Shown one piece after another: positions 1 to 64,000 of a stretch of DNA of 64,000 nucleotides (positions are counted from its first letter, which is position 1; every line of letters starts with the position of its first letter). The DNA lies in contig NZ_CP016438.1 in assembly GCF_001685355.1 (NCBI RefSeq), forward strand, positions 3,038,001 to 3,102,000. The letters are read 5' to 3'. The notes under the pieces are model-generated. The model made no database searches and was not told the DNA's origin. It saw only the letters and a program-made list of their open reading frames with translations. The stretch comes from Streptomyces lincolnensis. GTDB taxonomy: Bacteria; Actinomycetota; Actinomycetes; Streptomycetales; Streptomycetaceae. Both the position numbers and the translations under genes were made by a program.

Positions 1-533
1 CCGTCCTCGACACGGGTCCACGCGGGCCCGCCGAAGATCGACTCCCAGTCGTTGGGCGGCAGTTCGCCGTTCTCGCCCTTGCCGGGCCGGAAGTGGTAGC
101 GGTCCCGCAGCGGCGATCCGGGACCGTCCGCGACCGCCCGCCTGAACCACTCGTACTGGTCGGAGGAGTGGTTGGGCACCAGGTCGACGATGATCCGCAG
201 GCCCAGCTCGCGGGCGTCGCGGAGCAGGGCGTCGGCGTCGAGGAGGTTGCCGAACATGGGGTCCACGGCCCGGTAGTCGGCCACGTCGTAGCCGGCGTCG
301 GCCTGCGGGGACGCGTAGAAGGGGCTGAGCCACACGGCGTCCACGCCCAGGTCGCGCAGGTACGGCAGTCGGGAGCGGATGCCCTCCAGGTCGCCCATGC
401 CGTCGCCGTTGCTGTCGGCGAAGCTGCGCGGATAGACCTGGTAGATCACCGCGTCCCGCCACCAGTCCCCGCGCGGGGCGGTGGCGAGGGGGGAGGTGGG
501 TGCCGGGTCAACGGCGGAGTGCTGCTGGCTCAT
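1..533 (-). CDS. aglA: Alpha-glucosidase, GH13 (N-terminal part, cut by window edge)
   Basis: Intracellular glucosidase expected to release glucose from imported maltose and maltodextrins. Only about 177 N-terminal residues are visible; the gene runs off the left edge. The GH13 opening block WWRDAVIYQVYPRSF lies near residue 24, followed by an NGDGMGDLEGI segment, and conserved region I (DLVPNHSS) near residue 115. It is the last visible gene of the leftward malE-malF-malG-aglA series, 131 bp after malG. The ATG start gives MSQQHS and fits the family. The family call is firm. The assignment to maltose use rests on the neighbours, and other alpha-1,4 or alpha-1,6 glucosides are possible because the catalytic residues lie outside the window. 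Confidence 0.9.
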   Translation of the reverse strand, partial: MSQQHSAVDPAPTSPLATAPRGDWWRDAVIYQVYPRSFADSNGDGMGDLEGIRSRLPYLRDLGVDAVWLSPFYASPQADAGYDVADYRAVDPMFGNLLDADALLRDARELGLRIIVDLVPNHSSDQYEWFRRAVADGPGSPLRDRYHFRPGKGENGELPPNDWESIFGGPAWTRVED

Positions 534-590
534 GGCGTCCTTGGTACGTAACGGAGTCATCGGGTCATCAGGTCAAAGGTAGGGGGGTGA

Positions 591-640
591 CGAGGCGGCC
601 ATGGTGACAGCGGGGTCGGATGGTCACCACGGCCGCCTCG
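591..640 (-). terminator. Long stem-loop between malG and aglA
   Basis: Two 18-nt arms (591-608 and 623-640) pair with a single A/C mismatch around a 14-nt loop. It follows the malG stop in the leftward transcript and precedes aglA. It could end or attenuate the malEFG message or stabilise its 3' end, giving less aglA than transporter mRNA. There is no U-tract, which is usual for Streptomyces terminators. Confidence 0.6.
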
Positions 641-664
641 GGTATCGGGGGGTGCGGGCGGGCC

Positions 665-1576
665 CTACCCCTTCGTGCCGCCCGCCGTCAGCCCGGTCAC
701 CAGGTTCTTCTGCACGAAGTAGAAGAACGCGGCGGCCGGTATCGCGATCAGCACGGCCGTCGCCGCCATCAGGTTCCGCTGTGCGTCGTGCTCGCTGACG
801 AAGGTCTGAAGGCCGACGGCGAACGTGTACTTCGTGTCGGACAGCATGAACGTCGACGCGAACGCGACCTCGCCGAAGGCGGTGAGGAAGCTGTAGAAGG
901 CGGCCACCGCCAGGCCGGGCCGGGCGAGCGGCAGGATCAGGCGGGCGAACGTGCCGAAGGGGTTCAGCCCGTCGACGCGTCCCGCCTCGTCGATCTCGAA
1001 CGGGATGGTGTCGAAATAGCCCTTCATCAGCCAGGCGCAGTACGGGACGGTGGTCGTGCAGTACACCAGGATGAGGCCAAGGTAGGTGTCGATGAGCTGG
1101 AGGTCCGACAGGATCTGGTACATCGGCACCATGAGTACGGCCACCGGGAACATCTGCGTGACCAGTAGCACCCACATGAACTTCCGGTAGCCCGGGAAGC
1201 GCATCCGCGAGACCGCGTAGCCGGTGGTGGCGGAGATGACCACGCCGATGGCGGTGGTGCCGAGCACGACGACCAGCGTGGTCCGGAGCCAGTCGAAGAA
1301 CTTCGTGTTCTCAAGGACGAACGTGTAGTTGTCGAACGTCATCTTTCCCCAGATGCCGCCGGGGTGCAGGTAGTCGTCCTTGTCCGGGCCGAGGGACAGA
1401 TAGACCAGCCAGACGATCGGGAACAGCGCGACCAGGCTCGCGGCGATCAGGATGCCGTGGGAGGCGAGGCGGACGCCGGGGCCGCTCTCGCCGCGGCGCC
1501 GGGTCCTGCCGGGCGGGCCGGCCGGGGAGTTCCGCGCGCTCGTCGCGGCGGAGGTCTCGACTTCGGTCGTACTCAT
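665..1576 (-). CDS. malG: Maltose/maltodextrin ABC transporter permease MalG
   Basis: Inner-membrane subunit of a CUT1-type sugar importer, 303 residues. After a basic, Ser/Thr-rich N-terminus it shows six hydrophobic segments, and the cytoplasmic EAA loop (EIDEAGRVDGLNPFGTF) near residue 200 that docks with the ATPase. The ATPase itself is not encoded here; Streptomyces CUT1 importers generally share MsiK encoded elsewhere, so this is expected and not a defect. The gene starts 13 bp after malF and is surely cotranslated with it. The ATG at 1576 has a GGAGTTCC-type ribosome site. Confidence in the permease family is very high; the sugar specificity is inferred from malE, aglA and malR alongside. 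Confidence 0.93.
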   Translation of the reverse strand: MSTTEVETSAATSARNSPAGPPGRTRRRGESGPGVRLASHGILIAASLVALFPIVWLVYLSLGPDKDDYLHPGGIWGKMTFDNYTFVLENTKFFDWLRTTLVVVLGTTAIGVVISATTGYAVSRMRFPGYRKFMWVLLVTQMFPVAVLMVPMYQILSDLQLIDTYLGLILVYCTTTVPYCAWLMKGYFDTIPFEIDEAGRVDGLNPFGTFARLILPLARPGLAVAAFYSFLTAFGEVAFASTFMLSDTKYTFAVGLQTFVSEHDAQRNLMAATAVLIAIPAAAFFYFVQKNLVTGLTAGGTKG

Positions 1577-1589
1577 GGGAACTCCTGCC

Positions 1590-2594
1590 TCAGATCGCGA
1601 GCTGCTGGTCGTTGCGGTTCAGCCAGCGGCGGTAGAAGGAGGTGAAGACGATCAGGACGGCCAGCAGCAGGATGCCGTAGGCCGCCGACTGCGCGAAGTC
1701 GCGCGGCTGTTGTCCGAAGCCGAGGTAGTACGACCAGGTGACCAGGATCTGGGCGTCGGGGGCGGTGGTGCCGAACAGCAGGAAGATGATGGCGAACTGG
1801 TTGAAGGTCCAGATCACGCCGAGGAGTACGACGGTGGAGCTGACGCTCCTGAGGCCCGGCAGGGTGACGTGGCGGAAGCGCTGCCAGGCACTCGCGCCGT
1901 CCATCTCGGCGGCCTCGTACAGCGCGGAGTCGATGGACTGGAGGCCGCCGAGCAGCGACAGCATCATGAAGGGCACACCGCACCAGGTGTTGACCATGAT
2001 CGCGGCGAACCGCTGCCAGAAGGTGTCCTCCAGCCACAGCGGTGTCGGCAGATGGAGGGTCTCCAGGAAGGAGTTGATGATGCCGCCGTCGGCGAGCATG
2101 AAGCGCCAGCCGAAGACGGTGACGAAGGTCGGCACGGCCCAGGGCAGGATCAGCACCATCCGGTAGAAGGTGCGGCCGCGCAGCTTCTGGTTGAGCAGGA
2201 GCGCGAGGCCGAGACCGATCGTGTAGTGCAGCGTGACGCAGAGCGCGGTCCACACGATCGTCCAGATGAAGTGCGACCAGAAGCGGTCGTACGCGGTGTC
2301 GCCCCAGAGGATGTCGGCGTAGTTGTCGAAGCCGATGAACTTGTAGGTGGCGTCGATGTGGTTGACGCCGATCGTGCGGGCCGAGTTGAGGCTGTTGGCG
2401 TCGGTGAGCGTGAGGTAAAAGCCGTACGCCAGGGGGTAGAGCACGAGGACGCCGAGGACGATCACCACCGGGGCGATCATCGCGTAGGCGTACCAGTGCT
2501 TCTGGTAGCCGCGCCTGAGGCGTTGGACCCGGCCGGGCTTCGGCGCACGGTCACCGCGGCGCCTGCCGGTCGCGCGGTCGATGGCGACTGTCAT
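1590..2594 (-). CDS. malF: Maltose/maltodextrin ABC transporter permease MalF
   Basis: Second permease subunit of the CUT1 importer, 334 residues. A basic N-terminal tail of about 35 residues precedes the first membrane helix (YAMIAPVVIVLGVLVLYPLAYGF region). The EAA loop reads YEAAEMDGASAWQRF near residue 225. The protein lacks the large periplasmic loop of enteric MalF, as usual in Gram-positive relatives. It lies 110 bp downstream of malE, and that gap holds a strong stem-loop, so it probably shares the malE transcript at a lower level. The ATG at 2594 follows a GAAGGTGT ribosome site. Confidence 0.93.
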   Translation of the reverse strand: MTVAIDRATGRRRGDRAPKPGRVQRLRRGYQKHWYAYAMIAPVVIVLGVLVLYPLAYGFYLTLTDANSLNSARTIGVNHIDATYKFIGFDNYADILWGDTAYDRFWSHFIWTIVWTALCVTLHYTIGLGLALLLNQKLRGRTFYRMVLILPWAVPTFVTVFGWRFMLADGGIINSFLETLHLPTPLWLEDTFWQRFAAIMVNTWCGVPFMMLSLLGGLQSIDSALYEAAEMDGASAWQRFRHVTLPGLRSVSSTVVLLGVIWTFNQFAIIFLLFGTTAPDAQILVTWSYYLGFGQQPRDFAQSAAYGILLLAVLIVFTSFYRRWLNRNDQQLAI

Positions 2595-2648
2595 GGTTCG
2601 ACACCTTCTGGAAGATCTTGGGCCTACACGGTCCGGGCACAGGCCGGT

Positions 2649-2694
2649 GGCCGTCGGATCCGTCCCCCCTTGTCACCTGGCGGATCCGACGGCC
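2649..2694 (-). promoter_or_regulatory. Intercistronic stem-loop between malE and malF
   Basis: A perfect 14-bp inverted repeat (2649-2662 with 2681-2694, 18-nt loop) immediately follows the malE stop. Such hairpins between binding-protein and permease genes commonly protect the upstream message or cause partial termination, giving an excess of binding protein over permease. The sequence shows the pairing; its function is inferred. Confidence 0.6.
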
Positions 2695-2704
2695 CACGCG
2701 GGGC

Positions 2705-3973
2705 TTACTTGCTGAAGTCCGGGACCAGCTTGGCGATCGCCGTCCTCGCCTTGCCGAGGCCCTCGTCCAGGGACTCCTTGCCGCCGGCGATCTGCGGCAG
2801 CTCGGTGTCCAGCGGGCCCCACAGGGAGCTGTACTCGGGCAGCGCGGGCCGCGGCTGGGCGGCGGGCAGGACGGTCTGGAAGCCGGCGATGCCCGGGTCG
2901 GCCTTGACCTCGGCGGTGTAGGCGTCGTCGCGGGTCGGCAGCGTGGAGTTCTTCAGGGCGATCTGCGTCTGGGACTTCGCGGAGGTCATGAAGTTCACGA
3001 ACTTCAGGGCCGCCTTCTGGTGGGCGGGGTCCGAGCCGGCGTAGACCGAGAGGTTGTGGCCGCCGGTCGGGGCGCCCGCCGTGCCGGTGGAGCCGGCCGG
3101 GACGGTGGCGATGCCCAGGTTGTTCTTGTCCTTGAAGGCGGTGCCCTTGTAGAAGTTGGTGATCTCCCACGGGCCCTGGATGATCGAGGCGACCTTGCCG
3201 CTGACGAACGCCTCCTGGATGTGGGCGTAGGCGTCGGCGGTGGTGTCGGCCTTGTGCAGGCCCTTGCCGGAGAACAGGCTCAGCCAGGTGCCGTAGCCCT
3301 TCTTGGCTGCGGCCGAGTCGACGGTGACCTTCTTGGCCTCGGCGTCGACGGTGTCGGTGCCCTCGCCGTGGAGGAAGGTCTGCGCGTAGTAGGCCTGGGT
3401 GGAGCCCCAGTAGCCGTCGACGCCGGTCTTGTCCTTGACGGCGGCGGCGGCCTTCTTCAGGTCGTCCCAGGTCTTGGGGGCCTCGACGCCGGCCTTCTGG
3501 AAGAGGGCCTTGTTGTAGACGAGGGCGAGGGTGTCCGTGGTGAACGGGACGCCGTACGTCTTGCCCTCGTACTTGGCCTGCTCGATCAGGTTGGGCTGGA
3601 ACCTGCTCTCGTCGGCGAGGGCCTCGGTGCCGTCCAGCGGCAGGAAGAAGCCCTTCTTCGCGAAGGCGGGGGTCCAGCCGACCTCGGAGCGCAGGATGTC
3701 CGGGGCGCCCTTGGAGCCGGCGGCGGTGTCGAACTTGTTCTGCGCCTGGTCGAAGGGGACGTTGACGTACTTGACCTTGACGTCCTTGTTGGCGGCCTCG
3801 AACTCCTTGATCAACGCCTGGTACGCCGGCGCCTCGTTCGTGGCGTTGGAGGTGTCCCACCAGGTGAGGGTGACCGGACCGTCGGCCGAGTCGCCGCTGT
3901 CGCTGGAGCCGCAGGCCGTCGCCGTGAGGGCGAGGGACGCCACCAGCGCGGTGGCCGCTATGCCACGCCGCAT
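2705..3973 (-). CDS. malE: Maltose/maltodextrin-binding lipoprotein MalE
   Basis: Extracellular substrate-binding protein of the CUT1 importer, 422 residues, anchored to the membrane by a lipid. The N-terminus MRRGIAATALVASLALTATAC is a lipoprotein signal peptide; the mature protein would start at the Cys followed by a Ser/Gly/Asp linker. The body matches the SBP family 1 fold, with a VTLTWWDTSNA opening strand and the ATVPAGSTGTAGAPTGG segment. The start at 3973 was preferred over a longer in-frame ORF because it opens the signal peptide and follows AAGGAGAACTC. It is the first gene of the leftward operon, opposite malR, and is probably induced by maltose and repressed by glucose. Confidence 0.93.
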   Translation of the reverse strand: MRRGIAATALVASLALTATACGSSDSGDSADGPVTLTWWDTSNATNEAPAYQALIKEFEAANKDVKVKYVNVPFDQAQNKFDTAAGSKGAPDILRSEVGWTPAFAKKGFFLPLDGTEALADESRFQPNLIEQAKYEGKTYGVPFTTDTLALVYNKALFQKAGVEAPKTWDDLKKAAAAVKDKTGVDGYWGSTQAYYAQTFLHGEGTDTVDAEAKKVTVDSAAAKKGYGTWLSLFSGKGLHKADTTADAYAHIQEAFVSGKVASIIQGPWEITNFYKGTAFKDKNNLGIATVPAGSTGTAGAPTGGHNLSVYAGSDPAHQKAALKFVNFMTSAKSQTQIALKNSTLPTRDDAYTAEVKADPGIAGFQTVLPAAQPRPALPEYSSLWGPLDTELPQIAGGKESLDEGLGKARTAIAKLVPDFSK

Positions 3974-4109
3974 GAGTTCTCCTTGAGGGTGAAAGCCCGT
4001 GTGTGTGCAGGAGACGACCCCGTCTGCCGACCCTGCGACTTGCCGACTGCGCCGTTGCGGCCGCCGGGCGAGTGGGAACGTAACAGCGATGCAAAGCGCC
4101 GCGAAAGGC

Positions 4110-4130
4110 CTTGCAGCAAAATATTGCAAG
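4110..4130. promoter_or_regulatory. Likely MalR operator, inverted repeat CTTGCA/TGCAAG
   Basis: CTTGCA (4110-4115) and TGCAAG (4125-4130) form an inverted repeat with an AT-rich nine-base centre in the 334-bp gap between divergent malE and malR. LacI-family regulators bind such pseudo-palindromes and the same hexamer recurs at 4218-4233. The repeat is seen; MalR binding is inferred. Confidence 0.6.
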
Positions 4131-4217
4131 ACAGCCCGAGAGTTATGCCGCCGTGACCTGCCCGCGACCGCCCCGGAGCCCGGTCCCACCTGGGCCGAGC
4201 AGGGATTGGGGGGTCTG

Positions 4218-4240
4218 TGCAAGACTCTGCAAGCTCTTGC
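4218..4240. promoter_or_regulatory. TGCAAG direct repeats near malR
   Basis: TGCAAG occurs at 4218-4223 and 4228-4233, exactly 10 bp (one helical turn) apart, followed by CTTGC at 4236-4240. These sites lie about 70 bp upstream of the malR start and share the hexamer of the repeat at 4110-4130, so they are probably further MalR half-sites used for autoregulation. Confidence 0.5.
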
Positions 4241-4307
4241 CATCGGACCGAGGCAGGGGAATCATCCCCTTGCGGGACAAGGGGCGCCGACCAGAAGAGG
4301 GACCGCG

Positions 4308-5372
4308 ATGACGATACGGCCGGTACAGTCCGGTGCCGTGACCACACGGCTTGCCGACATCGCCGCCCAGGCGGGGGTGAGCGAAGCGACCGTCAGCCGC
4401 GTCCTCAACGGGAAGCCGGGCGTCGCCGCCACCACCCGGCAGTCCGTGCTGGCCGCCCTCGACGTGCTGGGCTACGAGCGCCCGGTCCGGCTGCGGCAGC
4501 GCAGCGAGGGCCTGGTGGGGCTGATCACCCCGGAGCTGGAGAACCCCATCTTCCCGGCCCTGGCCCAGGTCATCGGCCAGGCGCTGACCCGGCAGGGCTA
4601 CACCCCGGTGCTGGCCACCCAGACCCCCGGCGGCTCCACCGAGGACGAGCTCACCGAGATGCTCGTCGACCGGGGCGTGGCCGGCATCATCTTCGTCTCC
4701 GGGCTGCACGCGGACACCTCCGCCGACATGCAGCGCTACGAGCAACTGCGCGCCCAGGGCGTGCCGTTCGTGCTCGTGGACGGCTTCTCGCCGAAGGTGC
4801 AGGCGCCGTTCATCTCCCCCGACGACCGGGCGGCGATGACCCTCGCGGTCACGCACCTGGTGTCGCTGGGCCACACCCGGATCGGGCTGGCGCTGGGACC
4901 CAAGCGGTTCGTCCCCGTGCAGCGCAAGATCGAGGGCTTCGTGCGCACCATGCAGGACCAGCTGGGGCTGGCCGCGGCCGCCGTCGAGTCGGAGTTCGTC
5001 CAGCACTCCCTGTACACCCTGGAGGGCGGCCAGGCGGCCGCCACCGCCCTCATGGACCGCTCCTGCACGGCCGTGGTGTGCGCCAGCGACATGATGGCCC
5101 TGGGCGCGATACGCGCGGCCCGGCAGCGGGGCCTGGACGTGCCCCGGGACGTCTCGGTCGTCGGCTTCGACGACTCCCCGCTGATCGCCTTCACCGATCC
5201 CCCGCTGACGACCGTCCGCAAGCCCGTCCCGGCCATGGGGCAGGCGGCGGTCCGTACGCTCCTGGAGGAGATCGGCGGGACTCCGGCACCCCACAGCGAG
5301 TTCGTGTTCATGCCGGAGCTGGTGGTGCGCGGATCGACCGCTTCGGCGCCCGGGGAACGCTCGCGTCCGTGA
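4308..5372 (+). CDS. malR: LacI-family repressor of the maltose genes (MalR)
   Basis: LacI/GalR transcription regulator of 354 residues. An N-terminal helix-turn-helix (RLADIAAQAGVSEATVSRVLNG, residues about 14-35) with the hinge after it is followed by a periplasmic-binding-protein-like sensor domain containing GLITPELENPIFPAL and the C-terminal VVGFDDSPL signature. It is divergent from malEFG-aglA and is the expected maltose-responsive repressor. The ATG at 4308 is preceded by AGAGGGA; a GTG at 4338 directly before the HTH is the alternative. Upstream in-frame codons were excluded because they cross the operator region. Confidence 0.9.
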   Translation: MTIRPVQSGAVTTRLADIAAQAGVSEATVSRVLNGKPGVAATTRQSVLAALDVLGYERPVRLRQRSEGLVGLITPELENPIFPALAQVIGQALTRQGYTPVLATQTPGGSTEDELTEMLVDRGVAGIIFVSGLHADTSADMQRYEQLRAQGVPFVLVDGFSPKVQAPFISPDDRAAMTLAVTHLVSLGHTRIGLALGPKRFVPVQRKIEGFVRTMQDQLGLAAAAVESEFVQHSLYTLEGGQAAATALMDRSCTAVVCASDMMALGAIRAARQRGLDVPRDVSVVGFDDSPLIAFTDPPLTTVRKPVPAMGQAAVRTLLEEIGGTPAPHSEFVFMPELVVRGSTASAPGERSRP

Positions 5373-5525
5373 CGTCCGCGGGCCCTCCTGCGCTGGGTGG
5401 AGGAGAATGGTCTTCGCCCTGCGCCGGTAGTAGTTTTCGGGGGTCCGCCGGGCGTAGAACGTGCGGGTCGAACCCGACCGGGGGATGATCGGTGCGAAAG
5501 GGCTTTTCTGGCAGACTCTGTGCCT

Positions 5526-6383
5526 ATGGGTGACACGACCGTGACGACGCAGAGCGGCCGCGCAGAAGCCGTTCCTGACCCTGTCGTGGCCCCCGCGGCG
5601 GAGGCGGAACGGGGGTTCTGGCGCCGGCTGCGCACCCCCCGTCGGCCTCGGCTCTGGTTCGAGATCCTTCTGATCGCGGTGAGTTACTGGACGTACTCAC
5701 TGATCCGCAACGCGGTCCCGGAGCAGCGGGCCGAGGCGCTGCGCAACGCCGACTGGATCTGGCAGGCCGAACACCATCTGGGCATCGCCGTGGAGCAGTC
5801 CGTCAACCACGCGGTCAACTCGGTGACTTGGCTCATCGTCGGCATGAACTACTACTACGCGACCCTGCACTTCATCGTGACGCTGGGCGTGCTGGTCTGG
5901 CTCTACCGCCGCCATCCCGGACGCTACGCGGCGACCCGTCTGGTGCTCTTCGCGACCACGGGGGTCGCCCTGGTCGGTTACTACCTGTATCCGCTCGCCC
6001 CGCCCCGCCTGATGAACGGCGGCCACTTCGTCGACACCGTCATGGTCCACCAGACGTGGGGCTCGATGGCCTCCGGCGACCTGAAGAACATGTCGAACCA
6101 GTACGCGGCCATGCCGTCGATGCACATCGGCTGGTCCCTGTGGAGCGGGCTGACGATCTTCGCGCTGGCGTCGGTGCCGTGGGTGCGGGTGCTGGGGCTG
6201 CTGTACCCGGCGGCCACCCTGGTGGTGATCGTCGCCACCGCCAACCACTTCTGGCTGGACGCGGTGGGCGGCATGCTCTGCCTGGCCTTCGGCTTCACGG
6301 TGGCCCGCGTCTGGTACGGCGCGTTCCCGCACGCGCTGCCGCGGCTGGTACCGGTTGCCGTGGGCAGGCGCCGTCCCGGGTGA
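5526..6383 (+). CDS. PAP2-family integral membrane phosphatase
   Basis: Membrane protein of 285 residues with about six hydrophobic segments. It carries the PAP2 acid-phosphatase signature split over two loops: PSMHIGWSLWSG near residue 200 and the ANHFWLDAVGG block near residue 240, which hold the catalytic histidines facing the membrane surface. Relatives act on lipid phosphates or transfer phosphoinositol groups; the DAVGG form is typical of the inositolphosphotransferase-like subgroup. The substrate cannot be told from the sequence. The ATG at 5526 was chosen because it opens the conserved part; no Shine-Dalgarno is visible, so the mRNA may be leaderless. It stands alone between malR and glnE. 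Confidence 0.85.
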   Translation: MGDTTVTTQSGRAEAVPDPVVAPAAEAERGFWRRLRTPRRPRLWFEILLIAVSYWTYSLIRNAVPEQRAEALRNADWIWQAEHHLGIAVEQSVNHAVNSVTWLIVGMNYYYATLHFIVTLGVLVWLYRRHPGRYAATRLVLFATTGVALVGYYLYPLAPPRLMNGGHFVDTVMVHQTWGSMASGDLKNMSNQYAAMPSMHIGWSLWSGLTIFALASVPWVRVLGLLYPAATLVVIVATANHFWLDAVGGMLCLAFGFTVARVWYGAFPHALPRLVPVAVGRRRPG

Positions 6384-6412
6384 CCGACGGTGTGGTTGCC
6401 GTGGGGTGAGCT

Positions 6413-6500
6413 GTGCGGGTTTCGCCTTCTGGGGTGCCTTGTTCGGTCGTAGGGCGGCTGCGGGTGTGTGGGGGCTGGTCGCGCAGTTCCCCGCGCCCCT
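6413..6500 (+). repeat. Family A dispersed repeat, 88-bp module (copy 1)
   Basis: This 88-bp unit runs from GTGCGGGTTTCGCC to CCCCGCGCCCCT. It has the same length as two units at 45131-45218 and 45248-45335, and a reverse-strand variant lies at 39783-39895. No ORF with coding bias crosses it. Units ending in the GCGCAGTTCCCCGCGCCCCT block are, to my knowledge, very common in Streptomyces intergenic DNA; their role is unknown. Confidence 0.85.
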
Positions 6501-6750
6501 AGGTAGGGAAAGCCGCCGTTGGACATGAGGCACCGTCCGGAGTTGGCGCCCTGGCCGCCCACGGCGGTGAGGGGACGGGGCGGGGGGTGTCCGCCCGCAG
6601 CGGCCGGCGTCCAACACGCAGCACCTCTTGGAGACACAGCACCGCCGGACCGAGGACGGAGACCCCCCGCCCCGGCCCCGACCCACCACACGACAGTGGG
6701 CGCTACAGAAACCCCCACCGAAGCCGCACAGCGCGCCGCGAGGCACCCCT
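6501..6750 (+). repeat. Family A long-hairpin module (copy 1)
   Basis: This fills the rest of the gap between the PAP2 gene and glnE and is a second copy of 45336-45585. Arms 6577-6593 and 6657-6673 form a 17-bp stem with one mismatch, enclosing a second shorter stem. The central CCAACACGCAGCACCT loop region is identical in both copies. Either a structured RNA or a passive repeat would fit. No protein gene is supported between 6384 and 6758. Confidence 0.75.
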
Positions 6751-6758
6751 ACCCGTAC

Positions 6759-9743
6759 TCATCCGCCGTAGAACAGGTCGTCCACCACGGCCCGGGCGCG
6801 GCGGGCCGTGCGGCGGTAGTCGTCGAGCATGTCGCCGACGTGGCCGGGGCCGTAGCCGAGGTATCGGCCCACCGCGGCCAGTTCGCGGGCGCCGGAGGGG
6901 AAGGTGTCGCCGGCCCTCCCCCGCACCAGCATCACCGCGTTGCGGACGCGGGTGGCGAGCACCCATGCCTCGTCGAGGATGCCGGCGTTCTCCTCGGAGA
7001 GGAGGCCGGCAGTGCGGGCGGCGGTGAGGGCGGCGCGGGTGCGGGTGGTGCGCAGCCCGGCCACCTCCGCGCCGTGCCGCAACTGGAGCAGCTGCACGGT
7101 CCACTCGACGTCGGACAGGCCGCCGGGCCCGAGCTTGGTGTGCAGCTTGGGGTCGGCGCCGCGCGGCATCCGCTCGGACTCCATCCGGGCCTTCAGGCGC
7201 CGGATCTCCCGGACGGCGTCGTCGCCGAGTCCGGCTGTCGGATAGCGGAGCGGGTCGACGAGCTCGACGAACCGGCGGCCCAGCTCCTCGTCCCCGGCGA
7301 CGGGTTCGGCCCGTAGCAGCGCCTGCGCCTCCCAGCCCAGGGACCACCGGCGGTAGTAGGCCTCGTACGACTTCAACGACCGCACCAGCGGCCCGGACTT
7401 GCCCTCCGGGCGCAGGTCGGCGTCGATGAGCAGCGGCGGGTCTGCGCTCGGGATCTGGAGCAGGCGGCGCATCTCGGAGACGACCTTGTTGGCCGCGTCG
7501 GAGGCCTCGCGCTCCTCGACGCCGTCCCGCGGCTCGTGCACGAACAGGACGTCGGCGTCGGAGCCGTAGCCCAGCTCGTGGCCGCCGAAGCGGCCCATGC
7601 CGATGACCGCGAACCGGGTGGGCAGGGTGTCCCCCCAGCCCTCCCGGACGACCGCGCGCAGGGCGCCCGCGAGCGTGGCCGACGTCAGGTCGGACACCGC
7701 GCCGCCGACCAGGTCCACCAGGGCGCCCTGGTCGGCCTCGACGGGCTGGGCCTCGGTGCCGTAGGAGCCGACGATGTCCGCGGCGGCCGTACGGAACAGC
7801 TCGCGGCGGCGGACCCCGCGGGCGGCCGTGACCGCCTGGACGGCGCCGTCCGCGCGGCCGACCGCGGCGAGGATCTCCTGCTCCAGATGGGCCCGGGAGC
7901 GGGTTTCCAGGCCGCCGCCGTCGCCGTCGCCGAGCAGGGCCACCGCCTCGGGGGCGCGCATCAGCAGATCGGGGGCGAGCCGTCCGGCGGACAGCACCCG
8001 GGCGAGGTTCTCGGCGGCGGCGCCCTCGTCCCGCAGCAGCCGCAGATACCAGGGCGTCTTGCCCAACGCGTCCGACACCTTGCGGAAGTTGAGCAGCCCG
8101 GCGTCCGGGTCGGCGGAGTCGGCGAACCAGCCCAGCAGCACCGGAAGGAGGGTGCGCTGGATGGCGGCCTTGCGGGAGACGCCGGAGGCCAGCGCCTCCA
8201 GGTGCCTGAGGGCCGAGGCGGGGTCCGCGTACCCGAGCGCGACCAGCCGTTCCCGAGCTGCCTCGGCGCTCAACCTGGCTTCGCCGGGGGCGAGTTGGGC
8301 GACCGCGTCGAGCAGCGGCCGGTAGAAGAGCTTCTCGTGGAGCCGGCGTACGGCACCGGTGTGCCGCTTCCACTCGCGGGTCAGCTCGGCGACCGGGTCG
8401 GCACGCAGCCCGAGCGAGCGGCCGAGGCGGCGCAGATCGGCCTCGTCCTCGGGGACGAGGTGGGTGCGGCGCAGCCGGTAGAGCTGGATGCGGTGCTCCA
8501 TGGAGCGCAGGAAGCGGTAGGCGTCGTCGAGCTGGACGGCGTCACCGCGGCCCACGTAGCCGCCGGCGGCCAGGGCCTGGAGAGCGTCCAGGGTGGTGCC
8601 GCTGCGCAGGGAGGCGTCGGACCGGCCGTGCACCAACTGAAGGAGCTGGACGGCGAATTCGACGTCCCTGAGGCCACCGGGCCCGAGCTTCAGCTCGCGC
8701 TCGATCTCCGTGACCGGGATGTTCTCCACCACCCGGCGGCGCATCTTCTGCACGTCGGGGACGAAGTTCTCGCGCTCGGCGGCCTTCCAGACCAGGGGTT
8801 CGAGCGCGGCGATGTAGTCCTCGCCGAGCTCGGCGTCGCCGGCCACCGGGCGGGCCTTGAGCAGCGCCTGGAACTCCCAGGTCTTGGCCCAGCGCTGGTA
8901 GTAGGCGAGATGGCTGGAGAGCGTGCGCACCAGCGGGCCGTTCCTGCCCTCGGGGCGCAGGTTGGCGTCGACCGGCCAGATGGAGCCCTCGACGGTGGTC
9001 TCGGAGCAGATCCGCATCATGTGCGAGGCGAGCTTGGTGGCCGCCCGGACCGCCTTGCCCTCGTCGGCGCCGTCGACGGCCTCGCCGACGAAGATGACGT
9101 CGACGTCGGAGACGTAGTTGAGCTCGTGGCCGCCGCACTTGCCCATCGCGATCACCGCGAGCCGGCACACTGCGGCGTCGTCGGGCGCGGCGGCCCGCGC
9201 GATGGCGAGGGCGGCGCGCAGGGTCGCGGTGGCGAGGTCGGCGAGCTCGGCGGCGGTCTGGGCGAGGTCGGTCGTACCGCACACGTCACGGGCGGCGATG
9301 GACAGCAGACAGCGGCGGTAGGCGACGCGTAGCGAGACCGGGTCGGTGGCCTCGGCGAGGCCCCGCTCGAACTCCTCCACCCCGGGGTGCAGGTCGCGCG
9401 GCTCGTACATGACCAGCGCGTGCCAGTCGCCGGGATGCCGGGCGAGGTGGTCGGCGAGCGCGGCGGAGGCCCCCAGCACCCCCAGCAGCCGGTCGCGCAG
9501 CGGCTTGGCCGCTATCACCGTGTCCAGCAGCTCACGGTCGCCCTGCGCCTCCAGGAGCCGTACGAGACCATGGAGCGCGAGGTCGGGATCGGCGGTCGCG
9601 CCGAGAGCCTCCAGCAGCACCGGGTCATTGCGTACGGCGGACAGTTCCGCACTGTCCAGGAGCCGCTCGGCGGCCGAGGGATCGGTGAAGCCGTGCCGCA
9701 GCAGTCGTGTGAAGGTACTGCTCCTGCGCCCCGGCGCCGTCAT
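6759..9743 (-). CDS. glnE: Glutamine synthetase adenylyltransferase/adenylyl-removing enzyme
   Basis: Bifunctional cytoplasmic enzyme of 994 residues that adenylylates and deadenylylates the conserved tyrosine of type I glutamine synthetase. Two homologous nucleotidyltransferase domains are evident: HELNYVSDVDVIFVGE near residue 210 (adenylyl-removing half) and HELGYGSDADVLFVHE near residue 720 (adenylyl-transferring half), each followed by LRPEG(R/K)(N/S)GPLVR and LGPGGL(R/S)D(V)E blocks. The length is typical of actinobacterial GlnE. It is monocistronic, reading leftward toward the family A repeat. The ATG at 9743 opens MTAPGRRSSTF. The nearby glnA2 lacks the target tyrosine, so the substrate is presumably GlnA encoded elsewhere. 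Confidence 0.96.
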   Translation of the reverse strand: MTAPGRRSSTFTRLLRHGFTDPSAAERLLDSAELSAVRNDPVLLEALGATADPDLALHGLVRLLEAQGDRELLDTVIAAKPLRDRLLGVLGASAALADHLARHPGDWHALVMYEPRDLHPGVEEFERGLAEATDPVSLRVAYRRCLLSIAARDVCGTTDLAQTAAELADLATATLRAALAIARAAAPDDAAVCRLAVIAMGKCGGHELNYVSDVDVIFVGEAVDGADEGKAVRAATKLASHMMRICSETTVEGSIWPVDANLRPEGRNGPLVRTLSSHLAYYQRWAKTWEFQALLKARPVAGDAELGEDYIAALEPLVWKAAERENFVPDVQKMRRRVVENIPVTEIERELKLGPGGLRDVEFAVQLLQLVHGRSDASLRSGTTLDALQALAAGGYVGRGDAVQLDDAYRFLRSMEHRIQLYRLRRTHLVPEDEADLRRLGRSLGLRADPVAELTREWKRHTGAVRRLHEKLFYRPLLDAVAQLAPGEARLSAEAARERLVALGYADPASALRHLEALASGVSRKAAIQRTLLPVLLGWFADSADPDAGLLNFRKVSDALGKTPWYLRLLRDEGAAAENLARVLSAGRLAPDLLMRAPEAVALLGDGDGGGLETRSRAHLEQEILAAVGRADGAVQAVTAARGVRRRELFRTAAADIVGSYGTEAQPVEADQGALVDLVGGAVSDLTSATLAGALRAVVREGWGDTLPTRFAVIGMGRFGGHELGYGSDADVLFVHEPRDGVEEREASDAANKVVSEMRRLLQIPSADPPLLIDADLRPEGKSGPLVRSLKSYEAYYRRWSLGWEAQALLRAEPVAGDEELGRRFVELVDPLRYPTAGLGDDAVREIRRLKARMESERMPRGADPKLHTKLGPGGLSDVEWTVQLLQLRHGAEVAGLRTTRTRAALTAARTAGLLSEENAGILDEAWVLATRVRNAVMLVRGRAGDTFPSGARELAAVGRYLGYGPGHVGDMLDDYRRTARRARAVVDDLFYGG

Positions 9744-9879
9744 CCCCGGCCTCCCGTCCGATCAAGGTCGTACCGGCCCGAGCCTAACCGCACAGCCTGT
9801 CGGAAGCGCCGGGGAGTGCGGCGATGAGTTCGCGCAGCGGGGTACGCCCTGTAGTGAGGGCTACGTCTGGAGGACGACG

Positions 9880-10389
9880 ATGACCGACAACGCACCCGAG
9901 ACCCTGCTCGACCCGCGCTACAGCGACGAAACGGCCGTGCCCATCCCCTGGGCCGACGCCGAGGCGCTGCTCGCGGCGGCCGAACTGTTCTGGATCTCGA
10001 CGGTACGGCCGGACGGGCGGCCGCACGTGACCCCGCTGCCCGCGGTCTGGGCCCACGGCGCGCTGCACTTCTGCACCGGGCCGGTGGAGCGCAAGGCGAA
10101 GAACCTCGCGCACAACCCGCACGTCGTGCTGACCACCGGCACCAACATCTGGGACAAGGGCTACGACCTGGTGGTGGAGGGAGAGGCGGTACGTGTCTCG
10201 GACGACGGCAGGCTGCGCGAACTGGCCGCCGCGTGGGAGACGAAGTACGGAGAATTCTGGCGCTTCGAGGTACGGGAGGGGTATTTCCACCACGGGGCGG
10301 GTCATGCTGTCGTCTTCGCGGTGGCGCCGAGCACCGTTTTCGGCTTCGGTAAGGGGGAGCCGTTCAGCCAGACGCGGTGGCGGTTCTGA
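9880..10389 (+). CDS. Pyridoxamine 5'-phosphate oxidase-fold protein
   Basis: Small cytoplasmic protein of 169 residues with the split-barrel FMN/F420-binding fold: ISTVRPDGRPHVTPLPAVW (residues about 38-56), FCTGPVERKAKNL and HVVLTTG strands. Such proteins use FMN, F420 or heme for redox reactions, and the exact cofactor cannot be read off. It is divergent from glnE and followed by two VOC proteins. The ATG at 9880 has an excellent CTGGAGGACG ribosome site; a longer in-frame ORF starting inside glnE was rejected. Confidence 0.85.
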   Translation: MTDNAPETLLDPRYSDETAVPIPWADAEALLAAAELFWISTVRPDGRPHVTPLPAVWAHGALHFCTGPVERKAKNLAHNPHVVLTTGTNIWDKGYDLVVEGEAVRVSDDGRLRELAAAWETKYGEFWRFEVREGYFHHGAGHAVVFAVAPSTVFGFGKGEPFSQTRWRF

Positions 10390-10484
10390 GGGCTGCCGCG
10401 GCGATGGCTGCCGTACCGGCTCGTGCTCGTGCTCGTGTGGACTATCGCTCGTACCGACACTGACGTCGACGAAGGGGTCACGCC

Positions 10485-10931
10485 ATGGACTTCACGCTCG
10501 AAGTGATACCGCTGCCCGTCAGCGACATCGACCGGGCCCGGGACTTCTACCGGGACAAGGTCGGTTTCCACGTGGACATCGACCAGGAGGTCATGCCGGG
10601 GATGCGGATCGTCCAGCTGACACCTCCGGGCTCCGGCTGCTCGCTCGCCCTCGGGGACGGCATCTGGGAGATGTCCCCGGGCGAGAAGCCGCGGCCCGGC
10701 TCCTACCAGGGCCTCCAGCTCTGCGTCTCCGACATCAAGGCCGCCCACGCCGAACTGGTCGAGCGCGGCCTCGACGTCTCCGAGCCGGTGCAGTACACAC
10801 CCGACGACGGCGCCACCTTCATGTACTTCAAGGACCCCGACGGCAACGGCTGGTCCATCCAGGAGTACCGCCGCCGGGTGACGGAGCCGCTGCACAAGGT
10901 GCTGGCGGATCTGGCGGCACGGGGGCAGTAG
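10485..10931 (+). CDS. VOC-family (glyoxalase-like) protein
   Basis: A 148-residue protein with two beta-alpha-beta-beta-beta modules of the vicinal-oxygen-chelate fold: IPLPVSDIDRARDFYRDKVGF at the N-terminus and FMYFKDPDGNGWSIQEYR at the C-terminus, where the Glu normally binds metal. The ATG has AAGGGG eight bases upstream. It lies 23 bp before a second VOC gene and the two are probably cotranscribed. Members are glyoxalases, dioxygenases or antibiotic-binding proteins; no specific substrate is supported. Confidence 0.85.
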   Translation: MDFTLEVIPLPVSDIDRARDFYRDKVGFHVDIDQEVMPGMRIVQLTPPGSGCSLALGDGIWEMSPGEKPRPGSYQGLQLCVSDIKAAHAELVERGLDVSEPVQYTPDDGATFMYFKDPDGNGWSIQEYRRRVTEPLHKVLADLAARGQ

Positions 10932-10954
10932 CGACGACCCGGAGGGAGAACGCT

Positions 10955-11365
10955 GTGAACCAGCTGGCCAGGGGGACCGTGGCGACCCGGCTGCCCGCCC
11001 GGGATCTGGAGCGGGCCCGGCGCTTCTACTCCGAGGCGCTGGGTCTCGACCCCGTGGACGAGCGGCCGGGGGGCCTGCTGTACCGGTGCGGCGGCACGGA
11101 ATTCGCCCTGTTCGCCTCGACCGGGGCCTCGCCCGGCACCTTCACGCAGATGGGGTGGGTGGTCGAGGACCTGGACGAGATCATGGCGGAGCTGCGGGCA
11201 CGGGGGGTGGTGTTCGAGGAGGTCGACGTCCCCGGCCTGCGCACGAAGGACGGCGTCGCGGAGGTGGCGGGCCACTACCCGAGCAAGAGCTTCCGCGGCG
11301 AACGCGGCGCGTGGTTCCGCGACAGCGAGGGCAACCTGCTGGGCATCGGCCAGCCGATCTCCTGA
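10955..11365 (+). CDS. VOC-family (glyoxalase-like) protein
   Basis: A 136-residue VOC protein: ATRLPARDLERARRFYSEALGL near the N-terminus and AWFRDSEGNLLGIGQ at the C-terminus. A GTG start at 10955 follows GGAGGGAGAA. It forms a two-gene unit with the upstream VOC gene, to which it is only distantly similar. Its sequence resembles stand-alone glyoxalase/bleomycin-resistance-like proteins of unknown substrate. Confidence 0.83.
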   Translation: MNQLARGTVATRLPARDLERARRFYSEALGLDPVDERPGGLLYRCGGTEFALFASTGASPGTFTQMGWVVEDLDEIMAELRARGVVFEEVDVPGLRTKDGVAEVAGHYPSKSFRGERGAWFRDSEGNLLGIGQPIS

Positions 11366-11389
11366 ACACCTTGCCGCGAGGGCGGCGGG

Positions 11390-11887
11390 TCAGACGCTGC
11401 CGCTCTGCGCGTACCGGCAGCCTTCCAATCGCCGATGCCACCACCCGTCGGTGCCCCTTGGCCGACGGGTGTGGGCGAGCGGGTCCGGCAGCGTACGGGC
11501 GAGGTAACCGCGGTCCAGGCCCGCCACCACCCGTCCCAGTTCCGCCCGGGCCCGCGGCGGCAGCTCTTTCAGGGCCCCGTCGAGCACGTCCCGGGCGTGC
11601 CGGACGTCCCGCAGCGAGCAGCCCCGGCAGTCGCAGTCGTCCAGATACGGATACCGCGGCCGGCGCCCCGGCGGCTTCAGGAAGCCCCGGTACCGGCGCA
11701 GGGCGTACGCGATGGCGCCGGGGAAGACGTAGTAGTCGTCCGACAGTGCCTCGTACCGGTGCACAGCGAGACTGGTGGACGCCGACAGTCCGTGGATGCG
11801 GTCCGGGGCCGGGATGTCCCACCGGCGCGGCCGATACGACGACGAACGAGAAGCGGCGCGCAACGCGCCGGGCCGCTTACGCGGCAT
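11390..11887 (-). CDS. Conserved hypothetical protein with CDCRGC motif
   Basis: A 165-residue protein that I do not recognise. It has a basic N-terminus, a central YYVFPGAIAYALRRYRGFL helix, a CDCRGC cysteine cluster near residue 85 and a helical segment with ELPPRARAELGRVV before a Trp/His-rich C-terminal tail. Codon bias is typical of a real Streptomyces gene. It sits convergent with the VOC pair and downstream of glnA2 on the same strand, separated from it by a hairpin. The three closely spaced cysteines could bind metal, which is only a guess. Confidence 0.7.
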   Translation of the reverse strand: MPRKRPGALRAASRSSSYRPRRWDIPAPDRIHGLSASTSLAVHRYEALSDDYYVFPGAIAYALRRYRGFLKPPGRRPRYPYLDDCDCRGCSLRDVRHARDVLDGALKELPPRARAELGRVVAGLDRGYLARTLPDPLAHTRRPRGTDGWWHRRLEGCRYAQSGSV

Positions 11888-11947
11888 GGGCCTTTCGGTG
11901 GGCGGTCATACCGATCATCATGCCGCACACCTCACCCGGACGGGAGA

Positions 11948-11976
11948 GGAGCCCACGCACACGCACCGTGGGCTCC
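11948..11976 (-). terminator. Hairpin terminator after glnA2
   Basis: A perfect 10-bp inverted repeat (11948-11957 with 11967-11976, 9-nt loop) lies 24 bp beyond the glnA2 stop, in the position expected of a factor-independent terminator without U-tract. Confidence 0.7.
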
Positions 11977-11999
11977 CTTTCCCGGACCGCTGTCCGGCC

Positions 12000-13361
12000 C
12001 TACAGCACCGGCAGGTTCTTCCGCAGCTCGAACGCCGTCACCTCGGAGCGGTACTCCTCCCACTCCTGGCGCTTGTTGCGGAGGAAGAAGTCGAAGACGT
12101 GCTCGCCGAGGGTTTCGGCGACGAGGTCGCTGCGTTCCATGAGGGTGAGGGCCTCGCCGAGGTTCTGGGGCAGGGGCTCGATGCCCATGGCGCGGCGCTC
12201 GGCGTCGGAGAGGGCCCAGACGTCGTCCTCGGCGCCCGGGGGAAGCTCGTAGCCCTCCTCGATGCCCTTGAGGCCGGCGGCCAGGAGCATGGCGTAGGCG
12301 AGGTAGGGGTTGGCGCCGGAGTCGAGGGAGCGGACCTCGATGCGGGCCGAGCCGGTCTTGCCGGGCTTGTACATCGGGACGCGGACGAGCGCGGAGCGGT
12401 TGTTGTGGCCCCAGCAGATGTACGAGGGGGCCTCGCCGCCGGCGCCGGCGGTGCGCTCGGAGCCGCCCCAGATGCGCTTGTAGGAGTTGACCCACTGGTT
12501 GGTGACGGCGGCGATCTCCGCGGCGTGCTTGAGCAGGCCCGCGATGAAGGAGCGGCCGACCTTGGAGAGCTGGTACTCGGCGCCGGACTCGTAGAAGGCG
12601 TTGCGGTCGCCCTCGAAGAGGGAGAGGTGGGTGTGCATGCCCGAGCCGGGGTGCTCCGAGAACGGCTTCGGCATGAACGTCGCCTGGACGCCCTGCTCCA
12701 GCGCCACCTGCTTCATGACCAGGCGGAAGGTCATGATGTTGTCGGCCGTGGAGAGCGCGTCGGCGTAGCGCAGGTCGATCTCCTGCTGGCCGGGGGCGCC
12801 CTCGTGGTGGGAGAACTCGACCGAGATGCCCATCGACTCCAGCATGGTGATCGCCTGGCGGCGGAAGTCCATGCCGATGTTCTGGGGGGTGTGGTCGAAG
12901 TAGCCGGAGTTGTCGGCCGGGGTGGGCCGGGAGCCGTCGGTCGGCTTGTTCTTCAGCAGGAAGAACTCGATCTCCGGGTGAGTGTAGAAGGTGAAGCCCA
13001 GGTCGGAGGTGCGGGCCAGGGCCCGCTTGAGCACGTACCGCGGGTCGGCGAAGGACGGGGAGCCGTCCGGCATGAGGATGTCGCAGAACATGCGGGCGGT
13101 GCCGGGGGCCTCGGCGCGCCAGGGCAGGATCTGGAAGGTCGAGGGGTCCGGCTTGGCGATCATGTCGGACTCGTAGACCCGGGCGAAGCCCTCGATCGCG
13201 GAGCCGTCGAAACCGATGCCCTCATCGAAGGCCTGTTCGAGTTCCGCCGGGGCCACGGCGACGGACTTGAGGAAGCCCAGCACGTCCGTGAACCACAGGC
13301 GTACGAACCGGATGTCGCGCTCCTCCAACGTCCGGAGCACGAACTCCTGCTGCTTGTCCAT
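12000..13361 (-). CDS. glnA2: Glutamine synthetase-like ligase GlnA2
   Basis: Type I glutamine-synthetase fold, 453 residues: GFDGSAIEGF (N-terminal beta-grasp), HPEIEFFLL, HHEGAPGQQEIDLRY and the NPYLAYAMLLAAG segment. The position that carries the adenylylated tyrosine in GlnA (NIY or NLY context) aligns here with DVWALSDAER, so the tyrosine is replaced by tryptophan and GlnE should not regulate it. Streptomyces GlnA2 is described as a gamma-glutamylpolyamine synthetase, and that role fits better than bulk glutamine synthesis. The start MDKQQEF at 13361 has GGGGAAG six bases upstream; an ATG five codons earlier (13376) is the alternative. Confidence 0.88.
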   Translation of the reverse strand: MDKQQEFVLRTLEERDIRFVRLWFTDVLGFLKSVAVAPAELEQAFDEGIGFDGSAIEGFARVYESDMIAKPDPSTFQILPWRAEAPGTARMFCDILMPDGSPSFADPRYVLKRALARTSDLGFTFYTHPEIEFFLLKNKPTDGSRPTPADNSGYFDHTPQNIGMDFRRQAITMLESMGISVEFSHHEGAPGQQEIDLRYADALSTADNIMTFRLVMKQVALEQGVQATFMPKPFSEHPGSGMHTHLSLFEGDRNAFYESGAEYQLSKVGRSFIAGLLKHAAEIAAVTNQWVNSYKRIWGGSERTAGAGGEAPSYICWGHNNRSALVRVPMYKPGKTGSARIEVRSLDSGANPYLAYAMLLAAGLKGIEEGYELPPGAEDDVWALSDAERRAMGIEPLPQNLGEALTLMERSDLVAETLGEHVFDFFLRNKRQEWEEYRSEVTAFELRKNLPVL

Positions 13362-13376
13362 CTTGCGCTTCCCCAT

Positions 13377-13737
13377 CCTTGCTGGTCAGGCCGCCTGTCT
13401 CTCTGTCCCGCAGGAGGCGGTCGGGCACTCGGGCATCACACCACAACACCATTTCGAACGCGTTGCGCACCATGATCGACCGGTCGACCTCGGAGTGAAC
13501 GCCTCGCCACCGTCGGGTGTACTGCTCTGCCGCCCATCTTGCCTGCTCGGACCGACATCCGTAATGCCGGGAGCCCCCGGACCTGGTCGGAGCGCTCCCC
13601 GCAGGGCCGGAGCGCCGCGCGCGGGCGGCTGCCGGACCCCGATCTTCGGCCATTCCTGTGACCGGCCTACGGGTGTTCTTTCCCTCCCTATTACGATCAG
13701 CCCACACGACCGCCCCTTTCCCCCTGAAGGACATCGC
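13377..13737. promoter_or_regulatory. Promoter region between glnA2 and the DUF3105 gene
   Basis: This gap of about 360 bp separates two divergent genes and shows no coding bias. It contains a perfect 12-bp palindrome TCGACCGGTCGA at 13476-13487. I cannot identify a convincing sigma-70 promoter or a GlnR-like box in it. Confidence 0.4.
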
Positions 13738-14421
13738 ATGGGCTCGGCCAAGAACAGCAGCAACGCGGACCGCAAGGCGCGAATAGAGGAGATGCGGCGT
13801 GCCGAGCGGGCTCGGGAACGCCGTAGCCGCATCCTCACCATCGGGGCGAGCGTGGTGGTCGTCGTCGGTCTCGTCGTCGGCGGCGTGATCCTGGTGAACT
13901 CGCAGTCCGACGACGACGCGAGCACCGCGGCCGACTCCAAGCCCACCGGCGACGCCGGGATCTCCGGGAGCTTCACCACCGGCTCGGACGGCGTGAAGAC
14001 GTGGAAGGGCAAGCTGGGCCAGACCCATGTCACCAAGGCGGTGAAGTACCCGATGGAGCCGCCGGTCGGCGGCAACCACGACCAGGTCTGGATGAACTGC
14101 AACGGCGACGTCTACACCGAGGCGATCAACAGCATGAACGCCGTGCACTCCCTGGAGCACGGCGCGGTGTGGGTGACGTACACCAGCAAGGCCAAGAAGG
14201 CCGACGTGGACGCGCTCGCGGCCAAGGTGAAGCAGACGCCGTACACCCTGATGAGCCCGGACGAGAAGCAGGCGGCCCCGATCATGCTGTCCGCGTGGGG
14301 GCACCAGCGCACGGTGACGGGCGCCTCCGACCCGAACGTGGACAAGTTCTTCGCCCAGTACGTCCAGGGCAAGCAGACGCCCGAGCCGGGCGCGGCGTGC
14401 ACGAACGGTCTGTCGAAGTGA
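13738..14421 (+). CDS. DUF3105 membrane-anchored protein
   Basis: A 227-residue protein with a charged cytosolic N-terminus (residues 1-33), one membrane helix (ILTIGASVVVVVGLVVGGVI, about residues 34-54) and an extracellular DUF3105 domain. That domain has the family's PPVGGNHDQVWMNC, HSLEHGAVWVTY and LSAWGHQ blocks, whose His/Cys residues suggest metal binding. Its stop overlaps the start of the DUF305 gene (GTGA), so the two are translationally coupled and probably act together outside the membrane. The ATG start has CTGAAGGAC upstream. The biochemical role is unknown. Confidence 0.88.
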   Translation: MGSAKNSSNADRKARIEEMRRAERARERRSRILTIGASVVVVVGLVVGGVILVNSQSDDDASTAADSKPTGDAGISGSFTTGSDGVKTWKGKLGQTHVTKAVKYPMEPPVGGNHDQVWMNCNGDVYTEAINSMNAVHSLEHGAVWVTYTSKAKKADVDALAAKVKQTPYTLMSPDEKQAAPIMLSAWGHQRTVTGASDPNVDKFFAQYVQGKQTPEPGAACTNGLSK

Positions 14422-15035
14422 GGTCCGCCGCGGTGGCCGTGGCCGTGGCGGGGGTGCTCGTCGCGGCGGGCGCGATCACCTACGCCGTCGCCGAGGACAG
14501 CGGCTCCGGCGACGGCACCCCGACCGCCGAGTCCGCGGACGCCGGCTTCGCCCGCGACATGGCGGTGCACCACCAGCAGGCCGTGGAGATGTCGTACATC
14601 GTGCGCGACCGCACCGACGACGTGGAGGTGCGGCGGCTGGCGTACGACATCGCGCAGACGCAGGCCAACCAGCGCGGCATGCTGCTGGGCTGGCTGGACC
14701 TGTGGGGGCTGCCGAAGGTGTCCGCGGGCCGGCCGATGAGCTGGATGGGCATGGGTGACATGCCGGCCGGCAAGGACGGGGCGCTGATGCCGGGCATGGC
14801 GACCAACAGCGACCTGAAGAAGCTGAACACGCTCAGCGGCAGGCAGGCCGAGGTCTTCTACCTCCAGCTGATGACGGACCATCACAAGGGCGGTATCCAC
14901 ATGGCCGAGGGCTGTGTGGACAAGTGCGCGGTCGGCGTGGAGAAGCGGCTCGCCCAGGGCATGGTCAACGGCCAGGAGTCGGAGATCTCGTTGATGGCGG
15001 GCATGCTCAAGGAGCGGGGCGCGAAGGCGCGCTGA
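14418..15035 (+). CDS. DUF305 secreted or membrane-anchored protein
   Basis: A 205-residue protein: an uncleaved or cleaved signal segment (AAVAVAVAGVLVAAGAITYAVA) followed by a ferritin-like four-helix DUF305 domain with two repeated histidine pairs, MAVHHQQAVEMS and MTDHHKGGIHMAEG, and a Met-rich loop (WMGMGDMP). Family members are linked to copper or other metal handling at the cell surface. The GTG at 14418 overlaps the preceding stop, which decides the start; a much longer ORF in this frame is a shadow of the DUF3105 gene. The partner gene suggests a two-protein surface complex, which is an inference. Confidence 0.87.
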   Translation: MRSAAVAVAVAGVLVAAGAITYAVAEDSGSGDGTPTAESADAGFARDMAVHHQQAVEMSYIVRDRTDDVEVRRLAYDIAQTQANQRGMLLGWLDLWGLPKVSAGRPMSWMGMGDMPAGKDGALMPGMATNSDLKKLNTLSGRQAEVFYLQLMTDHHKGGIHMAEGCVDKCAVGVEKRLAQGMVNGQESEISLMAGMLKERGAKAR

Positions 15036-15198
15036 CCGCGCCCCCCGGGGAGTCCTGTGCCCCTGTGTCCATAGCGGGATAACCCTCGGTGTTGGTGCTG
15101 TCTTAACCCTCAAATGGCCTTGTCATTAGGTTAATTGGGGCCTTCTTGGCATCGGCATTCCCCTGGCGTGAACGGTTCGTCGCGAGAGTGGCCAGCGT

Positions 15199-15212
15199 CG
15201 AGTGATCACTCG
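15199..15212. promoter_or_regulatory. 14-bp perfect palindrome upstream of the sedolisin gene
   Basis: CGAGTGATCACTCG is perfectly self-complementary and lies 24 bp upstream of the protease start, in the expected 5' leader or promoter. It may be an operator. An AT-rich stretch at about 15095-15135, unusual for this DNA, is the likely promoter. Confidence 0.45.
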
Positions 15213-15236
15213 CGCCGAACCACACCAGGGGGTTCC

Positions 15237-17177
15237 ATGAGATCCAACCGCGCCAAGGTCCGCGCCGGGGTGGGCATGGCGGCCACACTGCCCATGCTCG
15301 CCGGTGCGCTGGCGCTCGGCATGCCCGCGGCCCACGCCGCGGACAACCCGGCCCGGCAGACGCTGGCGGGCACCCGGCCCGCCTGGGCCACGGCCAAGGC
15401 CGACCGGGGCGCCAGCTCCGACGCCGCCCAGGTCTCCGCCCGGGTCTACCTCGCCGGCCGGGACGCCACCGGCCTCGCCGCGTACGCGAAGGCCGTGTCC
15501 GACCCGGCCTCCGCGTCGTACGGCAAGTACCTCAGCGCCCGGCAGGCCAAGGACCGCTTCGGCGCGACCGCGGCCCAGGTGGCCGCGGTGAAGTCCTGGC
15601 TGACGTCGGCGGGCCTGAAGGTCACGGACGTCACCGAGCACTACGTCGCCGTCAGCGGTGACGTGGCCGCCGCCGAGAAGGCCTTCGGCACCCAGCTGCA
15701 CAACTACGCCAAGGGCTCCAGGACCTATCGCGCCCCGTCGAAGGCGGCCTCCGCCCCGGAGGGCCTGAACGGCGCCGTCCTGACCGTCACCGGCCTGGAC
15801 AACGCTCCGCACCGGCTGAGCCACGACGACCAGCTGCCGCCGCCGGAGACCGTGTTCCGCAACGCCGGGCCGTTCTCCTCGTCGTACGGCTCGAACATCG
15901 CGAGCACCCTGCCGGACGCCTACGGCGGGAAGATCCCGTACGCCGTCAAGGGCTACACCGGCAAGCAGCTGCGGGCCGCGTACGGCGCGGGCACCCGCAC
16001 CGGCAAGGGCGTGCGCGTCGCCATCACCGACGCCTACGCCTCGCCGACCATCGCCTACGACGCGGCCACCTACGCGAAGAAGCACGGCGACGCCGCGTGG
16101 AAGACCGGGCAGCTGCACCAGGTGCTGCCCAAGAGCTACACGAACACCAAGGACTGCTCGGCGGCCGGCTGGTACGGCGAGGAGACCCTCGACGTCGAGG
16201 CCGTGCACGCGGTCGCGCCCGCCGCCGACGTCACCTACGTGGGTGCCCAGTCCTGCACCGACGCCGATCTGCTGGACGCGCTCGGCAAGGTCGTCGACAA
16301 CCACCTGGCCGACATCGTCTCCAACTCCTGGGGCGAGGTGGAGTCCGCCGGGACCCCGGACATCGCGGCCGCCTACGACCAGGTCTTCCAGCTGGGCGCG
16401 GTGGAGGGCATCGGCTTCTACTTCTCCTCCGGCGACGACGGCGACGAGGTCGCCAGCTCCGGGACGAAGCAGGTCGACATCCCGGTCAGCTCCGCCTGGG
16501 TGACCGCGGTCGGCGGTACGTCCCTGGCGGTCGGCCAGCGCGACACGTACCAGTGGGAGACCGGCTGGGGCACGCTCAAGGCGACGCTCTCCGACGACGG
16601 CAAGAGCTGGACCGACTTCCCGGGCGCCTTCACCTCGGGCGCGGGCGGCGGCACCAGCAAGTCCGTCGCCGAGCCCGGCTACCAGAAGGGTGTCGTCCCG
16701 GACGCGCTCGCCCAGGCCAACAACGCCGAGGGCAACCGGGTCGTCCCGGACATCGCGGCGGTCGCCGACCCCAACACGGGGTTCCTGGTGGGCCAGACGC
16801 AGACCCTGCCGGACGGGAAGACGCAGGCGTACGACGAGTACCGCATCGGCGGCACCTCGCTCGCCGCGCCGGTGATCGCGGCCGTACAGGCTCTCGCGCA
16901 GGAGGCCGCGGGCGGCACGCCGATCGGCTTCGCCAACCCGACGATCTACGCGAAGTACGGCTCGAAGCTCTACCACGACGTCACGGACAACCCGACGGGC
17001 TCCGGCCTCGCCGTGGCCCGGGTCGACTTCGTCAACGGCTACGACGCGACCGGCGGCCTGGCCACCTCGGTCCGCACCCTGGGCAAGGACAGCTCGCTCC
17101 AGGCCGTGAAGGGCTACGACGACGTCACCGGCGTGGGGACACCCGCGCGCGGCTACGTGGAGTCGTACCGCCGCTGA
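15237..17177 (+). CDS. Secreted S53 (sedolisin) serine-carboxyl protease
   Basis: Exported protease precursor of 646 residues. The N-terminus is a Sec signal peptide ending AAHA, followed by a pro-kumamolisin activation domain (VYLAGRDATGLAAYAKAVSDP to about residue 190) and the S53 catalytic domain. Catalytic Glu and Asp lie in YGEETLDVEAVHAV, the oxyanion Asp in YFSSGDDGDE, and the nucleophilic Ser in GGTSLAAPV. Enzymes of this family work at acidic pH and self-process. The ATG at 15237 follows AGGGGG; upstream in-frame codons would precede the signal peptide. It is monocistronic and ends in a very strong hairpin at 17204-17243. Confidence 0.93.
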   Translation: MRSNRAKVRAGVGMAATLPMLAGALALGMPAAHAADNPARQTLAGTRPAWATAKADRGASSDAAQVSARVYLAGRDATGLAAYAKAVSDPASASYGKYLSARQAKDRFGATAAQVAAVKSWLTSAGLKVTDVTEHYVAVSGDVAAAEKAFGTQLHNYAKGSRTYRAPSKAASAPEGLNGAVLTVTGLDNAPHRLSHDDQLPPPETVFRNAGPFSSSYGSNIASTLPDAYGGKIPYAVKGYTGKQLRAAYGAGTRTGKGVRVAITDAYASPTIAYDAATYAKKHGDAAWKTGQLHQVLPKSYTNTKDCSAAGWYGEETLDVEAVHAVAPAADVTYVGAQSCTDADLLDALGKVVDNHLADIVSNSWGEVESAGTPDIAAAYDQVFQLGAVEGIGFYFSSGDDGDEVASSGTKQVDIPVSSAWVTAVGGTSLAVGQRDTYQWETGWGTLKATLSDDGKSWTDFPGAFTSGAGGGTSKSVAEPGYQKGVVPDALAQANNAEGNRVVPDIAAVADPNTGFLVGQTQTLPDGKTQAYDEYRIGGTSLAAPVIAAVQALAQEAAGGTPIGFANPTIYAKYGSKLYHDVTDNPTGSGLAVARVDFVNGYDATGGLATSVRTLGKDSSLQAVKGYDDVTGVGTPARGYVESYRR

Positions 17178-17337
17178 CCACGGCGGCGGGACCCGATCCC
17201 GGTGCGTCCGCCTCCCGACGGGGTTCCGTCGGGAGGCGGACGCGCTCGCGCAGCCGGTGCGAGCGGGCACGCGCGAACAGGGTGTTGCTGATGGCGCCGA
17301 CGGTCAGGGTGGCGGCGACGAACAGCCAGTCACTCAC
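17125..17337 (-). CDS. Small membrane protein (70 residues), convergent with the protease
   Basis: A GTG start with an excellent AAGGAGGAGCA ribosome site opens a 70-residue ORF. It has a hydrophobic helix (WLFVAATLTVGAISNTLF, residues 4-21), then an Arg-rich tail. The tail overlaps the last 53 bp of the protease gene and is encoded through the perfect terminator hairpin at 17204-17243, so the C-terminal half may have no function of its own. It is the only gene candidate between the protease and nadE. It is supported by the ribosome site and helix, not by any family. Confidence 0.5.
   Translation of the reverse strand: MSDWLFVAATLTVGAISNTLFARARSHRLRERVRLPTEPRREADAPGSGPAAVVSGGTTPRSRARVSPRR
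17204..17243 (+). terminator. Terminator of the sedolisin gene
   Basis: Perfect 18-bp stem (17204-17221 with 17226-17243) with a GGTT loop, 27 bp after the protease stop. It is among the longest uninterrupted short-loop hairpins in the window. Confidence 0.85.
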
Positions 17338-17490
17338 TGCTCCTCCTTCGTCACGGCCAGTCGTACCGCGGCAGGCGTGACGGGAGCCCGCTTTCCGCCG
17401 GAACGCGGGTGGCCGGGGGCGGGCTGTGATACCGGCGATACCGGAGGGGCCATCACCCCATCGCGTCGCTCTGACGATTACACTGAACGC

Positions 17491-19245
17491 GTGCCTCAAC
17501 TACGTCTCGCCCTGAACCAGATCGACTCGCGCGTCGGCGACATCGCCCAGAACACCGAGACGATCCTCCGCTGGACCCGGCACTCCGCCGAGCAGGGAGC
17601 GCATCTCGTGGCGTTCCCGGAGATGGTGCTGACCGGGTATCCCGTCGAGGACCTGGCTCTTCGGTCGTCCTTCGTCGACGCCTCCCGCACGGCCCTGCGC
17701 ACGCTGGCCGGCCGTCTCGCCGACGAGGGCTTCGGGGAGCTGCCCGTGGTCGTCGGCTACCTCGACCGCTCCGAGTCCGCCCAGCCCAGGTTCGGCCAGC
17801 CGGCCGGCGCCCCGCGCAACGCGGGCGCGGTGCTCCACCGGGGCGAGGTGGCGCTGACGTTCGCCAAGCACCACCTGCCCAACTACGGCGTCTTCGACGA
17901 GTTCCGCTACTTCGTGCCCGGCGACACCATGCCGGTGGTGCGGGTGCACGGCGTCGACGTGGCCCTGGCCATCTGCGAGGACCTCTGGCAGGACGGCGGG
18001 CGCGTCCCGGCGGCCCGCTCCGCCGAGGCCGGCCTCCTGCTCTCCGTCAACGCCTCGCCGTACGAGCGCGACAAGGACGACACCCGCCTGGAGCTGGTCC
18101 GCAAGCGCGCCCAGGAGGCGGGCTGCACCACCGCCTACCTCGCGATGAGCGGCGGCCAGGACGAACTGGTCTTCGACGGCGACTCGATCGTCGTCGACCG
18201 GGACGGCGAAGTGATCGCGCGGGCCCCGCAGTTCTCCGAGGGCTGCGTGGTCCTCGACCTCGACCTCCCGGCCGCCTCCCCGAACGCCCCGACGGGCGTG
18301 GTGGACGACGGTCTGCGCATCGACCGCGTCGTCCTGTCCGAGGAGCCCCTCGCGCCCTACGAGCCGGAGCACACCGGCGCCTACGCGGACCGCCTCGACG
18401 ACGCCGAGGAGGTCTACTCGGCGCTGGTCGTGGGCCTGCGGGCGTATGTCACCAAGAACGGCTTCGAGTCGGTCCTGATCGGTCTGTCGGGCGGTATCGA
18501 CTCGGCGCTCGTCGCGGCGATCGCCTGCGACGCGGTGGGCGCGCAGAACGTGTACGGCGTCTCGATGCCCTCGAAGTACTCCTCCGACCACTCCAAGGGC
18601 GACGCGGCGGAACTGGCCCGCCGCACGGGCCTCAACCTCCGTACGGTGCCGATCGAGCCGATGTTCGACGCGTACATGGGGTCGCTGGGACTGACGGGAC
18701 TGGCCGAGGAGAACCTCCAGTCCCGGCTCCGGGGCACCATGCTGATGGCCATCTCCAACCAGGAGGGCCACATCGTCCTGGCCCCCGGCAACAAGTCGGA
18801 GCTGGCGGTGGGCTATTCGACGCTCTACGGCGACTCGGTGGGCGCCTACGGCCCCATCAAGGACGTCTACAAGACGTGGATCTTCCGCCTGGCCGAGTGG
18901 CGCAACCGCGCGGCCGTGGAGCGGGGCCAGACCCCGCCGATCCCCGAGAACTCCATCACCAAGCCCCCGAGCGCGGAACTCCGCCCCGGCCAGGTGGACA
19001 CGGACTCCCTGCCGGACTACCCCGTCCTGGACGCGATCCTGGAGCTCTACGTCGACCGCGACAAGGGTGCCGACGAGATCGTCGCCGCCGGCTTCGACCC
19101 CGCCCTGGTCGCCAAGACGCTGCGCATGGTCGACACCGCCGAGTACAAGCGCCGCCAGTACCCGCCGGGCACGAAGATCTCCGCGAAGGGCTTCGGCAAG
19201 GACCGCCGGCTGCCGATCACCAACGGGTGGCGGGAGTCCTTGTGA
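17491..19245 (+). CDS. nadE: Glutamine-dependent NAD+ synthetase
   Basis: Cytoplasmic enzyme converting nicotinic acid adenine dinucleotide to NAD+ with glutamine and ATP, 584 residues. The N-terminal nitrilase-type glutaminase domain shows the Glu in FPEMVLTGYP, the Lys in TFAKHHLPNY and the nucleophilic Cys in ALAICEDLW. The C-terminal synthetase has the ATP-pyrophosphatase loop GLSGGIDSALVAAI near residue 331 and the APGNKSELAVGY segment. The GTG at 17491 was chosen because MPQLRLALNQ opens the domain. No Shine-Dalgarno is present, but TACACT lies 10 bases upstream, suggesting a leaderless mRNA. It is convergent with rph. Confidence 0.95.
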   Translation: MPQLRLALNQIDSRVGDIAQNTETILRWTRHSAEQGAHLVAFPEMVLTGYPVEDLALRSSFVDASRTALRTLAGRLADEGFGELPVVVGYLDRSESAQPRFGQPAGAPRNAGAVLHRGEVALTFAKHHLPNYGVFDEFRYFVPGDTMPVVRVHGVDVALAICEDLWQDGGRVPAARSAEAGLLLSVNASPYERDKDDTRLELVRKRAQEAGCTTAYLAMSGGQDELVFDGDSIVVDRDGEVIARAPQFSEGCVVLDLDLPAASPNAPTGVVDDGLRIDRVVLSEEPLAPYEPEHTGAYADRLDDAEEVYSALVVGLRAYVTKNGFESVLIGLSGGIDSALVAAIACDAVGAQNVYGVSMPSKYSSDHSKGDAAELARRTGLNLRTVPIEPMFDAYMGSLGLTGLAEENLQSRLRGTMLMAISNQEGHIVLAPGNKSELAVGYSTLYGDSVGAYGPIKDVYKTWIFRLAEWRNRAAVERGQTPPIPENSITKPPSAELRPGQVDTDSLPDYPVLDAILELYVDRDKGADEIVAAGFDPALVAKTLRMVDTAEYKRRQYPPGTKISAKGFGKDRRLPITNGWRESL

Positions 19246-19283
19246 CCTGCGGGCCGGCGTCGTCCTGCCGGTGACGGGCGCGG

Positions 19284-19308
19284 GTGCGGCCGCTCGGTGC
19301 GGCCGCAC
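19284..19308. terminator. Shared terminator between convergent nadE and rph
   Basis: A perfect 10-bp inverted repeat (19284-19293 with 19299-19308, 5-nt loop) lies between the two stops and can serve both strands. It is followed by a short tandem of GGTCAGTC units (about 19320-19340). Confidence 0.6.
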
Positions 19309-19344
19309 AGTGCGCTCGGTCGGTGCGGTCAGTCGGTCAGTCGG

Positions 19345-21942
19345 TCAGGGCAGGAGCTCGACGTACCCCCCGGTTCCGTGCACGCGGATCCGCTGCCCGT
19401 CCCGGATCCGCCGGGTGGCCCCCTCCACGCCCACGACGGCCGGCAGGCCGTACTCGCGGGCGATCACCGCGCCATGGGTCATCAGGCCGCCCACCTCCGT
19501 CACCAGGCCCGCGACCGCGACGAACAGCGGCGACCAGCTGGGGTCGGTGAAGGTCGTGACCAGGATGTCGCCCGCTTCGAGATCGGCGTCCGCCAGGTCG
19601 AGGACGACGCGGGCCCGCCCCTCGACGGTCCCGGCGGAAACCGGCAGGCCGACCAGGGCGTCGGCCGGCACGTCGTCGCGCCGGTACGCCCCGTTGAGCG
19701 CTTCCCCGTCCGAGGTGAGCACCCGGGGCGGGGTGAGCGCCTGGTACGAGCGGTACGCGTCCTTGCGCTGTTGGATGAGCCGGTCGTCCACAAGGTGCGA
19801 GCGCACGACGTCGTGGAGTTCCTGGAACGTGAGGTAGAAGATGTCCTCCTGCTCGGCAAGCACGCCGGCCCGCACGAGGCGCCCGGCCTCCCCCAGCAGG
19901 GCCTGCTTGTAGACGAAGTAGCGGCTGACGATGTCGTACTTCGGGTACTCGCGGTAGCCGATGAAGGTGCGGACCCGGTCGATCATGGCCTTGGTCTCGT
20001 CTGCCTTCCGCGCCCCGTCCGGCAGGGCCCTGAGGCGTGACAGCACCTCCTGTTCCTTCTGCTGCGCCTGCCGGTGCCCCTGCTCGAAGCGCCGCCGGGC
20101 CGCGCCCGGTTCGAAGTTCCTGACGTTGTCGAGGATCACGGGAACGAGCGTGCCGGGACGCTCGCGCCAGCGCGGCCTCGTGATGTCGATCTCGCCGACG
20201 CAGCGCATGCCGTACAAGTCGAGGTAGGCCTCGATGGCGTCGCGTGCCTCGGTGCCGCCCGGGAGCTTCCCCAGTTCGTCGAGGAAGCCGTCGTCCCGTA
20301 CGTCCCGCAGGAAGGCGACCACCTCGGTGTGCGGGCGGATCACGTCCGCGACGTCGAGCAGCGCGAGCCCCATCTCCGAGGTGACGTTGCCGGGGGCGGA
20401 CAGGGTCAGCGTGTCGGCGGCGTTCTTCTCGCCGAGCCACTCCTCCAGCTTGTCGTTGAGCCACCAGGTGGCCTCCATCCCCGCCATGATCGCCTGGAAG
20501 TTCAGCGGGTCTCCGAGGACGCGTTTGTGCTCCTCGACGGCCTCCAGCAGGAAGTCGAACAGCGCCGGTCCGGTCTTCGTCCGTACCTCGCGCCGAAGGG
20601 CGGCGACGGACTCCCGGCTGCGCTCGATCAGCCCGGCAACGACGGCCGGATCGGTCTCGATCGGGGTGGGCGGTCCCCCGGCCCGCGGCCCGGCGGGGGG
20701 CGGGTCCGGGAGCGACGGGACGAGGTCCTCACGTTCGAGGACGGTCTCCAGCGCGTCCCTGACCAGTGGATCGCCCCTGCCCATGAGGTCCAGAAGGCCG
20801 GCGCGGCTCGCGGGCGAGGCCAGGCGCGGGGTGATCTCGACGAACAGCCTCCCGCCGGCCTCGTGCATCGGAGTCATCGCCGTCAGCCGCCACATGGAGA
20901 GCCCCAGGGGCTTCATGGCGTCGGTCATCATCTGCTGGTGGCCGACGGAGACGTAGACGTGAGGCTCCTGGTCGCCGGTCTCGGGGACGGGGAACAGCGT
21001 CGTGATCGGCCGGCTCTGGACGATGTGGAAGTCGTCGTCGGCCAGGCACCATTCGATGTCCTGCGGGCGGCCGAAGTGCGCTTCGATCCGCCGCCCGAGT
21101 TCCACGAGCCGTACGACCTGCGCATCCGTCAGCGCCGGCTGCTCCTGCCGCCGCGCGTCGACCGCCACTTCCCGCGTGCCGCCGGCCGGCAGGGCGTGAA
21201 CGGCACGCTGCTTGGCGGCGATCGCCTTGGCGACGATCTCGCCGTGGCGCACCTTGAAGACGTCCGGGTTCACCAGGCCGGAGACCAGGGCCTCGCCGAG
21301 GCCGAAGCCGGCGTCCACGGTGGCGGTCCGCCGGTCGCCCGTGACGGGGTCGGCCGTGAACAGGATGCCGGCCGCGTCCGGGAGGACCATCCGCTGCACG
21401 ACCACGGCCATGCGGACCGTGCGGTGGTCGATGCCCTGGCGCCGGCGGTAGGTCACGGCCCGCTCGGTGAACAGCGAAGCCCAGCACCGGCTGACGTGCT
21501 CCAGGATCGCCGTCGGCCCCATCACGTTCAGGTACGTGTCCTGCTGGCCGGCGAAGGAGGCCGTCGGCAGGTCCTCCGCCGTCGCGCTGGACCGGACCGC
21601 GTAGGCGGCCCGCTCACCGAACCGGGTGAGCGCGCCGGTGATCGCCGCCGCGAGATCGCCCGGGACGGCGATCCCCTCGATGGTCCGGCGCGTCCGCTCG
21701 CTGAGCGTGCGGACCGCCTCCCGGTCGTCCGGGTCCACGCGCGACAGCCGATCGAGCAGGTCGTCGACCGACGGCGCCCGCGCCACGACCCGTTGGAAGG
21801 CGTCCGTCGTCACGCAGAAACCGGCCGGCACGCGGATGCCGTCGATCCGCGACAGCCGGCCCAGGTGCGCGGCCTTGCCGCCGACGGCCGCGACCCTCGT
21901 CTCGTCGACTTCGTGAAGACCCACCACGTACGGCTCGCTCAT
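19345..21942 (-). CDS. rph: Rifamycin phosphotransferase Rph
   Basis: Cytoplasmic resistance enzyme of 865 residues that inactivates rifamycins by transferring the beta-phosphate of ATP to the antibiotic. Domains follow the Rph plan: an N-terminal PPDK-like ATP-grasp (GGKAAHLGRL, YAVRSSATAEDLPTASFAGQ, QRMVLPDAAGILFTADP), a central helical rifamycin-binding region (about residues 330-750) and a C-terminal swivelling phospho-His domain with the catalytic histidine in GGLMTHGAVIARE (His823). PEP synthase is excluded by length and the central domain. The RAE box upstream (22063-22081) is the established signature of rifamycin-inducible genes and supports the call. The ATG has GGGGGAG upstream. 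Confidence 0.93.
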   Translation of the reverse strand: MSEPYVVGLHEVDETRVAAVGGKAAHLGRLSRIDGIRVPAGFCVTTDAFQRVVARAPSVDDLLDRLSRVDPDDREAVRTLSERTRRTIEGIAVPGDLAAAITGALTRFGERAAYAVRSSATAEDLPTASFAGQQDTYLNVMGPTAILEHVSRCWASLFTERAVTYRRRQGIDHRTVRMAVVVQRMVLPDAAGILFTADPVTGDRRTATVDAGFGLGEALVSGLVNPDVFKVRHGEIVAKAIAAKQRAVHALPAGGTREVAVDARRQEQPALTDAQVVRLVELGRRIEAHFGRPQDIEWCLADDDFHIVQSRPITTLFPVPETGDQEPHVYVSVGHQQMMTDAMKPLGLSMWRLTAMTPMHEAGGRLFVEITPRLASPASRAGLLDLMGRGDPLVRDALETVLEREDLVPSLPDPPPAGPRAGGPPTPIETDPAVVAGLIERSRESVAALRREVRTKTGPALFDFLLEAVEEHKRVLGDPLNFQAIMAGMEATWWLNDKLEEWLGEKNAADTLTLSAPGNVTSEMGLALLDVADVIRPHTEVVAFLRDVRDDGFLDELGKLPGGTEARDAIEAYLDLYGMRCVGEIDITRPRWRERPGTLVPVILDNVRNFEPGAARRRFEQGHRQAQQKEQEVLSRLRALPDGARKADETKAMIDRVRTFIGYREYPKYDIVSRYFVYKQALLGEAGRLVRAGVLAEQEDIFYLTFQELHDVVRSHLVDDRLIQQRKDAYRSYQALTPPRVLTSDGEALNGAYRRDDVPADALVGLPVSAGTVEGRARVVLDLADADLEAGDILVTTFTDPSWSPLFVAVAGLVTEVGGLMTHGAVIAREYGLPAVVGVEGATRRIRDGQRIRVHGTGGYVELLP

Positions 21943-22045
21943 CGCGCTCCCCCGACCGGTCCGACGTCGCCGCGTCCCTCGTACGTCGACAGCAACACAC
22001 GCACGTTCGTGCCCTCATTTCCGCAGGTTGTGGCATCGGCCGACG

Positions 22046-22076
22046 ATTGTGCGCCCCCACCCGGGTCTTGCGGCAA
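22046..22076 (-). promoter_or_regulatory. Possible rph promoter overlapping the RAE
   Basis: Read leftward, TTGCCG (22071-22076, inside the RAE) and CACAAT (22046-22051) are spaced 19 bp and could be the -35 and -10 of rph. The spacing is longer than ideal, so this is tentative. Confidence 0.4.
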
Positions 22077-22081
22077 GCCCC
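22063..22081. promoter_or_regulatory. Rifamycin-associated element (RAE)
   Basis: GGGTCTTGCGGCAAGCCCC is a 19-bp inverted repeat (GGG-n-CTTG around CGG) that fits the RAE known to precede rifamycin-inactivating genes and helR in actinomycetes. It lies between divergent rph and the APH-like gene, and could contribute a -35-like TTGC(G/C)G hexamer to the promoter on each strand. The regulator that reads RAE is not identifiable here. Confidence 0.8.
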
Positions 22082-22096
22082 CCGGCGCGCTATAGC
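22068..22096 (+). promoter_or_regulatory. Promoter of the APH-kinase/deaminase pair, overlapping the RAE
   Basis: TTGCGG (22068-22073, within the RAE) and TATAGC (22091-22096) are separated by exactly 17 bp, a good sigma-70-type promoter reading rightward. A perfect inverted repeat GATCGT-gcg-ACGATC at 22135-22149 lies just before the first start codon and may act on translation or bind a second regulator. Confidence 0.6.
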
Positions 22097-22155
22097 TTGA
22101 GAAGGGAGGGGGGATCTCTCTCCGTCCGTTCGGCGATCGTGCGACGATCACTGGC

Positions 22156-23106
22156 GTGACCGACTTAATGCCCCCCCAGGACATGGCCCGCCGTACCTCG
22201 GCCGCAGTGGACGCGGCTGTCGGGGCGGCGCGCGATCTCGGACTCACCGTGACGGACGCCCGGGTGCTGCACGACCTGTTCTCCGTCGTCGTCCACCTCG
22301 CGCCCTCACCGGTCGTGGCCCGCGTTCCCACCGTCCTGCCGGCCCACACGGACCTCGACGTCCTGGCAGACCGTCAGCGGGCGGAGCTGGACGTGACCCG
22401 GTGGCTCGCGGATCAGGGAACGCCGGTGATCCCGCCGAGCCCGCTGGTGCCGCCGGAGCCCGTTCGGCGGGACGGATTCTCGATGACGTTCTGGCAGTTC
22501 GTCGAGGAGGACCGGTCCAAGGAGCCCGACTACGCGGCGAACTCCGAGATCACCGCCGACCTGCACGCCGCGATGCGCGCGTATCCGGGCCCGCTGTCGT
22601 TCCTGTCGGCGGCCGATCCGCAGTTCGTCACCGACAGCCTCGACCTGCTCGGTGACAGTCCCGACCTGCTCGCTCCGGCCGATCTGGACCGGGCCCGCCG
22701 GGAGTGGCAGGTCCTGGAGCCGCTCGTGCGCTCGCGTACGGCGTTCGAGAAGGCGTTCCCCGGCGTCGACCTCCAGCCCGTCCACGGCGACTCCCCGCCC
22801 GCGAACGTCTTCGCCGGGGTGGACGGCGCCCGCTACGCCGACTTCGAGCTGGTCACCCTGGGCCCCGTCGAATGGGACCTGGCCGCCCTCGGACCCGACC
22901 TTGAGGCCGCCTACAACCGCGGCGCGCGGCGCAACGGCATGCGGCCGCTGAACGAGGACGTCCTGCGCTTCGTGAACGCGGTGGGCATGCTGCGGGCCAT
23001 CACCTCTCTCACCCTCGTGCCCCAGTTCCCCGCGCTGCTGGAGTACTTGAGCCCGGCCGTCGACCAGTGGCGGACGACACCGTTCGCCGGCGGGGTGGCC
23101 GGATGA
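22156..23106 (+). CDS. APH-family small-molecule kinase
   Basis: A 316-residue protein of the aminoglycoside phosphotransferase/choline kinase fold. It has the Brenner-type catalytic motif VHGDSPPANVF near residue 210 and the metal-binding DFELVTLGPVEWDLAAL near residue 230. The N-lobe is degenerate, with no classical glycine-rich loop, as usual for APH enzymes. It is the first gene downstream of the rightward RAE promoter and is translationally coupled to the next gene. It could phosphorylate an antibiotic or a nucleoside-like compound; neither is shown. The GTG at 22156 gives MTDLMPPQDM; an ATG four codons later is possible. Confidence 0.82.
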   Translation: MTDLMPPQDMARRTSAAVDAAVGAARDLGLTVTDARVLHDLFSVVVHLAPSPVVARVPTVLPAHTDLDVLADRQRAELDVTRWLADQGTPVIPPSPLVPPEPVRRDGFSMTFWQFVEEDRSKEPDYAANSEITADLHAAMRAYPGPLSFLSAADPQFVTDSLDLLGDSPDLLAPADLDRARREWQVLEPLVRSRTAFEKAFPGVDLQPVHGDSPPANVFAGVDGARYADFELVTLGPVEWDLAALGPDLEAAYNRGARRNGMRPLNEDVLRFVNAVGMLRAITSLTLVPQFPALLEYLSPAVDQWRTTPFAGGVAG

Positions 23107-23537
23107 CCTCGGCGCTCCCCGCCGCCGACCGGGAACTCGTCCGGGCCGCGGCCCACGTCGCGCGCACGCGGTGCCGGGGCGACAACCACACCATGGCGGC
23201 GGCGGGCCGCGCCCCCGACGGCCGGATCGTCACCGCGGTGAACGTCTACCACTTCACGGGAGGGCCCTGCGCGGAGCTGGTCCTCATCGGCGCGGCCGCC
23301 GCCCAGGGGGTGTACGAACTGGAGACGGTGGTGGCCGTCGGCGACCGTGACCGCGGGGTCGTTCCGCCGTGCGGCCGGTGTCGTCAGGTGCTGCTCGACT
23401 GCTTCCCCGCCGTCAAGGTCCTCGTCGGTCGGGGTGATCGCGTCCGGTCCGTGCCCGTCGCCGACCTGCTGCCCGAGAGCTACGTCTGGGCCGACCACCA
23501 GGTCGAGGCGGACACCGCCGCGCCGTCGGAGCCGTAG
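23103..23537 (+). CDS. Cytidine deaminase-like (blasticidin-S deaminase type) zinc enzyme
   Basis: A 144-residue cytidine-deaminase-fold protein. Zinc ligands and the proton-shuttling Glu are present in GGPCAELVLIGAA and PPCGRCRQVLLD. The Cys-Ala-Glu variant and overall size match homotetrameric cytidine/blasticidin-S deaminases. Its ATG overlaps the stop of the APH-like kinase (ATGA), so the two are coupled and share the RAE-linked promoter. It may deaminate cytosine nucleosides for salvage or inactivate a peptidyl-nucleoside antibiotic; the operon context favours a resistance role, as inference only. Confidence 0.85.
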   Translation: MTSALPAADRELVRAAAHVARTRCRGDNHTMAAAGRAPDGRIVTAVNVYHFTGGPCAELVLIGAAAAQGVYELETVVAVGDRDRGVVPPCGRCRQVLLDCFPAVKVLVGRGDRVRSVPVADLLPESYVWADHQVEADTAAPSEP

Positions 23538-23619
23538 ACGATGAAGCCGTACGTGAAGCCGTAGACGACGCCGTGGAAAATTCCGTGCCGTGCCGTCCGG
23601 GATGGCACAGACTCGCCCC

Positions 23620-24237
23620 ATGGCGGACATGCGGGCGTTCCGGGACGCGGTCGGTGGCTGGGCGGGCGGCGGTTCCGGTGCGGAGGCCGGGGAGCTGGCC
23701 GTACGGCTGGGGGTGCGGACGGCGGTGCTGCTGGAAGGGCTGAGCGACCTCGCGGCCGTCGAGGCCCTGGCCGAACGGCGGGGCCGGGATCTCGCCTCCG
23801 AGGGCGTGGGCGTCCTGTCGATGGGCGGGGCGATGAACATCGGCCGCTACGCCGGGCTCCTCGGCCCGCCCGGGCTCGGTCTGCGGCTGGCGGGACTGTG
23901 CGACGTACGCGAGGAGCCCTTCTACGACCGGGGCCTGAAGCGGGCGGGGGCGCCCTACCGGGACTTCTTCGTGTGCGTCGCGGACCTGGAGGACGAGCTC
24001 GTCCGGGCGCTGGGCACGGCACGGGTCGAGGAGATCGTCCGGGACGAGGGCGACCTGCGCGCCTGGCAGACCTTCCTGCGCCAGCCCGCCCAGCACGGCC
24101 GGCCCCGCCATCAGCAGCTGCGGCGCTTCCTCGGCACGAAGAAGGGCCGCAAGATCCGCTACGGCCGTCTGCTCGTCGAGGCCCTCGAACCGGAGCGGGT
24201 GCCTGCCCCGCTCGACGACCTCCTCACCAGCGTCTGA
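23620..24237 (+). CDS. Stand-alone TOPRIM-domain protein (OLD-type)
   Basis: A 205-residue protein whose core resembles the TOPRIM domain of OLD-family nucleases: VLLEGLSDLAAVEALAERRG supplies the catalytic Glu and an EGxSD motif, and GLCDVREE the acidic metal-binding pair. There is no ABC ATPase part, so it is not a complete OLD nuclease. The start at 23620 is preferred because CAGACT lies 12 bases upstream, in leaderless-promoter position; ATGs at 23590 and 23602 are alternatives. It follows the deaminase gene by 82 bp on the same strand, so some read-through is possible. Function is unknown. Confidence 0.7.
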   Translation: MADMRAFRDAVGGWAGGGSGAEAGELAVRLGVRTAVLLEGLSDLAAVEALAERRGRDLASEGVGVLSMGGAMNIGRYAGLLGPPGLGLRLAGLCDVREEPFYDRGLKRAGAPYRDFFVCVADLEDELVRALGTARVEEIVRDEGDLRAWQTFLRQPAQHGRPRHQQLRRFLGTKKGRKIRYGRLLVEALEPERVPAPLDDLLTSV

Positions 24238-24265
24238 CCGGCCGGGGCCTCTGGAACGACGCCCC

Positions 24266-24331
24266 CGAGCCGGTGATCGACCGGCGCCTCTGACGGGCCG
24301 AGCCCGTGATCGACCGGCGCCTGTGACCGGC
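24266..24331 (+). repeat. Two 33-bp tandem units heading a degenerate array
   Basis: Units 24266-24298 and 24299-24331 share a CGAGCC-GTGATCGACCGG core with few mismatches, and more diverged CGATCG-centred units continue to about 24480. The array fills the 315-bp gap between the TOPRIM gene and the broken exporter and has no convincing coding content. Confidence 0.6.
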
Positions 24332-24503
24332 CGCATCGCCGGCCGACCATGGGCCTGCAACCGGCCCCGCACCTCCCACCGGCCCGAGCTCGCGATCGCC
24401 TCGCACCTCCGACCGCCCCGGGCCCGCGATCGACCCCCGTCTCCGGACCGTCCCGAGCCTGCGATCAACCCACCCGCGAGCCGGCCCGCCCCCCAACACA
24501 CGA

Positions 24504-24540
24504 ACGCGGGGCCGACGGTGACGAACCGTCGGCCCCGCGT
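24504..24540 (-). terminator. Terminator of the broken MFS exporter gene
   Basis: Perfect 15-bp inverted repeat (24504-24518 with 24526-24540, 7-nt loop), 13 bp beyond the exporter stop on the minus strand. Confidence 0.8.
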
Positions 24541-24552
24541 CCTGGACAGCGG

Positions 24553-25776
24553 TCAGTGCCGCACCGCCTCCATGTCCCGCGGAACGTGCGAGGCGACAAT
24601 GCGTTCGCGGCTCGCCGTGGGTGCGGGCACCCGGCGGCGGTCCACGGCGTACGCCGTCCCGGCCACCGCGAGGCCGAGGACCGCGAGGCCCGCGCCCGCG
24701 AGGGCCGGGGAGGTCACGCCGAAGCCCGCGGCGATGGCGAGACCGCCGATCCAGGCGCCGCCGGCGTTGGCCAGGTTGAACGCGGCCTGATTGGCGGAGG
24801 AGGCCAGGGACGGGGCCGCCGACGCCTTCTCCATGACCATCAGCTGGAGCGGGGAGCCGGTCGCGAAGGCCGCCGTGCCGAGGAGGACGACCCCCAGGGC
24901 CGCGCTCCACGCCGTGGACATCAGCAGCGGGAAGAGGGCCAGCACCGCCACCAGGGAGATCAGGCCGCCGAAGAGGGTGCCGCGCAGGGAGTGGTCGGCG
25001 AGGCGGCCGCCGAGGAGGTTGCCGGCGGTGGCGCCGACGCCGAACAGGGCCAGCAGCAGCGTCACGCTGGAGTCGGCGTAGCCGGCGGCGTCGGTGAGCA
25101 TCGGCGTGATGTAGCTGTAGGCGGCGAAGAGGGCGCCGAATCCGGCGACCGTCGTGCCGAGGGCCAGCCAGACCGGAAGGGACGTCAGCGCGGCCAGTTC
25201 GCGGCGGACGCCGACGCTCGGCGTGTGCGCGTGGTCGTGCGGGATCAGCAGGGCCAGCGCGGCGATCGCGGCCAGGCCGATCGCGCCGACGCCGACGAAG
25301 GTGGCCCGTCAGCCCATGTGCTGCCCCATGAGCGTGGCGACGGGCACGCCCGCGACGTTGGCGACGGTCAGGCCGAGGAACATCAGCGACACGGAGCGGG
25401 CCTTGCGCTCCGGCGCGGACAGCGTGGTGGCGACGACGGCGCCGACGCCGAAGAAGGCACCGTGCGGCAGGCCGCTGACGAAGCGGGCGGCCAGGAGCCA
25501 GTGGTAGTCGGGGGCGAAGCCGGACAGCACGTTGCCGGCGACGAAGAGGACCATCAGGCCGATCAGGACCTTGCGGCGGGACATGCGCGCGGTGACCGCG
25601 GCCAGCAGCGGTGCGCCGATCACCACCCCCAGCGCGTACGCGGAGACCAGGTGACCGGCCTCGGGGATCGAGATGTTCAGGTCGGCTGCGACGTCGGGCA
25701 GGAGGCCCATCATCACGAACTCGGTGGTACCGATGCCGAAGGCGCCCACGGCGAGAGCGAGCAGAGCCAGGGGCAT
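24553..25776 (-). pseudogene. MFS exporter (DHA1, AraJ-like) interrupted by an in-frame TGA
   Basis: The frame encodes a complete 12-helix major-facilitator exporter of 407 codons, but codon 156 (25309-25311) is TGA. The sequence before it ends GVPVATLMGQHMG, and after it continues in frame with RATFVGVGAIGLAAI. Relatives have tryptophan there (GWRATF), so a single TGG-to-TGA change explains it. The N-terminal fragment has about five helices, and the C-terminal fragment could restart at 25101. No frameshift or other lesion is seen and codon use is normal after the stop, so the mutation is recent or a sequencing error. The family exports drugs or sugars. Confidence 0.85.
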
Positions 25777-25816
25777 GAAGAAAACCTGTGCCTTTCGGGG
25801 AGTGCGGAGGTCCGTG

Positions 25817-25835
25817 CTTGAAGCGTATGTTCAAG
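25817..25835. promoter_or_regulatory. Palindrome CTTGAA/TTCAAG upstream of the broken exporter
   Basis: Six-base arms at 25817-25822 and 25830-25835 flank a 7-bp centre in the leader of the exporter gene, about 40 bp upstream of its start. It is probably the operator for an unlinked repressor. Confidence 0.5.
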
Positions 25836-25878
25836 TACGGAACAAAGTCCCCCGGGCCCGCTATTCCGGCTGGTCAGC

Positions 25879-26940
25879 TCACGATGCCGTGGCGAGGTTC
25901 ACACGCGCGGCCACCGGCAGGTGGTCGCTCCCGGTCTCGGGCAGCGTCCAGGAGCTCTCCGGCTCCATCCCCCGGACCAGGATCTGGTCGATGCGCGCCA
26001 TCGGGAACGACGCCGGCCAGCTGAACCCGAAGCCGCTGCCCACCGCGCCCTGCGTGGAGCGCAGCTGGGCGGTGACGGCGTTGAGGGAGCGGTCGTTCAT
26101 CGTGCCGTTCAGGTCACCGAGCAGGACGACCTTGGCCACCTTCTCGTCGGCGATCGCCTCGCCCAGCGCGTCGGCGCTCTTGTCGCGCTGCCGGGCCGTG
26201 AACCCGGCCTCCAGCTTCACCCGCACCGACGGCAGATGGGCGACGTACACCGCGACCGGCCCCCGGGGCGTGGTCACCGTGGCGCGCATGGCGCGCGTCC
26301 AGCCGAGCTTGATGTCGACGGTCCTGACCCCGGCCATCGGGTACTTGCTCCACAGCCCGACGGTGCCCTGCACCGAGTGGTACCGGTACGTCGACTCCAG
26401 CGCCCGCTCGTACACCGGGACCGCCGAGGTGGTCAGCTCCTCCAGGGCCACGATGTCGGCGCCGGACGCGGCCACGTCACGGGCGGTGCCGGAGGGGTCG
26501 GGGTTGTCGGCGTTGACGTTGTGCGTGGCCACGGTGAGGTCACCGCCGGTGCCCGCCTTGTCGCTGAGGAGCCCGCCGAAGAGGTTCAGCCACACGATCG
26601 CCGGAAGCAGGACGGCGATCAGCGCGGTCGCCGACCTGCGCCACAGCGCGAGCAGCAGCAGGACCGGGACGCCCAGGCCCAGCCAGGGCAGGAAGGTCTC
26701 GACGAGGCTGCCGAGGTTGCCGACGACGTTCGGGATCTGCGCGTGCAGCAGCATGATCAGGGCGACCACGACCGCGATGCCGGTGAGGACCAGGCCCCGC
26801 CGCCAGATCCGCGGATCGCCGCGCCAGCCGGTCACCAGGCGGCTCGTCACGCGGTTCATCAGGCGTCGAATCCGGTTCCCCCGGCGCTCGGGCCCCGAGC
26901 CTCCGTTGTCCGTCTCCGTCATGTACGCCTGCTGCGCCAT
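25879..26940 (-). CDS. Membrane-anchored endonuclease/exonuclease/phosphatase-family protein
   Basis: A 353-residue protein. The cytosolic N-terminus is followed by three hydrophobic segments (about residues 50-120) and an extracytoplasmic EEP domain with the full signature: THNVNADNPD, IVALEEL, VLLGDLNGTMNDRS and GSDHLPVAA, i.e. the Asn, Glu, Asp/Asn and Asp-His of the metal-dependent phosphodiesterase site. Being outside the membrane, it more probably cleaves a phospholipid, nucleotide or extracellular DNA than acts in DNA repair. The ATG at 26940 follows GAGGCGA; a GTG five codons earlier is possible. Confidence 0.85.
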   Translation of the reverse strand: MAQQAYMTETDNGGSGPERRGNRIRRLMNRVTSRLVTGWRGDPRIWRRGLVLTGIAVVVALIMLLHAQIPNVVGNLGSLVETFLPWLGLGVPVLLLLALWRRSATALIAVLLPAIVWLNLFGGLLSDKAGTGGDLTVATHNVNADNPDPSGTARDVAASGADIVALEELTTSAVPVYERALESTYRYHSVQGTVGLWSKYPMAGVRTVDIKLGWTRAMRATVTTPRGPVAVYVAHLPSVRVKLEAGFTARQRDKSADALGEAIADEKVAKVVLLGDLNGTMNDRSLNAVTAQLRSTQGAVGSGFGFSWPASFPMARIDQILVRGMEPESSWTLPETGSDHLPVAARVNLATAS

Positions 26941-27135
26941 ACCGCGTCGCCTCACTGCCTGCCGTGCACACCGTTATCCCCTCGTGCCCTACGACCCTAG
27001 GGGATGATCGGCGCCGATCCTGCCGTCCCGGGACGGCCGTACCTGGACGAGGACGCACAAGTCGGCGCGGCGAGTTCCGATTGCGGAGGGGGAAAGCGCG
27101 TGCTGTGACGAAACGCGCACATGAGGTTGAGGCTC

Positions 27136-27813
27136 TTACGGCGACGGGGAACTGACGGGCGGTGAGCTGACGCCCGGCGCGTCGGGGGGCCGCAGACCTT
27201 CGAGGACGGAGTCGACGATCCGTTCGGCGAGCCCGTCGGGCAGGTCGGCGTCGGGGCGCATGACGGTCCGCAGGAGCATGGGGCCGATGACCATGTCGAT
27301 CATCAGCTCCAGGTCGATGTCGGTGCGCAGTTCGCCGTCGCGCTGTCCGCGGCGCAGGATCTCGATCTGGAGCCTGCGCCGCGGCTCGACGACGCTCGCG
27401 TGGTACGCGGCCCAGACCTTCGGGCTGCTCTTCATCTGGGCGTGGACGTTGTGCAGGAGTGCGGAGGTCCGGGTCAGCACTCCACGCTCGCGCAGCTGTT
27501 CGAGGGAGGCCACGAGGTCGTCGCGCATCGAGGTGCCGGGGAGGACGGGGTCCGGCGGTTCGGCGGAGCGCACGACGTCGACGAAGAGCTCCTCCTTGCC
27601 GCTCCAGCGGCGGTAGATGGTGGCCTTGCCGACTCCGGCGGTACGGGCGATGCGCTCGATGGACAGCTCCGCGAGCGGCACCCCCTCCTCCAGGAGCTTC
27701 ACCACGCCTTCGACGACGGCGCGTTCCACCCCCTCGCTGCGGGGCCGGCCGCGGGCGGCGCCCTCCGGTTTGGGCGGACCGCCCGTCGCGGGCGGGTCGG
27801 CGAGGCTGCTCAC
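27136..27813 (-). CDS. TetR-family repressor
   Basis: A 225-residue regulator with a Pro/Gly-rich lead, an N-terminal HTH (LSIERIARTAGVGKATIYRRWSGKEELFVDVV, about residues 50-80; written here in parts, key residues GVGKATIYRRW) and a C-terminal ligand-binding domain. It lies 67 bp downstream of the DHA2 exporter on the same strand and probably represses the shared promoter through the operator at 29490-29512. The GTG at 27813 has AAGGGA upstream. The inducer is unknown. Confidence 0.87.
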   Translation of the reverse strand: MSSLADPPATGGPPKPEGAARGRPRSEGVERAVVEGVVKLLEEGVPLAELSIERIARTAGVGKATIYRRWSGKEELFVDVVRSAEPPDPVLPGTSMRDDLVASLEQLRERGVLTRTSALLHNVHAQMKSSPKVWAAYHASVVEPRRRLQIEILRRGQRDGELRTDIDLELMIDMVIGPMLLRTVMRPDADLPDGLAERIVDSVLEGLRPPDAPGVSSPPVSSPSP

Positions 27814-27880
27814 GTCTGCTGCGTCCCTTCTGCGGCCCGGGGTTCCGTGGCCTCGGCCGATTGTCCCCCGGGCATGGTCA

Positions 27881-29467
27881 TCACTCGGACGCGGCCGCCA
27901 ACTCCGGCTCCTTCTCGCCCTCCTGAGGGGCCGGCGGCCTGCCCGGCAGATACCGGGCGACGACGATCGCGCCGAGCACGGCCACGCCCGCTCCCCACAG
28001 CGCGGTGATGTGCATCGCGTGCAGGAACGCGTCGTTGGCGGGACCGACCAGGTCCTGGCCGCGCGGGCCGAGCTTCGCCGCGACACCGAGGGTCGCCTCG
28101 ATGGACTCGCCGGCGGTGTGGCGCAGGTCCGCCGGGACGAGGCCGAGCCTGTCGTCGATGCCGTTGCGGTAGGCCGTGGACAGGACCGAGCCGAGGATCG
28201 CGATCCCGAGGGCGCCGCCGACCTGCCGGAAGGTGTTGCTGAGCGCGGAGGCGGAACCGGCCTTCTCGCGGGGCAGGGCCTGCATGATGACGACGCTGGT
28301 CGGCGTCATGATGTGCGCCATACCGGTGCCCATGAGGAAGAACACCACCTCCAGGATCCAGATCGGGGTGTCCGCGTCCAGGGTGGCGAACGCGGCCAGC
28401 GTCGCGGCGATGATCACCATGCCGGCCGTGGTGGTGGCCTTGTTGCCGAACCGGTCGACGAGCAGCCGGGCCCGCGGCGCGAAGATCATCTGGGCGGCGG
28501 CAAGCGGCAGCATCAGCAGACCGGTCTGGAGCGGCGAGTAGCCGCGCACGCTCTGGGTGTAGAAGACCGAGAAGAAGGTCACGCCCATCAGCGCGAAGAA
28601 GACCAGCGCGATGGCGGCGATCGCGGCCGAGAAGACCTTGTTCTTGAAGTACGTCACATCGATGGACGGGTGGTCGCTGCGCGCCTCGAACACCACGAAT
28701 CCGACGAGTACGGCGACACCGGCGCCGATGGTGGCGAGCACGGTGGCGTCGGTGAAGTCGGCGAGCTGGCCGCCCTTGATGATGCCGTAGACCAGCAGGA
28801 CCAGGCCGACGACGGACAGCACGACGCCGACGGGGTCGAGGCGGCCGGGGCTGGGGTCGCGGGAGTCGGGCACCAGCCACAGCATCAGCGCGACCGCCAG
28901 GATCACGATCGGCACGTTGATGAGGAAGACCGAGCCCCACCAGAAGTGGTCGAGCAGGACGCCGCCGGTGATCGGCCCGATGGCGATGGCGAGACCCACC
29001 CCGCCCGCCCAGATGCCGATGGCCTTGGGCTGCTCCTCGCGCTCGAAGACGTTCATCAGGACGGCGAGGGTGGCCGGCATGACGAAGGCGGCGCCGAGGC
29101 CCATCACCGCGCGGAACGTGATGAGTTCACCGGGCGAGCCGGAGGAGGCGGCCAGTGCGGAGCCGATGCCGAACAGGACCAGGCCGCCCAGCAGGACCCG
29201 CTTGCGGCCCAGCCGGTCGCCGAGCAGGCCGGCCGTGAACAGCAGGCCCGCGAAGACCAGGGTGTAGGAGTTGATCGCCCACTCCAGCTCGCCCTGGGTG
29301 GCGCCCAGGCCCGTCGGGGCGGGGGTGGAGATCGTCTTGATGGCGACGTTCAGGATCGAGTTGTCGAGCACCACGATCAACAGGCTCAGCATCAGCACGC
29401 CGAGGATCGCCCAGCGGCGCCGGTGCACCGCCTCCGGTATCCGGGGCTCAGGGACTGCGGTAGTCAT
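27881..29467 (-). CDS. DHA2-family (EmrB/QacA) drug exporter
   Basis: A 528-residue major-facilitator protein with about 14 membrane helices. The first helix ends with the diagnostic [10 protein letters not shown], motif A reads [13 protein letters not shown] near residue 80, and the C-terminus is a charged cytosolic tail. Proton-coupled export of cationic drugs or self-made metabolites is the family role. It is transcribed with the downstream TetR gene and divergently from panB; a palindromic TetR-type operator sits directly before it. Confidence 0.92.
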
Positions 29468-29489
29468 GCGGTCGAGGCTAGAACAATTT

Positions 29490-29512
29490 CGATACGGAAC
29501 CGTCTCGTATCG
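29490..29512. promoter_or_regulatory. TetR-type operator before the DHA2 exporter
   Basis: CGATACG (29490-29496) and CGTATCG (29506-29512) form an inverted repeat with a 9-bp centre, 22 bp upstream of the exporter start. Size, symmetry and position suit the TetR protein encoded in the same operon. Confidence 0.7.
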
Positions 29513-29533
29513 TATTCTTTTACCGAGGTCTTA

Positions 29534-29557
29534 CGTATGCGAGGGCTTACGCATACG
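29534..29557. promoter_or_regulatory. Second palindrome in the exporter/panB gap
   Basis: CGTATGCG (29534-29541) and CGCATACG (29550-29557) are perfect 8-bp arms with an 8-bp centre, closely followed by further TTACG repeats. It may be a second site for the same repressor or act on panB. Confidence 0.5.
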
Positions 29558-29710
29558 GCTTACGCAGACGAGGGCCTACGGGTGCCCGGATCCTGGGTGC
29601 CTGAACGGTCACACCGACCTCCTCTGGCCCTCCCTGGCACGAAGTGCCACCATGGAGGAGATCCGGGGACGCCGTCAGGGCGCCTCGAGATGACTGAAGG
29701 AGCCGTTGCA

Positions 29711-30586
29711 ATGACGCAGCTTTCGGCTGCCCGGACCGCGCAGACGGGGCCCTCCGACAGCGGCAAGACGCTGTACGGGGGCAAGGGCACACGCCGTATC
29801 ACCGTGCGCGACATCGCCCTCGCCAAGGAGCGCGGCGAGAAGTGGCCCATGCTCACCGCCTACGACGCGATGACCGCGTCCGTCTTCGACGAGGCCGGGA
29901 TCCCGGTCATGCTCGTCGGGGACTCGGCGGGCAACTGCCATCTCGGGTACGAGACCACCGTGCCCGTCACCCTCGACGAGATGACCATGCTCTCCGCCGC
30001 CGTCGTACGCGGCACCTCTCGCGCCCTCATCGTCGGCGACCTCCCCTTCGGGTCCTACCAGGAAGGTCCCGTCCAGGCGCTGCGGTCGGCGACCCGGCTG
30101 GTGAAGGAGGCCGGCGTCGGGGCCGTCAAGCTGGAGGGCGGCGAGCGCTCGCACCGGCAGATCGAGCTGCTGGTGGAGTCCGGGATCCCCGTCATGGCCC
30201 ACATCGGTCTCACCCCGCAGTCCGTCAACTCCATGGGCTACCGCGTCCAGGGGCGGGGCGAGGAGGCGGCGGCGCAGTTGCTGCGGGACGCGAAGGCCGT
30301 GCAGGACGCGGGTGCGTTCGCTGTCGTGCTGGAGCTCGTTCCCGCGGAGCTCGCGGCCGAGGTCACGCGCGTGCTGCACATCCCGACGGTCGGGATCGGC
30401 GCCGGTTCCGAGACCGACGCGCAGGTTCTGGTCTGGACCGACATGCTCGGTCTGACCGGTGGTCGCGTCCCCAAGTTCGTCAAGCAGTACGCGAATCTGC
30501 GTGAGGTCATGGGCGACGCGGCGAAGGCGTTTGCGGAGGACGTCGTCGGCGGAACGTTCCCCTTGGACGAGCACTCCGTCCACTGA
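29711..30586 (+). CDS. panB: 3-Methyl-2-oxobutanoate hydroxymethyltransferase
   Basis: First committed enzyme of pantothenate synthesis, transferring a hydroxymethyl group from methylene-tetrahydrofolate to alpha-ketoisovalerate; 291 residues, cytoplasmic. Conserved blocks are MLTAYDAMTASVFDEAGIP, VGDSAGNCHLGY, VKLEGGERSH (metal and substrate residues), HIGLTPQSVN and VGIGAGSETDAQVLVWTDMLG. The ATG at 29711 follows GAAGGAG with 9-bp spacing; the very long in-frame ORF upstream is the antisense shadow of the exporter. panC and panD are not adjacent. The gene is single and ends at a canonical terminator. Confidence 0.96.
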   Translation: MTQLSAARTAQTGPSDSGKTLYGGKGTRRITVRDIALAKERGEKWPMLTAYDAMTASVFDEAGIPVMLVGDSAGNCHLGYETTVPVTLDEMTMLSAAVVRGTSRALIVGDLPFGSYQEGPVQALRSATRLVKEAGVGAVKLEGGERSHRQIELLVESGIPVMAHIGLTPQSVNSMGYRVQGRGEEAAAQLLRDAKAVQDAGAFAVVLELVPAELAAEVTRVLHIPTVGIGAGSETDAQVLVWTDMLGLTGGRVPKFVKQYANLREVMGDAAKAFAEDVVGGTFPLDEHSVH

Positions 30587-30602
30587 GCCATCGCGGCACA
30601 GA

Positions 30603-30645
30603 GGCAGCCCGCCGATCTTCCCCCGTCGGCGGGCTGCCGTTTTTT
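30603..30645 (+). terminator. Rho-independent terminator of panB
   Basis: A perfect 13-bp stem (30603-30615 with 30626-30638, 10-nt loop) is followed by a run of six T. Terminators with a real U-tract are uncommon in Streptomyces. Confidence 0.92.
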
Positions 30646-30836
30646 CTCGCCCCCGCCGCCCCTACCCGTCCCATCCCTGGGGGCTGCCGCCCCCAGCCCC
30701 CCCCGATCGGCCCTGAAGGGGCCTCGTCCTCAAGCGCCGGACGGGCTGAAAAATCCAGCCCCTCCGGCGTTTGAGGAGCGGGGTCTGGGGCCGAGCCCCA
30801 GAAGGATGGGACGGGTAGGGGCGGCGGGGGCGAGAA
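30644..30836. repeat. Family B palindromic element with 33-bp terminal inverted repeats
   Basis: Positions 30644-30676 and 30804-30836 are perfect 33-bp inverted repeats. Between them are smaller hairpins, including a 51-bp one (30727-30777) with a GGGCTG-AAAAATC-CAGCCC tip and a CTGGGG/CCCCAG pair on each flank. No ORF is supported. The organisation resembles a non-autonomous (MITE- or REP-like) element. A copy lacking the left repeat lies at 54336-54495 and a lone terminal repeat at 53256-53286. Confidence 0.85.
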
Positions 30837-30903
30837 CACCTCGGTTCGCGCCTGTAGGCGACCTGTCGGTGGTTTGTCGGTGGGGGCTGGCACCGTCGTC
30901 GGC

Positions 30904-31929
30904 ATGACGCGAATCGACAAGAACCCCAACGACGGCCGGCCCGCCGTCTCCGTGCGGGGGCTGGTCAAGCACTACGGCGAGACCAAGGCGCTGGACGGCG
31001 TGGACCTGGACGTGCGTGAGGGCACGGTGATGGGGGTGCTCGGCCCGAACGGCGCCGGGAAGACGACCCTGGTGAGGATCCTGTCCACGCTGCTCGCCCC
31101 CGACGCGGGCCGGGCCACCGTGGCCGGCTACGACGCCGTACGACAGCCCAGGCAGCTGCGGAGGGTGATCGGCCTCACCGGCCAGTACGCGTCGGTGGAC
31201 GAGAAGCTCCCCGGCTGGGAGAACCTGTACATGATCGGCCGGCTGCTGGACCTCCCCCGCAAGGAGGCCCGCGCGAGGGCGGACGAGCTGCTGGAGCGCT
31301 TCTCGCTCACGGACGCGGCCAAGCGCCCCGCGGCGACGTACTCGGGTGGCATGCGGCGCCGGCTGGACCTGGCCGCGTCGATGATCGGCCGCCCGACGGT
31401 GCTGTTCCTGGACGAGCCGACCACGGGCCTGGACCCGCGCACCCGCAACGAGGTGTGGGACGAGGTCAAGCGGATGGTCGGTGAGGGAGTCACCGTGCTG
31501 CTCACCACCCAGTACATGGAGGAGGCCGAACAGCTCGCCTCCGAGCTGACGGTCGTCGACCGCGGCCAGGTCATCGCGGGCGGCGCCATCGAAGAGCTGA
31601 AGGCGAAGGTCGGCGGCCGCGCCCTGCGGGTCCGCCCGGCGGATCCGCTGCACCTGCGCCCCCTCGCCCACGCGCTGGACGAGCTGGGGATCACCGGGCT
31701 CGCCACCACGACCGTGGACGCCGACCGCGGGGACGTCCTCGTGCCGATCCTCAGCGACGAGCAGCTGACGGCCGTGGTCGGCGCGGTCACCGCGCGCGGC
31801 ATCACGCTCTCCTCGATCACCACCGAACTGCCCAGCCTGGACGAGGTGTTCCTGTCCCTCACCGGCCACCGCGCCAGTGCCCCGCAGGACACCGTGCCCA
31901 CCGACGACCGCCAGGAGGTCGCCGTATGA
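30904..31929 (+). CDS. ABC exporter ATPase, DrrA-like
   Basis: Peripheral ATPase of 341 residues: Walker A GPNGAGKTTLV near residue 50, signature YSGGMRRRLDLA, Walker B VLFLDEPTTGLDP and the switch-His equivalent in TTQYMEEA. The C-terminal extension (GRALRVRPADPLHLRPLAHAL onward) is typical of the DrrA/daunorubicin-resistance branch. It is coupled to the permease gene (ATGA overlap). Substrates of this branch are hydrophobic drugs or lipids; none can be named here. The ATG at 30904 lacks a clear Shine-Dalgarno. Confidence 0.9.
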   Translation: MTRIDKNPNDGRPAVSVRGLVKHYGETKALDGVDLDVREGTVMGVLGPNGAGKTTLVRILSTLLAPDAGRATVAGYDAVRQPRQLRRVIGLTGQYASVDEKLPGWENLYMIGRLLDLPRKEARARADELLERFSLTDAAKRPAATYSGGMRRRLDLAASMIGRPTVLFLDEPTTGLDPRTRNEVWDEVKRMVGEGVTVLLTTQYMEEAEQLASELTVVDRGQVIAGGAIEELKAKVGGRALRVRPADPLHLRPLAHALDELGITGLATTTVDADRGDVLVPILSDEQLTAVVGAVTARGITLSSITTELPSLDEVFLSLTGHRASAPQDTVPTDDRQEVAV

Positions 31930-32756
31930 GCGCCGCAACCGCCACCACCGCCCCCGCGGCCTCGCTCGACGCGGACGCCCGTATCCCGCTGCGCGGCCAT
32001 CTGCGCCACACCGGCGCCCTGATCCGCCGCAACCTGCTGTGGATCCGGCAGGACCCCGAGTCGATGTTCGACGCGCTGCTGATGCCGATCGTGTTCACGC
32101 TGCTGTTCGTGTACGTCTTCGGCGGCTCGATCGGCCAGGCCCTCGGCGGCGGTCAGGACGCCTACGTCCAGTACGTGATCCCCGGCATGCTGGCGATGAT
32201 GAGCATGACGATGTCCCAGGGCGTCGGCACGGGCTTCAGCCAGGACTTCAACAGCGGTGTGATGGACCGCTTCCGGTCGCTGCCGATCGGCCGTGGCTCG
32301 GTGCTGTTCGCGAAGATCACGGTGGAGGTGGCGCGGATGCTGTTCGCGACCACCGTGCTGATGATCGTCTCCGTGCTGGTCGGCTTCGAGATCACCAGCT
32401 GGACCGGTCTGTTCGCGGCCGTGGGCCTGTCCGCGCTGTTCGCCTCGTCGATCATGTGGGTGTTCCTCACCCTGGGTGTGATCCTGAAGAACGCGCAGTC
32501 CGTGCAGGCGATGGGCTTCCTGGTGCTGTTCCCGCTCCAGTTCGGCTCGTCGATCTTCGCGCCGACCGACTCCATGCCGAGCTGGCTCCAGCACTTCACC
32601 GACTACAACCCGCTGTCCACGCTCGCCGACGCGGCCCGCGGACTGATGGTGGGCGGCCCGGTCGCGCACGACCTGTGGGTGACCATCGGCTGGTCGGTGG
32701 CGATCACGGCGGTGATGGCGCCGGTCGCGATCCACAAGTTCCGTACCAAGAACTGA
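31926..32756 (+). CDS. ABC-2 type exporter permease, DrrB-like
   Basis: Integral membrane partner of the preceding ATPase, 276 residues, with six hydrophobic segments and the ABC-2 membrane signature around MDRFRSLPIGRGSVLFAK (residues about 115-132), preceded by the EAA-like GFSQDFNSGV segment. The start overlaps the ATPase stop by four bases. The two proteins should form a heterotetrameric exporter. No regulator is directly linked, although the large SARP gene is convergent. Confidence 0.9.
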   Translation: MSAATATTAPAASLDADARIPLRGHLRHTGALIRRNLLWIRQDPESMFDALLMPIVFTLLFVYVFGGSIGQALGGGQDAYVQYVIPGMLAMMSMTMSQGVGTGFSQDFNSGVMDRFRSLPIGRGSVLFAKITVEVARMLFATTVLMIVSVLVGFEITSWTGLFAAVGLSALFASSIMWVFLTLGVILKNAQSVQAMGFLVLFPLQFGSSIFAPTDSMPSWLQHFTDYNPLSTLADAARGLMVGGPVAHDLWVTIGWSVAITAVMAPVAIHKFRTKN

Positions 32757-32780
32757 CGCGGGTGCACCCCGGTGCGCGCG

Positions 32781-35700
32781 TCACAGCAGGGCGGTGGCCT
32801 CCTCGGGGGAGAGGCCGCCGCCCTGCGCGTACGCCGACTCGTAGGCGTCGTCGCCGAGCGCGGCGCGCAGGGCCCGCACGGCCCTGTCGCGCGCGTCGCG
32901 CTCGATGAACGACGGCACATGGGCGGACGGCAGCAGCGCGTCCGCGGCTCCGAGACAGCGGGCGCCGTCATCGGCGCGGCGGCCGTCCTCGACGGCGGCG
33001 AGGGCGAGGCCGGCGGTGTACAGGTACATGGTGCGCATATAGGGGGCGATGGCCTGGGCCAGCGGGTCCGCGGCCTGCTCCAGCGCCCGGCGGGTCAGGT
33101 CCAGGGACTCCTCGTAACGGCCGTCGACGGCTTCCAGCCAGCCCTCCGAGCCGAGGATGAAGGCGTCGAAGAGGACGAAGTACGCGATGCTGAACTCCTC
33201 GCGCAGCAGGCGCAGTTGCTCACGTGCCTCGGGGACACGGCCGGTCATCCCGAGATGACCGGCGAGGAACAGCCGGGCGGCGGGCATCGCGTCGTTGCGC
33301 GCGCCGCTCTGGTCGGCGATCACCTCGCGCAGCAGGTTCTCGCCGCGCTCCCGCTGCCCGGTCTCGATCAGCGCGCTGCCCATCCGGGCGCGATGCACGG
33401 CCACCTGGGCGTGGGCGCCGAGCCGTTCGGCGTAGTCGATCGCGGCCTGGTAGGTGACGACCGCCGCCTCCCACTCGCCCTTGCGTTCATGGGCCTCACT
33501 GCGGGCGGCGAGGGCCTCCGCCGCTCCCCACAGGTCGCCGAGGCGCTCGAAGATCCGCAACGACTCGTCGGCGTCGCGGGGGGCGTCGTACGCCCAGTCG
33601 GGGCGTTGGGCGGAGATGTTGGCGCGCATCTGGAGGGCCGCGCCGAGCTCCCAGTCGTAGCCGGGCGTGTTGCGGCTGGTCTCCACGGTCGCGGTGACGA
33701 CGTCACGCAGCCGCTCCATGTTCCCGGTGAGCATGAGGGCGTAGAACCAGAGCATGCCGGGGGTACGGCAGGTCTGCGGCAGACCCGGCTCGTAGGTCTC
33801 CGTGATGGCGCGCAGTTTCGCCTGTGCCGACGAGGTCTGCCAGGTCTCCAACTCGGTGTCCATGCAGGCGAGATGGACGAGGTGGACACCCCGGCGGGCC
33901 TCCGCGAGGACCTCGCCGGTCCACGGGGGCGGGGTGTCCGTGCAGCGCTGCCACACCGGTTCGGCGCGGCGGACTGGCTCGGCGAACGGGTCGGGGCCGA
34001 GGGCCTGCACCTCGCGGGACCAGTGGCGGGCCTCCATGCGCAGGTCGCGCATCTGCCAGTACCAGGACAGCGACAGCACCAGGCACAGCCCCTCCTGCTC
34101 GTCCCGGTCGGCGACGGCGTGACGCAGGGCGGTGCGCAGGTTCTCGTACTCGCGCTCCAGCAGCCCGATGGCGTCGAACTGGGCGGAGCCGCGCAGCAAC
34201 GGCTCGGTGACACGGGCCAGTTCACGGAAGTACGTCAGGTGCGCGCGCTCGGCCCCGGCACGCTTCCCGGTCTCGTCGAGGCGTTCGCCCGCGTACTCGG
34301 CGACGGTCTCCAGGAGCCGGTAGCGCATGTCGCCGTCGCCCGAAGGGGCCGCCACCACGAGGGACTTGTCGACGAGCGAGCCGAGCGCCTCCAGCGCGGC
34401 GGGCCCGCAGACGGCCTCGGCGGCGGGCAGGTCGCAGCCGCCCGCGAAGACGGACAGCCGCCGCAGCACGTCCCGTTCACCGTCGTCCAGCAGTTCCCAG
34501 GACCAGTCCACGACGGCCCGCAGGGTCTGCTGGCGGGGCAGGACGGTGCGGCTGCCGGAGGTGAGCAGGCTCAAGCGGTTGTCGAGCCGCTCGGCGATCT
34601 GACGGGGCGTCAGCATGCGCAGACGGGCGGCCGCGAGCTCGATGGCGAGCGGCAGTCCGTCGAGGCGCCGGCAGATCTCGGCGCACGCCTCGGGGTCGTC
34701 CTCGACGCGGAATCCGGGCCGGGCCGCGGCACCCCGGTCGGCCAGCAGCCGCAGCGCGACCGGCTCGGGCAGCGGCTCCACGGGACGCAGCAACTCCCCC
34801 GGCACGCCGAGGGGTTCGCGGCTGGTGGCGAGCACCGTCAGGCCTGGGCAGCGCTCCAGCAGCTCCTCCACGAGCCGGGCGGCGGCGTCCACGACGTGCT
34901 CGCAGTTGTCCAGGATCAGCAGCATGCGCCGCCTGCCGCAGTGCTCGGCGAGGCGCTCGACGGGGTCGTCGTGGCGCTCGCCCGCGGCGCGCATCGCCTC
35001 GGCGCCGGCGCCGTACAGCACGGTCTCGCGGGCCCCGACCGCGGTGAGCACGGCTTCCGGTACGGCCTCGGGGTCGTCCACGGGCGCGAGTTCGGCCAGC
35101 CACACGCCGTCCCGTGCCGTGTCCCGCACGGTCTCCGCGGCCTCCTGCGACAGCCGGGTCTTCCCGGCCCCGCCGGGTCCGAGCAGCGTGACGAGCCGGG
35201 CCGCCGCGAGGTCGCCCCGGATGACCTCGATGTCGGACTCCCGGCCGACGAAGGAGGTGAGCCGGGCCCGGAGGTTGCCGCGGGGCGGTAAAGCGGGGGC
35301 GCCCCCGTCGAGGGCGCCGGCTCTCCCGGCGGGGTCCGCGACCGCGGTGGGCCGGGCGGGCCGGGTGCGCTCGGGGCCGGTCCCCGGCCGGAGCAACTCC
35401 CCGTGCAGGTCCCTCAGTTCCGGTCCGGGGTCCGCGCCGAGCCGGTCCGCGAGGAGGCGTCGTACGTCCTCGTAGGCGGCCAGTGCCTCCGCCGCGCGGC
35501 CGGCGTCGCGCAGGGCGCGCAGGCGCAGGGCCTGGAGGGGTTCGTCCAGCGGGTGGGTGTCGCACAGCGCGGTGAGTTCGGGCAGGGCCTGTTCGGCGTC
35601 ACCGAGGGCGAGGGCGGCGGTGTGGCGGGCGCGCAGGGCGTCCAGGTGCCGGGTGTCGCGGCGGGCCGCCTCCGCGGTCCGGTCCGGAAGGTCGGCGAGG

Positions 35701-36110
35701 GCCGGGGCGCGCCACAGGGCGAGGGCGTCGTCGAGGACGACGGCCGCCTTGGCGGGGTCGCCGTCGGCCAGCGCGCGCGTGCCCTCGTCGACCAGCCGCT
35801 CGAAGCGGTGCAGGTCGATGTCGTCGGGCGCTGCGGTGAGCCGGTAACCGCCCTCCGCCGACGCGATCGCGTCCGCGCCGAGCGTCCTTCTCAGACGGCC
35901 CACCAGCGCCTGGAGCGCACCGGGCGCGTCGGCGGGCGGGTCGTTGTCCCACACCTCGTCGACCAGCAGGTTCACGGGTACGGTACGGCCCGCCCGTAGC
36001 GCGAGCACGGTCAGCAGAGCACGCAGCCGCGCCCCACCGACCGGGAGGGGTGTCCCGTCGGGCCGAACTGCCTGGGTGGTGCCGAGAATGCGATAGCGCA
36101 CGGGATCCAT
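32781..36110 (-). CDS. Large SARP-type regulator (wHTH-BTAD-NB-ARC-TPR)
   Basis: An 1109-residue AfsR-like transcription activator. An OmpR-type winged helix at residues about 1-95 (RYRILGTTQAVRPDG opening, LGADAIASAEGGYRL closing) is followed by the bacterial transcriptional activation domain (residues about 100-245), a Pro/Arg-rich linker, and an NB-ARC ATPase with Walker A LLGPGGAGKTRL near residue 310 and Walker B RRMLLILDNCEH. The C-terminal half consists of helical TPR-like repeats. Such proteins switch on secondary-metabolite or stress genes in response to nucleotides or phosphorylation. No biosynthetic cluster adjoins it, so its targets are unknown. No Ser/Thr-kinase neighbour is present. 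Confidence 0.9.
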   Translation of the reverse strand: MDPVRYRILGTTQAVRPDGTPLPVGGARLRALLTVLALRAGRTVPVNLLVDEVWDNDPPADAPGALQALVGRLRRTLGADAIASAEGGYRLTAAPDDIDLHRFERLVDEGTRALADGDPAKAAVVLDDALALWRAPALADLPDRTAEAARRDTRHLDALRARHTAALALGDAEQALPELTALCDTHPLDEPLQALRLRALRDAGRAAEALAAYEDVRRLLADRLGADPGPELRDLHGELLRPGTGPERTRPARPTAVADPAGRAGALDGGAPALPPRGNLRARLTSFVGRESDIEVIRGDLAAARLVTLLGPGGAGKTRLSQEAAETVRDTARDGVWLAELAPVDDPEAVPEAVLTAVGARETVLYGAGAEAMRAAGERHDDPVERLAEHCGRRRMLLILDNCEHVVDAAARLVEELLERCPGLTVLATSREPLGVPGELLRPVEPLPEPVALRLLADRGAAARPGFRVEDDPEACAEICRRLDGLPLAIELAAARLRMLTPRQIAERLDNRLSLLTSGSRTVLPRQQTLRAVVDWSWELLDDGERDVLRRLSVFAGGCDLPAAEAVCGPAALEALGSLVDKSLVVAAPSGDGDMRYRLLETVAEYAGERLDETGKRAGAERAHLTYFRELARVTEPLLRGSAQFDAIGLLEREYENLRTALRHAVADRDEQEGLCLVLSLSWYWQMRDLRMEARHWSREVQALGPDPFAEPVRRAEPVWQRCTDTPPPWTGEVLAEARRGVHLVHLACMDTELETWQTSSAQAKLRAITETYEPGLPQTCRTPGMLWFYALMLTGNMERLRDVVTATVETSRNTPGYDWELGAALQMRANISAQRPDWAYDAPRDADESLRIFERLGDLWGAAEALAARSEAHERKGEWEAAVVTYQAAIDYAERLGAHAQVAVHRARMGSALIETGQRERGENLLREVIADQSGARNDAMPAARLFLAGHLGMTGRVPEAREQLRLLREEFSIAYFVLFDAFILGSEGWLEAVDGRYEESLDLTRRALEQAADPLAQAIAPYMRTMYLYTAGLALAAVEDGRRADDGARCLGAADALLPSAHVPSFIERDARDRAVRALRAALGDDAYESAYAQGGGLSPEEATALL

Positions 36111-36267
36111 TGTCTCCGGAGGTGTCCGGGCCGGTCACGGAGTTCCGCCGGTGCGGCGGGAACGAGGCCGGTCCAGGGGGTGGTGGCGGGGTGCCGTCAC
36201 GGCGGAAGGGAACGGGGGACGAGGGGGCGGAGGACTGGCAGACGGTCGGCGAGGGCCGCACCTCCGC

Positions 36268-36393
36268 CGGCCGGGAGGCCCGGAAACCGGAGGTCGGGAG
36301 CCCGAAGCCGGGAGGCCGGGAGACCCGGAAGCCGGGGGACCGGGAGCCGGAAGCCCGGAGGCCGGAAGCCCGGAGGCCGGGAGCCGGGGGCCC
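36268..36393. repeat. Low-complexity CCGGAAGCCCGGAG repeat tract
   Basis: Within the 315-bp gap upstream of the SARP gene, degenerate 7-15-bp G/C/A units (CCGGGAGG, CCGGAAGCC) follow one another. Two 15-bp units, 36346-36360 and 36361-36375, are identical. No coding bias is convincing on either strand. The SARP promoter must lie in or beside this tract. Confidence 0.7.
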
Positions 36394-36425
36394 AGGAGCG
36401 CATGTCGCCGCCGCCCCCGGCCCCC

Positions 36426-37115
36426 TCATGGCACCCGCGGCTTCCGGACCGTGCTCAGCGTCTCCAGGAGCGCTGCCAGGGCGTCCCCGGGAAGGCCTTC
36501 GCTCTCGGTGCCGGGAGGCGCGTCGTCGGGGAGGCCACTGGCCGCGCGGACGGCGTGGGAGAGGGCGGAGTCCGTGCCCGGGACCTCCAGGGTGACGATC
36601 ACGCCGGCGGCGGAGCGGCGGGCGGCGCCGCCGAACCACCGGGGGCACGCGTCGACGGCCTTGAGCCACCGCTCCCCCGGCACCGGGACCAGCAGGTCCG
36701 CGCCGGGCGCGGGTTCCGCGAAGCCCTGGGTCAGCACCTGGACGGCACGCACCCGGCCCCGGACCTCGGGCAGTTCGACGCTGCCGTGGGTCTCGACGGC
36801 GAGGAGACCGACCGAGCGGATCCGGTCCCCCGGCCGCCCGCCACCGAGGTCGTCCGGGGCGATCATGTGGACCGGGTGGGCGTGCAGGGCCACCACGAGG
36901 CCCGTCTCCTCGCGCACCACCCGCACGGCACCGTCCTTCCCGCGCACGTCCTCCACCGCTCCGACGATCTCGGTCAGCTGGTCGTGCCAGCCGCCGCCGA
37001 GCACGTCGTCGGCGTCGCACAGCAGCAGCGGCCAGCCCACCTCGTCGCCCACCGAGAACGGCGTACCGCAGCACTCCATCTGCCAGTCCGCGTAGAACAC
37101 ATGCCAAAGCCCCAT
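36426..37115 (-). CDS. DUF6578-like conserved protein
   Basis: A 229-residue cytoplasmic protein resembling a Streptomyces family of unknown function. Recognisable features are the MGLWHVFYADWQMECCG opening with a CC pair, FSVGDEVGWPLLL, VALHAHPVHMIAPDD and the ARRSAAGVIVTLEVPG block. The start at 37115 was chosen because it opens the conserved part and follows GGAAGGTGGGG; ten upstream in-frame codons are unlikely. It is transcribed toward the repeat tract and divergently from the M50 protease. I cannot assign a function. Confidence 0.7.
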   Translation of the reverse strand: MGLWHVFYADWQMECCGTPFSVGDEVGWPLLLCDADDVLGGGWHDQLTEIVGAVEDVRGKDGAVRVVREETGLVVALHAHPVHMIAPDDLGGGRPGDRIRSVGLLAVETHGSVELPEVRGRVRAVQVLTQGFAEPAPGADLLVPVPGERWLKAVDACPRWFGGAARRSAAGVIVTLEVPGTDSALSHAVRAASGLPDDAPPGTESEGLPGDALAALLETLSTVRKPRVP

Positions 37116-37243
37116 GCCCCCACCTTCCACGGAACCCACGGCCACCCGCGAGACGTTTTCCCCGTACGCCCGGTACGGTCGGGCAGTCCCACCCCCGTCC
37201 CGTCCGCCCGTCCCACCGTGTGCACGACTGTCCAGGGAGCCCC

Positions 37244-38044
37244 ATGACCACCGCGACCACCCGCCACAGCGACCGGAGGATCAGCCCGGTCTTCGTCGGG
37301 ATCCTCGCCGTCACCGCGGTGACCGGCTGGGCCACCTGGACCGGGTTCGCCGAGCAGCCCGGCGTCGCCGTGTTCCTGTTCGTGACGGCGGCGTGGATCG
37401 TCTCGCTCTGCCTGCACGAGTACGCGCACGCGCGCACCGCCCTGCACAGCGGTGACATCTCGATCGGTTCGAAGGGCTACCTCACCCTCAACCCGCTGAA
37501 GTACACCCACGCCCTGCTGAGCATCGTGCTGCCGGTCATCTTCGTGATCATGGGCGGTATCGGTCTGCCCGGCGGCGCCGTCTTCATCGAGCGGAACCGC
37601 ATCCGGGGCCGCTGGCGGCACAGCCTGATCTCGGCGGCGGGCCCGCTGACGAACGTCCTGTTCGCGCTCGTCTGCACGGCCCCGTTCTGGCTGGACGCGC
37701 TGGACGGCGTACCGCGGGACTTCCGGTTCGCGCTGGCCTTCCTCGCGCTGCTCCAGGTCACGGCCGCGATCCTGAACTTCCTGCCGGTGCCCGGGCTGGA
37801 CGGCTACGGCGTCATCGAGCCCTGGCTGTCGTACAACATCAGGCGCCAGGTGGAGCCGTTCGCGCCGTTCGGCCTGCTCTTCGTGTTCGCACTGCTGTGG
37901 CTGCCGGCGGTCAACACCGCGTTCTTCGACGTGATCGACTCGGTCCTGGGCGGACTGGGGATCACGGACGTCGAGACGTACTGCGGTCAGGATCTGTACC
38001 GCTTCTGGCAGGAGTCGAACCAGTACTGCCAGATCAGCCCGTGA
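37244..38044 (+). CDS. M50-type (site-2) membrane metalloprotease
   Basis: A 266-residue integral membrane protein with the two signatures of site-2 proteases: HEYAH (His58-Glu59-x-x-His62) inside a membrane helix, and NFLPVPGLDGYGV near residue 185 supplying the third zinc ligand Asp. There is no PDZ domain, so it belongs to the short group III/FtsH-like or SpoIVFB-like branch. Such enzymes cleave membrane proteins such as anti-sigma factors; the substrate is not encoded next door. The ATG has AGGGAG upstream. Its end overlaps a small convergent gene by 11 bp. Confidence 0.88.
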   Translation: MTTATTRHSDRRISPVFVGILAVTAVTGWATWTGFAEQPGVAVFLFVTAAWIVSLCLHEYAHARTALHSGDISIGSKGYLTLNPLKYTHALLSIVLPVIFVIMGGIGLPGGAVFIERNRIRGRWRHSLISAAGPLTNVLFALVCTAPFWLDALDGVPRDFRFALAFLALLQVTAAILNFLPVPGLDGYGVIEPWLSYNIRRQVEPFAPFGLLFVFALLWLPAVNTAFFDVIDSVLGGLGITDVETYCGQDLYRFWQESNQYCQISP

Positions 38045-38213
38045 CGGACTTCCGGAGCTTCTCGCGCTTCAGGTAGTACCAGCACATGTTGGACGACAGC
38101 CCGGCGAGCAGGACCCACACGATCCCCAGGAAGCTGCCCTTGGCGAAGGAGACGACCGCCGCGGCCACGGCGAGGACGCAGACGAGAAGGGCGTAGAGGG
38201 CGAGGCGGGGCAT
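38034..38213 (-). CDS. Small two-helix membrane protein
   Basis: A 59-residue protein: MPRLALYALLVCVLAV starts the first membrane helix, a short FAKGS turn follows, then GIVWVLLAGLSSNMCWYYL and a basic KREKLRKS tail. The start is preceded by a GGAG-like site (CAGGAGCTCC). It is a conserved-looking hypothetical of unknown role, 56 bp downstream of the F420 reductase gene on the same strand and possibly cotranscribed. Confidence 0.7.
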   Translation of the reverse strand: MPRLALYALLVCVLAVAAAVVSFAKGSFLGIVWVLLAGLSSNMCWYYLKREKLRKSVTG

Positions 38214-38269
38214 GGCGTGGAGCTCCTGTCGGGGGACACCGCTGATGCCGTCCAGTGTCCCCCATGGAC

Positions 38270-38995
38270 TCAGACGTCCGTGACACGGAGCCCGGCGTGC
38301 GCCTTGTACCGGCGGTTGACCGAGATCAGATTGGCGACCAGCGCCTCCACCTGGTGGGCGTTGCGCAGCCGCCCGGCGAAGACACCGCGCATGCCGGGGA
38401 TGCGGCCGGCCAGTGCCTGCACGATCTCGACGTCCGCCCGTACCTCGCCGAGGACCATCACATCGGTGTCGATCTCGTCGACCTCCGGGTCCTGGAGCAG
38501 CACGGCGGACAGGTGGTGGAAGGCGGCGGTGACCCGGGAGTCGGGCAGCAGGGCGGCGGCCTGCTCGGCGGCGCTGCCCTCCTCGGGCTTGAGCGCGTAG
38601 GCGCCCTTCTTGTCGAAGCCGAGCGGGTTGACGCAGTCGACGACGAGCTTGCCGGCCAGTTCCGCGCGCAGGGACTCCAGCGTCTTGCCGTGGCCGTCCC
38701 AGGGCACGGCGACGATCACGATGTCGCTGCGACGGGCGGTCTCGGCGTTGTCGGCGCCCTCGACGCCGTGGCCGAGCTCGTCGGCGGCGGCCTGCGCGCG
38801 GTCGGCGGCCCGCGAGCCGATGATCACCTTCTGGCCGGCCTTGGCCAGCCGGTAGGCGAGGCCCTTGCCCTGCGGGCCGGTGCCCCCGAGCACGCCGACC
38901 ACGAGCCCGGAGACGTCGGGGAGGTCCCAGGGGTCCTTGGCGGGGGCCTTCGCGGGGGTCTCGGTGGGCTGCTGTGCACTGTCGGTAGAGGTCAT
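38270..38995 (-). CDS. npdG: NADPH-dependent F420 reductase
   Basis: Cytoplasmic enzyme of 241 residues interconverting NADPH and reduced coenzyme F420. The N-terminal Rossmann motif is GVLGGTGPQGKGLAYRLA (about residues 34-51), with GSRAADRA selecting NADPH and the VNPLGFDKKGAY and FHHLSA blocks characteristic of the family. An Ala/Pro-rich extension of about 30 residues precedes the domain. F420 supply matters for many redox steps in Streptomyces secondary metabolism. The ATG at 38995 was preferred because upstream codons run into non-coding sequence. Confidence 0.92.
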   Translation of the reverse strand: MTSTDSAQQPTETPAKAPAKDPWDLPDVSGLVVGVLGGTGPQGKGLAYRLAKAGQKVIIGSRAADRAQAAADELGHGVEGADNAETARRSDIVIVAVPWDGHGKTLESLRAELAGKLVVDCVNPLGFDKKGAYALKPEEGSAAEQAAALLPDSRVTAAFHHLSAVLLQDPEVDEIDTDVMVLGEVRADVEIVQALAGRIPGMRGVFAGRLRNAHQVEALVANLISVNRRYKAHAGLRVTDV

Positions 38996-39130
38996 GGCCC
39001 GACTGTACGTCCGCCGCTCCCCGCCCCTTCGTCCAGGTGAGGCCGCGCCACGGCACCGGTGTGCCCGGGTCGGGCGAATTCGGGGCGAACAGCGGGCCCG
39101 GGGGAGCCGGTTGCGGCAGGATGCGGGCCC

Positions 39131-39733
39131 ATGGACGCCGTACGGGTAGCGCTGCTGCGTGAAGTGCTCGCCGGGACCGAGTGGTTGGGGGAGACCCGCC
39201 GGTTCGCGGGCGCGCTCAGGGGGTCGGTGGTGTCGCACGGCGGCGGGCTGCTGCTCGTCGGCACACCGGAGTACGAGCCGTGGCATCTGGCGGCCCACCT
39301 GGTCGACGAGGCCGCCTGGTCGGGCACCCCGGAGCTGGCGCCGACCCTCGTACGCCATGACGCGCGCCCCTCGGACCCGGCCCACCTGGCGGTCGGCCCC
39401 GGCCGCCTGACCGCGGCCCGGCGGGGTGAAACCCTGCTGGTGGTGTCGCCCGAGGGGCCGGACGCCCCCCTGCTGGAGCGGGTGCACGACGCCCGCCGGG
39501 CCGGGGCGACGGTCCTGGCCCTCGGCGGCGACACCGGCGAGCTCACGGCGATGGCCCACGAGTCCCTGGCCGTACCGGACGGGGCGGAACTCGACCTGGA
39601 CACCGTGCAACACCTGGTGAGCGCGGCGGCCGGCGAAAACCCGGTCCCCACCCCCCGAGGCCGCCGCCGCCTCCGAGACCGCCTCTCCCAACTGGCAGAG
39701 GCCCTGACGGCCCCTCCCCCGGCCCGCTGGTAG
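39131..39733 (+). CDS. Conserved hypothetical protein, SIS-like fold suspected
   Basis: A 200-residue cytoplasmic protein. The central part (LLVVSPEGPDAPLLERV and ARRAGATVLALGGDTGELTAMA, then HESLAVP) resembles the sugar-isomerase (SIS) Rossmann-like core, but no phosphosugar residues are certain. An Arg-rich C-terminal helix ends the protein. It is divergent from the F420 reductase gene. The ATG at 39131 opens MDAVRVALLRE; an upstream in-frame start was rejected because it lies in the reductase promoter. Confidence 0.65.
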   Translation: MDAVRVALLREVLAGTEWLGETRRFAGALRGSVVSHGGGLLLVGTPEYEPWHLAAHLVDEAAWSGTPELAPTLVRHDARPSDPAHLAVGPGRLTAARRGETLLVVSPEGPDAPLLERVHDARRAGATVLALGGDTGELTAMAHESLAVPDGAELDLDTVQHLVSAAAGENPVPTPRGRRRLRDRLSQLAEALTAPPPARW

Positions 39734-39782
39734 CCCACGGGCCGGACAGCCGCCGCCCGGCAACGGCAACCGCACCCACCCA

Positions 39783-39895
39783 AGGGGCGCGGGGCTGTAT
39801 CGATGTGCGGCTCCGCCGCGTGGGCGCGACCAGCCACAACGAACCCGCGGCCGCCATACGACCGAACAAGGCACCCCAGACGGCGAAACCCGCAC
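39783..39895 (-). repeat. Family A dispersed repeat (variant copy, reverse strand)
   Basis: This is the reverse complement of the 88-bp family A module, lengthened by about 25 bp because the GAACTGCGC stretch is replaced by a CTGTATCGATGTGCGG-type segment. It lies in the promoter of the following MFS gene. The hairpin module is absent here. Confidence 0.8.
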
Positions 39896-39999
39896 CCCCA
39901 CCCCCAGCACGCCCCACCCACCCGAACCCCGAACCCCGAAACACCCCGCCCCGAAAACCAGTTGCCCGTGGGAAGCCCTCCCCCGGACCATGGCACGTC

Positions 40000-41307
40000 G
40001 TGACCGATGCGACCCCCGAACCGCCGTCCGGCCTACGGGCCCTCCTCCCCGATCTCGCCCCGTGGCGGGCGTCGCGGGACTTCCGGCGGCTGTGGTTCGC
40101 GGGGCTGGTCTCGAACTTCGGCAGTTTCCTCACCTTCGTCGCGCTGCCGGTGCAGCTGAAGGAGCTGACCGGGTCGGCCGCGGCGGTGGGCGCGATCGGG
40201 GCCGTGGAGCTGATCCCGCTGGTGGTGTTCGGGCTGTACGGCGGGGCGCTGGCGGACGCCTGGGACAAGCGGAAGCTGATCGTGTGGACCGAGGTGGGGC
40301 AGGGTCTGCTCTCCGCGTTCCTGCTGCTGAACGCGCTGCTCCCGACGCCCGCCGTCTGGCCGCTGTACGTCGTCGCGGCCCTGTCCTCCGCCCTGGTCTC
40401 CGTGCAGCGCCCCGCGCTCGACTCCCTCTGGCCGAGGATCGTGGCCCACGACCAGCTGCCGGCGGCCGCCGCCCTGAACTCCTTCCGCTGGACGCTCGGC
40501 GGGGTCGCGGGCCCGGCGCTGGCCGGTGTGGTGGTCGCCTACGCGGGGCTCGGCTGGGCGTACGGCGCCGACCTGCTGACCTTCGTCGTCTCCGTGGTCC
40601 TCGTCCTGCGCATCGCGGCCTCCCCCGCCTCCCACGAGGCGGTGAAGCCGTCCCTGAAGGCCATCGCCGAGGGCGCGCGGTACGCGTGGAGCCGCAAGGA
40701 ACTCCTCGGCACCTACGCCGTCGACCTCGCCGCGATGTTCCTGGCGATGCCGCTCGCCGTACTGCCGTTCCTCGCGGACGAGTTGGACGCCGAGTGGTCA
40801 CTGGGCCTGATGTACGCGTCGGTCCCGCTGGGCGCGCTGCTGGTGAGTGTGACGAGCGGCTGGACCTCGCGGATCCACCGGCACGGGCGGCTGGTGGTGC
40901 TGTCGGCCGCGCTGTGGGGGCTGGCGATCGCGGCCGCCGGGCTCGCGGGCGATGTGTGGCTGGTGCTGCTGTTCCTGACCGTGGCCGGCGGCGCCGACAT
41001 GGTCAGCGGGGTCTTCCGCGCGGCCATGTGGAACCAGACGATCCCGGACGAGCTGCGCGGCCGGCTCGCCGGGATCGAGCTGCTGTCGTACTCGGTCGGG
41101 CCGACCGTCGGCCAGGTCCGCTCGGGCGGTTTCGCCACGTGGTGGGGCGTGCGTACGTCGGTCTGGTCGGGCGGTCTGCTGTGCGTGGGCGCGGTGGGGC
41201 TGCTGGCCCTGTGCCTGCCGAAGCTGATGACGTACGACGTGCGGACCAACGAGCACGCGGTACGGCTGCGCGAACAGCGCGAGGCGGAGGCACCCACGGG
41301 CACCTGA
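40000..41307 (+). CDS. MFS exporter (MFS_3/EntS-like)
   Basis: A 435-residue transporter with 11-12 membrane helices of the enterobactin-exporter-like MFS_3 group: the LWFAGLVSNFGSFLTFVALP first helix region, the ADAWDKRKLI motif-A loop, and NSFRWTLGGVAGPALAGVVV. Members export siderophores, macrolides or other metabolites. The GTG at 40000 was chosen because MTDATPEPP opens the typical tail; an ORF reaching back to 39805 crosses the repeat and is not credible. It is isolated, with an iron-uptake block starting 1.3 kb further on, so siderophore export is conceivable but unproven. Confidence 0.85.
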   Translation: MTDATPEPPSGLRALLPDLAPWRASRDFRRLWFAGLVSNFGSFLTFVALPVQLKELTGSAAAVGAIGAVELIPLVVFGLYGGALADAWDKRKLIVWTEVGQGLLSAFLLLNALLPTPAVWPLYVVAALSSALVSVQRPALDSLWPRIVAHDQLPAAAALNSFRWTLGGVAGPALAGVVVAYAGLGWAYGADLLTFVVSVVLVLRIAASPASHEAVKPSLKAIAEGARYAWSRKELLGTYAVDLAAMFLAMPLAVLPFLADELDAEWSLGLMYASVPLGALLVSVTSGWTSRIHRHGRLVVLSAALWGLAIAAAGLAGDVWLVLLFLTVAGGADMVSGVFRAAMWNQTIPDELRGRLAGIELLSYSVGPTVGQVRSGGFATWWGVRTSVWSGGLLCVGAVGLLALCLPKLMTYDVRTNEHAVRLREQREAEAPTGT

Positions 41308-41315
41308 CCCACCCG

Positions 41316-41546
41316 TCACTCGTCGTCGCGGCCACCGGCCGAGGCGTCGTGCCACTTGGGGTCGTTCTCCCACTCCAGGTTGCGCTCACGGGCCGTCTGC
41401 ATCGCGTGCTCGGCCTCCTTGCGGGTGGCGTACGGACCGAAGCGGTCCTTGGCCGGGCACTCGGGACCTTCCTCGACCTTCTTGTGCTGGAGGCAGTAGT
41501 ACCACTCCCCCGGCTTGCCGACCGTGCGCTTCTTGAACAGGGCCAT
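41316..41546 (-). CDS. Small conserved protein (76 residues)
   Basis: Starts with [18 protein letters not shown], followed by [23 protein letters not shown] and an acidic, Trp-containing tail. The [10 protein letters not shown] stretch resembles the SPOR-type strand-helix pattern often used for display or binding modules. Three cysteines (CLQH... and CPAK) might bind metal. An excellent AGAGGAGC ribosome site decides the start. It is divergent from map and convergent with the MFS exporter, eight bases apart. Function is unknown. Confidence 0.75.
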
Positions 41547-41591
41547 GACCAGCTCCTCTCGCCACCGACATCTTCCCCGATGCCCGCTGGT

Positions 41592-41604
41592 TAGACTCGC
41601 TGCC
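41592..41604 (+). promoter_or_regulatory. Leaderless promoter of map
   Basis: TAGACT (41592-41597) sits 7 bp before the map ATG with no Shine-Dalgarno, so transcription probably starts at the A of the start codon. Confidence 0.6.
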
Positions 41605-42462
41605 ATGTCTGGCCAGTCGCTGCTCGTACCAGGGGAGCTGTCTCCCACCCGTTCCGTACCCGGCAACATCCGCCGGCCCGAGTACGTCGGCAAGCCCGCG
41701 CCGACGCCGTACACCGGGCCGGAGGTGCAGACGCCCGAGACGGTCGAGGCGATGCGCGTGGCCGGCCGGATCGCGGCGCGGGCGATGGCGGAGGCGGCGA
41801 AGCTGATCGCGCCGGGGGTCACCACCGACGAGCTGGACAGGGTGGCGCACGAGTACATGTGCGACCACGGCGCCTACCCCTCGACGCTCGGCTACCGCGG
41901 GTACCCGAAGTCGCTGTGCTCCTCCGTCAACGAGGTGATCTGCCACGGCATCCCGGACTCGACCGTGCTGCGGGACGGGGACATCGTCAACCTCGACGTG
42001 ACCGCGTACATCGGCGGGGTGCACGGCGACAACAACGCGACCTACCTGGTCGGGGACGTGGACGAGGAGAGCCGGCTGCTGGTCGAGCGGACGCGGGAGT
42101 CGCTCAGCCGCGCGATCAAAGCGGTCAGGCCCGGCCGGCAGATCAACATCATCGGGCGGGTCATCGAGTCGTACGCGAAGCGGTTCGGCTACGGCGTGGT
42201 CCGCGACTTCACCGGCCACGGCATCAACTCGTCCTTCCACTCCGGCCTGATCGTCCCGCACTACGACAGCCCGCACGCGACGACCGTCATCCAGCCCGGG
42301 ATGACCTTCACGATCGAGCCGATGCTGACGCTCGGCACCCACGAGTACGACATGTGGGACGACGGCTGGACGGTCGTGACGAAGGACCGCAGGCGCACGG
42401 CCCAGTTCGAGCACACGCTGGTGGTGACGGAGTCGGGGGCGGAGATCCTCACGCTGCCGTAG
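41605..42462 (+). CDS. map: Methionine aminopeptidase, type I
   Basis: Cytoplasmic dimetal enzyme removing N-terminal methionine, 285 residues, including an N-terminal extension of about 35 residues with the [11 protein letters not shown]3-binding-like motif of actinobacterial MapB-type enzymes. Metal ligands are Asp in [15 protein letters not shown] (both), His in [11 protein letters not shown], Glu in FTIEPML and Glu in QFEHTLVVT; the substrate His is in VICHGIP. The start is fixed by the leaderless promoter. Streptomyces carries more than one map gene; this is the one linked to heme oxygenase. A strong terminator follows. Confidence 0.96.
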
Positions 42463-42480
42463 TCCGCACACCTCTCTCAT

Positions 42481-42510
42481 GGCCCGCTCTCCTCGGAGGG
42501 CGGGCCTTTT
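42481..42510 (+). terminator. Terminator of map
   Basis: A 12-bp stem with one non-Watson-Crick pair (42481-42492 with 42495-42506, tight loop) is followed by TTTT at 42507-42510. Confidence 0.85.
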
Positions 42511-42527
42511 GCCGCTCCGGTAGGTTT

Positions 42528-42560
42528 TTACCGACAGGCTGTCGGATAAGTTACCGACAG
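42528..42560. promoter_or_regulatory. TTACCGACAG repeats upstream of the heme oxygenase promoter
   Basis: TTACCGACAG occurs at 42528-42537 and 42551-42560. The first copy is part of the palindrome CCGACA-ggc-TGTCGG (42531-42545). They lie just upstream of the -35 and are distinct from the iron box, suggesting a second regulator, possibly heme-responsive. Confidence 0.5.
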
Positions 42561-42575
42561 AGAGTCGACAAAGCA

Positions 42576-42603
42576 TTGACTTAGGCAAGCCTAACCATAG
42601 AAA
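42576..42603 (+). promoter_or_regulatory. Iron-regulated promoter with iron box (DmdR/IdeR type)
   Basis: TTGACT (42576-42581) and TAGAAA (42598-42603) with 16-bp spacing form the promoter. The palindrome TTAGGC-AA-GCCTAA (42581-42594) occupies the spacer, so a bound iron repressor would block RNA polymerase. It matches the core of the actinobacterial iron-box consensus. Confidence 0.85.
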
Positions 42604-42612
42604 ATCTGGGCC

Positions 42613-43260
42613 ATGGACTCCTTCTCGACAGTCATCCGCACCGCCTCCCACGAGCAGCACGTGGAAGCGGAGACCTCGACGTTCATGAGCGATCTGCTCG
42701 GGGGACGGCTCGGCGTCGACGCGTACGCGCGCTACACCGAGCAGCTGTGGTTCGTCTACGAGGCGCTGGAGACGGGGGCCGAGCGGCTGGCGTCGGATCC
42801 GGTGGCCGGGCCGTTCATCCAGCCGGAGCTGTTCCGGCTGAGCGCGCTGGAGCGCGACCTGACGCATCTGCGGGGTGCCGACTGGCGGGCGGGGCTGTCC
42901 GCGCTGCCGGCGACCCGGGCGTACGCGGACCGGGTGCGCGAGTGCGCCGAGCGGTGGCCGGGCGGTTACGTCGCCCACCACTACACGCGCTATCTCGGGG
43001 ACCTCTCCGGCGGCCAGATCATCCGCGACAAGGCGGAGAAGACCTGGGGCTTCGAGAAGAAGGGCGACGGCGTCCGCTTCTACGTCTTCGAGGAGATCGG
43101 CAACCCCGCGGCCTTCAAGCGGGGGTACCGCGAGCTGCTGGACGCGGTGCGCGCGGACGATCTGGAGAAGCAGCGGGTCGTGGCGGAGTGCAAGAAGGCG
43201 TTCACCCTCAATACGGCCGTCTTCATGGCGCTGGGCGAGGAGTTCCGGCTCAGCGCCTGA
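42613..43260 (+). CDS. hmuO: Heme oxygenase
   Basis: Cytoplasmic enzyme of 215 residues opening heme to biliverdin, CO and iron. The proximal ligand is in SHEQHVEAETSTFMSDLL (His16 by alignment with HmuO) and the distal helix has HYTRYLGDLSGGQII with the flexible glycines. It starts only about 10 bp after the -10 box, with little room for a ribosome site, and is under a clear iron box. Context (heme permease, EfeUOB) indicates iron recovery from heme during starvation. Confidence 0.95.
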   Translation: MDSFSTVIRTASHEQHVEAETSTFMSDLLGGRLGVDAYARYTEQLWFVYEALETGAERLASDPVAGPFIQPELFRLSALERDLTHLRGADWRAGLSALPATRAYADRVRECAERWPGGYVAHHYTRYLGDLSGGQIIRDKAEKTWGFEKKGDGVRFYVFEEIGNPAAFKRGYRELLDAVRADDLEKQRVVAECKKAFTLNTAVFMALGEEFRLSA

Positions 43261-43266
43261 CGCTCG

Positions 43267-43911
43267 TCAGCGTTCGAGGAGGACGCGGCCGCCGACCTCC
43301 ACCCAGCCTCCCGGTTGCGGGGCGGTGAGGATCTGGGAGCCGGCGCCCTGCGTGATGTTGAGGGCGCGGCCCAGTCGGTCGGTCAGCAGGATGGCGGCCG
43401 CGCCGGTCGCCTCGTCCTCCTCGATGCCGTCGCCCCGGCCGGGAAAGGCGCGAGCCCGCACACGGCCGGCGGCCTCGTCCTCCCAAGCCCAGGCGTAGAT
43501 CCACTCCCCGGGCGGCGGCACGGGCAGGTCGTCGACCTCGGCCGCGGTGGCGTACTGCCGCAGCGTCCGCGGCGGCGCCCACTCGGCCCGCGCCTCGATC
43601 CAGCTGAACTCGCCGTCCAGCCGGGTCCCCACCACACCGGCGGGCGTGACCAGTTCGGGCACGTCCAGCAACCACGCGGTCCCGACACACGGATGCCCCG
43701 CGAACGGCAGCCGGAGCGTCGGCGTGTAGATGTCGATCACACCGCGCTCGGGATCGTCCACGAACACGGTCTCGCTGAACCCCAGCTTCCCCGCGAACAC
43801 CTGGCGCTCCTCCGGGTCCGGCATGACGGAGCCCTCCCGGACGACCCCGAGTTCGTTGCCGTACCCGCCATTCGCTCCGCAGAAGACACGGAGCACGTCG
43901 TAGTCAGTCAC
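43267..43911 (-). CDS. PhzF-family epimerase/isomerase-like protein
   Basis: A 214-residue protein with the PhzF diaminopimelate-epimerase-like fold: GFSETVFVDD, LPFAGHPCVGTAW and DEATGAAAILL, the last two with the conserved substrate-pocket residues. It is shorter than typical PhzF proteins (about 280), mainly by loss in the middle, and its start MTDYDVLRVFCG retains the N-terminal strand. The iron box at 43952-43967 lies between it and the heme permease gene, so iron may regulate it too. The reaction is unknown. Confidence 0.82.
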   Translation of the reverse strand: MTDYDVLRVFCGANGGYGNELGVVREGSVMPDPEERQVFAGKLGFSETVFVDDPERGVIDIYTPTLRLPFAGHPCVGTAWLLDVPELVTPAGVVGTRLDGEFSWIEARAEWAPPRTLRQYATAAEVDDLPVPPPGEWIYAWAWEDEAAGRVRARAFPGRGDGIEEDEATGAAAILLTDRLGRALNITQGAGSQILTAPQPGGWVEVGGRVLLER

Positions 43912-43951
43912 GGGGGCATTGAAGCATCGCGGGGACAGCGAGGCGCGCGAG

Positions 43952-43967
43952 GTAAGGCTAACCTAAC
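43952..43967. promoter_or_regulatory. Iron box before the heme permease gene
   Basis: GTAAGGCTAACCTAAC matches the downstream two thirds of the DmdR/IdeR consensus (AGGCTAACCTAA is exact). It lies 50 bp upstream of hmuU and 41 bp upstream of the divergent PhzF-like gene. Confidence 0.8.
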
Positions 43968-44016
43968 CAACCATCGGCCGTGTGGGCCGGACCGCGTGGA
44001 GAGGAACGGCTGCGGC

Positions 44017-45105
44017 ATGACCGTACTGGAGAAGGCCGCGCACGACGCGCCGGCCGCCGAGGCACCGCCGCGCGGACGGCACAGCGCCACCTGGCTGTTG
44101 ACCGCGGGGCTGCTCGTGGCGCTGCTGGTGCTCGTGCCGGTCGCGGCCGGGATCGGCGCATATCCGGTGCCGGTCGGGGACGTGCTCGCCTCCGTGCAGC
44201 ACCGGATCGGCCTGGGCGGCACGGAGTTGGACCGGGTCGCCGAGTCGGTGCTGTGGAACGTCCGCTTCCCCCGCATCGTCCTCGCCCTGCTCATCGGCGC
44301 CTCACTTGGCTGCGCGGGCGCGCTGATGCAGGGCGTGTTCGGCAACCCGCTCGCCGAGCCGAGCACCATCGGCGTCTCGCTGGGCGCGGCGGTCGGGGCG
44401 GTCGCCTCGATCTCGCTCGGCCTGTCCTTCCTCGGCACGTGGACCCTCCCGGCGATGGCCTTCGTCGCCGGCCTCGGCACGGTCCTGCTGGTGTACGCGA
44501 TGTCCCGTTCCGCCGGCCGTACCGAGGTCGTGACCCTGATCCTCATGGGCATCGCCGTGAACGCCTTCGCCGGCGCGCTCATCGGCCTCTTCATCTTCCT
44601 CGCCGACACCGCCGCGGTGAACCAGATCACCTTCTGGCAGCTGGGCTCCCTCGCCCAGTCCACCTGGCCGAAGGTGCTCGCCGTGCTGCCCTGCGCGACA
44701 CTCGGACTCCTCGTCGCGCCCCTGTACGCCCGCCGCCTCGACCTCCTCGCCCTCGGCGACCGCCCCGCCCGCCACCTCGGCGTCGACGTCGAGCGGCTCC
44801 GCATCCTGCTGATGTTCGTCGTCGCCCTCCTGACAGCCGCGGCGGTGAGCGTCTCCGGCGTCATCGGTTTCGTCGGCCTCGTCGTCCCCCACCTCCTGCG
44901 CATGGTCGCGGGGCCCGGCCATCGCTTCCTCATCCCCGGCAGCGCGCTGGGCGGAGCGGTGGTGTTGCTCGCGGCGGATCTTGCGGCCCGGACCGTCGCC
45001 GCGCCCGCGGAGTTGCCGCTCGGTGTCCTTACGGCGCTTCTCGGCAGCCCGTTCTTCTTCTGGCTCCTGCGGAGGACACGGCGACGGCAAGGGGGGTGGG
45101 CCTAG
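44017..45105 (+). CDS. hmuU: Heme/siderophore ABC permease, FecCD family
   Basis: Integral membrane permease of 362 residues with about ten helices. Family landmarks are VRFPRIVLALLIGASLGCAGALMQG, NPLAEPSTIGVSLGA, WQLGSLAQSTW and GFVGLVVPHLLRM, the last contacting the ATPase. The assignment to heme import, and not to a siderophore, is inferred from heme oxygenase nearby and the ATPase type. No substrate-binding protein gene adjoins it. The ATG at 44017 has GGAGAGGA upstream. It is separated from its ATPase gene by about 500 bp of repeat DNA. Confidence 0.9.
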   Translation: MTVLEKAAHDAPAAEAPPRGRHSATWLLTAGLLVALLVLVPVAAGIGAYPVPVGDVLASVQHRIGLGGTELDRVAESVLWNVRFPRIVLALLIGASLGCAGALMQGVFGNPLAEPSTIGVSLGAAVGAVASISLGLSFLGTWTLPAMAFVAGLGTVLLVYAMSRSAGRTEVVTLILMGIAVNAFAGALIGLFIFLADTAAVNQITFWQLGSLAQSTWPKVLAVLPCATLGLLVAPLYARRLDLLALGDRPARHLGVDVERLRILLMFVVALLTAAAVSVSGVIGFVGLVVPHLLRMVAGPGHRFLIPGSALGGAVVLLAADLAARTVAAPAELPLGVLTALLGSPFFFWLLRRTRRRQGGWA

Positions 45106-45130
45106 CGCTCGTGTCGTCTGCGGGTGGGCT

Positions 45131-45218
45131 GTGCGGGTTTCGCCTTCTGGGGTGCCTTGTTCGGTCGTATGGCGGGTGCGGGTTTGTTGTGGCTGGTCGC
45201 GCAGTTCCCCGCGCCCCT
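45131..45218 (+). repeat. Family A 88-bp module (copy 2a)
   Basis: First of two direct 88-bp units between hmuU and hmuV, very similar to 6413-6500 and 45248-45335. It starts 25 bp after the hmuU stop. Confidence 0.85.
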
Positions 45219-45247
45219 GGGGTGGGTGCGGTTGCCGTTGGTTGGTC

Positions 45248-45335
45248 GTGCGGGTTTCGCCGTTTGGGGTGCCTTGTTCGGTCGTATGGCGGGTGCGGGT
45301 TCGTTGTGGCTGGTCGCGCAGTTCCCCGCGCCCCT
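45248..45335 (+). repeat. Family A 88-bp module (copy 2b)
   Basis: Second direct unit, nearly identical to 45131-45218 over the GGTGCCTTGTTCGGTCGTAT core and the GCGCAGTTCCCCGCGCCCCT end; 29 bp separate the two units. Confidence 0.85.
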
Positions 45336-45585
45336 GGAAAGCGGAAGTCGCCGTTGGGCATGAGGTGCCCCCGGGCGGTGGGCGTCTCAGCCGCCCACCG
45401 CGGTAAGGGGACGGGGCGGGGGGTGTCCGCCCGCAGCGTCCGGCGTCCAACACGCAGCACCTCCAGGCCCGACAGCACCGCCGGACCGAGGACGGACACC
45501 CCCCGCCCCGGCCCCGACCCACAACGCGACCCTGGGCGCTACATCCACCCCCACCGGACCCGCACAACGCGCCGCGAGGCATTCA
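45336..45585 (+). repeat. Family A long-hairpin module (copy 2)
   Basis: Homologous to 6501-6750. A perfect 17-bp outer stem (45413-45429 with 45493-45509) encloses a perfect 8-bp inner stem (45438-45445 with 45479-45486). Conservation of both stems and of the loop suggests an RNA structure or a folded DNA element. The module ends 18 bp before hmuV and may affect its expression. Confidence 0.8.
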
Positions 45586-45602
45586 ACCCAAGGACCCGCA
45601 TC

Positions 45603-46424
45603 ATGAGACTGCTCCGCCCCCGCCCCACACCCCCACCCCCCTCCACACCCGGAGACGTCCTCGCCGAAGCCGAGGGGCTGTGGCTCCGGCTCGGCGGCCG
45701 TGAGGTGCTGCAAGGCGTCGACGTCACGGCCCGCGCCGGCGAGGTGCTCGCGCTGGTCGGGCCGAACGGGGCCGGAAAGTCGACGCTTCTCGGCGCGCTC
45801 GCGGCGGATCTCCCGCCCGCCGGCGGAACGGTTCGTATCCTCGGCAGACCCGCCGCAGAGTGGTCCACGCCCGAACTCGCCCTGCGGCGGGCCGTGTTGC
45901 CGCAGTCGGCCACGCTGTCGTTCCCCTTCGCGGTGGAAGAGGTGGTGCGGATGGGCCGCGCCCCCTGGGTCGCGGTGAACCCGGACGACGACGACCGAGC
46001 CGTGGCGGAGGCGATGGCGGCGACCGAGGTGACCCGGTTCGCCGCGCGGCCGTTCTCCGCGCTCAGTGGCGGCGAGCGGGCACGGGTCGCCCTGGCCCGG
46101 GTACTGGCGCAGCGCGCCCCGCTGCTGCTGCTGGACGAGCCGACCGCGGCACTGGACCTCAAGCATCAGGAGCTGGTGCTGCGGGTGTGCCGGGAGCGGG
46201 CACGGGCCGGCGACGCGGTGGTGGTCGTGCTGCACGATCTGGGCCTCGCGGCGGCGTACGCGCATCGCGTGGCGATCCTGCACGCGGGCCGGGTGGCGGC
46301 GGACGGACCGCCGCAGGAGGTGTTCTCGGGGCGGCTTCTCACGGAGGTCTACGACCAGCCCGTGGAGGTGCTGCCGCATCCGCGGACGGGAGCCCTGCTG
46401 GTGACCCCCGAGCGGAACCTTTGA
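45603..46424 (+). CDS. hmuV: Heme ABC transporter ATPase HmuV
   Basis: Cytoplasmic ATPase of 273 residues: Walker A LVGPNGAGKSTLLGAL near residue 50, the Q-loop in LPQSATLSFPF, signature LSGGERARVALARVLAQ, Walker B LLLLDEPTAALD and the H-loop VVVLHDLGLAA. The SATLSFPFAVEEVVRMGR segment is characteristic of the heme-import (HmuV) branch. A Pro-rich N-terminal extension precedes it. AAGGA nine bases upstream supports the ATG. It should pair with the HmuU permease upstream, despite the intervening repeats. Confidence 0.9.
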   Translation: MRLLRPRPTPPPPSTPGDVLAEAEGLWLRLGGREVLQGVDVTARAGEVLALVGPNGAGKSTLLGALAADLPPAGGTVRILGRPAAEWSTPELALRRAVLPQSATLSFPFAVEEVVRMGRAPWVAVNPDDDDRAVAEAMAATEVTRFAARPFSALSGGERARVALARVLAQRAPLLLLDEPTAALDLKHQELVLRVCRERARAGDAVVVVLHDLGLAAAYAHRVAILHAGRVAADGPPQEVFSGRLLTEVYDQPVEVLPHPRTGALLVTPERNL

Positions 46425-46477
46425 ATGTCCTTTGACCGTCTCTTGGTGTCGCTTTTGAGACATGTACAGGTATGACT

Positions 46478-46511
46478 CAGGTAAGCCTCAGATAAGTTAG
46501 GCCAGCCTTGC
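46478..46511 (+). promoter_or_regulatory. Two iron-box-like sites before efeO
   Basis: TCAGGTAAGCCTCA (46478-46491) and GTTAGGCCAGCCTTG (46495-46509) both resemble imperfect iron boxes and lie 55-90 bp before the efeO start. Two dimers side by side would suit the usual DmdR/IdeR binding mode. Confidence 0.65.
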
Positions 46512-46564
46512 CCCGCCGCGTGATAGCCGTCACGCGGCTTTTCAGCCAGTACCAGGAGACCGAA

Positions 46565-47716
46565 GTGCGCCCCTCAAGACTCACCGCCATCACCGCCACC
46601 GCAGCGGTGGCGGCCCTGACCGCACTGACGGGCTGCACCGAGAAGAGCAGCGGCGGGAGCGGCGACCGGGTGATCGACGTGACGGCCACGGACAGCAAGT
46701 GCGAGGTCTCCAAGAAGGAGTTCCCGGCCGGGCACGTCGAACTGGCGATCGAGAACAAGGGCTCCAAGGTCACCGAGGTCTACATCCTGTTCCCCGACGA
46801 CCGGATCGTCACCGAGCGCGAGAACATCGGCCCCGGCACCAAGCAGAAGGTCACCGCCGAGGTGAAGGCCGGCGACTACACGATCGCGTGCAAGCCGGGC
46901 ATGAAGGGCGACGGCATACGCCAGGCCGTCAAGGCCACCGGCGGCGGCACGGTCGCCAAGCGCGACCCGCGTCTGGACGCGGCCGTGGCCGCCTACCGCA
47001 AGTACGCGCAGCAGCAGGCCGACGAGACGCTGCCGAAGACGCAGGTGTTCGCCGACGCGGTCAAGGACGGCGACATCGAGGCCGCGAAGAAGGCCTACGC
47101 CCCTTCCCGTATCGGCTGGGAGCGCACCGAGCCGGTCGCCGAGTCCTTCGGTGACATCGACCCGAAGGTCGACGTCCGCGCGGACGGCCTGGAGGCGGGC
47201 CAGAAGTGGACCGGCTGGCACCGGCTGGAGAAGTCCCTCTGGCAGGACAAGAAGATCACCGCCGAGGACAAGACCCTCGCCGACCAGCTGATCACCGACC
47301 TCAAGGACTGGCAGAAGCGGGTCGGCAAGGCCGAGATCACCCCGACCTCGATGGCCAACGGCGCCAAGGAACTCCTCGACGAGGTCGCCACCGGCAAGGT
47401 CACCGGCGAGGAGGAGCGCTACTCGCACACCGACCTCGTCGACTTCAAGGCCAACGTCGAGGGCGCCGAGGAGTCGTACGAGCTCCTGAAGCCGGTGGCC
47501 AAGGAGAACGACCCGGCCCTGGTCGCCGAGCTGGACAAGCAGTTCGCGGCGCTTAACGCACTGCTGGACAAGTACCGCGCGGACAAGACGTCGTACGACT
47601 TCACGTCCTACGACAAGGTCGGCGACGCCGAGCGCAAGGAGCTGTCGGACGGGGTCAACGCGCTCGCGGAGCCGCTGTCCAAGCTCGCCGCCGCCGTGGC
47701 GACGAAGTCCTCCTGA
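46565..47716 (+). CDS. efeO: Iron-uptake lipoprotein EfeO
   Basis: Exported lipoprotein of 383 residues. The signal ends at the lipobox LTGC (Cys near residue 24), followed by a cupredoxin-like domain (SKCEVSKKEFPAGHVELAI to about residue 130) and an M75/imelysin-type helical domain with the metal-binding HxxE motif in GWHRLEKSLW. EfeO delivers iron to the EfeU permease. A GTG start at 46565 follows CAGGAGA. It is first in efeO-efeB-efeU plus a lipoprotein, under iron-box control. Confidence 0.93.
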   Translation: MRPSRLTAITATAAVAALTALTGCTEKSSGGSGDRVIDVTATDSKCEVSKKEFPAGHVELAIENKGSKVTEVYILFPDDRIVTERENIGPGTKQKVTAEVKAGDYTIACKPGMKGDGIRQAVKATGGGTVAKRDPRLDAAVAAYRKYAQQQADETLPKTQVFADAVKDGDIEAAKKAYAPSRIGWERTEPVAESFGDIDPKVDVRADGLEAGQKWTGWHRLEKSLWQDKKITAEDKTLADQLITDLKDWQKRVGKAEITPTSMANGAKELLDEVATGKVTGEEERYSHTDLVDFKANVEGAEESYELLKPVAKENDPALVAELDKQFAALNALLDKYRADKTSYDFTSYDKVGDAERKELSDGVNALAEPLSKLAAAVATKSS

Positions 47717-47726
47717 GGCAGGGGCC

Positions 47727-48995
47727 ATGACGGAATCGCAATCCGAATCGCCATCGGAGCCGGAATCGACTCCCTCGCGCCGCGCGCTGATCGGCTGGGG
47801 CGGTGCCGGGCTCGCGCTCGGTGCCGCCGCGGCCGGGGGCGCGGTCGCGATGACCCGCACCGGCGACGACATCGCCCCGACGGCCGCCGAGGCGGGCGCC
47901 GCGGTCGACTTCCACGGCGCCCATCAGGCGGGTATCGCCACGCCCGTGCAGGACAGGCTGCACTTCGCCGCGTTCGACGTGACGACGGACGACCGTGCCG
48001 CGTTCGTGCGGATGCTGAAGGACTGGACGTTGGCCGCGCGGAGGATGACCGCCGGTGCGGCGGTCGGCGAGGGCGCCTACGGCGGGCTGGCCGAGGCGCC
48101 GCCGGACGACACGGGCGAGGCGCTGGGTCTGAAGCCGTCGCGGCTGACGCTGACGATCGGCTTCGGGCCGTCGCTGTTCGAGAAGTTCGACCTGGCGGAC
48201 CGGCGGCCCGAGGCCCTCGTCGATCTCCCCCAGTTCGCCGGTGACAACCTCGACAGGAACCGCAGCGGCGGCGACCTGTGCGTCCAGGCCTGTGCGGACG
48301 ACCCGCAGGTCGCCGTGCACGCGATCCGCAACCTGGCCCGGATCGGCTTCGGCAAGGTCGTCATCAAGTGGTCGCAGCTCGGCTTCGGCAAGACCTCCTC
48401 GACGACGCCCGACGCCCAGACCCCGCGCAACCTGATGGGCTTCAAGGACGGCACCCGCAACATCGCGGGCACCGAGACCGGCCGGCTGAAGAAGTTCGTG
48501 TGGGTGGACGAGAAGGACGGGCCCGGCTGGATGACCGGCGGGTCCTATCTCGTCGCCCGCCGCATCCGTATGCACATCGAGACCTGGGACCGCACCTCGC
48601 TCCAGGAGCAGGAGGACATCTTCGGCCGGGACAAGGGCGAGGGAGCGCCCGTCGGCAAGGCGAAGGAGCGCGACGAGCCGTTCCTGAAGGCGATGCTGCC
48701 CGACGCGCACGTCCGGCTCGCGCACCCCGAGTCCAACCACGGGGCGACGATCCTGCGCCGCGGCTACTCCTTCACCGACGGCACGGACGGCCTCGGCCGG
48801 CTGGACGCGGGCCTGTTCTTCCTGGCGTACCAGAGGGACGTACGCGAGGGCTTCATCCGGATCCAGCGCAACCTGGCCCTGGACTCGCTCAACGAGTACA
48901 TCCAGCACGTGGGTTCGGCGGTGTTCGCGGTCCCGCCCGGGGTCCGCGACCAGGACGACTGGTGGGGCAGCACGCTGTTCTCCGGGGAGGCGTAG
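47727..48995 (+). CDS. efeB: Tat-exported DyP-type heme peroxidase EfeB/DtpA
   Basis: Extracytoplasmic heme peroxidase of 422 residues. The Tat signal SRRALIGWGGAG (residues about 17-28) is followed by a long Ala/Gly-rich h-region. DyP motifs are present: GFKDGTRNI with the catalytic Asp, and the proximal His in HPESNHGATILRRGYSF. Related proteins act with EfeU/EfeO in iron uptake, and the Streptomyces homologue DtpA also takes part in copper-enzyme maturation. It starts 10 bp after efeO and four bases before efeU, so the operon is tight. Confidence 0.94.
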   Translation: MTESQSESPSEPESTPSRRALIGWGGAGLALGAAAAGGAVAMTRTGDDIAPTAAEAGAAVDFHGAHQAGIATPVQDRLHFAAFDVTTDDRAAFVRMLKDWTLAARRMTAGAAVGEGAYGGLAEAPPDDTGEALGLKPSRLTLTIGFGPSLFEKFDLADRRPEALVDLPQFAGDNLDRNRSGGDLCVQACADDPQVAVHAIRNLARIGFGKVVIKWSQLGFGKTSSTTPDAQTPRNLMGFKDGTRNIAGTETGRLKKFVWVDEKDGPGWMTGGSYLVARRIRMHIETWDRTSLQEQEDIFGRDKGEGAPVGKAKERDEPFLKAMLPDAHVRLAHPESNHGATILRRGYSFTDGTDGLGRLDAGLFFLAYQRDVREGFIRIQRNLALDSLNEYIQHVGSAVFAVPPGVRDQDDWWGSTLFSGEA

Positions 48996-48998
48996 CCC

Positions 48999-49871
48999 GT
49001 GTTCTCCAACTACCTGATCGGTCTGCGCGAGGGGCTTGAGGCCAGCCTCGTCGTCTGCATCCTCATCGCCTACCTGGTCAAGACGGACCGCCGGGACGCG
49101 CTCAAGCCGATCTGGACCGGCATCGGTGTCGCCCTCGCGCTGGCGCTGGGCTTCGGCTGCGCGCTCGAATTCGGCTCCCAGGAGCTGACGTTCGAGGCGC
49201 AGGAGGCGCTCGGCGGCTCGCTGTCGATCCTCGCGGTCGGCCTGGTGACGTGGATGGTGTTCTGGATGCGGCGCACCGCCCGGCATCTGAAGGCCGAGCT
49301 GCACGGCAAGCTGGACGCGGCGCTCCAGATGGGCACCGGGGCCCTGGTCGCGACCGCGTTCCTCGCGGTCGGCCGCGAGGGGCTGGAGACGGCCCTGTTC
49401 GTGTGGGCTTCGGTGCGCGCGGCCGGGGACGGCTCTCCGCGTCCGCTGGTCGGCGTCGGCCTGGGCATCGCCACGGCGGTCGTGCTGGGCTGGCTGTTCT
49501 ACCGCGGGGCGCTGAGGATCAACCTGGCCAGGTTCTTCACCTGGACCGGCGGGATGCTGGTCGTCGTGGCGGCGGGTGTCCTGGCGTACGGCGTCCACGA
49601 CCTCCAGGAGGCGGACTGGGTGCCGGGCCTGACCGACAAGGCCTTCGACATCAGCGGGACCATCCCGCCGGACAGCTGGTACGGCACCCTCCTCAAGGGC
49701 GTGTTCAACTTCCAGCCGGATCCGACGGTCCTCCAGGTCACGGTGTGGCTGCTGTACCTGATCCCGACGCTCGCGCTGTTCCTCGCCCCGGTAGGGTTCG
49801 CCTCCGGGAAGGGGAAGGTGAAGGAACCTGATGAGCAGGGATCGCGGCCCTCGAAGGCTCCGCAGTCTTGA
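48999..49871 (+). CDS. efeU: Iron permease EfeU (FTR1 family)
   Basis: Integral membrane iron permease of 290 residues with seven helices and the two RExLE iron motifs, REGLEA (residues 9-14) and REGLET near residue 126. The C-terminal tail is hydrophilic. A GTG start lies three bases after the peroxidase stop. With EfeO and EfeB it forms a complete EfeUOB importer. The last 41 bp overlap the following lipoprotein gene in another frame. Confidence 0.94.
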   Translation: MFSNYLIGLREGLEASLVVCILIAYLVKTDRRDALKPIWTGIGVALALALGFGCALEFGSQELTFEAQEALGGSLSILAVGLVTWMVFWMRRTARHLKAELHGKLDAALQMGTGALVATAFLAVGREGLETALFVWASVRAAGDGSPRPLVGVGLGIATAVVLGWLFYRGALRINLARFFTWTGGMLVVVAAGVLAYGVHDLQEADWVPGLTDKAFDISGTIPPDSWYGTLLKGVFNFQPDPTVLQVTVWLLYLIPTLALFLAPVGFASGKGKVKEPDEQGSRPSKAPQS

Positions 49872-50835
49872 CCGGAGCGCACTGATAGCGGCTTCACTGA
49901 CCGCTTTGTCGTTGACGACGAGCGGATGCGTGGTGGTGCACGGAGAGCGGGAGGTACTGCCCTCGGCCACGAAGGCGGAGGCCGCCGAGGCACTCCGGCA
50001 GTTCACGACCGCGTACAACAAGGCGGACGAGGAGTACGACAGTTCGCTGGACTCCGACCATGTCACCGGCGCCCTCTCCGCCATCGACGCGGCCCGGCTG
50101 AAGGCCGGCGCCAAGAACAACCCGGGCGGCAACCCCAACCACACGCCGCTGGAGTTGTCGGACGCGAAGTTCACGATTCCCAAGAAGGCGGGCTGGCCCC
50201 GCTGGTTCGTCGCCGACGCGGCCGGCAACAAGGGCGGCAGCGCGCGCTGGCTGCTGGTGTTCACGCGCAGCAGCCTGAACGAGCCGTGGGAAGCGGCGTA
50301 TCTGACGCTGGTGGCGCCGGACAAGATCCCGGAGTTCAAGCAGGACAAGGACGGCTGGGCCGAGTCCGTGCCCGCGAACTCCACGGAACTGTCCGCCACG
50401 CCCCGGGACTTGAGCAAGACCTACGCCGCGTACCTGCAGAGTGGCGACGGGGACGTCTTCGCGGAGGGTGCGCAGACCAGCGTGTGGCGCGCGGACCGGA
50501 AGAAGAACGCCAAGAAGCCGGGCCTGGCCACGCAGTACATCGACGAACCGCTGTCCGGCGGCGACTACGCGCCGCTCGCGATGCGCACGAAGGACGGCGG
50601 GGCGCTGGTGTTCTTCGCCTCGCGGCACTTCGTGAAGCAGACGGCCTACCCGGGTTCGTCGCTCCCGACGCAGAGCTCCGACGTGCTCGCCCTGACCACC
50701 GGTGAGATCAAGCAGTCGCTCACCATGGAGATCGTCTCCAACCAGGTCGCCCTGGACCCGGCGAAGGGTGCGAGCGGCGGGAAGGTGTCGGTGCTGGGAC
50801 GGATCGAGGGGCTGACGTCGGCGCAGGGGTCGTGA
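49831..50835 (+). CDS. Lipoprotein of unknown function downstream of efeU
   Basis: A 334-residue exported lipoprotein: basic N-terminus (SRDRGPRRLRSLDRS), hydrophobic region and lipobox TTSGC with Cys33, then a mixed alpha/beta domain (ALRQFTTAYNKADEEYD, WPRWFVADAAG, RWLLVFTRSSLNEPWEAAYL) of no recognised family. The ATG at 49831 with GAAGGA lies inside the efeU end, so it is coupled to efeU and would be iron-controlled. A role in the Efe system is suggested only by position. Confidence 0.8.
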   Translation: MSRDRGPRRLRSLDRSALIAASLTALSLTTSGCVVVHGEREVLPSATKAEAAEALRQFTTAYNKADEEYDSSLDSDHVTGALSAIDAARLKAGAKNNPGGNPNHTPLELSDAKFTIPKKAGWPRWFVADAAGNKGGSARWLLVFTRSSLNEPWEAAYLTLVAPDKIPEFKQDKDGWAESVPANSTELSATPRDLSKTYAAYLQSGDGDVFAEGAQTSVWRADRKKNAKKPGLATQYIDEPLSGGDYAPLAMRTKDGGALVFFASRHFVKQTAYPGSSLPTQSSDVLALTTGEIKQSLTMEIVSNQVALDPAKGASGGKVSVLGRIEGLTSAQGS

Positions 50836-50842
50836 GGGGCTG

Positions 50843-51580
50843 CTAGTGGCGCAGGGGCCAGGCCGCATTCGTGTGGTCGGGCTCCTCGCCGGCGTAGCGG
50901 GCGCAGGAGTCGGTGAGGACTTCCAGGAGGGTCAGCGGGTCGGGCAGCGGGTGTTCGAGTCCGCGGACCCACTGCACGCGGTGGCCGTCGTCGCCGGGGA
51001 GCCGGGCGGGCGGGACGAGGACGTAGGAGCCGCGGCAGTGCCAGCGCAGGCCCGGGTGCTCGTCCATCGTCTCGGGGTGGCAGTCCAGTTCGCACGGCCA
51101 CCACTCGTCCTCGTCCTCGGGGGTGCCGCGGGTGAGGGTGAAGAACAGCAGCCGGCCGTCGTCGCTCTCGGCGACCGGGCCGACCTCGATACCGGAGTCG
51201 AGCAGCCGCACCAGGGCCTGGCGGCCGGCCTCCAGGGGGACGTCCAGGACGTCGTGGACCATGCCGGTGGCGGTGATGAAGTTGGCCTGCGGCTGATGCC
51301 GGGCCCAGCGCTCGATCTGGGCGCGGTCGGTGGTCGACTGGGTCTGCCAGGCGAACGACACCGGGTGCCGGGCGGGGGTCGGACAGCCGACGCGGTCGCA
51401 CGAACACCCGTAGCCGGGGGCGGGATACGCGGCGGGCGCGAGCGGCAGGCCCGCCTCGGCGGCTGCCAGCAGCAGGGGCTCCCGGCCGCTGTCGTCGGCG
51501 GCCTCCTTGGGGCGGCGGCCCCGCAGCCACTGGGAGAGTTTGCCCTGCCGGCCGGTGCGGCCACCGAACTCCGCGCTCAT
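50843..51580 (-). CDS. Prim-pol N-terminal-domain-like protein
   Basis: A 245-residue protein similar to the actinobacterial 'bifunctional DNA primase/polymerase N-terminal' family: AYPAPGYGCSCDRVGCPTPARHP with its CxC...C cysteine cluster near residue 50, then SFAWQTQSTTDRAQIERWARHQPQ (in parts), and a GSYVLVPPARLPG segment. The catalytic DhD-type residues of a real primase are not convincing, so activity is doubtful. The start at 51580 has GAGGAG upstream; longer ORFs run into the promoter. It is convergent with the lipoprotein gene, seven bases apart. Confidence 0.72.
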   Translation of the reverse strand: MSAEFGGRTGRQGKLSQWLRGRRPKEAADDSGREPLLLAAAEAGLPLAPAAYPAPGYGCSCDRVGCPTPARHPVSFAWQTQSTTDRAQIERWARHQPQANFITATGMVHDVLDVPLEAGRQALVRLLDSGIEVGPVAESDDGRLLFFTLTRGTPEDEDEWWPCELDCHPETMDEHPGLRWHCRGSYVLVPPARLPGDDGHRVQWVRGLEHPLPDPLTLLEVLTDSCARYAGEEPDHTNAAWPLRH

Positions 51581-51750
51581 CAATCTCCTCGCCTCGCCGT
51601 CGTGCGAAACAGCATGCCCTATGGTCCCACCATCGTGCGCTCCGGGGGGCCGTAGCCGACAACAGGGGTACGTGGGACGAGGGGTGGCGCGCACAGGGAT
51701 CGAGTGTCATTGCGCGCTTTATTGTGATTTATTCCCCTACCGTTGTCGGC

Positions 51751-52599
51751 ATGGTCACATGGATCGCGTCGAGGGGCCTGGCCGCCGCGGCTTTTGTGGT
51801 TCCGCCGGCCCTCACCGGGCCGCTCGGGCCGATGCCCCTGGAGTGGGGCGGCGGCCCCCTGACGGTGGCGGCGCTCCCCCGCGTCACCTACGTCGCCCAT
51901 CGCGGCGGTGCCCGCGAGGTCCCCGAGAACAGCATGTCGGGCCTGATGGCGGCCTATGCGCGCGGTACGGCGCAGGTGCTGGACTTCGACACGCGCATGC
52001 TGCGCGACGGCACGCTCGTGGTGATGCACGATCCGACGCTGAACCGGACGACGTTCGCGGGCGGTGCGGTGCGCGGGCTGAACGTGCGGGAGTGGCAGGG
52101 GATGCGGTTGCGGCCGAGGGCCTCGCTGCCGGGGAGTTGGCGGTCGGAGCGGCCGCCGACGGTGGCCGAGGTGCTGGATCGTTTCGGCGGGCGGATCGTG
52201 CTGATGGTGGAGGCGAAGGATCCGCGAAGCCTGGAGCGGCTGGCGGGGCTCATCCGGAGCCGCGGCCTGACCCGCTCGGTCTTCGTCAACTCGAACGATC
52301 CCGCGGTGGCCCGGCACGCCCACCGGCTGGGCCTGCTCGCCCAGCTGTGGCGCTCGGCGGAGCAGTTGCGCCGGGACCGCCCCGAGCGCTGGCGGCCCTT
52401 CGTCGACCTGCTCGACGTGGACGTCAACGCGCGGGACGCGGACCTGGCCCGGGCGGTGCGCTCCGGCATCCCGCGCGTGTGGGCGCACACCGTGGTGACA
52501 CCCCGGCAGCGGGACCGGGCGCTCGCGCTGGGCTGCGACGGCGTCATCACGGACACGCCGGGGCGGCTGGCGCGGGGGCGGGGTCCGGGGCGGGGCTAG
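51751..52599 (+). CDS. Glycerophosphodiester phosphodiesterase
   Basis: A 282-residue GDPD-family enzyme cleaving glycerophosphodiesters to glycerol-3-phosphate and alcohol. The catalytic core is evident: HRGGAREVPENS near residue 50, DFDTRMLRDGTLVVMHDP and TLNRTT, then VEAKD. The N-terminus (MVTWIASRGLAAAAFVVPPAL) is hydrophobic and may be a signal or anchor. The ATG at 51751 is preferred over a GTG at 51724 since it begins this segment. Its end overlaps the convergent TetR gene by four bases. Confidence 0.87.
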   Translation: MVTWIASRGLAAAAFVVPPALTGPLGPMPLEWGGGPLTVAALPRVTYVAHRGGAREVPENSMSGLMAAYARGTAQVLDFDTRMLRDGTLVVMHDPTLNRTTFAGGAVRGLNVREWQGMRLRPRASLPGSWRSERPPTVAEVLDRFGGRIVLMVEAKDPRSLERLAGLIRSRGLTRSVFVNSNDPAVARHAHRLGLLAQLWRSAEQLRRDRPERWRPFVDLLDVDVNARDADLARAVRSGIPRVWAHTVVTPRQRDRALALGCDGVITDTPGRLARGRGPGRG

Positions 52600-53213
52600 C
52601 GGGGCGCGATGCCGTGGAGGGCGTAGTCGACGAGGGTGTCGGTGTACTCGTACGAGATGGGGCCCGTGTACTGGAGCCAGCGCTGGGCGAGGGGGGAGAC
52701 CCAGAGTTCGAGGGCGATGCGGGGGTCGACCTCCTGGCGGACCTGGCCTGCGGCCTGGGCGGCGCGGACGCGGTCGACGTACAGCAGGAGCGACGGTTCG
52801 AGGAGCTTGGTCATGAAGACGCGGCCCAGTTGCTCGTTGACCACGCCTTCGGCGGCCAGGGCGCGGGAGGGGATCTCGAAGCGGGGGTCCTTGAGCTGGT
52901 CGACGGTCAGGCGCAGCACGGCCTTGAGGTCGGTGGCGAGGTCGCCGGTGTCCGGGATCGCGAACTCGTACTCCGGGCCGGCGTCCCGGGACGCCTGTTC
53001 GCTCAGGTCGAGGAACGCCTCCAGCAGGACGTCCGCCTTCGACGACCACCAGCGGTAGATCGTCTGCTTGCCGACGCCTGCGCGGGCGGCGATGCCCTCG
53101 ATGGTCGTCCTGGGGTAGCCGACCTCGCCGACGAGGGCGAGGGCGGCGTCGTAGATCGCGCGGCGGGACTTCTCGCTGCGGCGGCTGGCGTCGGGGGTGG
53201 GCTGCGTGGCCAT
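52596..53213 (-). CDS. TetR-family regulator
   Basis: A 205-residue regulator with an N-terminal HTH (RAIYDAALALVGEVGY and IAARAGVGKQTIYRWWSSK, about residues 17-55) and a C-terminal domain of the TetR_C_33-like type (LAQRWLQYTGPIS). It is convergent with the GDPD gene. The gene next to it on the upstream side is the Rsm22-like methyltransferase, on the same strand, so no obvious target is visible. The ATG start is clear. Confidence 0.88.
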   Translation of the reverse strand: MATQPTPDASRRSEKSRRAIYDAALALVGEVGYPRTTIEGIAARAGVGKQTIYRWWSSKADVLLEAFLDLSEQASRDAGPEYEFAIPDTGDLATDLKAVLRLTVDQLKDPRFEIPSRALAAEGVVNEQLGRVFMTKLLEPSLLLYVDRVRAAQAAGQVRQEVDPRIALELWVSPLAQRWLQYTGPISYEYTDTLVDYALHGIAPR

Positions 53214-53255
53214 GGGTCGACGGTAACAGGGGGGTGAGACGGGGCGTCTCGTGAG

Positions 53256-53286
53256 GGATGGGACGGGTAGGGGCGGCGGGGGCGAG
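53256..53286. repeat. Solo terminal repeat of family B
   Basis: These 31 bp are identical to the right terminal repeat of the element at 30644-30836, from GGATGGGACGGG to GGGGGCGAG, with no other part of that element adjoining. It lies between the TetR start and the Rsm22 stop. Confidence 0.85.
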
Positions 53287-53297
53287 GAAAGTCGGTG

Positions 53298-54275
53298 TCA
53301 CCGCGGCGGCCAGGGGTCGCCCCAAGTCGCGTCGCGGGCCGCCTTGTAGAGGTCGCCGTGGCGTTTGGTGACCGTGTGGCGGGCCAGGCGTTCATCGGAC
53401 TCGCACAGGTCCAGGAGGACTTGGCCCTTGCGGATCTGGGGGCGTCGGACCACGCGGGAGGGGGCGGGGGCGGCCGGGAGGCGGGTGGCGGCGACGTAGG
53501 CGAACTTCTCGTCCTCGTAGGCGAGGGAGCCGCCCTTGACCTGGCGGTGCAGGGAGGAACGGCTCACCCGGGCCGAGAAGTGGCACCAGTCCTCGCCCGG
53601 GACGATCGGGCAGGCCGCGCTGTGCGGGCAGGGGGCGGCGACGCGGAACCCGGCGGCGATCAGGCGGTCGCGGGCCTCGATGATCCGGGCGTAGCCGTCG
53701 GGGGTGCCGGGCTCCACGATCACGACCGCCTGGGCGGCGGTCGCGGCGGCGTCCACGAGAGCGGTGCGGTCGGGGGCCGTGAGTTCGTTGAGGACGTAGG
53801 AGACGGTGACCAGGTCGGCGGGGTCGAGGGTGAGGGCCGCGCCGATCTTCGCCCGCTGCCACGTCGCCGTGCGCAGGGCGGGGTTGGCGGTGGCGATCTC
53901 CTTGCCGAGGGCGAGGGCGGGTTCGGCCCAGTCGAGGACCGTGACGGTGCGGTCGCCCTCCGGCCAGGTGGCGGTGGCGGCCCAGGTCGCCGCGCCCGTT
54001 CCGCCGCCGACGTCGGTGTGGCTGGTCGGGGTCCAGTGCGGTACGGCCTCCGCGAAGGCCTCCAGTGCGGAGTGGACCGCCTCGAAGGTGGCGGGCATGC
54101 GGTAGGCGGCGTAGGCGGCGACGTCCGCTCGGTCGCGGAGGATGGGGGTGTGAGTGGGGGTGTTCCCGCGGTAGGTGGCGATCAGGCGGTCCACCGCCTG
54201 GGCGGCCTGCTTCGGGGGGAGGCCGTCGAGGAGGGTGGAGAGGCTGTGGCGCAACGTGTCTGCGGGGTCGTTCAC
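53298..54275 (-). CDS. Rsm22-family ribosome-associated methyltransferase-like protein
   Basis: A 325-residue protein of the Rsm22/METTL17 family, thought to act on the small ribosomal subunit. A class I methyltransferase core has SAM motif DVGGGTGAATWAA near residue 90 and motif IV-like LVTVSYVLNEL. Four cysteines, CPHSAAC, DWCHF and the later LLDLC, match the spacing of the [4Fe-4S] ligands reported for METTL17. The ATG at 54275 opens MNDPADTLRHSL. It is flanked by family B repeat sequences on both sides. Confidence 0.85.
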   Translation of the reverse strand: MNDPADTLRHSLSTLLDGLPPKQAAQAVDRLIATYRGNTPTHTPILRDRADVAAYAAYRMPATFEAVHSALEAFAEAVPHWTPTSHTDVGGGTGAATWAATATWPEGDRTVTVLDWAEPALALGKEIATANPALRTATWQRAKIGAALTLDPADLVTVSYVLNELTAPDRTALVDAAATAAQAVVIVEPGTPDGYARIIEARDRLIAAGFRVAAPCPHSAACPIVPGEDWCHFSARVSRSSLHRQVKGGSLAYEDEKFAYVAATRLPAAPAPSRVVRRPQIRKGQVLLDLCESDERLARHTVTKRHGDLYKAARDATWGDPWPPR

Positions 54276-54335
54276 TCGCCGATTCTATGGGCTTCGGGTG
54301 GGCCTCCGGATGCGGGTCGGTGAGGGGTTCCGCGT

Positions 54336-54495
54336 CCCTGGGGGCTGCGCCCCCAGACCCCCGCTTCGGCCCTGAAGGGGCCTCGTCCTCAAACGCCGGA
54401 CGGGCTGAAAAATCCAGCCCCTCCGGCGTTTGAGGAGCGGGGTCTGGGGCGGAGCCCCAGAAGGATGGGACGGGTAGGGGCGGCGGGGGCGAGAA
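54336..54495. repeat. Family B palindromic element, copy lacking the left repeat
   Basis: It contains the same nested hairpins as 30677-30836, with the AAAAATC-tipped stem and CTGGGG/CCCCAG pairs, and the intact right terminal repeat (54463-54495). The left 33-bp repeat is missing except for a few bases. It fills the gap between the Rsm22-like and serine-hydrolase genes. Confidence 0.85.
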
Positions 54496-54526
54496 ACGAT
54501 GGGACGCGCAACCTGTCTCGCGCCCG

Positions 54527-55657
54527 CTACATCCCCCGCACCGCCCGCGCCACCCGTGTCCCCGCCGCCGCCCTCGGCCTGTTGTCCGGTGACCGTCTCC
54601 TCGGATGCACCGTGTTGGCCAATAGGACGAGGAACGTGTCGGTCGCCGGGTCGAGGACCAGGGACGTGCCGGTGAAGCCGGTGTGGCCCGCCGCTCCTCT
54701 TCCCGCCAGTTCGCCCATGAACCAGGGCTGGTCGAGGGCGAAGCCGAGGCCGGGTGGGGTGAGGAGGAGTTCCACGAAGTCGGGGCCGAGGATGCGGGCG
54801 GGGCCGTAGGAGCCGCCGGCGAGGAGGGTGCGGCATAAGACGGCGAGGTCGCGGGCGGTGGAGAAGAGGCCGGCGTGGCCGGCGACGCCGCCGAGGGCCC
54901 AGGCGTTCTCGTCGTGGACCTCGCCGCGCAGCATGCCGCGGTCGGCCTTGGCCCAGGGGCGGCGCTGGTCCTCGGTGGCGGCGGCGCGGGGGCAGGGGCC
55001 GAAGTGGGTGGCGGTCATGCCGAGGGGGCGGGTGATGCCGTCGTGGACGAGGACGTCGAGGGTGCGGCCGGTGACGCGTTCGAGGACGTGCTGGAGGAGG
55101 AGCGGGTTGAGGTCGGAGTAGGTGTAGGTGCCGGGCACGCCGACGGGGGGTTCGGCGCGCAGGAGCGCCAGGCGTTCCGCGTCGTCGGCGCAGTCGTACA
55201 GCGGGAGCTCGGGGCGCAGGCCGGAGGTGTGGGTGAGCAGTTCGCGCACGGTGATGCCGTACTCCGCGGCCGCGGAGAAGTCGGGCAGGTAGGCGCCGAC
55301 CCGGGCGTCGATGCCGAGGGTGCCCCGCTCGATCTGCTGGACGGCGGCGACGGCGGTGCAGAGTTTGGTCAGGGAGGCCAGGTCGAAGGGGGTGTCGACG
55401 GTCATCGGGACACGGTCCTCGGGCGGCAGTTCCACGCCCGCGTCGGCCTCGGGGTCGTAGGCCGCGTACCGGACGGCCCAGCCCGTCGCCTCCTCGACGG
55501 CGATGACCGGGCCGCGCCCGGCGACCACCACCGCGCCCGCAGCCCAGGGGTGCTCGCCGCTGGTGAGGGCCCGGACGTCGGCGACGAGGTGGTCGAGCTC
55601 CCCGGGGTCGAGTCCGGCCCGTTCCGGTGTGCCGTCGCGCAGTCTTGGTGCGCTCAG
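54527..55657 (-). CDS. Serine hydrolase, class C beta-lactamase/esterase fold
   Basis: A 376-residue penicillin-binding-like hydrolase: SLTKL (SxxK with catalytic Ser) near residue 80, YSDLN (YxN) near residue 165, and GHTGFTG replacing KTG near residue 320. No signal peptide is visible, so it is probably cytoplasmic and acts as an esterase or D-amino peptidase and not as a true beta-lactamase. The start is uncertain: a CTG at 55657 overlaps the stop of the upstream MFS gene (CTGA) and has GGAGGG upstream, while GTG 55702 lies further back without a ribosome site. It is coupled to the Bcr/CflA exporter gene. Confidence 0.82.
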   Translation of the reverse strand: MSAPRLRDGTPERAGLDPGELDHLVADVRALTSGEHPWAAGAVVVAGRGPVIAVEEATGWAVRYAAYDPEADAGVELPPEDRVPMTVDTPFDLASLTKLCTAVAAVQQIERGTLGIDARVGAYLPDFSAAAEYGITVRELLTHTSGLRPELPLYDCADDAERLALLRAEPPVGVPGTYTYSDLNPLLLQHVLERVTGRTLDVLVHDGITRPLGMTATHFGPCPRAAATEDQRRPWAKADRGMLRGEVHDENAWALGGVAGHAGLFSTARDLAVLCRTLLAGGSYGPARILGPDFVELLLTPPGLGFALDQPWFMGELAGRGAAGHTGFTGTSLVLDPATDTFLVLLANTVHPRRRSPDNRPRAAAGTRVARAVRGM

Positions 55658-56979
55658 CTCCCTACTCCCTCCGCAGTCGCACGCTTGTTCCAAGGACGGC
55701 ACATTCCCATGAAACAGGCCACCGCTACCAGTGCTGCCGCCAGTTGGACGACGGCCATCGGGACGGCGGTGTCCTCCCCGGCGACTCCGACCAGCGGGGA
55801 GGCGATCGCGCCGATGAGGAAGGAGGACGTGCCGAGCAGGGCGGCCGCGGAGCCGGCGGAGCGCTTGGTGCGCATCAGGGCCAGGGACTGGGCGTTGGGC
55901 AGGGCGATGCCCATCGCGGACATCAGCACGAAGAGGGCGGCGGCCATGGGGGCCAGTCCGACCTCGCCGAAGACACCGGTCGACATCAGCAGCAGCGCGG
56001 TCGCGGCGGCGACGACGACGGCGAGCCCCAGGCCGAGGACCTTCTCCAGGCCGACCCGGCCGACCAGCACCTTGCCGTTGATCTGGCCGACGATCACCAG
56101 GCCGATCGAGTTCAGTCCGAACAGCAGGCTGAAGGTCTGCGGGGAGGCGCCGTAGATCTCCTGGATCACGAACGGCGAGGCCGCTATGTAGGCGAACAGG
56201 GCGGCGAAGGTGAAGCCGCCGGTGAGCATGAAGCCGGTGAAGGGCAGGTCGGCGAGGAGTCCCCGCATCGAGCGCAGCGCCTCGCCGACGCCGCCGGAGT
56301 GGCGCTCGGCCGGCGGCAGGGTCTCGGGGAGCTTCGTCCACACGATGACGCCCAGCAGGATGCCGAGGACCGTGAGGACGACGAACACGCCCCGCCAGTC
56401 CGTCACCCGCAGGACCTGCCCGCCGATGAGCGGCGCGATGATCGGGGCGACCCCGGAGATCAGCATCAGGGTGGAGAAGAAGCGGGCCATCGCCAGGCCG
56501 TCGTAGAGGTCGCGGGCCACGGCCCGCGCGATGACGATGGCCGCCGCGCCCGCGAGGCCCTGGAGCAGCCGGAAGGCGACCAGGACCTCCACGGTCGGGG
56601 CGAGCGCGCACAGGACGGTGGCGACGACGTAGACGGCGAGGCCGGCCAGCAGCGGGCGGCGGCGTCCCCACCGGTCGCTCATCGGGCCGACCACCAGCTG
56701 TCCGAGGGCCATGCCGAGCAGGCAGGCGGTGAGGGTGAGCTGGACGGTGGCGGCGGGCGCGTGCAGCGAGCGGGTGACCTCCGGAAGTGCGGGGAGGTAC
56801 ATGTCCATGGAGAGCGGCGGTGTGGCGGTGAGGCCGCCGAGGATCAGCGTGACGAGCAGGCCGGTGCGGCGCACGGCGGCCCGGTCGGCCCCGTCCTTCT
56901 CCGGGGCGGCCGCACGCTGTGCCTGTGGTGTCGGCACCCCCTGCGCTGCCCCCTGTGCCGGTGCCCCCTGCTCGGGCAT
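55654..56979 (-). CDS. Bcr/CflA-type multidrug exporter
   Basis: A 441-residue MFS transporter with 12 helices. After a Gln/Pro/Ala-rich tail of about 40 residues it shows SMDMYLPALPEV, typical of the Bcr/CflA branch, and motif A GPMSDRWGRRRPLLAG. The start at 56979 follows GAGGGAGGGG; an upstream in-frame extension is rejected. The stop overlaps the start region of the serine hydrolase gene, so exporter and hydrolase are made together and may deal with the same compound. Confidence 0.9.
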   Translation of the reverse strand: MPEQGAPAQGAAQGVPTPQAQRAAAPEKDGADRAAVRRTGLLVTLILGGLTATPPLSMDMYLPALPEVTRSLHAPAATVQLTLTACLLGMALGQLVVGPMSDRWGRRRPLLAGLAVYVVATVLCALAPTVEVLVAFRLLQGLAGAAAIVIARAVARDLYDGLAMARFFSTLMLISGVAPIIAPLIGGQVLRVTDWRGVFVVLTVLGILLGVIVWTKLPETLPPAERHSGGVGEALRSMRGLLADLPFTGFMLTGGFTFAALFAYIAASPFVIQEIYGASPQTFSLLFGLNSIGLVIVGQINGKVLVGRVGLEKVLGLGLAVVVAAATALLLMSTGVFGEVGLAPMAAALFVLMSAMGIALPNAQSLALMRTKRSAGSAAALLGTSSFLIGAIASPLVGVAGEDTAVPMAVVQLAAALVAVACFMGMCRPWNKRATAEGVGS

Positions 56980-57095
56980 GTGCCCCTCCCTCTCCGAGTA
57001 CTGCGTTGTCCCGGGGGAACCCCCGGACCCCCGGCCCCCTACTGCTCTCAGCTCGTACAGAGTGCCGAGGGTCACGTGAGCGAGGACGGTCCGGG

Positions 57096-58118
57096 ATGAC
57101 GGAGCAGAGCGTGCGCTGGGGGATCCTGGCGACGGGCGGGATCGCGGCCGCGTTCACGGCCGACCTGGTGGATCTGCCGGACGCGGAGGTCGTCGCGGTG
57201 GCCTCGCGGACGGAGGAGTCGGCGCAGGCGTTCGCGGAGCGGTTCGGGGTGGAGCGGGCGTACGGCGACTGGGCCTCGCTCGCCGAGGACGAGGACATCG
57301 ATGTCGTCTACGTCGCCACCCCGCACTCGGCGCACCGGGCGGCGGCCGGGCTGTGCCTGGAGGCCGGGCGGAACGTGCTGTGCGAGAAGGCGTTCACGCT
57401 GAACGCGCGCGAGGCCGGGGAACTGGTCGCGCTGGCGCGGGCGCGCGGGAGCTTCCTGATGGAGGCCATGTGGATGTACTGCAACCCGGTCGTGCGACGC
57501 CTCAAGGCCCTGGTGGACGACGGCGCGATCGGTGAAGTGCGCAACGTCCAGGCCGACTTCGGGCTCGCGGGCCCCTTCCCGCCCACCCACCGGCTGCGCG
57601 ATCCGCAGCAGGGCGGTGGCTCGCTGCTCGACCTCGGCGTGTACCCGGTGTCCTTCGCGCACCTGCTGCTCGGGGAGCCCACGGACGTCCTGGCCCGCGC
57701 GGTGCTGTCCGAGGAGGGCGTCGACCTCCAGACGGGCGCCCTGCTCTCCTGGGACGGCGGGGCGCTCGCCTCGGTGCACTGCTCGATCATCGGCGGTACG
57801 GCGACCACCGCCTCGGTCACCGGTTCGCAGGGCCGGATCGACATCCCGTACGGCTTCTTCCACACCGACCGGTTCGTGCTGCACCGGGACGGCCGCGACC
57901 CGGAGGAGTTCGCGGCCGGTCCCGAGGACGGTCCCCGGGGCAGCCTCAGGCACGAGGCCCGCGAGGTGATGCGGGCGCTGCGGGCGGGCGAGACCGAGTC
58001 CCCGCTCGTCCCGCTGGACGGCACGCTCGCGGTGATGCGGACGCTCGACGCGATCCGGGACCGCATCGGCGTCCGCTACCCGTCGGAGTCCCCGGAGGGT
58101 GAGCTCACGCCGGCTTGA
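57096..58118 (+). CDS. Gfo/Idh/MocA-family oxidoreductase
   Basis: A 340-residue NAD(P)-dependent oxidoreductase. The Rossmann fold opens RWGILATGGIAAAFTADL, the catalytic Lys is in LCEKAFTLN near residue 95, and the C-terminal domain contains GGGSLLDLGVYPV. It resembles dihydrodiol dehydrogenase-like and sugar dehydrogenases. The substrate is unknown. The ATG at 57096 has GAGGACGG upstream. It is divergent from the exporter and its end overlaps convergent phoD by 14 bp. Confidence 0.9.
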   Translation: MTEQSVRWGILATGGIAAAFTADLVDLPDAEVVAVASRTEESAQAFAERFGVERAYGDWASLAEDEDIDVVYVATPHSAHRAAAGLCLEAGRNVLCEKAFTLNAREAGELVALARARGSFLMEAMWMYCNPVVRRLKALVDDGAIGEVRNVQADFGLAGPFPPTHRLRDPQQGGGSLLDLGVYPVSFAHLLLGEPTDVLARAVLSEEGVDLQTGALLSWDGGALASVHCSIIGGTATTASVTGSQGRIDIPYGFFHTDRFVLHRDGRDPEEFAAGPEDGPRGSLRHEAREVMRALRAGETESPLVPLDGTLAVMRTLDAIRDRIGVRYPSESPEGELTPA

Positions 58119-59745
58119 GCCCCTGCTCCCCCACCTCCGTCACGAAGGACGCGGCCGTCGCGATCGGCGCGCCGGGCGTGAGGACGTACGGCACGGTCCT
58201 GAAGTCGGCCCGGGCCCGCTCCCGGTCCAGCGCGACGGTCACATAGCCGCGGCGGCCGTTGTAGAACTTCAGGTGCGGGTTGGCCCGCATGTAGGTGTCC
58301 CAGTTCGCGGGCCGGTCGGCGCCGTCCCGGCCGCTGGAGATCGAGGTCGCGACGATCTCCGTGCCGAGCGTCGGCGAGGAGGGGTCCTCGAAGTCGTCCT
58401 TGATGTCGAAGGCGTACGCCGCGTGCACGTCCCCGCTGAGCACCATCAGGTTCTCGACGCCGGCCGCCCGCGCCCCGTCCAGGACCCGGCGGCGCGAGGC
58501 GGCGTAGCCGTCCCAGGCGTCCATCGACACCCGTGACGGGGTGGTCGGGTCGACGTTCCGCCGCGCGAACAGGACCTGCTGCGGTACGACGTTCCACAGG
58601 GCCCGCGAGGCTCGCCAGCCGTCGAGCAGCCACCGCTCCTGCGTGGCGCCGGTCATCGTGCGTGCCGGGTCGTCGGACTCGGGGCCGGGGACGTGTGCGA
58701 CATCGCCGTAGGCCTGGTCGGAGCGGTACTGACGGGTGTCGAGGACGTCGAACTGGGCGAGCCGACCCCAGGTCAGGCGGCGGTACAGCCGCATGTCCGG
58801 GCCTTCGGGCCGCTGGGGGCGGCGCAGCGGCTGGTTCTCCCAGTAGGCGCGGTAGGCGGCGGCGCGGCGGAGCAGGAACTCCTCCGGCGGGACGCTGTTC
58901 TCGGGGATGTCGTCGGCGTAGTTGTTCTCGGTCTCGTGGTCGTCCCAGGTGACCACGAAGGGGTGCGCGGCGTGGGCGGCCCTGAGGTCGGGGTCGGACT
59001 TGAACAGGGCGTACCGCAGGCGGTAGTCCTCCAGCGTGACCGTCTCGCGGTTGAAGACGGCCGGCAGGGTGCGGTCGGTGTAGTTGCGTTGTCCGCCGAC
59101 CGCGTTGACCGCGTACTCGTAGAGGTAGTCGCCGAGGTGGAAGACGATGTCGACGTCGTCCTGGGCGAGATGGGCGTACGGCGTGTAGTAGCCGTCGTGG
59201 TACGCCTGGCAGGAGACGGCGGCCAGGGTGAGGGCCGGGGTGCGGGCGCCGGTGGCCGGGGCGGTGCGGGTGCGGCCGGTCTCGCTGACCCAACTCCCCA
59301 CGCGGAAGCGGTAGTGGAAGACTCGGCCGGGGTCGAGGTGGTTCACCTCGACGTGGACGGCGTGGTGGAACTCGGGGTGCGCGATGGCCGTACCGCGTCT
59401 GACGACGCGGCGGAACCGCTCGTCGTGGGCCATCTCCCAGTGGACCAGGACGCGTTCGGCCGGGAGGCCGCTGTCGGGCTGGTAGGGGGCGGGGGCCAGG
59501 CGGGTCCACAGGAGCACCGAGGTCGGCAGCGGGTCGCCGGAGGCCACACCGAGCGTGAAGGGGTTCTCGGTGATCCGCGCGGCGTCGAGCTCGGCGGCGC
59601 CCGCGATGCCGGCGGCGGGCAGGTTCACGGAGAAGGCGAGCGCGGCGGCGGCCGCGGTGCCGGTCAGAAAGCGGCGGCGGTTCACATGGCGTGCGGCGGC
59701 GCGGAGTTCGGGGGCGTGCTGTGACGGGCGGGTGTCGTGCGTCAT
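58105..59745 (-). CDS. phoD: Tat-secreted alkaline phosphatase/phosphodiesterase PhoD
   Basis: Secreted phosphatase of 546 residues. The Tat signal is NRRRFLTGTAAAAALAF, with cleavage near IAGAAE. A fibronectin-like PhoD N-terminal domain (FTLGVASGDPLPTSVLLWTRL) is followed by the metallophosphatase core: VSCQ, FHLGDYLYEY, VTWDDHETENNY, and LSGDVHAAYAF supplying iron and calcium ligands. Phosphate-starvation control is expected; only one GTTCACG heptamer (59811-59817, minus strand) is visible and no full PHO box. The ATG at 59745 follows GGGGAGGA. Confidence 0.93.
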   Translation of the reverse strand: MTHDTRPSQHAPELRAAARHVNRRRFLTGTAAAAALAFSVNLPAAGIAGAAELDAARITENPFTLGVASGDPLPTSVLLWTRLAPAPYQPDSGLPAERVLVHWEMAHDERFRRVVRRGTAIAHPEFHHAVHVEVNHLDPGRVFHYRFRVGSWVSETGRTRTAPATGARTPALTLAAVSCQAYHDGYYTPYAHLAQDDVDIVFHLGDYLYEYAVNAVGGQRNYTDRTLPAVFNRETVTLEDYRLRYALFKSDPDLRAAHAAHPFVVTWDDHETENNYADDIPENSVPPEEFLLRRAAAYRAYWENQPLRRPQRPEGPDMRLYRRLTWGRLAQFDVLDTRQYRSDQAYGDVAHVPGPESDDPARTMTGATQERWLLDGWRASRALWNVVPQQVLFARRNVDPTTPSRVSMDAWDGYAASRRRVLDGARAAGVENLMVLSGDVHAAYAFDIKDDFEDPSSPTLGTEIVATSISSGRDGADRPANWDTYMRANPHLKFYNGRRGYVTVALDRERARADFRTVPYVLTPGAPIATAASFVTEVGEQGLKPA

Positions 59746-59880
59746 CCGGTCCTCCCCTGACTGATGGCTGCGACAGCCCATTGGAGTGGCCGGGGACGAC
59801 TCCCGATAGTCGTGAACACGACAGTCTGGTGGCGGACGGATGAGTTCCGCATGGCGGGCCCTCCCGTACCCTGCGGGCCC

Positions 59881-60663
59881 ATGAATGCCATGCAAACGGA
59901 CACACAGGCCCGTACGCAGACGAAGATCGCCGTGGTGACCGGCGCGGGTTCCGGCATCGGCCGCGCGGTGGCCCTGGAACTGCTGCGCACCGGCTGGTCG
60001 GTGACGCTGGCGGGCCGCCGGGCGGAGGCCCTGGAGGACACCGCTGCCCTCGAACCCGGGGGCTCCGCCCTGATCGTCCGCACGGACGTCACCCGGCCCG
60101 AGGACGTGGCCGCCCTGTTCACCGCGACCGTGGAGCGCTTCGGGCGCCTGGACCTGCTGTTCAACAACGCGGGGACGTTCGGTCCCGGCGGGGTGCCGGT
60201 GGAGGAGCTGTCCTACGACGCCTGGCGGCACGTGGTGGACACCAACCTCAACGGAGCGTTCCTGTGCGCGCAGGCGGCGTACCGGCTGATGAAGGAGCAG
60301 GATCCGCAGGGCGGCCGGATCATCAACAACGGGTCCGTCTCGGCGCACACGCCCCGGCCGCTGTCCGTCGCCTACACGACGACCAAGCACGCGCTGACCG
60401 GACTCACCAAGTCGCTGTCGCTGGACGGGCGTCCGTACCGCATCGCCGTCGGGCAGATCGACATCGGCAACGCGGCCACCGACATGACCGAGCGGATGCG
60501 GACCGGAGCGCTCCAGGCCACTGGCGAGATCGCGGCCGAGCCCGTGATGGACGTCGCCGACGTGGCGCGCACGGTCCGGCACATGGCGGAGCTGCCGCTG
60601 GAGGCGAACGTGCAGTTCGCGACGGTCCTGGCGACGGCGATGCCGTACGTGGGGCGCGGCTGA
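59881..60663 (+). CDS. Short-chain dehydrogenase/reductase
   Basis: A 260-residue classical [18 protein letters not shown] (cofactor loop), LLFNNAG, the catalytic Ser in NNGSVSAH and YTTTK with the catalytic Tyr and Lys. The GRRAEA end of beta-2 suggests NADP(H). The ATG at 59881 lies nine bases after TACCCT and lacks a Shine-Dalgarno, so it is probably leaderless. It is divergent from phoD and not in an operon. The substrate is unknown. Confidence 0.9.
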
Positions 60664-61005
60664 ACCGGATCCCACCGGTCGCGGGAGATCGTATACGGCT
60701 CAACCTGCACAACCGGAATATGATCCTCCGCCACAAACGGGCCGATGGCAGGCTTATGCTCTACATCTCCTCCATGAGAGCTTCACACTTGGAGGACATC
60801 GCCTCCGCGACCATGCCCGAGGGGGGAGGCGCCGTTCCACCGCATCGGGTGGGGGTGGACCTCGCGTGGGACCGCGGGGTACGCACCGGTGCGGTGGGAC
60901 GGCTGCCATGGGAGTGGGGGTTACACCCCTGGGTCGGGGTGCTCACCCCTGGTCGAGAACGTTCCATGGGCTTCTACGATGTGCTGCGACACGTAGAGGA
61001 GTTCC
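60664..61005. promoter_or_regulatory. Upstream region of the lipid-kinase-like gene with tandem palindromes
   Basis: This 342-bp gap contains, at 60917-60935 and 60936-60954, two 19-bp direct units that are each a small palindrome (GGGGT-n-ACCCCTGG). An 11-bp repeat GTTCCATGGGC at 60961-60971 and 61001-61011 is spaced exactly 40 bp, the second copy containing the start codon. No ORF is convincing here. Confidence 0.5.
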
Positions 61006-62367
61006 ATGGGCGTGGACGTGAGGGCATGGGCCCCCGCAGAACAGCGGTGGGCGGCGCGGGCGTCGCTCGCGTCCGCCGGACTGGCGGTACTGCTGCCGGT
61101 CGGCATCGGGGGCGTGACCGGGCTCCTGCTGGTCGTCACCGGGCTGGTCGGGGCGGGTGTCATGGCCGCCGCGGTGTGGTGGGCGCTGTCCAACCGCGGC
61201 CCGGCACGGGTGGCGGCGACCGTGGTCGCCGTGGCCGTTCCCGTCGCCCTCATCGTCCTGTTCGCGGCCACCCTGTGGTGGGTGCTGCTGCTGTCGGGGA
61301 CGCTGTGGGCGCTCGCCGTGGGGACCGGACGGCACGCGCTGCGCAGCACCGGACTGCGTTCCCCACGGCAGAAGGAGTACCGAACGCCCGCCCCGCGGCG
61401 CCCCTTCCTCCTGATGAACCCGCGCTCGGGCGGCGGGAAGGTCGAACGCTTCCGGCTGAAGGAGAAGGCCGAACGGCTCGGCGCGGAGGTGCTCCTGCTC
61501 GACACCGAGGAGCAGCAGGACGTCTGCGCCCTGGCCCGGGACGCGGTGGCCCGGGGCGCCGACCTGCTGGGCGTGGCCGGGGGCGACGGCACCCAGGCGC
61601 TGGTCGCGGCGGTCGCCGCCGAGCACGGCATCCCGTTCATGGTCGTCACCGCCGGCACCCGCAACCACTTCGCCATGGACCTCGGCCTCGACCGCGCCGA
61701 CCCGGCCGCCTCCCTGGACGCGCTGAGCGACGGGGTGGAGCTGCGGGTGGACCTGGGCTTCGCGGGCGGCCTGCCCTTCGTCAACAACGCCTCGTTCGGC
61801 ACCTACGCGGCCGTCATCCAGAGCCCCGCCTACCGCGACGACAAGGTGGGCACGGCACTGGACCTCCTGCCCGACCTGCTCACCCGGCGGGAGGGTGCCC
61901 GGCTCACGGCGTACGTCCGGGACACCGTCCTGGCCGACCCGCACGCCGTGCTGGTCAGCAACAACCCCTACCGCACGGACGACCCGCTCGGCCTCGGCCG
62001 CCGTCACCGGCTGGACGCCGGGGTGCTCGGCGTCCTCGGTCTCCGGGTGGACAGCGCGACGGAGGCCGCCGTCCTGCTCCTGGACCCGGAGCCGAAGGGG
62101 CTCACGATCACCACCGCCCGCGAGGTGGTCGTGGCGGCGGACCGCCCGGAGATAGAGGTCGGGCTCGACGGCGAGGCCCTGACCCTGCCCACCCCGGTCC
62201 ACCTCCACATCACCCCCGGCGCCCTGCGCGTCCGCGTCCCCCGCGACCGCCCCGGCGTTCCGGAGCCCGCGCCGCGTCTGAACTGGCGGCGGCTGCGCAA
62301 GCTGGCGGCATCGGTGGGGCGCACGGCTGTACCGCGGCGGCCCGGACGCCGTAAGACCCTCCTGTGA
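61006..62367 (+). CDS. Diacylglycerol kinase-like (DAGK catalytic) membrane protein
   Basis: A 453-residue protein. Three to four N-terminal membrane helices (about residues 15-105) are followed by a DAGK-type lipid kinase domain: FLLMNPRSGGGKVERF near residue 135, the GVAGGDGTQALVA motif near residue 190 that binds ATP phosphates, and TAGTRNHFAMDLGLD. The C-terminal part is a beta-sandwich with a basic tail. Relatives phosphorylate diacylglycerol, sphingoid or similar lipids. GAGGAG before the ATG fixes the start. Confidence 0.88.
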   Translation: MGVDVRAWAPAEQRWAARASLASAGLAVLLPVGIGGVTGLLLVVTGLVGAGVMAAAVWWALSNRGPARVAATVVAVAVPVALIVLFAATLWWVLLLSGTLWALAVGTGRHALRSTGLRSPRQKEYRTPAPRRPFLLMNPRSGGGKVERFRLKEKAERLGAEVLLLDTEEQQDVCALARDAVARGADLLGVAGGDGTQALVAAVAAEHGIPFMVVTAGTRNHFAMDLGLDRADPAASLDALSDGVELRVDLGFAGGLPFVNNASFGTYAAVIQSPAYRDDKVGTALDLLPDLLTRREGARLTAYVRDTVLADPHAVLVSNNPYRTDDPLGLGRRHRLDAGVLGVLGLRVDSATEAAVLLLDPEPKGLTITTAREVVVAADRPEIEVGLDGEALTLPTPVHLHITPGALRVRVPRDRPGVPEPAPRLNWRRLRKLAASVGRTAVPRRPGRRKTLL

Positions 62368-62390
62368 TACGGGAGTTGTGATACGGGAGT

Positions 62391-62717
62391 TCAGGCCTGG
62401 CCGGTCTCGAAGCGGGAGATCCTGCCGTCGTCCCCGACCGTGAAGTTCCACCGGGTGCGCATCTCGCCCCAGGTGTCGTTGCTGTAGCGGGCGAGGAGGG
62501 CGCGGCCGCCCTGGGACTCGTTGTCGACCTCCATGTGGCCGTGGGAGGAGAAGATCTCCCGGTCGGTCCAGTCGTCGAGGTCGCGGTCGCTGCCGTCGTC
62601 CGCCATGGTCGCGCCGGGGGCGAGAAGCGCCTGGAAGGCCTCCCGGTCATGGGCGTTGACGGCCGCGACGAAGGCACGGACGGCCGGGTCGCTGAGTTTG
62701 GCGGTCTGAATCGTCAT
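62391..62717 (-). CDS. NTF2-like (SnoaL-type) small protein
   Basis: A 108-residue cone-shaped NTF2-like protein: KLSDPAVRAFVAAVNAHDREAFQALLAPGA is the typical opening helix pair (quoted in parts: FVAAVNAHD and FQALLAPGA), followed by beta-strands ending ISRFETGQA. It could be a small-molecule-binding protein or isomerase. The ATG at 62717, opening MTIQTAKL, is favoured over one five codons upstream. No ribosome site is seen, so it may be leaderless. Confidence 0.78.
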   Translation of the reverse strand: MTIQTAKLSDPAVRAFVAAVNAHDREAFQALLAPGATMADDGSDRDLDDWTDREIFSSHGHMEVDNESQGGRALLARYSNDTWGEMRTRWNFTVGDDGRISRFETGQA

Positions 62718-62840
62718 GGCAGCCAGACTCACACCGCCCGCCGGGGCCCGCCACCCGAACGGCGGCGCGGGTCTCCCGGCCGGGTGTGGGGAGTGCGACG
62801 GTGGAGACCCGTGAGCTTTCCGTCCTTTCCGGGAGTCATC

Positions 62841-63398
62841 GTGACCTCATACGACCGACGTGATCTGGGCCTGCTGCTGCTCCGGCTGGGCACCGGCGGA
62901 GTCCTGGCCGCGCACGGCGCGCAGAAGCTGTTCGGCTGGTTCGGCGGGCATGGGCTGGAGGGCACCGGCCAGTGGTTCGAGTCCGTCGGGTACGCGCCCG
63001 GCAAGGAGAGCGCCCTGGCGGCGGGGATGTCCGAGGCCGGGGGCGGCACGCTGCTGGCCCTGGGCCTGGCGACCCCCGCGGCCGGTGCGGCGGCGGCCGG
63101 CGCGATGGCGGGCGCCGCCGCGGTGCACGCCCCGAACGGCTTCTTCAACCAGGGCGGCGGCTACGAGTACGCGGCGGCCCTCGGCCTGACCGCGGCCGGT
63201 CTCGCCGTCACCGGCCCCGGCCGGCTCTCCCTCGACCACGCCCTCGGCCACGCGGTCGACCGCAACTGGATGGTCCCGGCGGCCTTCGCCGCCACGGGCC
63301 TGGTCACCGCACTCGTCGTGGGCGCCCGCGCCCAGCGGCTGCGCAAGCGGGAGAACGGCGAGCAGGAAGCCCTGTTCGAGGAGACGTTCGACGAGTAG
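62841..63398 (+). CDS. DoxX-family membrane protein
   Basis: A 185-residue membrane protein with four helices: LLLLRLGTGGVLAAHGAQKLF, GMSEAGGGTLLALGLATP, an Ala-rich third helix and AAFAATGLVTALVVG. The FGWFGGHGLEGTGQWFES loop is characteristic of DoxX/SURF4-like proteins. Related proteins are associated with redox homeostasis; the precise role is unclear. GTG at 62841 with GGGAG upstream decides the start; the longer ORF is a shadow of the NTF2-like gene. Confidence 0.87.
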   Translation: MTSYDRRDLGLLLLRLGTGGVLAAHGAQKLFGWFGGHGLEGTGQWFESVGYAPGKESALAAGMSEAGGGTLLALGLATPAAGAAAAGAMAGAAAVHAPNGFFNQGGGYEYAAALGLTAAGLAVTGPGRLSLDHALGHAVDRNWMVPAAFAATGLVTALVVGARAQRLRKRENGEQEALFEETFDE

Positions 63399-63454
63399 AG
63401 GCACGAGTGGGGGCACTGTGTCGTGCGGGCACGGCGGCATGGCAGGCTGCCCGC

Positions 63455-63805
63455 ATGACTGAGCCGGCCACCTCCCCTGTCACGCCCGCGGACCTGTGGG
63501 GCTCCATCGACGAGTTGTGGGCCTGGCTGGAGGCCAACCGGCCGGCCGGCGACGACGCCCAGAGCCTGCTGGTGCGCATGCTGAAGCTGTCGGAGGAGGT
63601 CGGCGAGGTCGCCCAGGCGGTGATCGGGGTGACCGGTCGGAACCCGCGCAAGGGCGTCACCCATACCTGGGAGGACGTCGAGGGCGAGCTGTGCGACGTG
63701 GTGATCACGGCCCTGGTGGCCCTGCGCACGCTCACCCCGGACACCCGTGAGGTCTTCACGCGGCATCTGGCCCGGGTGACGGAACGGTCCCGGCCCGGCG
63801 GCTGA
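63455..63805 (+). CDS. MazG-like nucleotide pyrophosphohydrolase
   Basis: A 116-residue all-alpha NTP pyrophosphohydrolase of the MazG-like family with the metal-binding helices KLSEEVGEVAQAVIG (ExxE) and EGELCDVVITALVAL (ExxD). Such house-cleaning enzymes hydrolyse non-canonical nucleoside triphosphates. It starts 56 bp after the DoxX gene and may be cotranscribed. Its end overlaps the convergent C-terminal fragment of the next gene by 50 bp. Confidence 0.88.
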   Translation: MTEPATSPVTPADLWGSIDELWAWLEANRPAGDDAQSLLVRMLKLSEEVGEVAQAVIGVTGRNPRKGVTHTWEDVEGELCDVVITALVALRTLTPDTREVFTRHLARVTERSRPGG

Positions 63806-64000
63806 ACCCCGCCGGCTCCGGGTCCGGCCGGGGCCGGGTCCTGGCCGGGCTGGCCAGGCCGAGCCGGGTGAGGAACTGCTGGAGGGTGAAGGCCGCCATA
63901 CCGAGGGCCACCGCGTTGCCCGGGACCCGCGAGGGCTCGACGACGAGGCCGGCCAGGGAGCCGGGCAGGACGTGGTGGGGCAGTTCGTCGCGCACCGCGG
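63756..64000 (-). CDS. C-terminal part of an unidentified gene (cut by right edge)
   Basis: The minus-strand frame is open to the window edge and ends at 63756. Visible residues include PHHVLPGSLAGLVVEPSRV, PGNAVALGMAAFTLQQFLTRLG and a Pro/Arg-rich tail. A GTG at 63995 could be the start of a 79-residue protein, but a longer gene entering from the right is more likely. I recognise no family. The 50-bp overlap with the MazG-like gene lies in the low-complexity tail. Confidence 0.45.
   Translation of the reverse strand, partial: AVRDELPHHVLPGSLAGLVVEPSRVPGNAVALGMAAFTLQQFLTRLGLASPARTRPRPDPEPAGFSRRAGTVPSPGPDAA

Follow-up and report, generated by a model that had tools for sequence, protein, structure and literature searches.

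A putative second promoter leg of the rifamycin-associated element facing a kinase/deaminase gene pair in Streptomyces lincolnensis

The rifamycin-associated element (RAE) is described as a palindromic sequence of 19 bp (PMC10719064 and another paper). In mycobacterial helD it overlaps the -35 region of promoter 2, the start of which was mapped in M. smegmatis, and deletion of half of the RAE abolished induction but also removed the -35 region (PMC10719064). Both helD promoters, P1 and P2, are sense-oriented (PMC10719064). PMC12802891 names rifamycin sensing by the RAE as an unsolved question. As far as the available sections of the published accounts go, the RAEs before rgt, rph, rox, arr and helR are presented as parts of sense promoters only, whereas the RAE described here has a second leg with no detected stop behind it. 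The available passages of PMC10719064, PMC12802891, PMC8655204, PMC7283461 and PMC10194278 mention neither a symmetric second -10 box nor a dead-end terminator, and the RAE was not found in the main text of PMC13246000 and PMC11464796. A reading of the RAE as a two-legged promoter was likewise not found in the available parts of the literature searched.

The window analysed here, a stretch of 64,000 nucleotides from Streptomyces lincolnensis, carries rph and a kinase gene in divergent orientation, separated by 213 bases with a single RAE between them as read directly (Table 1). A first reading made from the letters of this DNA alone (the sequence-only reading) had taken a 19-bp inverted repeat for the RAE and had placed it between rph and an unrelated kinase/deaminase pair. 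Both statements hold. The dyad, GGGTCTTGCGGCAAGCCCC by direct reading, has no mismatch to GGGNCTTGCNGCAAGNCCC and two to the RAE consensus, which we take to be GGGGCTTGCGGCAAGGCCC. The genes on both sides were read at the coordinates of Table 1, and rph passes NF041857, so that the gene following the element is one for rifamycin inactivation or protection. By sequence it also overlaps a -35-like element, since TTGCCG lies inside it and is followed by N19 and CACAAT.

Table 1. Features around the RAE, numbered from the first base of the window
Feature	Position	Strand	Remarks
rph, rifamycin-inactivating phosphotransferase	19345..21942	-	NF041857, 1628 bits (cut-off 999); ATG at 21942, read directly
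Leader ORF homologous to rgt start (VRVLLSTYEGRGDVGPVGGAR)	21939..22004	-	22 codons including stop; stop overlaps rph ATG
Sense-leg -10 box CACAAT (CANAAT class)	22046..22051	-	11 bp from RAE, towards rph; predicted start 22039
RAE dyad GGGTCTTGCGGCAAGCCCC	22063..22081	.	Common to both legs; centre overlaps both TTGC -35-like elements
Antisense-leg -10 box TAGCTT (TANNNT class)	22093..22098	+	11 bp from RAE, away from rph; predicted start 22105
Antisense-leg terminator remnant	22105..22123	+	Hairpin with G-U pairs, without U tract
TGCGACGAT, conserved -10-like motif of kinase gene family	22140..22148	+	16 nt 5' of kinase start
Kinase gene, APH/phosphotransferase family	22156..23106	+	GTG at 22156, read directly
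Blasticidin-S-deaminase-like gene	23103..23537	+	ATGA overlap with kinase stop codon

In a scan of the window the dyad matched the typed pattern with one mismatch on both strands, with 0.21 matches expected per shuffle of the window at up to three mismatches. A third match, at 49031-49049 (+), has three mismatches, occurs on one strand only and is at chance level. The 10.3-Mb genome to which the window belongs holds two sites within two mismatches of the consensus, the rph RAE and one before an Rgt-like glycosyltransferase gene; with the IUPAC dyad at up to one mismatch there are two sites versus none for the reversed-pattern control. At three mismatches the control gave 12 and 14 matches versus 3 and 2 for the pattern, and weaker RAE-like sites in this genome are therefore meaningless. 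Of 197 genomes sampled across the class (16 of them Streptomyces), 69 contained the exact dyad, versus 1 of 197 for the reversed pattern. At up to one mismatch 333 of 392 Streptomyces genomes had a match, a figure that overstates the occurrence of the RAE, as the reversed pattern also matches many genomes (0 to 4 places each). At rph loci, with up to three mismatches allowed, 104 sites had none, 26 had one, 2 had two and none had three.

Towards rph, TTGCCG inside the RAE (22076-22071) and CACAAT (22051-22046) are 19 bp apart on the minus strand, exactly as the sequence-only reading had said. For the other side it had proposed TATAGC (22091-22096), 17 bp from TTGCGG (22068-22073) inside the RAE, and a transcription start at 22103. 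These elements are present at that spacing, but the true -10 box is likely TAGCTT, which overlaps TATAGC, lies two bases further right and is separated from TTGCGG by 19 bp. We gave up the TATAGC register because, in other genera, several loci vary in its first two bases, having no TATA there, and yet keep TANNNT at offset 11. The cross-genus comparison shifts the predicted start to 22105, and at 19 bp the two legs become symmetric about the dyad. A sense-oriented upstream promoter using TATAGC was rejected as well; its -35 element would land in a variable hairpin loop. A consensus promoter scan of 21940-22200 found no promoter, which is expected with a CANAAT box and a spacing of 19 bp.

The right-hand box belongs to the RAE; it is no promoter peculiar to the kinase pair. 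We compared 112 loci, in sets of 30, 32 and 50, drawn from among the matches listed: 30 Streptomyces-scan loci and 50 class-draw loci (30 supplied with the scan and 20 picked from among the matches listed), plus L001, L002, L094 and rph loci. TANNNT was found exactly 11 bp beyond one RAE end in 30/30, 32/32 and 49/50 of them, the last figure being that for other genera, and at no other offset from 5 to 25. CANAAT was found exactly 11 bp beyond the opposite end in 26/30, 31/32 and 38/50. When loci of the Streptomyces scan at up to one mismatch were read, 29 of 30 had the far-side block; L039, which has one mismatch and apparently lies inside a coding frame, lacks it and was excluded from the 112.

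Because the 112 loci had been oriented by the boxes themselves, orientation was repeated with the strand of rph as the sole guide. The 135 rph loci used for this comprise those of 134 of the 392 Streptomyces genomes, where rph is over the cut-off, and that of S. lincolnensis L4 (L094). In all 130 loci having an RAE with up to one mismatch, TANNNT stands at offset 11 on the far side; the other five are L241, L255 and L318, with no RAE within 1.5 kb, and L228 and L273, with two mismatches. L273 lacks TANNNT. The 132 RAE-bearing rph loci have a NANNNT box at the sense offset. The box and terminator rules were framed after sequences had been inspected, and the fresh tests are 20 class loci (TANNNT in 20/20) and 103 rph loci; 98 of the 130 were fetched after the box rule had been set. 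Thirty rph loci (L064-L093), the window and L094 are present in both the box-oriented and the rph-oriented sets. The rph set has TATANNTT as its far-side block, in which the sixth base is G in 75%. On the kinase side of the window the letters are CCGGCGCGCTATAGCTTGAGAA, and on the side away from rgt at the rgt-copy RAE of the same genome they are CCGGTGCGCTATAAGTTGAGAG. The away box begins with the consensus T and the sense box mostly with C.

The CANAAT leg leads to rifamycin genes in 108 of the 112 loci. With names taken from scanned members of each cluster, the sense-side genes are 37 rph, 35 HelR, 22 Rox, 10 Rgt-like (both members scanned score under the curated cut-off) and 4 Arr. The neighbours on the TANNNT leg fall into 95 clusters among 107, a count that depends on gene calls made by a crude codon-position GC rule. 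Since the far-side neighbours are unrelated, it is apparently the RAE, and not a partner gene, for which the far leg is conserved. One sense leg leads outside the five families, to a DrrA-like ABC transporter ATPase (L190:382-1500, minus strand; TIGR01188 over cut-off). Four divergent frames on the minus strand (L197:1026-1457, L206:533-1456, L205:950-1381 and L191:511-1425) begin 43-119 nt beyond the far RAE end with no terminator detected; they rest on the crude gene calls and may be further second units on far legs. Two related frames, L208:973-1479 (-) and L210:1541-1984 (+), have a GTG start inside the conserved far-leg GAGAGTGG and are possibly near-leaderless genes on the far leg.

On the sense side the leader of rph in the window encodes the start of rgt and runs into the rph ATG. 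At E 1e-4, similar remnants of rgt lie behind the element at 24 of 37 rph, 7 of 35 helR and 3 of 22 rox loci, three of the helR matches being only 24 to 30 bases long; a blastn version that included the conserved RAE-side block was set aside. Decayed rgt starts between the RAE and rph, helR or rox are seen in the window and in L062, L042, L053, L043, L038 and L037. This suggests that the RAE together with the start of rgt has repeatedly been captured by other rifamycin genes.

In Streptomyces the far-side box is usually followed directly by GGCAAGGAG-loop-CTCCTTGCC, or a variant of it, and then by a T-rich stretch. Under a strict rule (stem score and at least 4 T in 8) a terminator was called on the away leg in 21/30, 30/32 and 16/50 loci of the three sets and on the sense leg in 0/30, 0/32 and 1/50, with dinucleotide shuffles giving 7%, 6% and 3%, respectively. 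Outside Streptomyces it is commoner than chance and by the strict rule absent in 34/50, where two of the flanks are shortened by a contig end (L174 and L176, 33 and 57 bases). Variation in the stem is compensatory, and in 48 of 67 hairpins the foot sits at the predicted +1 (offset 23). The away-leg RNA would therefore be about 31 nt long, nearly all of it terminator. An Rfam search with the hairpin of five loci returned no family, the sole match being a tRNA elsewhere. Judged by these features, the far leg in Streptomyces would usually be a dead end at an intrinsic terminator, and the RAE itself appears to be a promoter with two legs, one of them a built-in dead end.

At rph loci the strict rule called the terminator in 120 of 130 cases (90 of the 98 fetched later). 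Among the ten remaining, eight on visual reading retain the hairpin with a weak T tract. In the window and in S. lincolnensis L4 alone, the second arm and the T tract are lost; as the two are close relatives, this counts as one event. Downstream of the lost arm both enter the leader of the kinase gene itself, which is recognisable in relatives elsewhere. The remnant in the window folds no better than its shuffles (z -0.62; 49 of 200 shuffles equally good) and has 3 T in the next 8 bases. For comparison, the rph locus L066 reached z -5.69, and the rgt copy of the same genome was modestly better than its shuffles (z -1.68). Some termination at the remnant is possible. Two rules or scans detected no terminator between the right-hand leg and the kinase gene, so that the far leg of the window now faces the kinase and deaminase genes with nothing obvious between. 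The claim that one RAE serves two divergent units thus stands in that a promoter-like leg points each way and no terminator was detected, but the idea that the leg marks the pair as part of the RAE regulon is not supported.

The kinase itself gave no Pfam or NCBIfam match at 1e-3; many of its relatives are named phosphotransferases and carry PF01636. The second gene of the pair is blasticidin-S-deaminase-like, with a predicted enzyme function: its product resembles solved blasticidin-S deaminases (1wn5, E 1.7e-33) more closely than the best cytidine deaminase (4.5e-10), whereas NCBIfam yields only cytidine-deaminase models, below their cut-offs. Together rph, the kinase and the deaminase form a small cluster of likely antibiotic-inactivating genes. 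An RAE, rph or deaminase was found in the examined flanks of only 1 of 74 kinase relatives, 8 of which have flanks visibly cut by contig ends and among which records near S. lincolnensis may be missing. This one is S. lincolnensis L4, the only relative with the kinase-deaminase pairing. At five further kinase orthologues, a search of 1.5 kb with up to 4 mismatches found no RAE. The comparison across rph loci that the sequence-only reading had proposed bears out the away box and singles out the two S. lincolnensis loci by their lost hairpin. Among the kinase relatives the association of RAE and pair is an isolated case (1/74). The further idea of the sequence-only reading, that the pair extends the RAE regulon, is not supported: almost all RAEs examined have this leg, irrespective of the genes behind it, and 73 of the 74 kinase relatives have neither RAE nor rph in the examined flanks.

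Our preferred interpretation, to which we assign a probability of about two in three, is that two divergent and mutually exclusive promoters have the RAE as their common core and that the pair lies on an away leg with a decayed terminator. The 19-bp dyad would supply a TTGC -35-like element in each direction; 11 bp beyond either end comes a -10 box, of the form CANAAT on the side of the rifamycin gene and TANNNT on the opposite side. Polymerase bound at either leg covers the other one. The away leg of Streptomyces would usually be closed by an intrinsic terminator beginning at its own predicted start. In the window and in S. lincolnensis L4 the kinase/deaminase pair would have come to lie there while the terminator decayed, and the away leg could then read into the pair, which also keeps a promoter-like motif of its own. 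The boxes and their spacing, the terminator and its loss, the unrelated far-side genes and the kinase motif are features of the sequences compared; the away leg would in addition have to be active and the pair to receive its read-through, which we consider plausible. The sense leg might become rifamycin-inducible through a dyad-binding factor, through competition between the legs or through both. Rifamycin control of the pair is possible.

It could also be that the kinase pair is independent of the RAE and was merely moved beside rph in the S. lincolnensis lineage, being transcribed from a leaderless promoter at 22140-22148 with a start near the GTG. Near the kinase start, 42 of 74 relatives have the motif TGNNANNAT; all of these belong to the 61 relatives of at least 60% identity, and 40 of the matches are at -15 or -16. 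In a control stretch the motif occurs in 0 of 74 and in mononucleotide shuffles in 0.8%. The window carries it, and no Shine-Dalgarno sequence is visible before the kinase GTG, which fits a leaderless message. The lack of RAE, rph and deaminase at 73 relatives, and of an RAE at the five further orthologues, points in the same direction. Yet the motif was worded after the sequences had been inspected, and an earlier rule with fixed spacing matched 22 of 72, the window not among them. Moreover, the away leg is intact and the hairpin is lost only here and in S. lincolnensis L4, so that read-through is to be expected if the leg is active. The motif itself is likely the native leaderless promoter of the kinase gene, independent of the RAE, and transcription of the pair probably does not require the RAE; that the pair is independent of it in this way we regard as an even bet. 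It is compatible with our two-leg reading, as both promoters may act.

The remaining alternatives concern what acts on the RAE. In a shared-operator view, which takes up the idea of the sequence-only reading, a single dimeric regulator bound to the RAE would control both legs alike, rph and the pair being co-induced by rifamycin. The -10 boxes stand at 11 bp from either end of the dyad. The whole GGG...CCC dyad is retained, which is more than a -35 element requires, so that a dyad-bound regulator could play the main part, with the away leg in a secondary role. A regulator at the RAE is proposed in the available parts of PMC12802891 and PMC10719064, which do not name it. Co-induction would, however, have no conserved purpose where the far-side genes elsewhere are unrelated, and the pair has its own promoter-like motif; we find this doubtful. 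Slightly more doubtful is the idea that the RAE is normally taken up by the stronger away leg, which would block the sense leg until rifamycin tips the balance, the pair going down when rph goes up. This would agree with the overlap of the legs and the better far-side box, and there is precedent in promoter interference, on which rifampicin sensing rests in B. subtilis helD and pps (PMC12802891) and which is also described for M. smegmatis rpoBC (PMC10719064). But the B. subtilis promoters are convergent, and moving them so that the polymerases clash sterically abolished induction (PMC12802891); a rifamycin-arrested polymerase on the away leg should, furthermore, block the sense leg unless removed. 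The conserved GGG and CCC arms favour a bound factor, and a dyad-binding regulator seems to us somewhat likelier than competition alone. For the pair, the two schemes predict responses in opposite directions. Finally, the far-side TATA and hairpin could be a larger regulator binding site or a terminator of unrelated antisense transcripts. The common hairpin arms do share a CTTGC core with the RAE, and the starts and ends of the two legs are predictions from sequence. Compensatory stem changes remove this core in several loci, however, by the rule used the hairpin has a T tract behind it on the far side but hardly ever on the sense side, and TANNNT is kept at one fixed offset, which makes this the least probable of the alternatives, and an improbable one.

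A more speculative extension, which we think unlikely, is that the RAE works without a dedicated regulator. The away leg would then be a built-in meter of RNA polymerase traffic that makes terminator-only RNAs of about 31 nt; rifamycin would hinder the away leg and let the weak overlapping sense leg win, and in the S. lincolnensis lineage the meter would have been wired to the kinase and blasticidin-S-deaminase-like genes. If this were true, the lineage would possess a two-way resistance switch. If RAEs generally carry a second leg, the question of rifamycin sensing becomes directly testable. An RAE between divergent genes is not by itself proof that the far gene responds to rifamycin.

In the available parts of the respective accounts, two systems come closest to the two-leg reading. 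The B. subtilis helD/pps alarm resembles the RAE in that a weak sense promoter before a rifamycin-resistance gene is opposed by an antisense promoter (PMC12802891). There, however, the promoters converge and their starts span 39 bp, whereas the RAE legs diverge from a shared core with overlapping -35 elements; for this reason the RAE was rejected as a convergent dual-promoter alarm of the B. subtilis type. In the rpoBC promoter pair of M. smegmatis, rifampicin inhibits one promoter more than the other and thereby relieves the latter (PMC10719064). Both of these promoters drive one operon, and no RAE is mentioned for it in the available section (PMC10719064).
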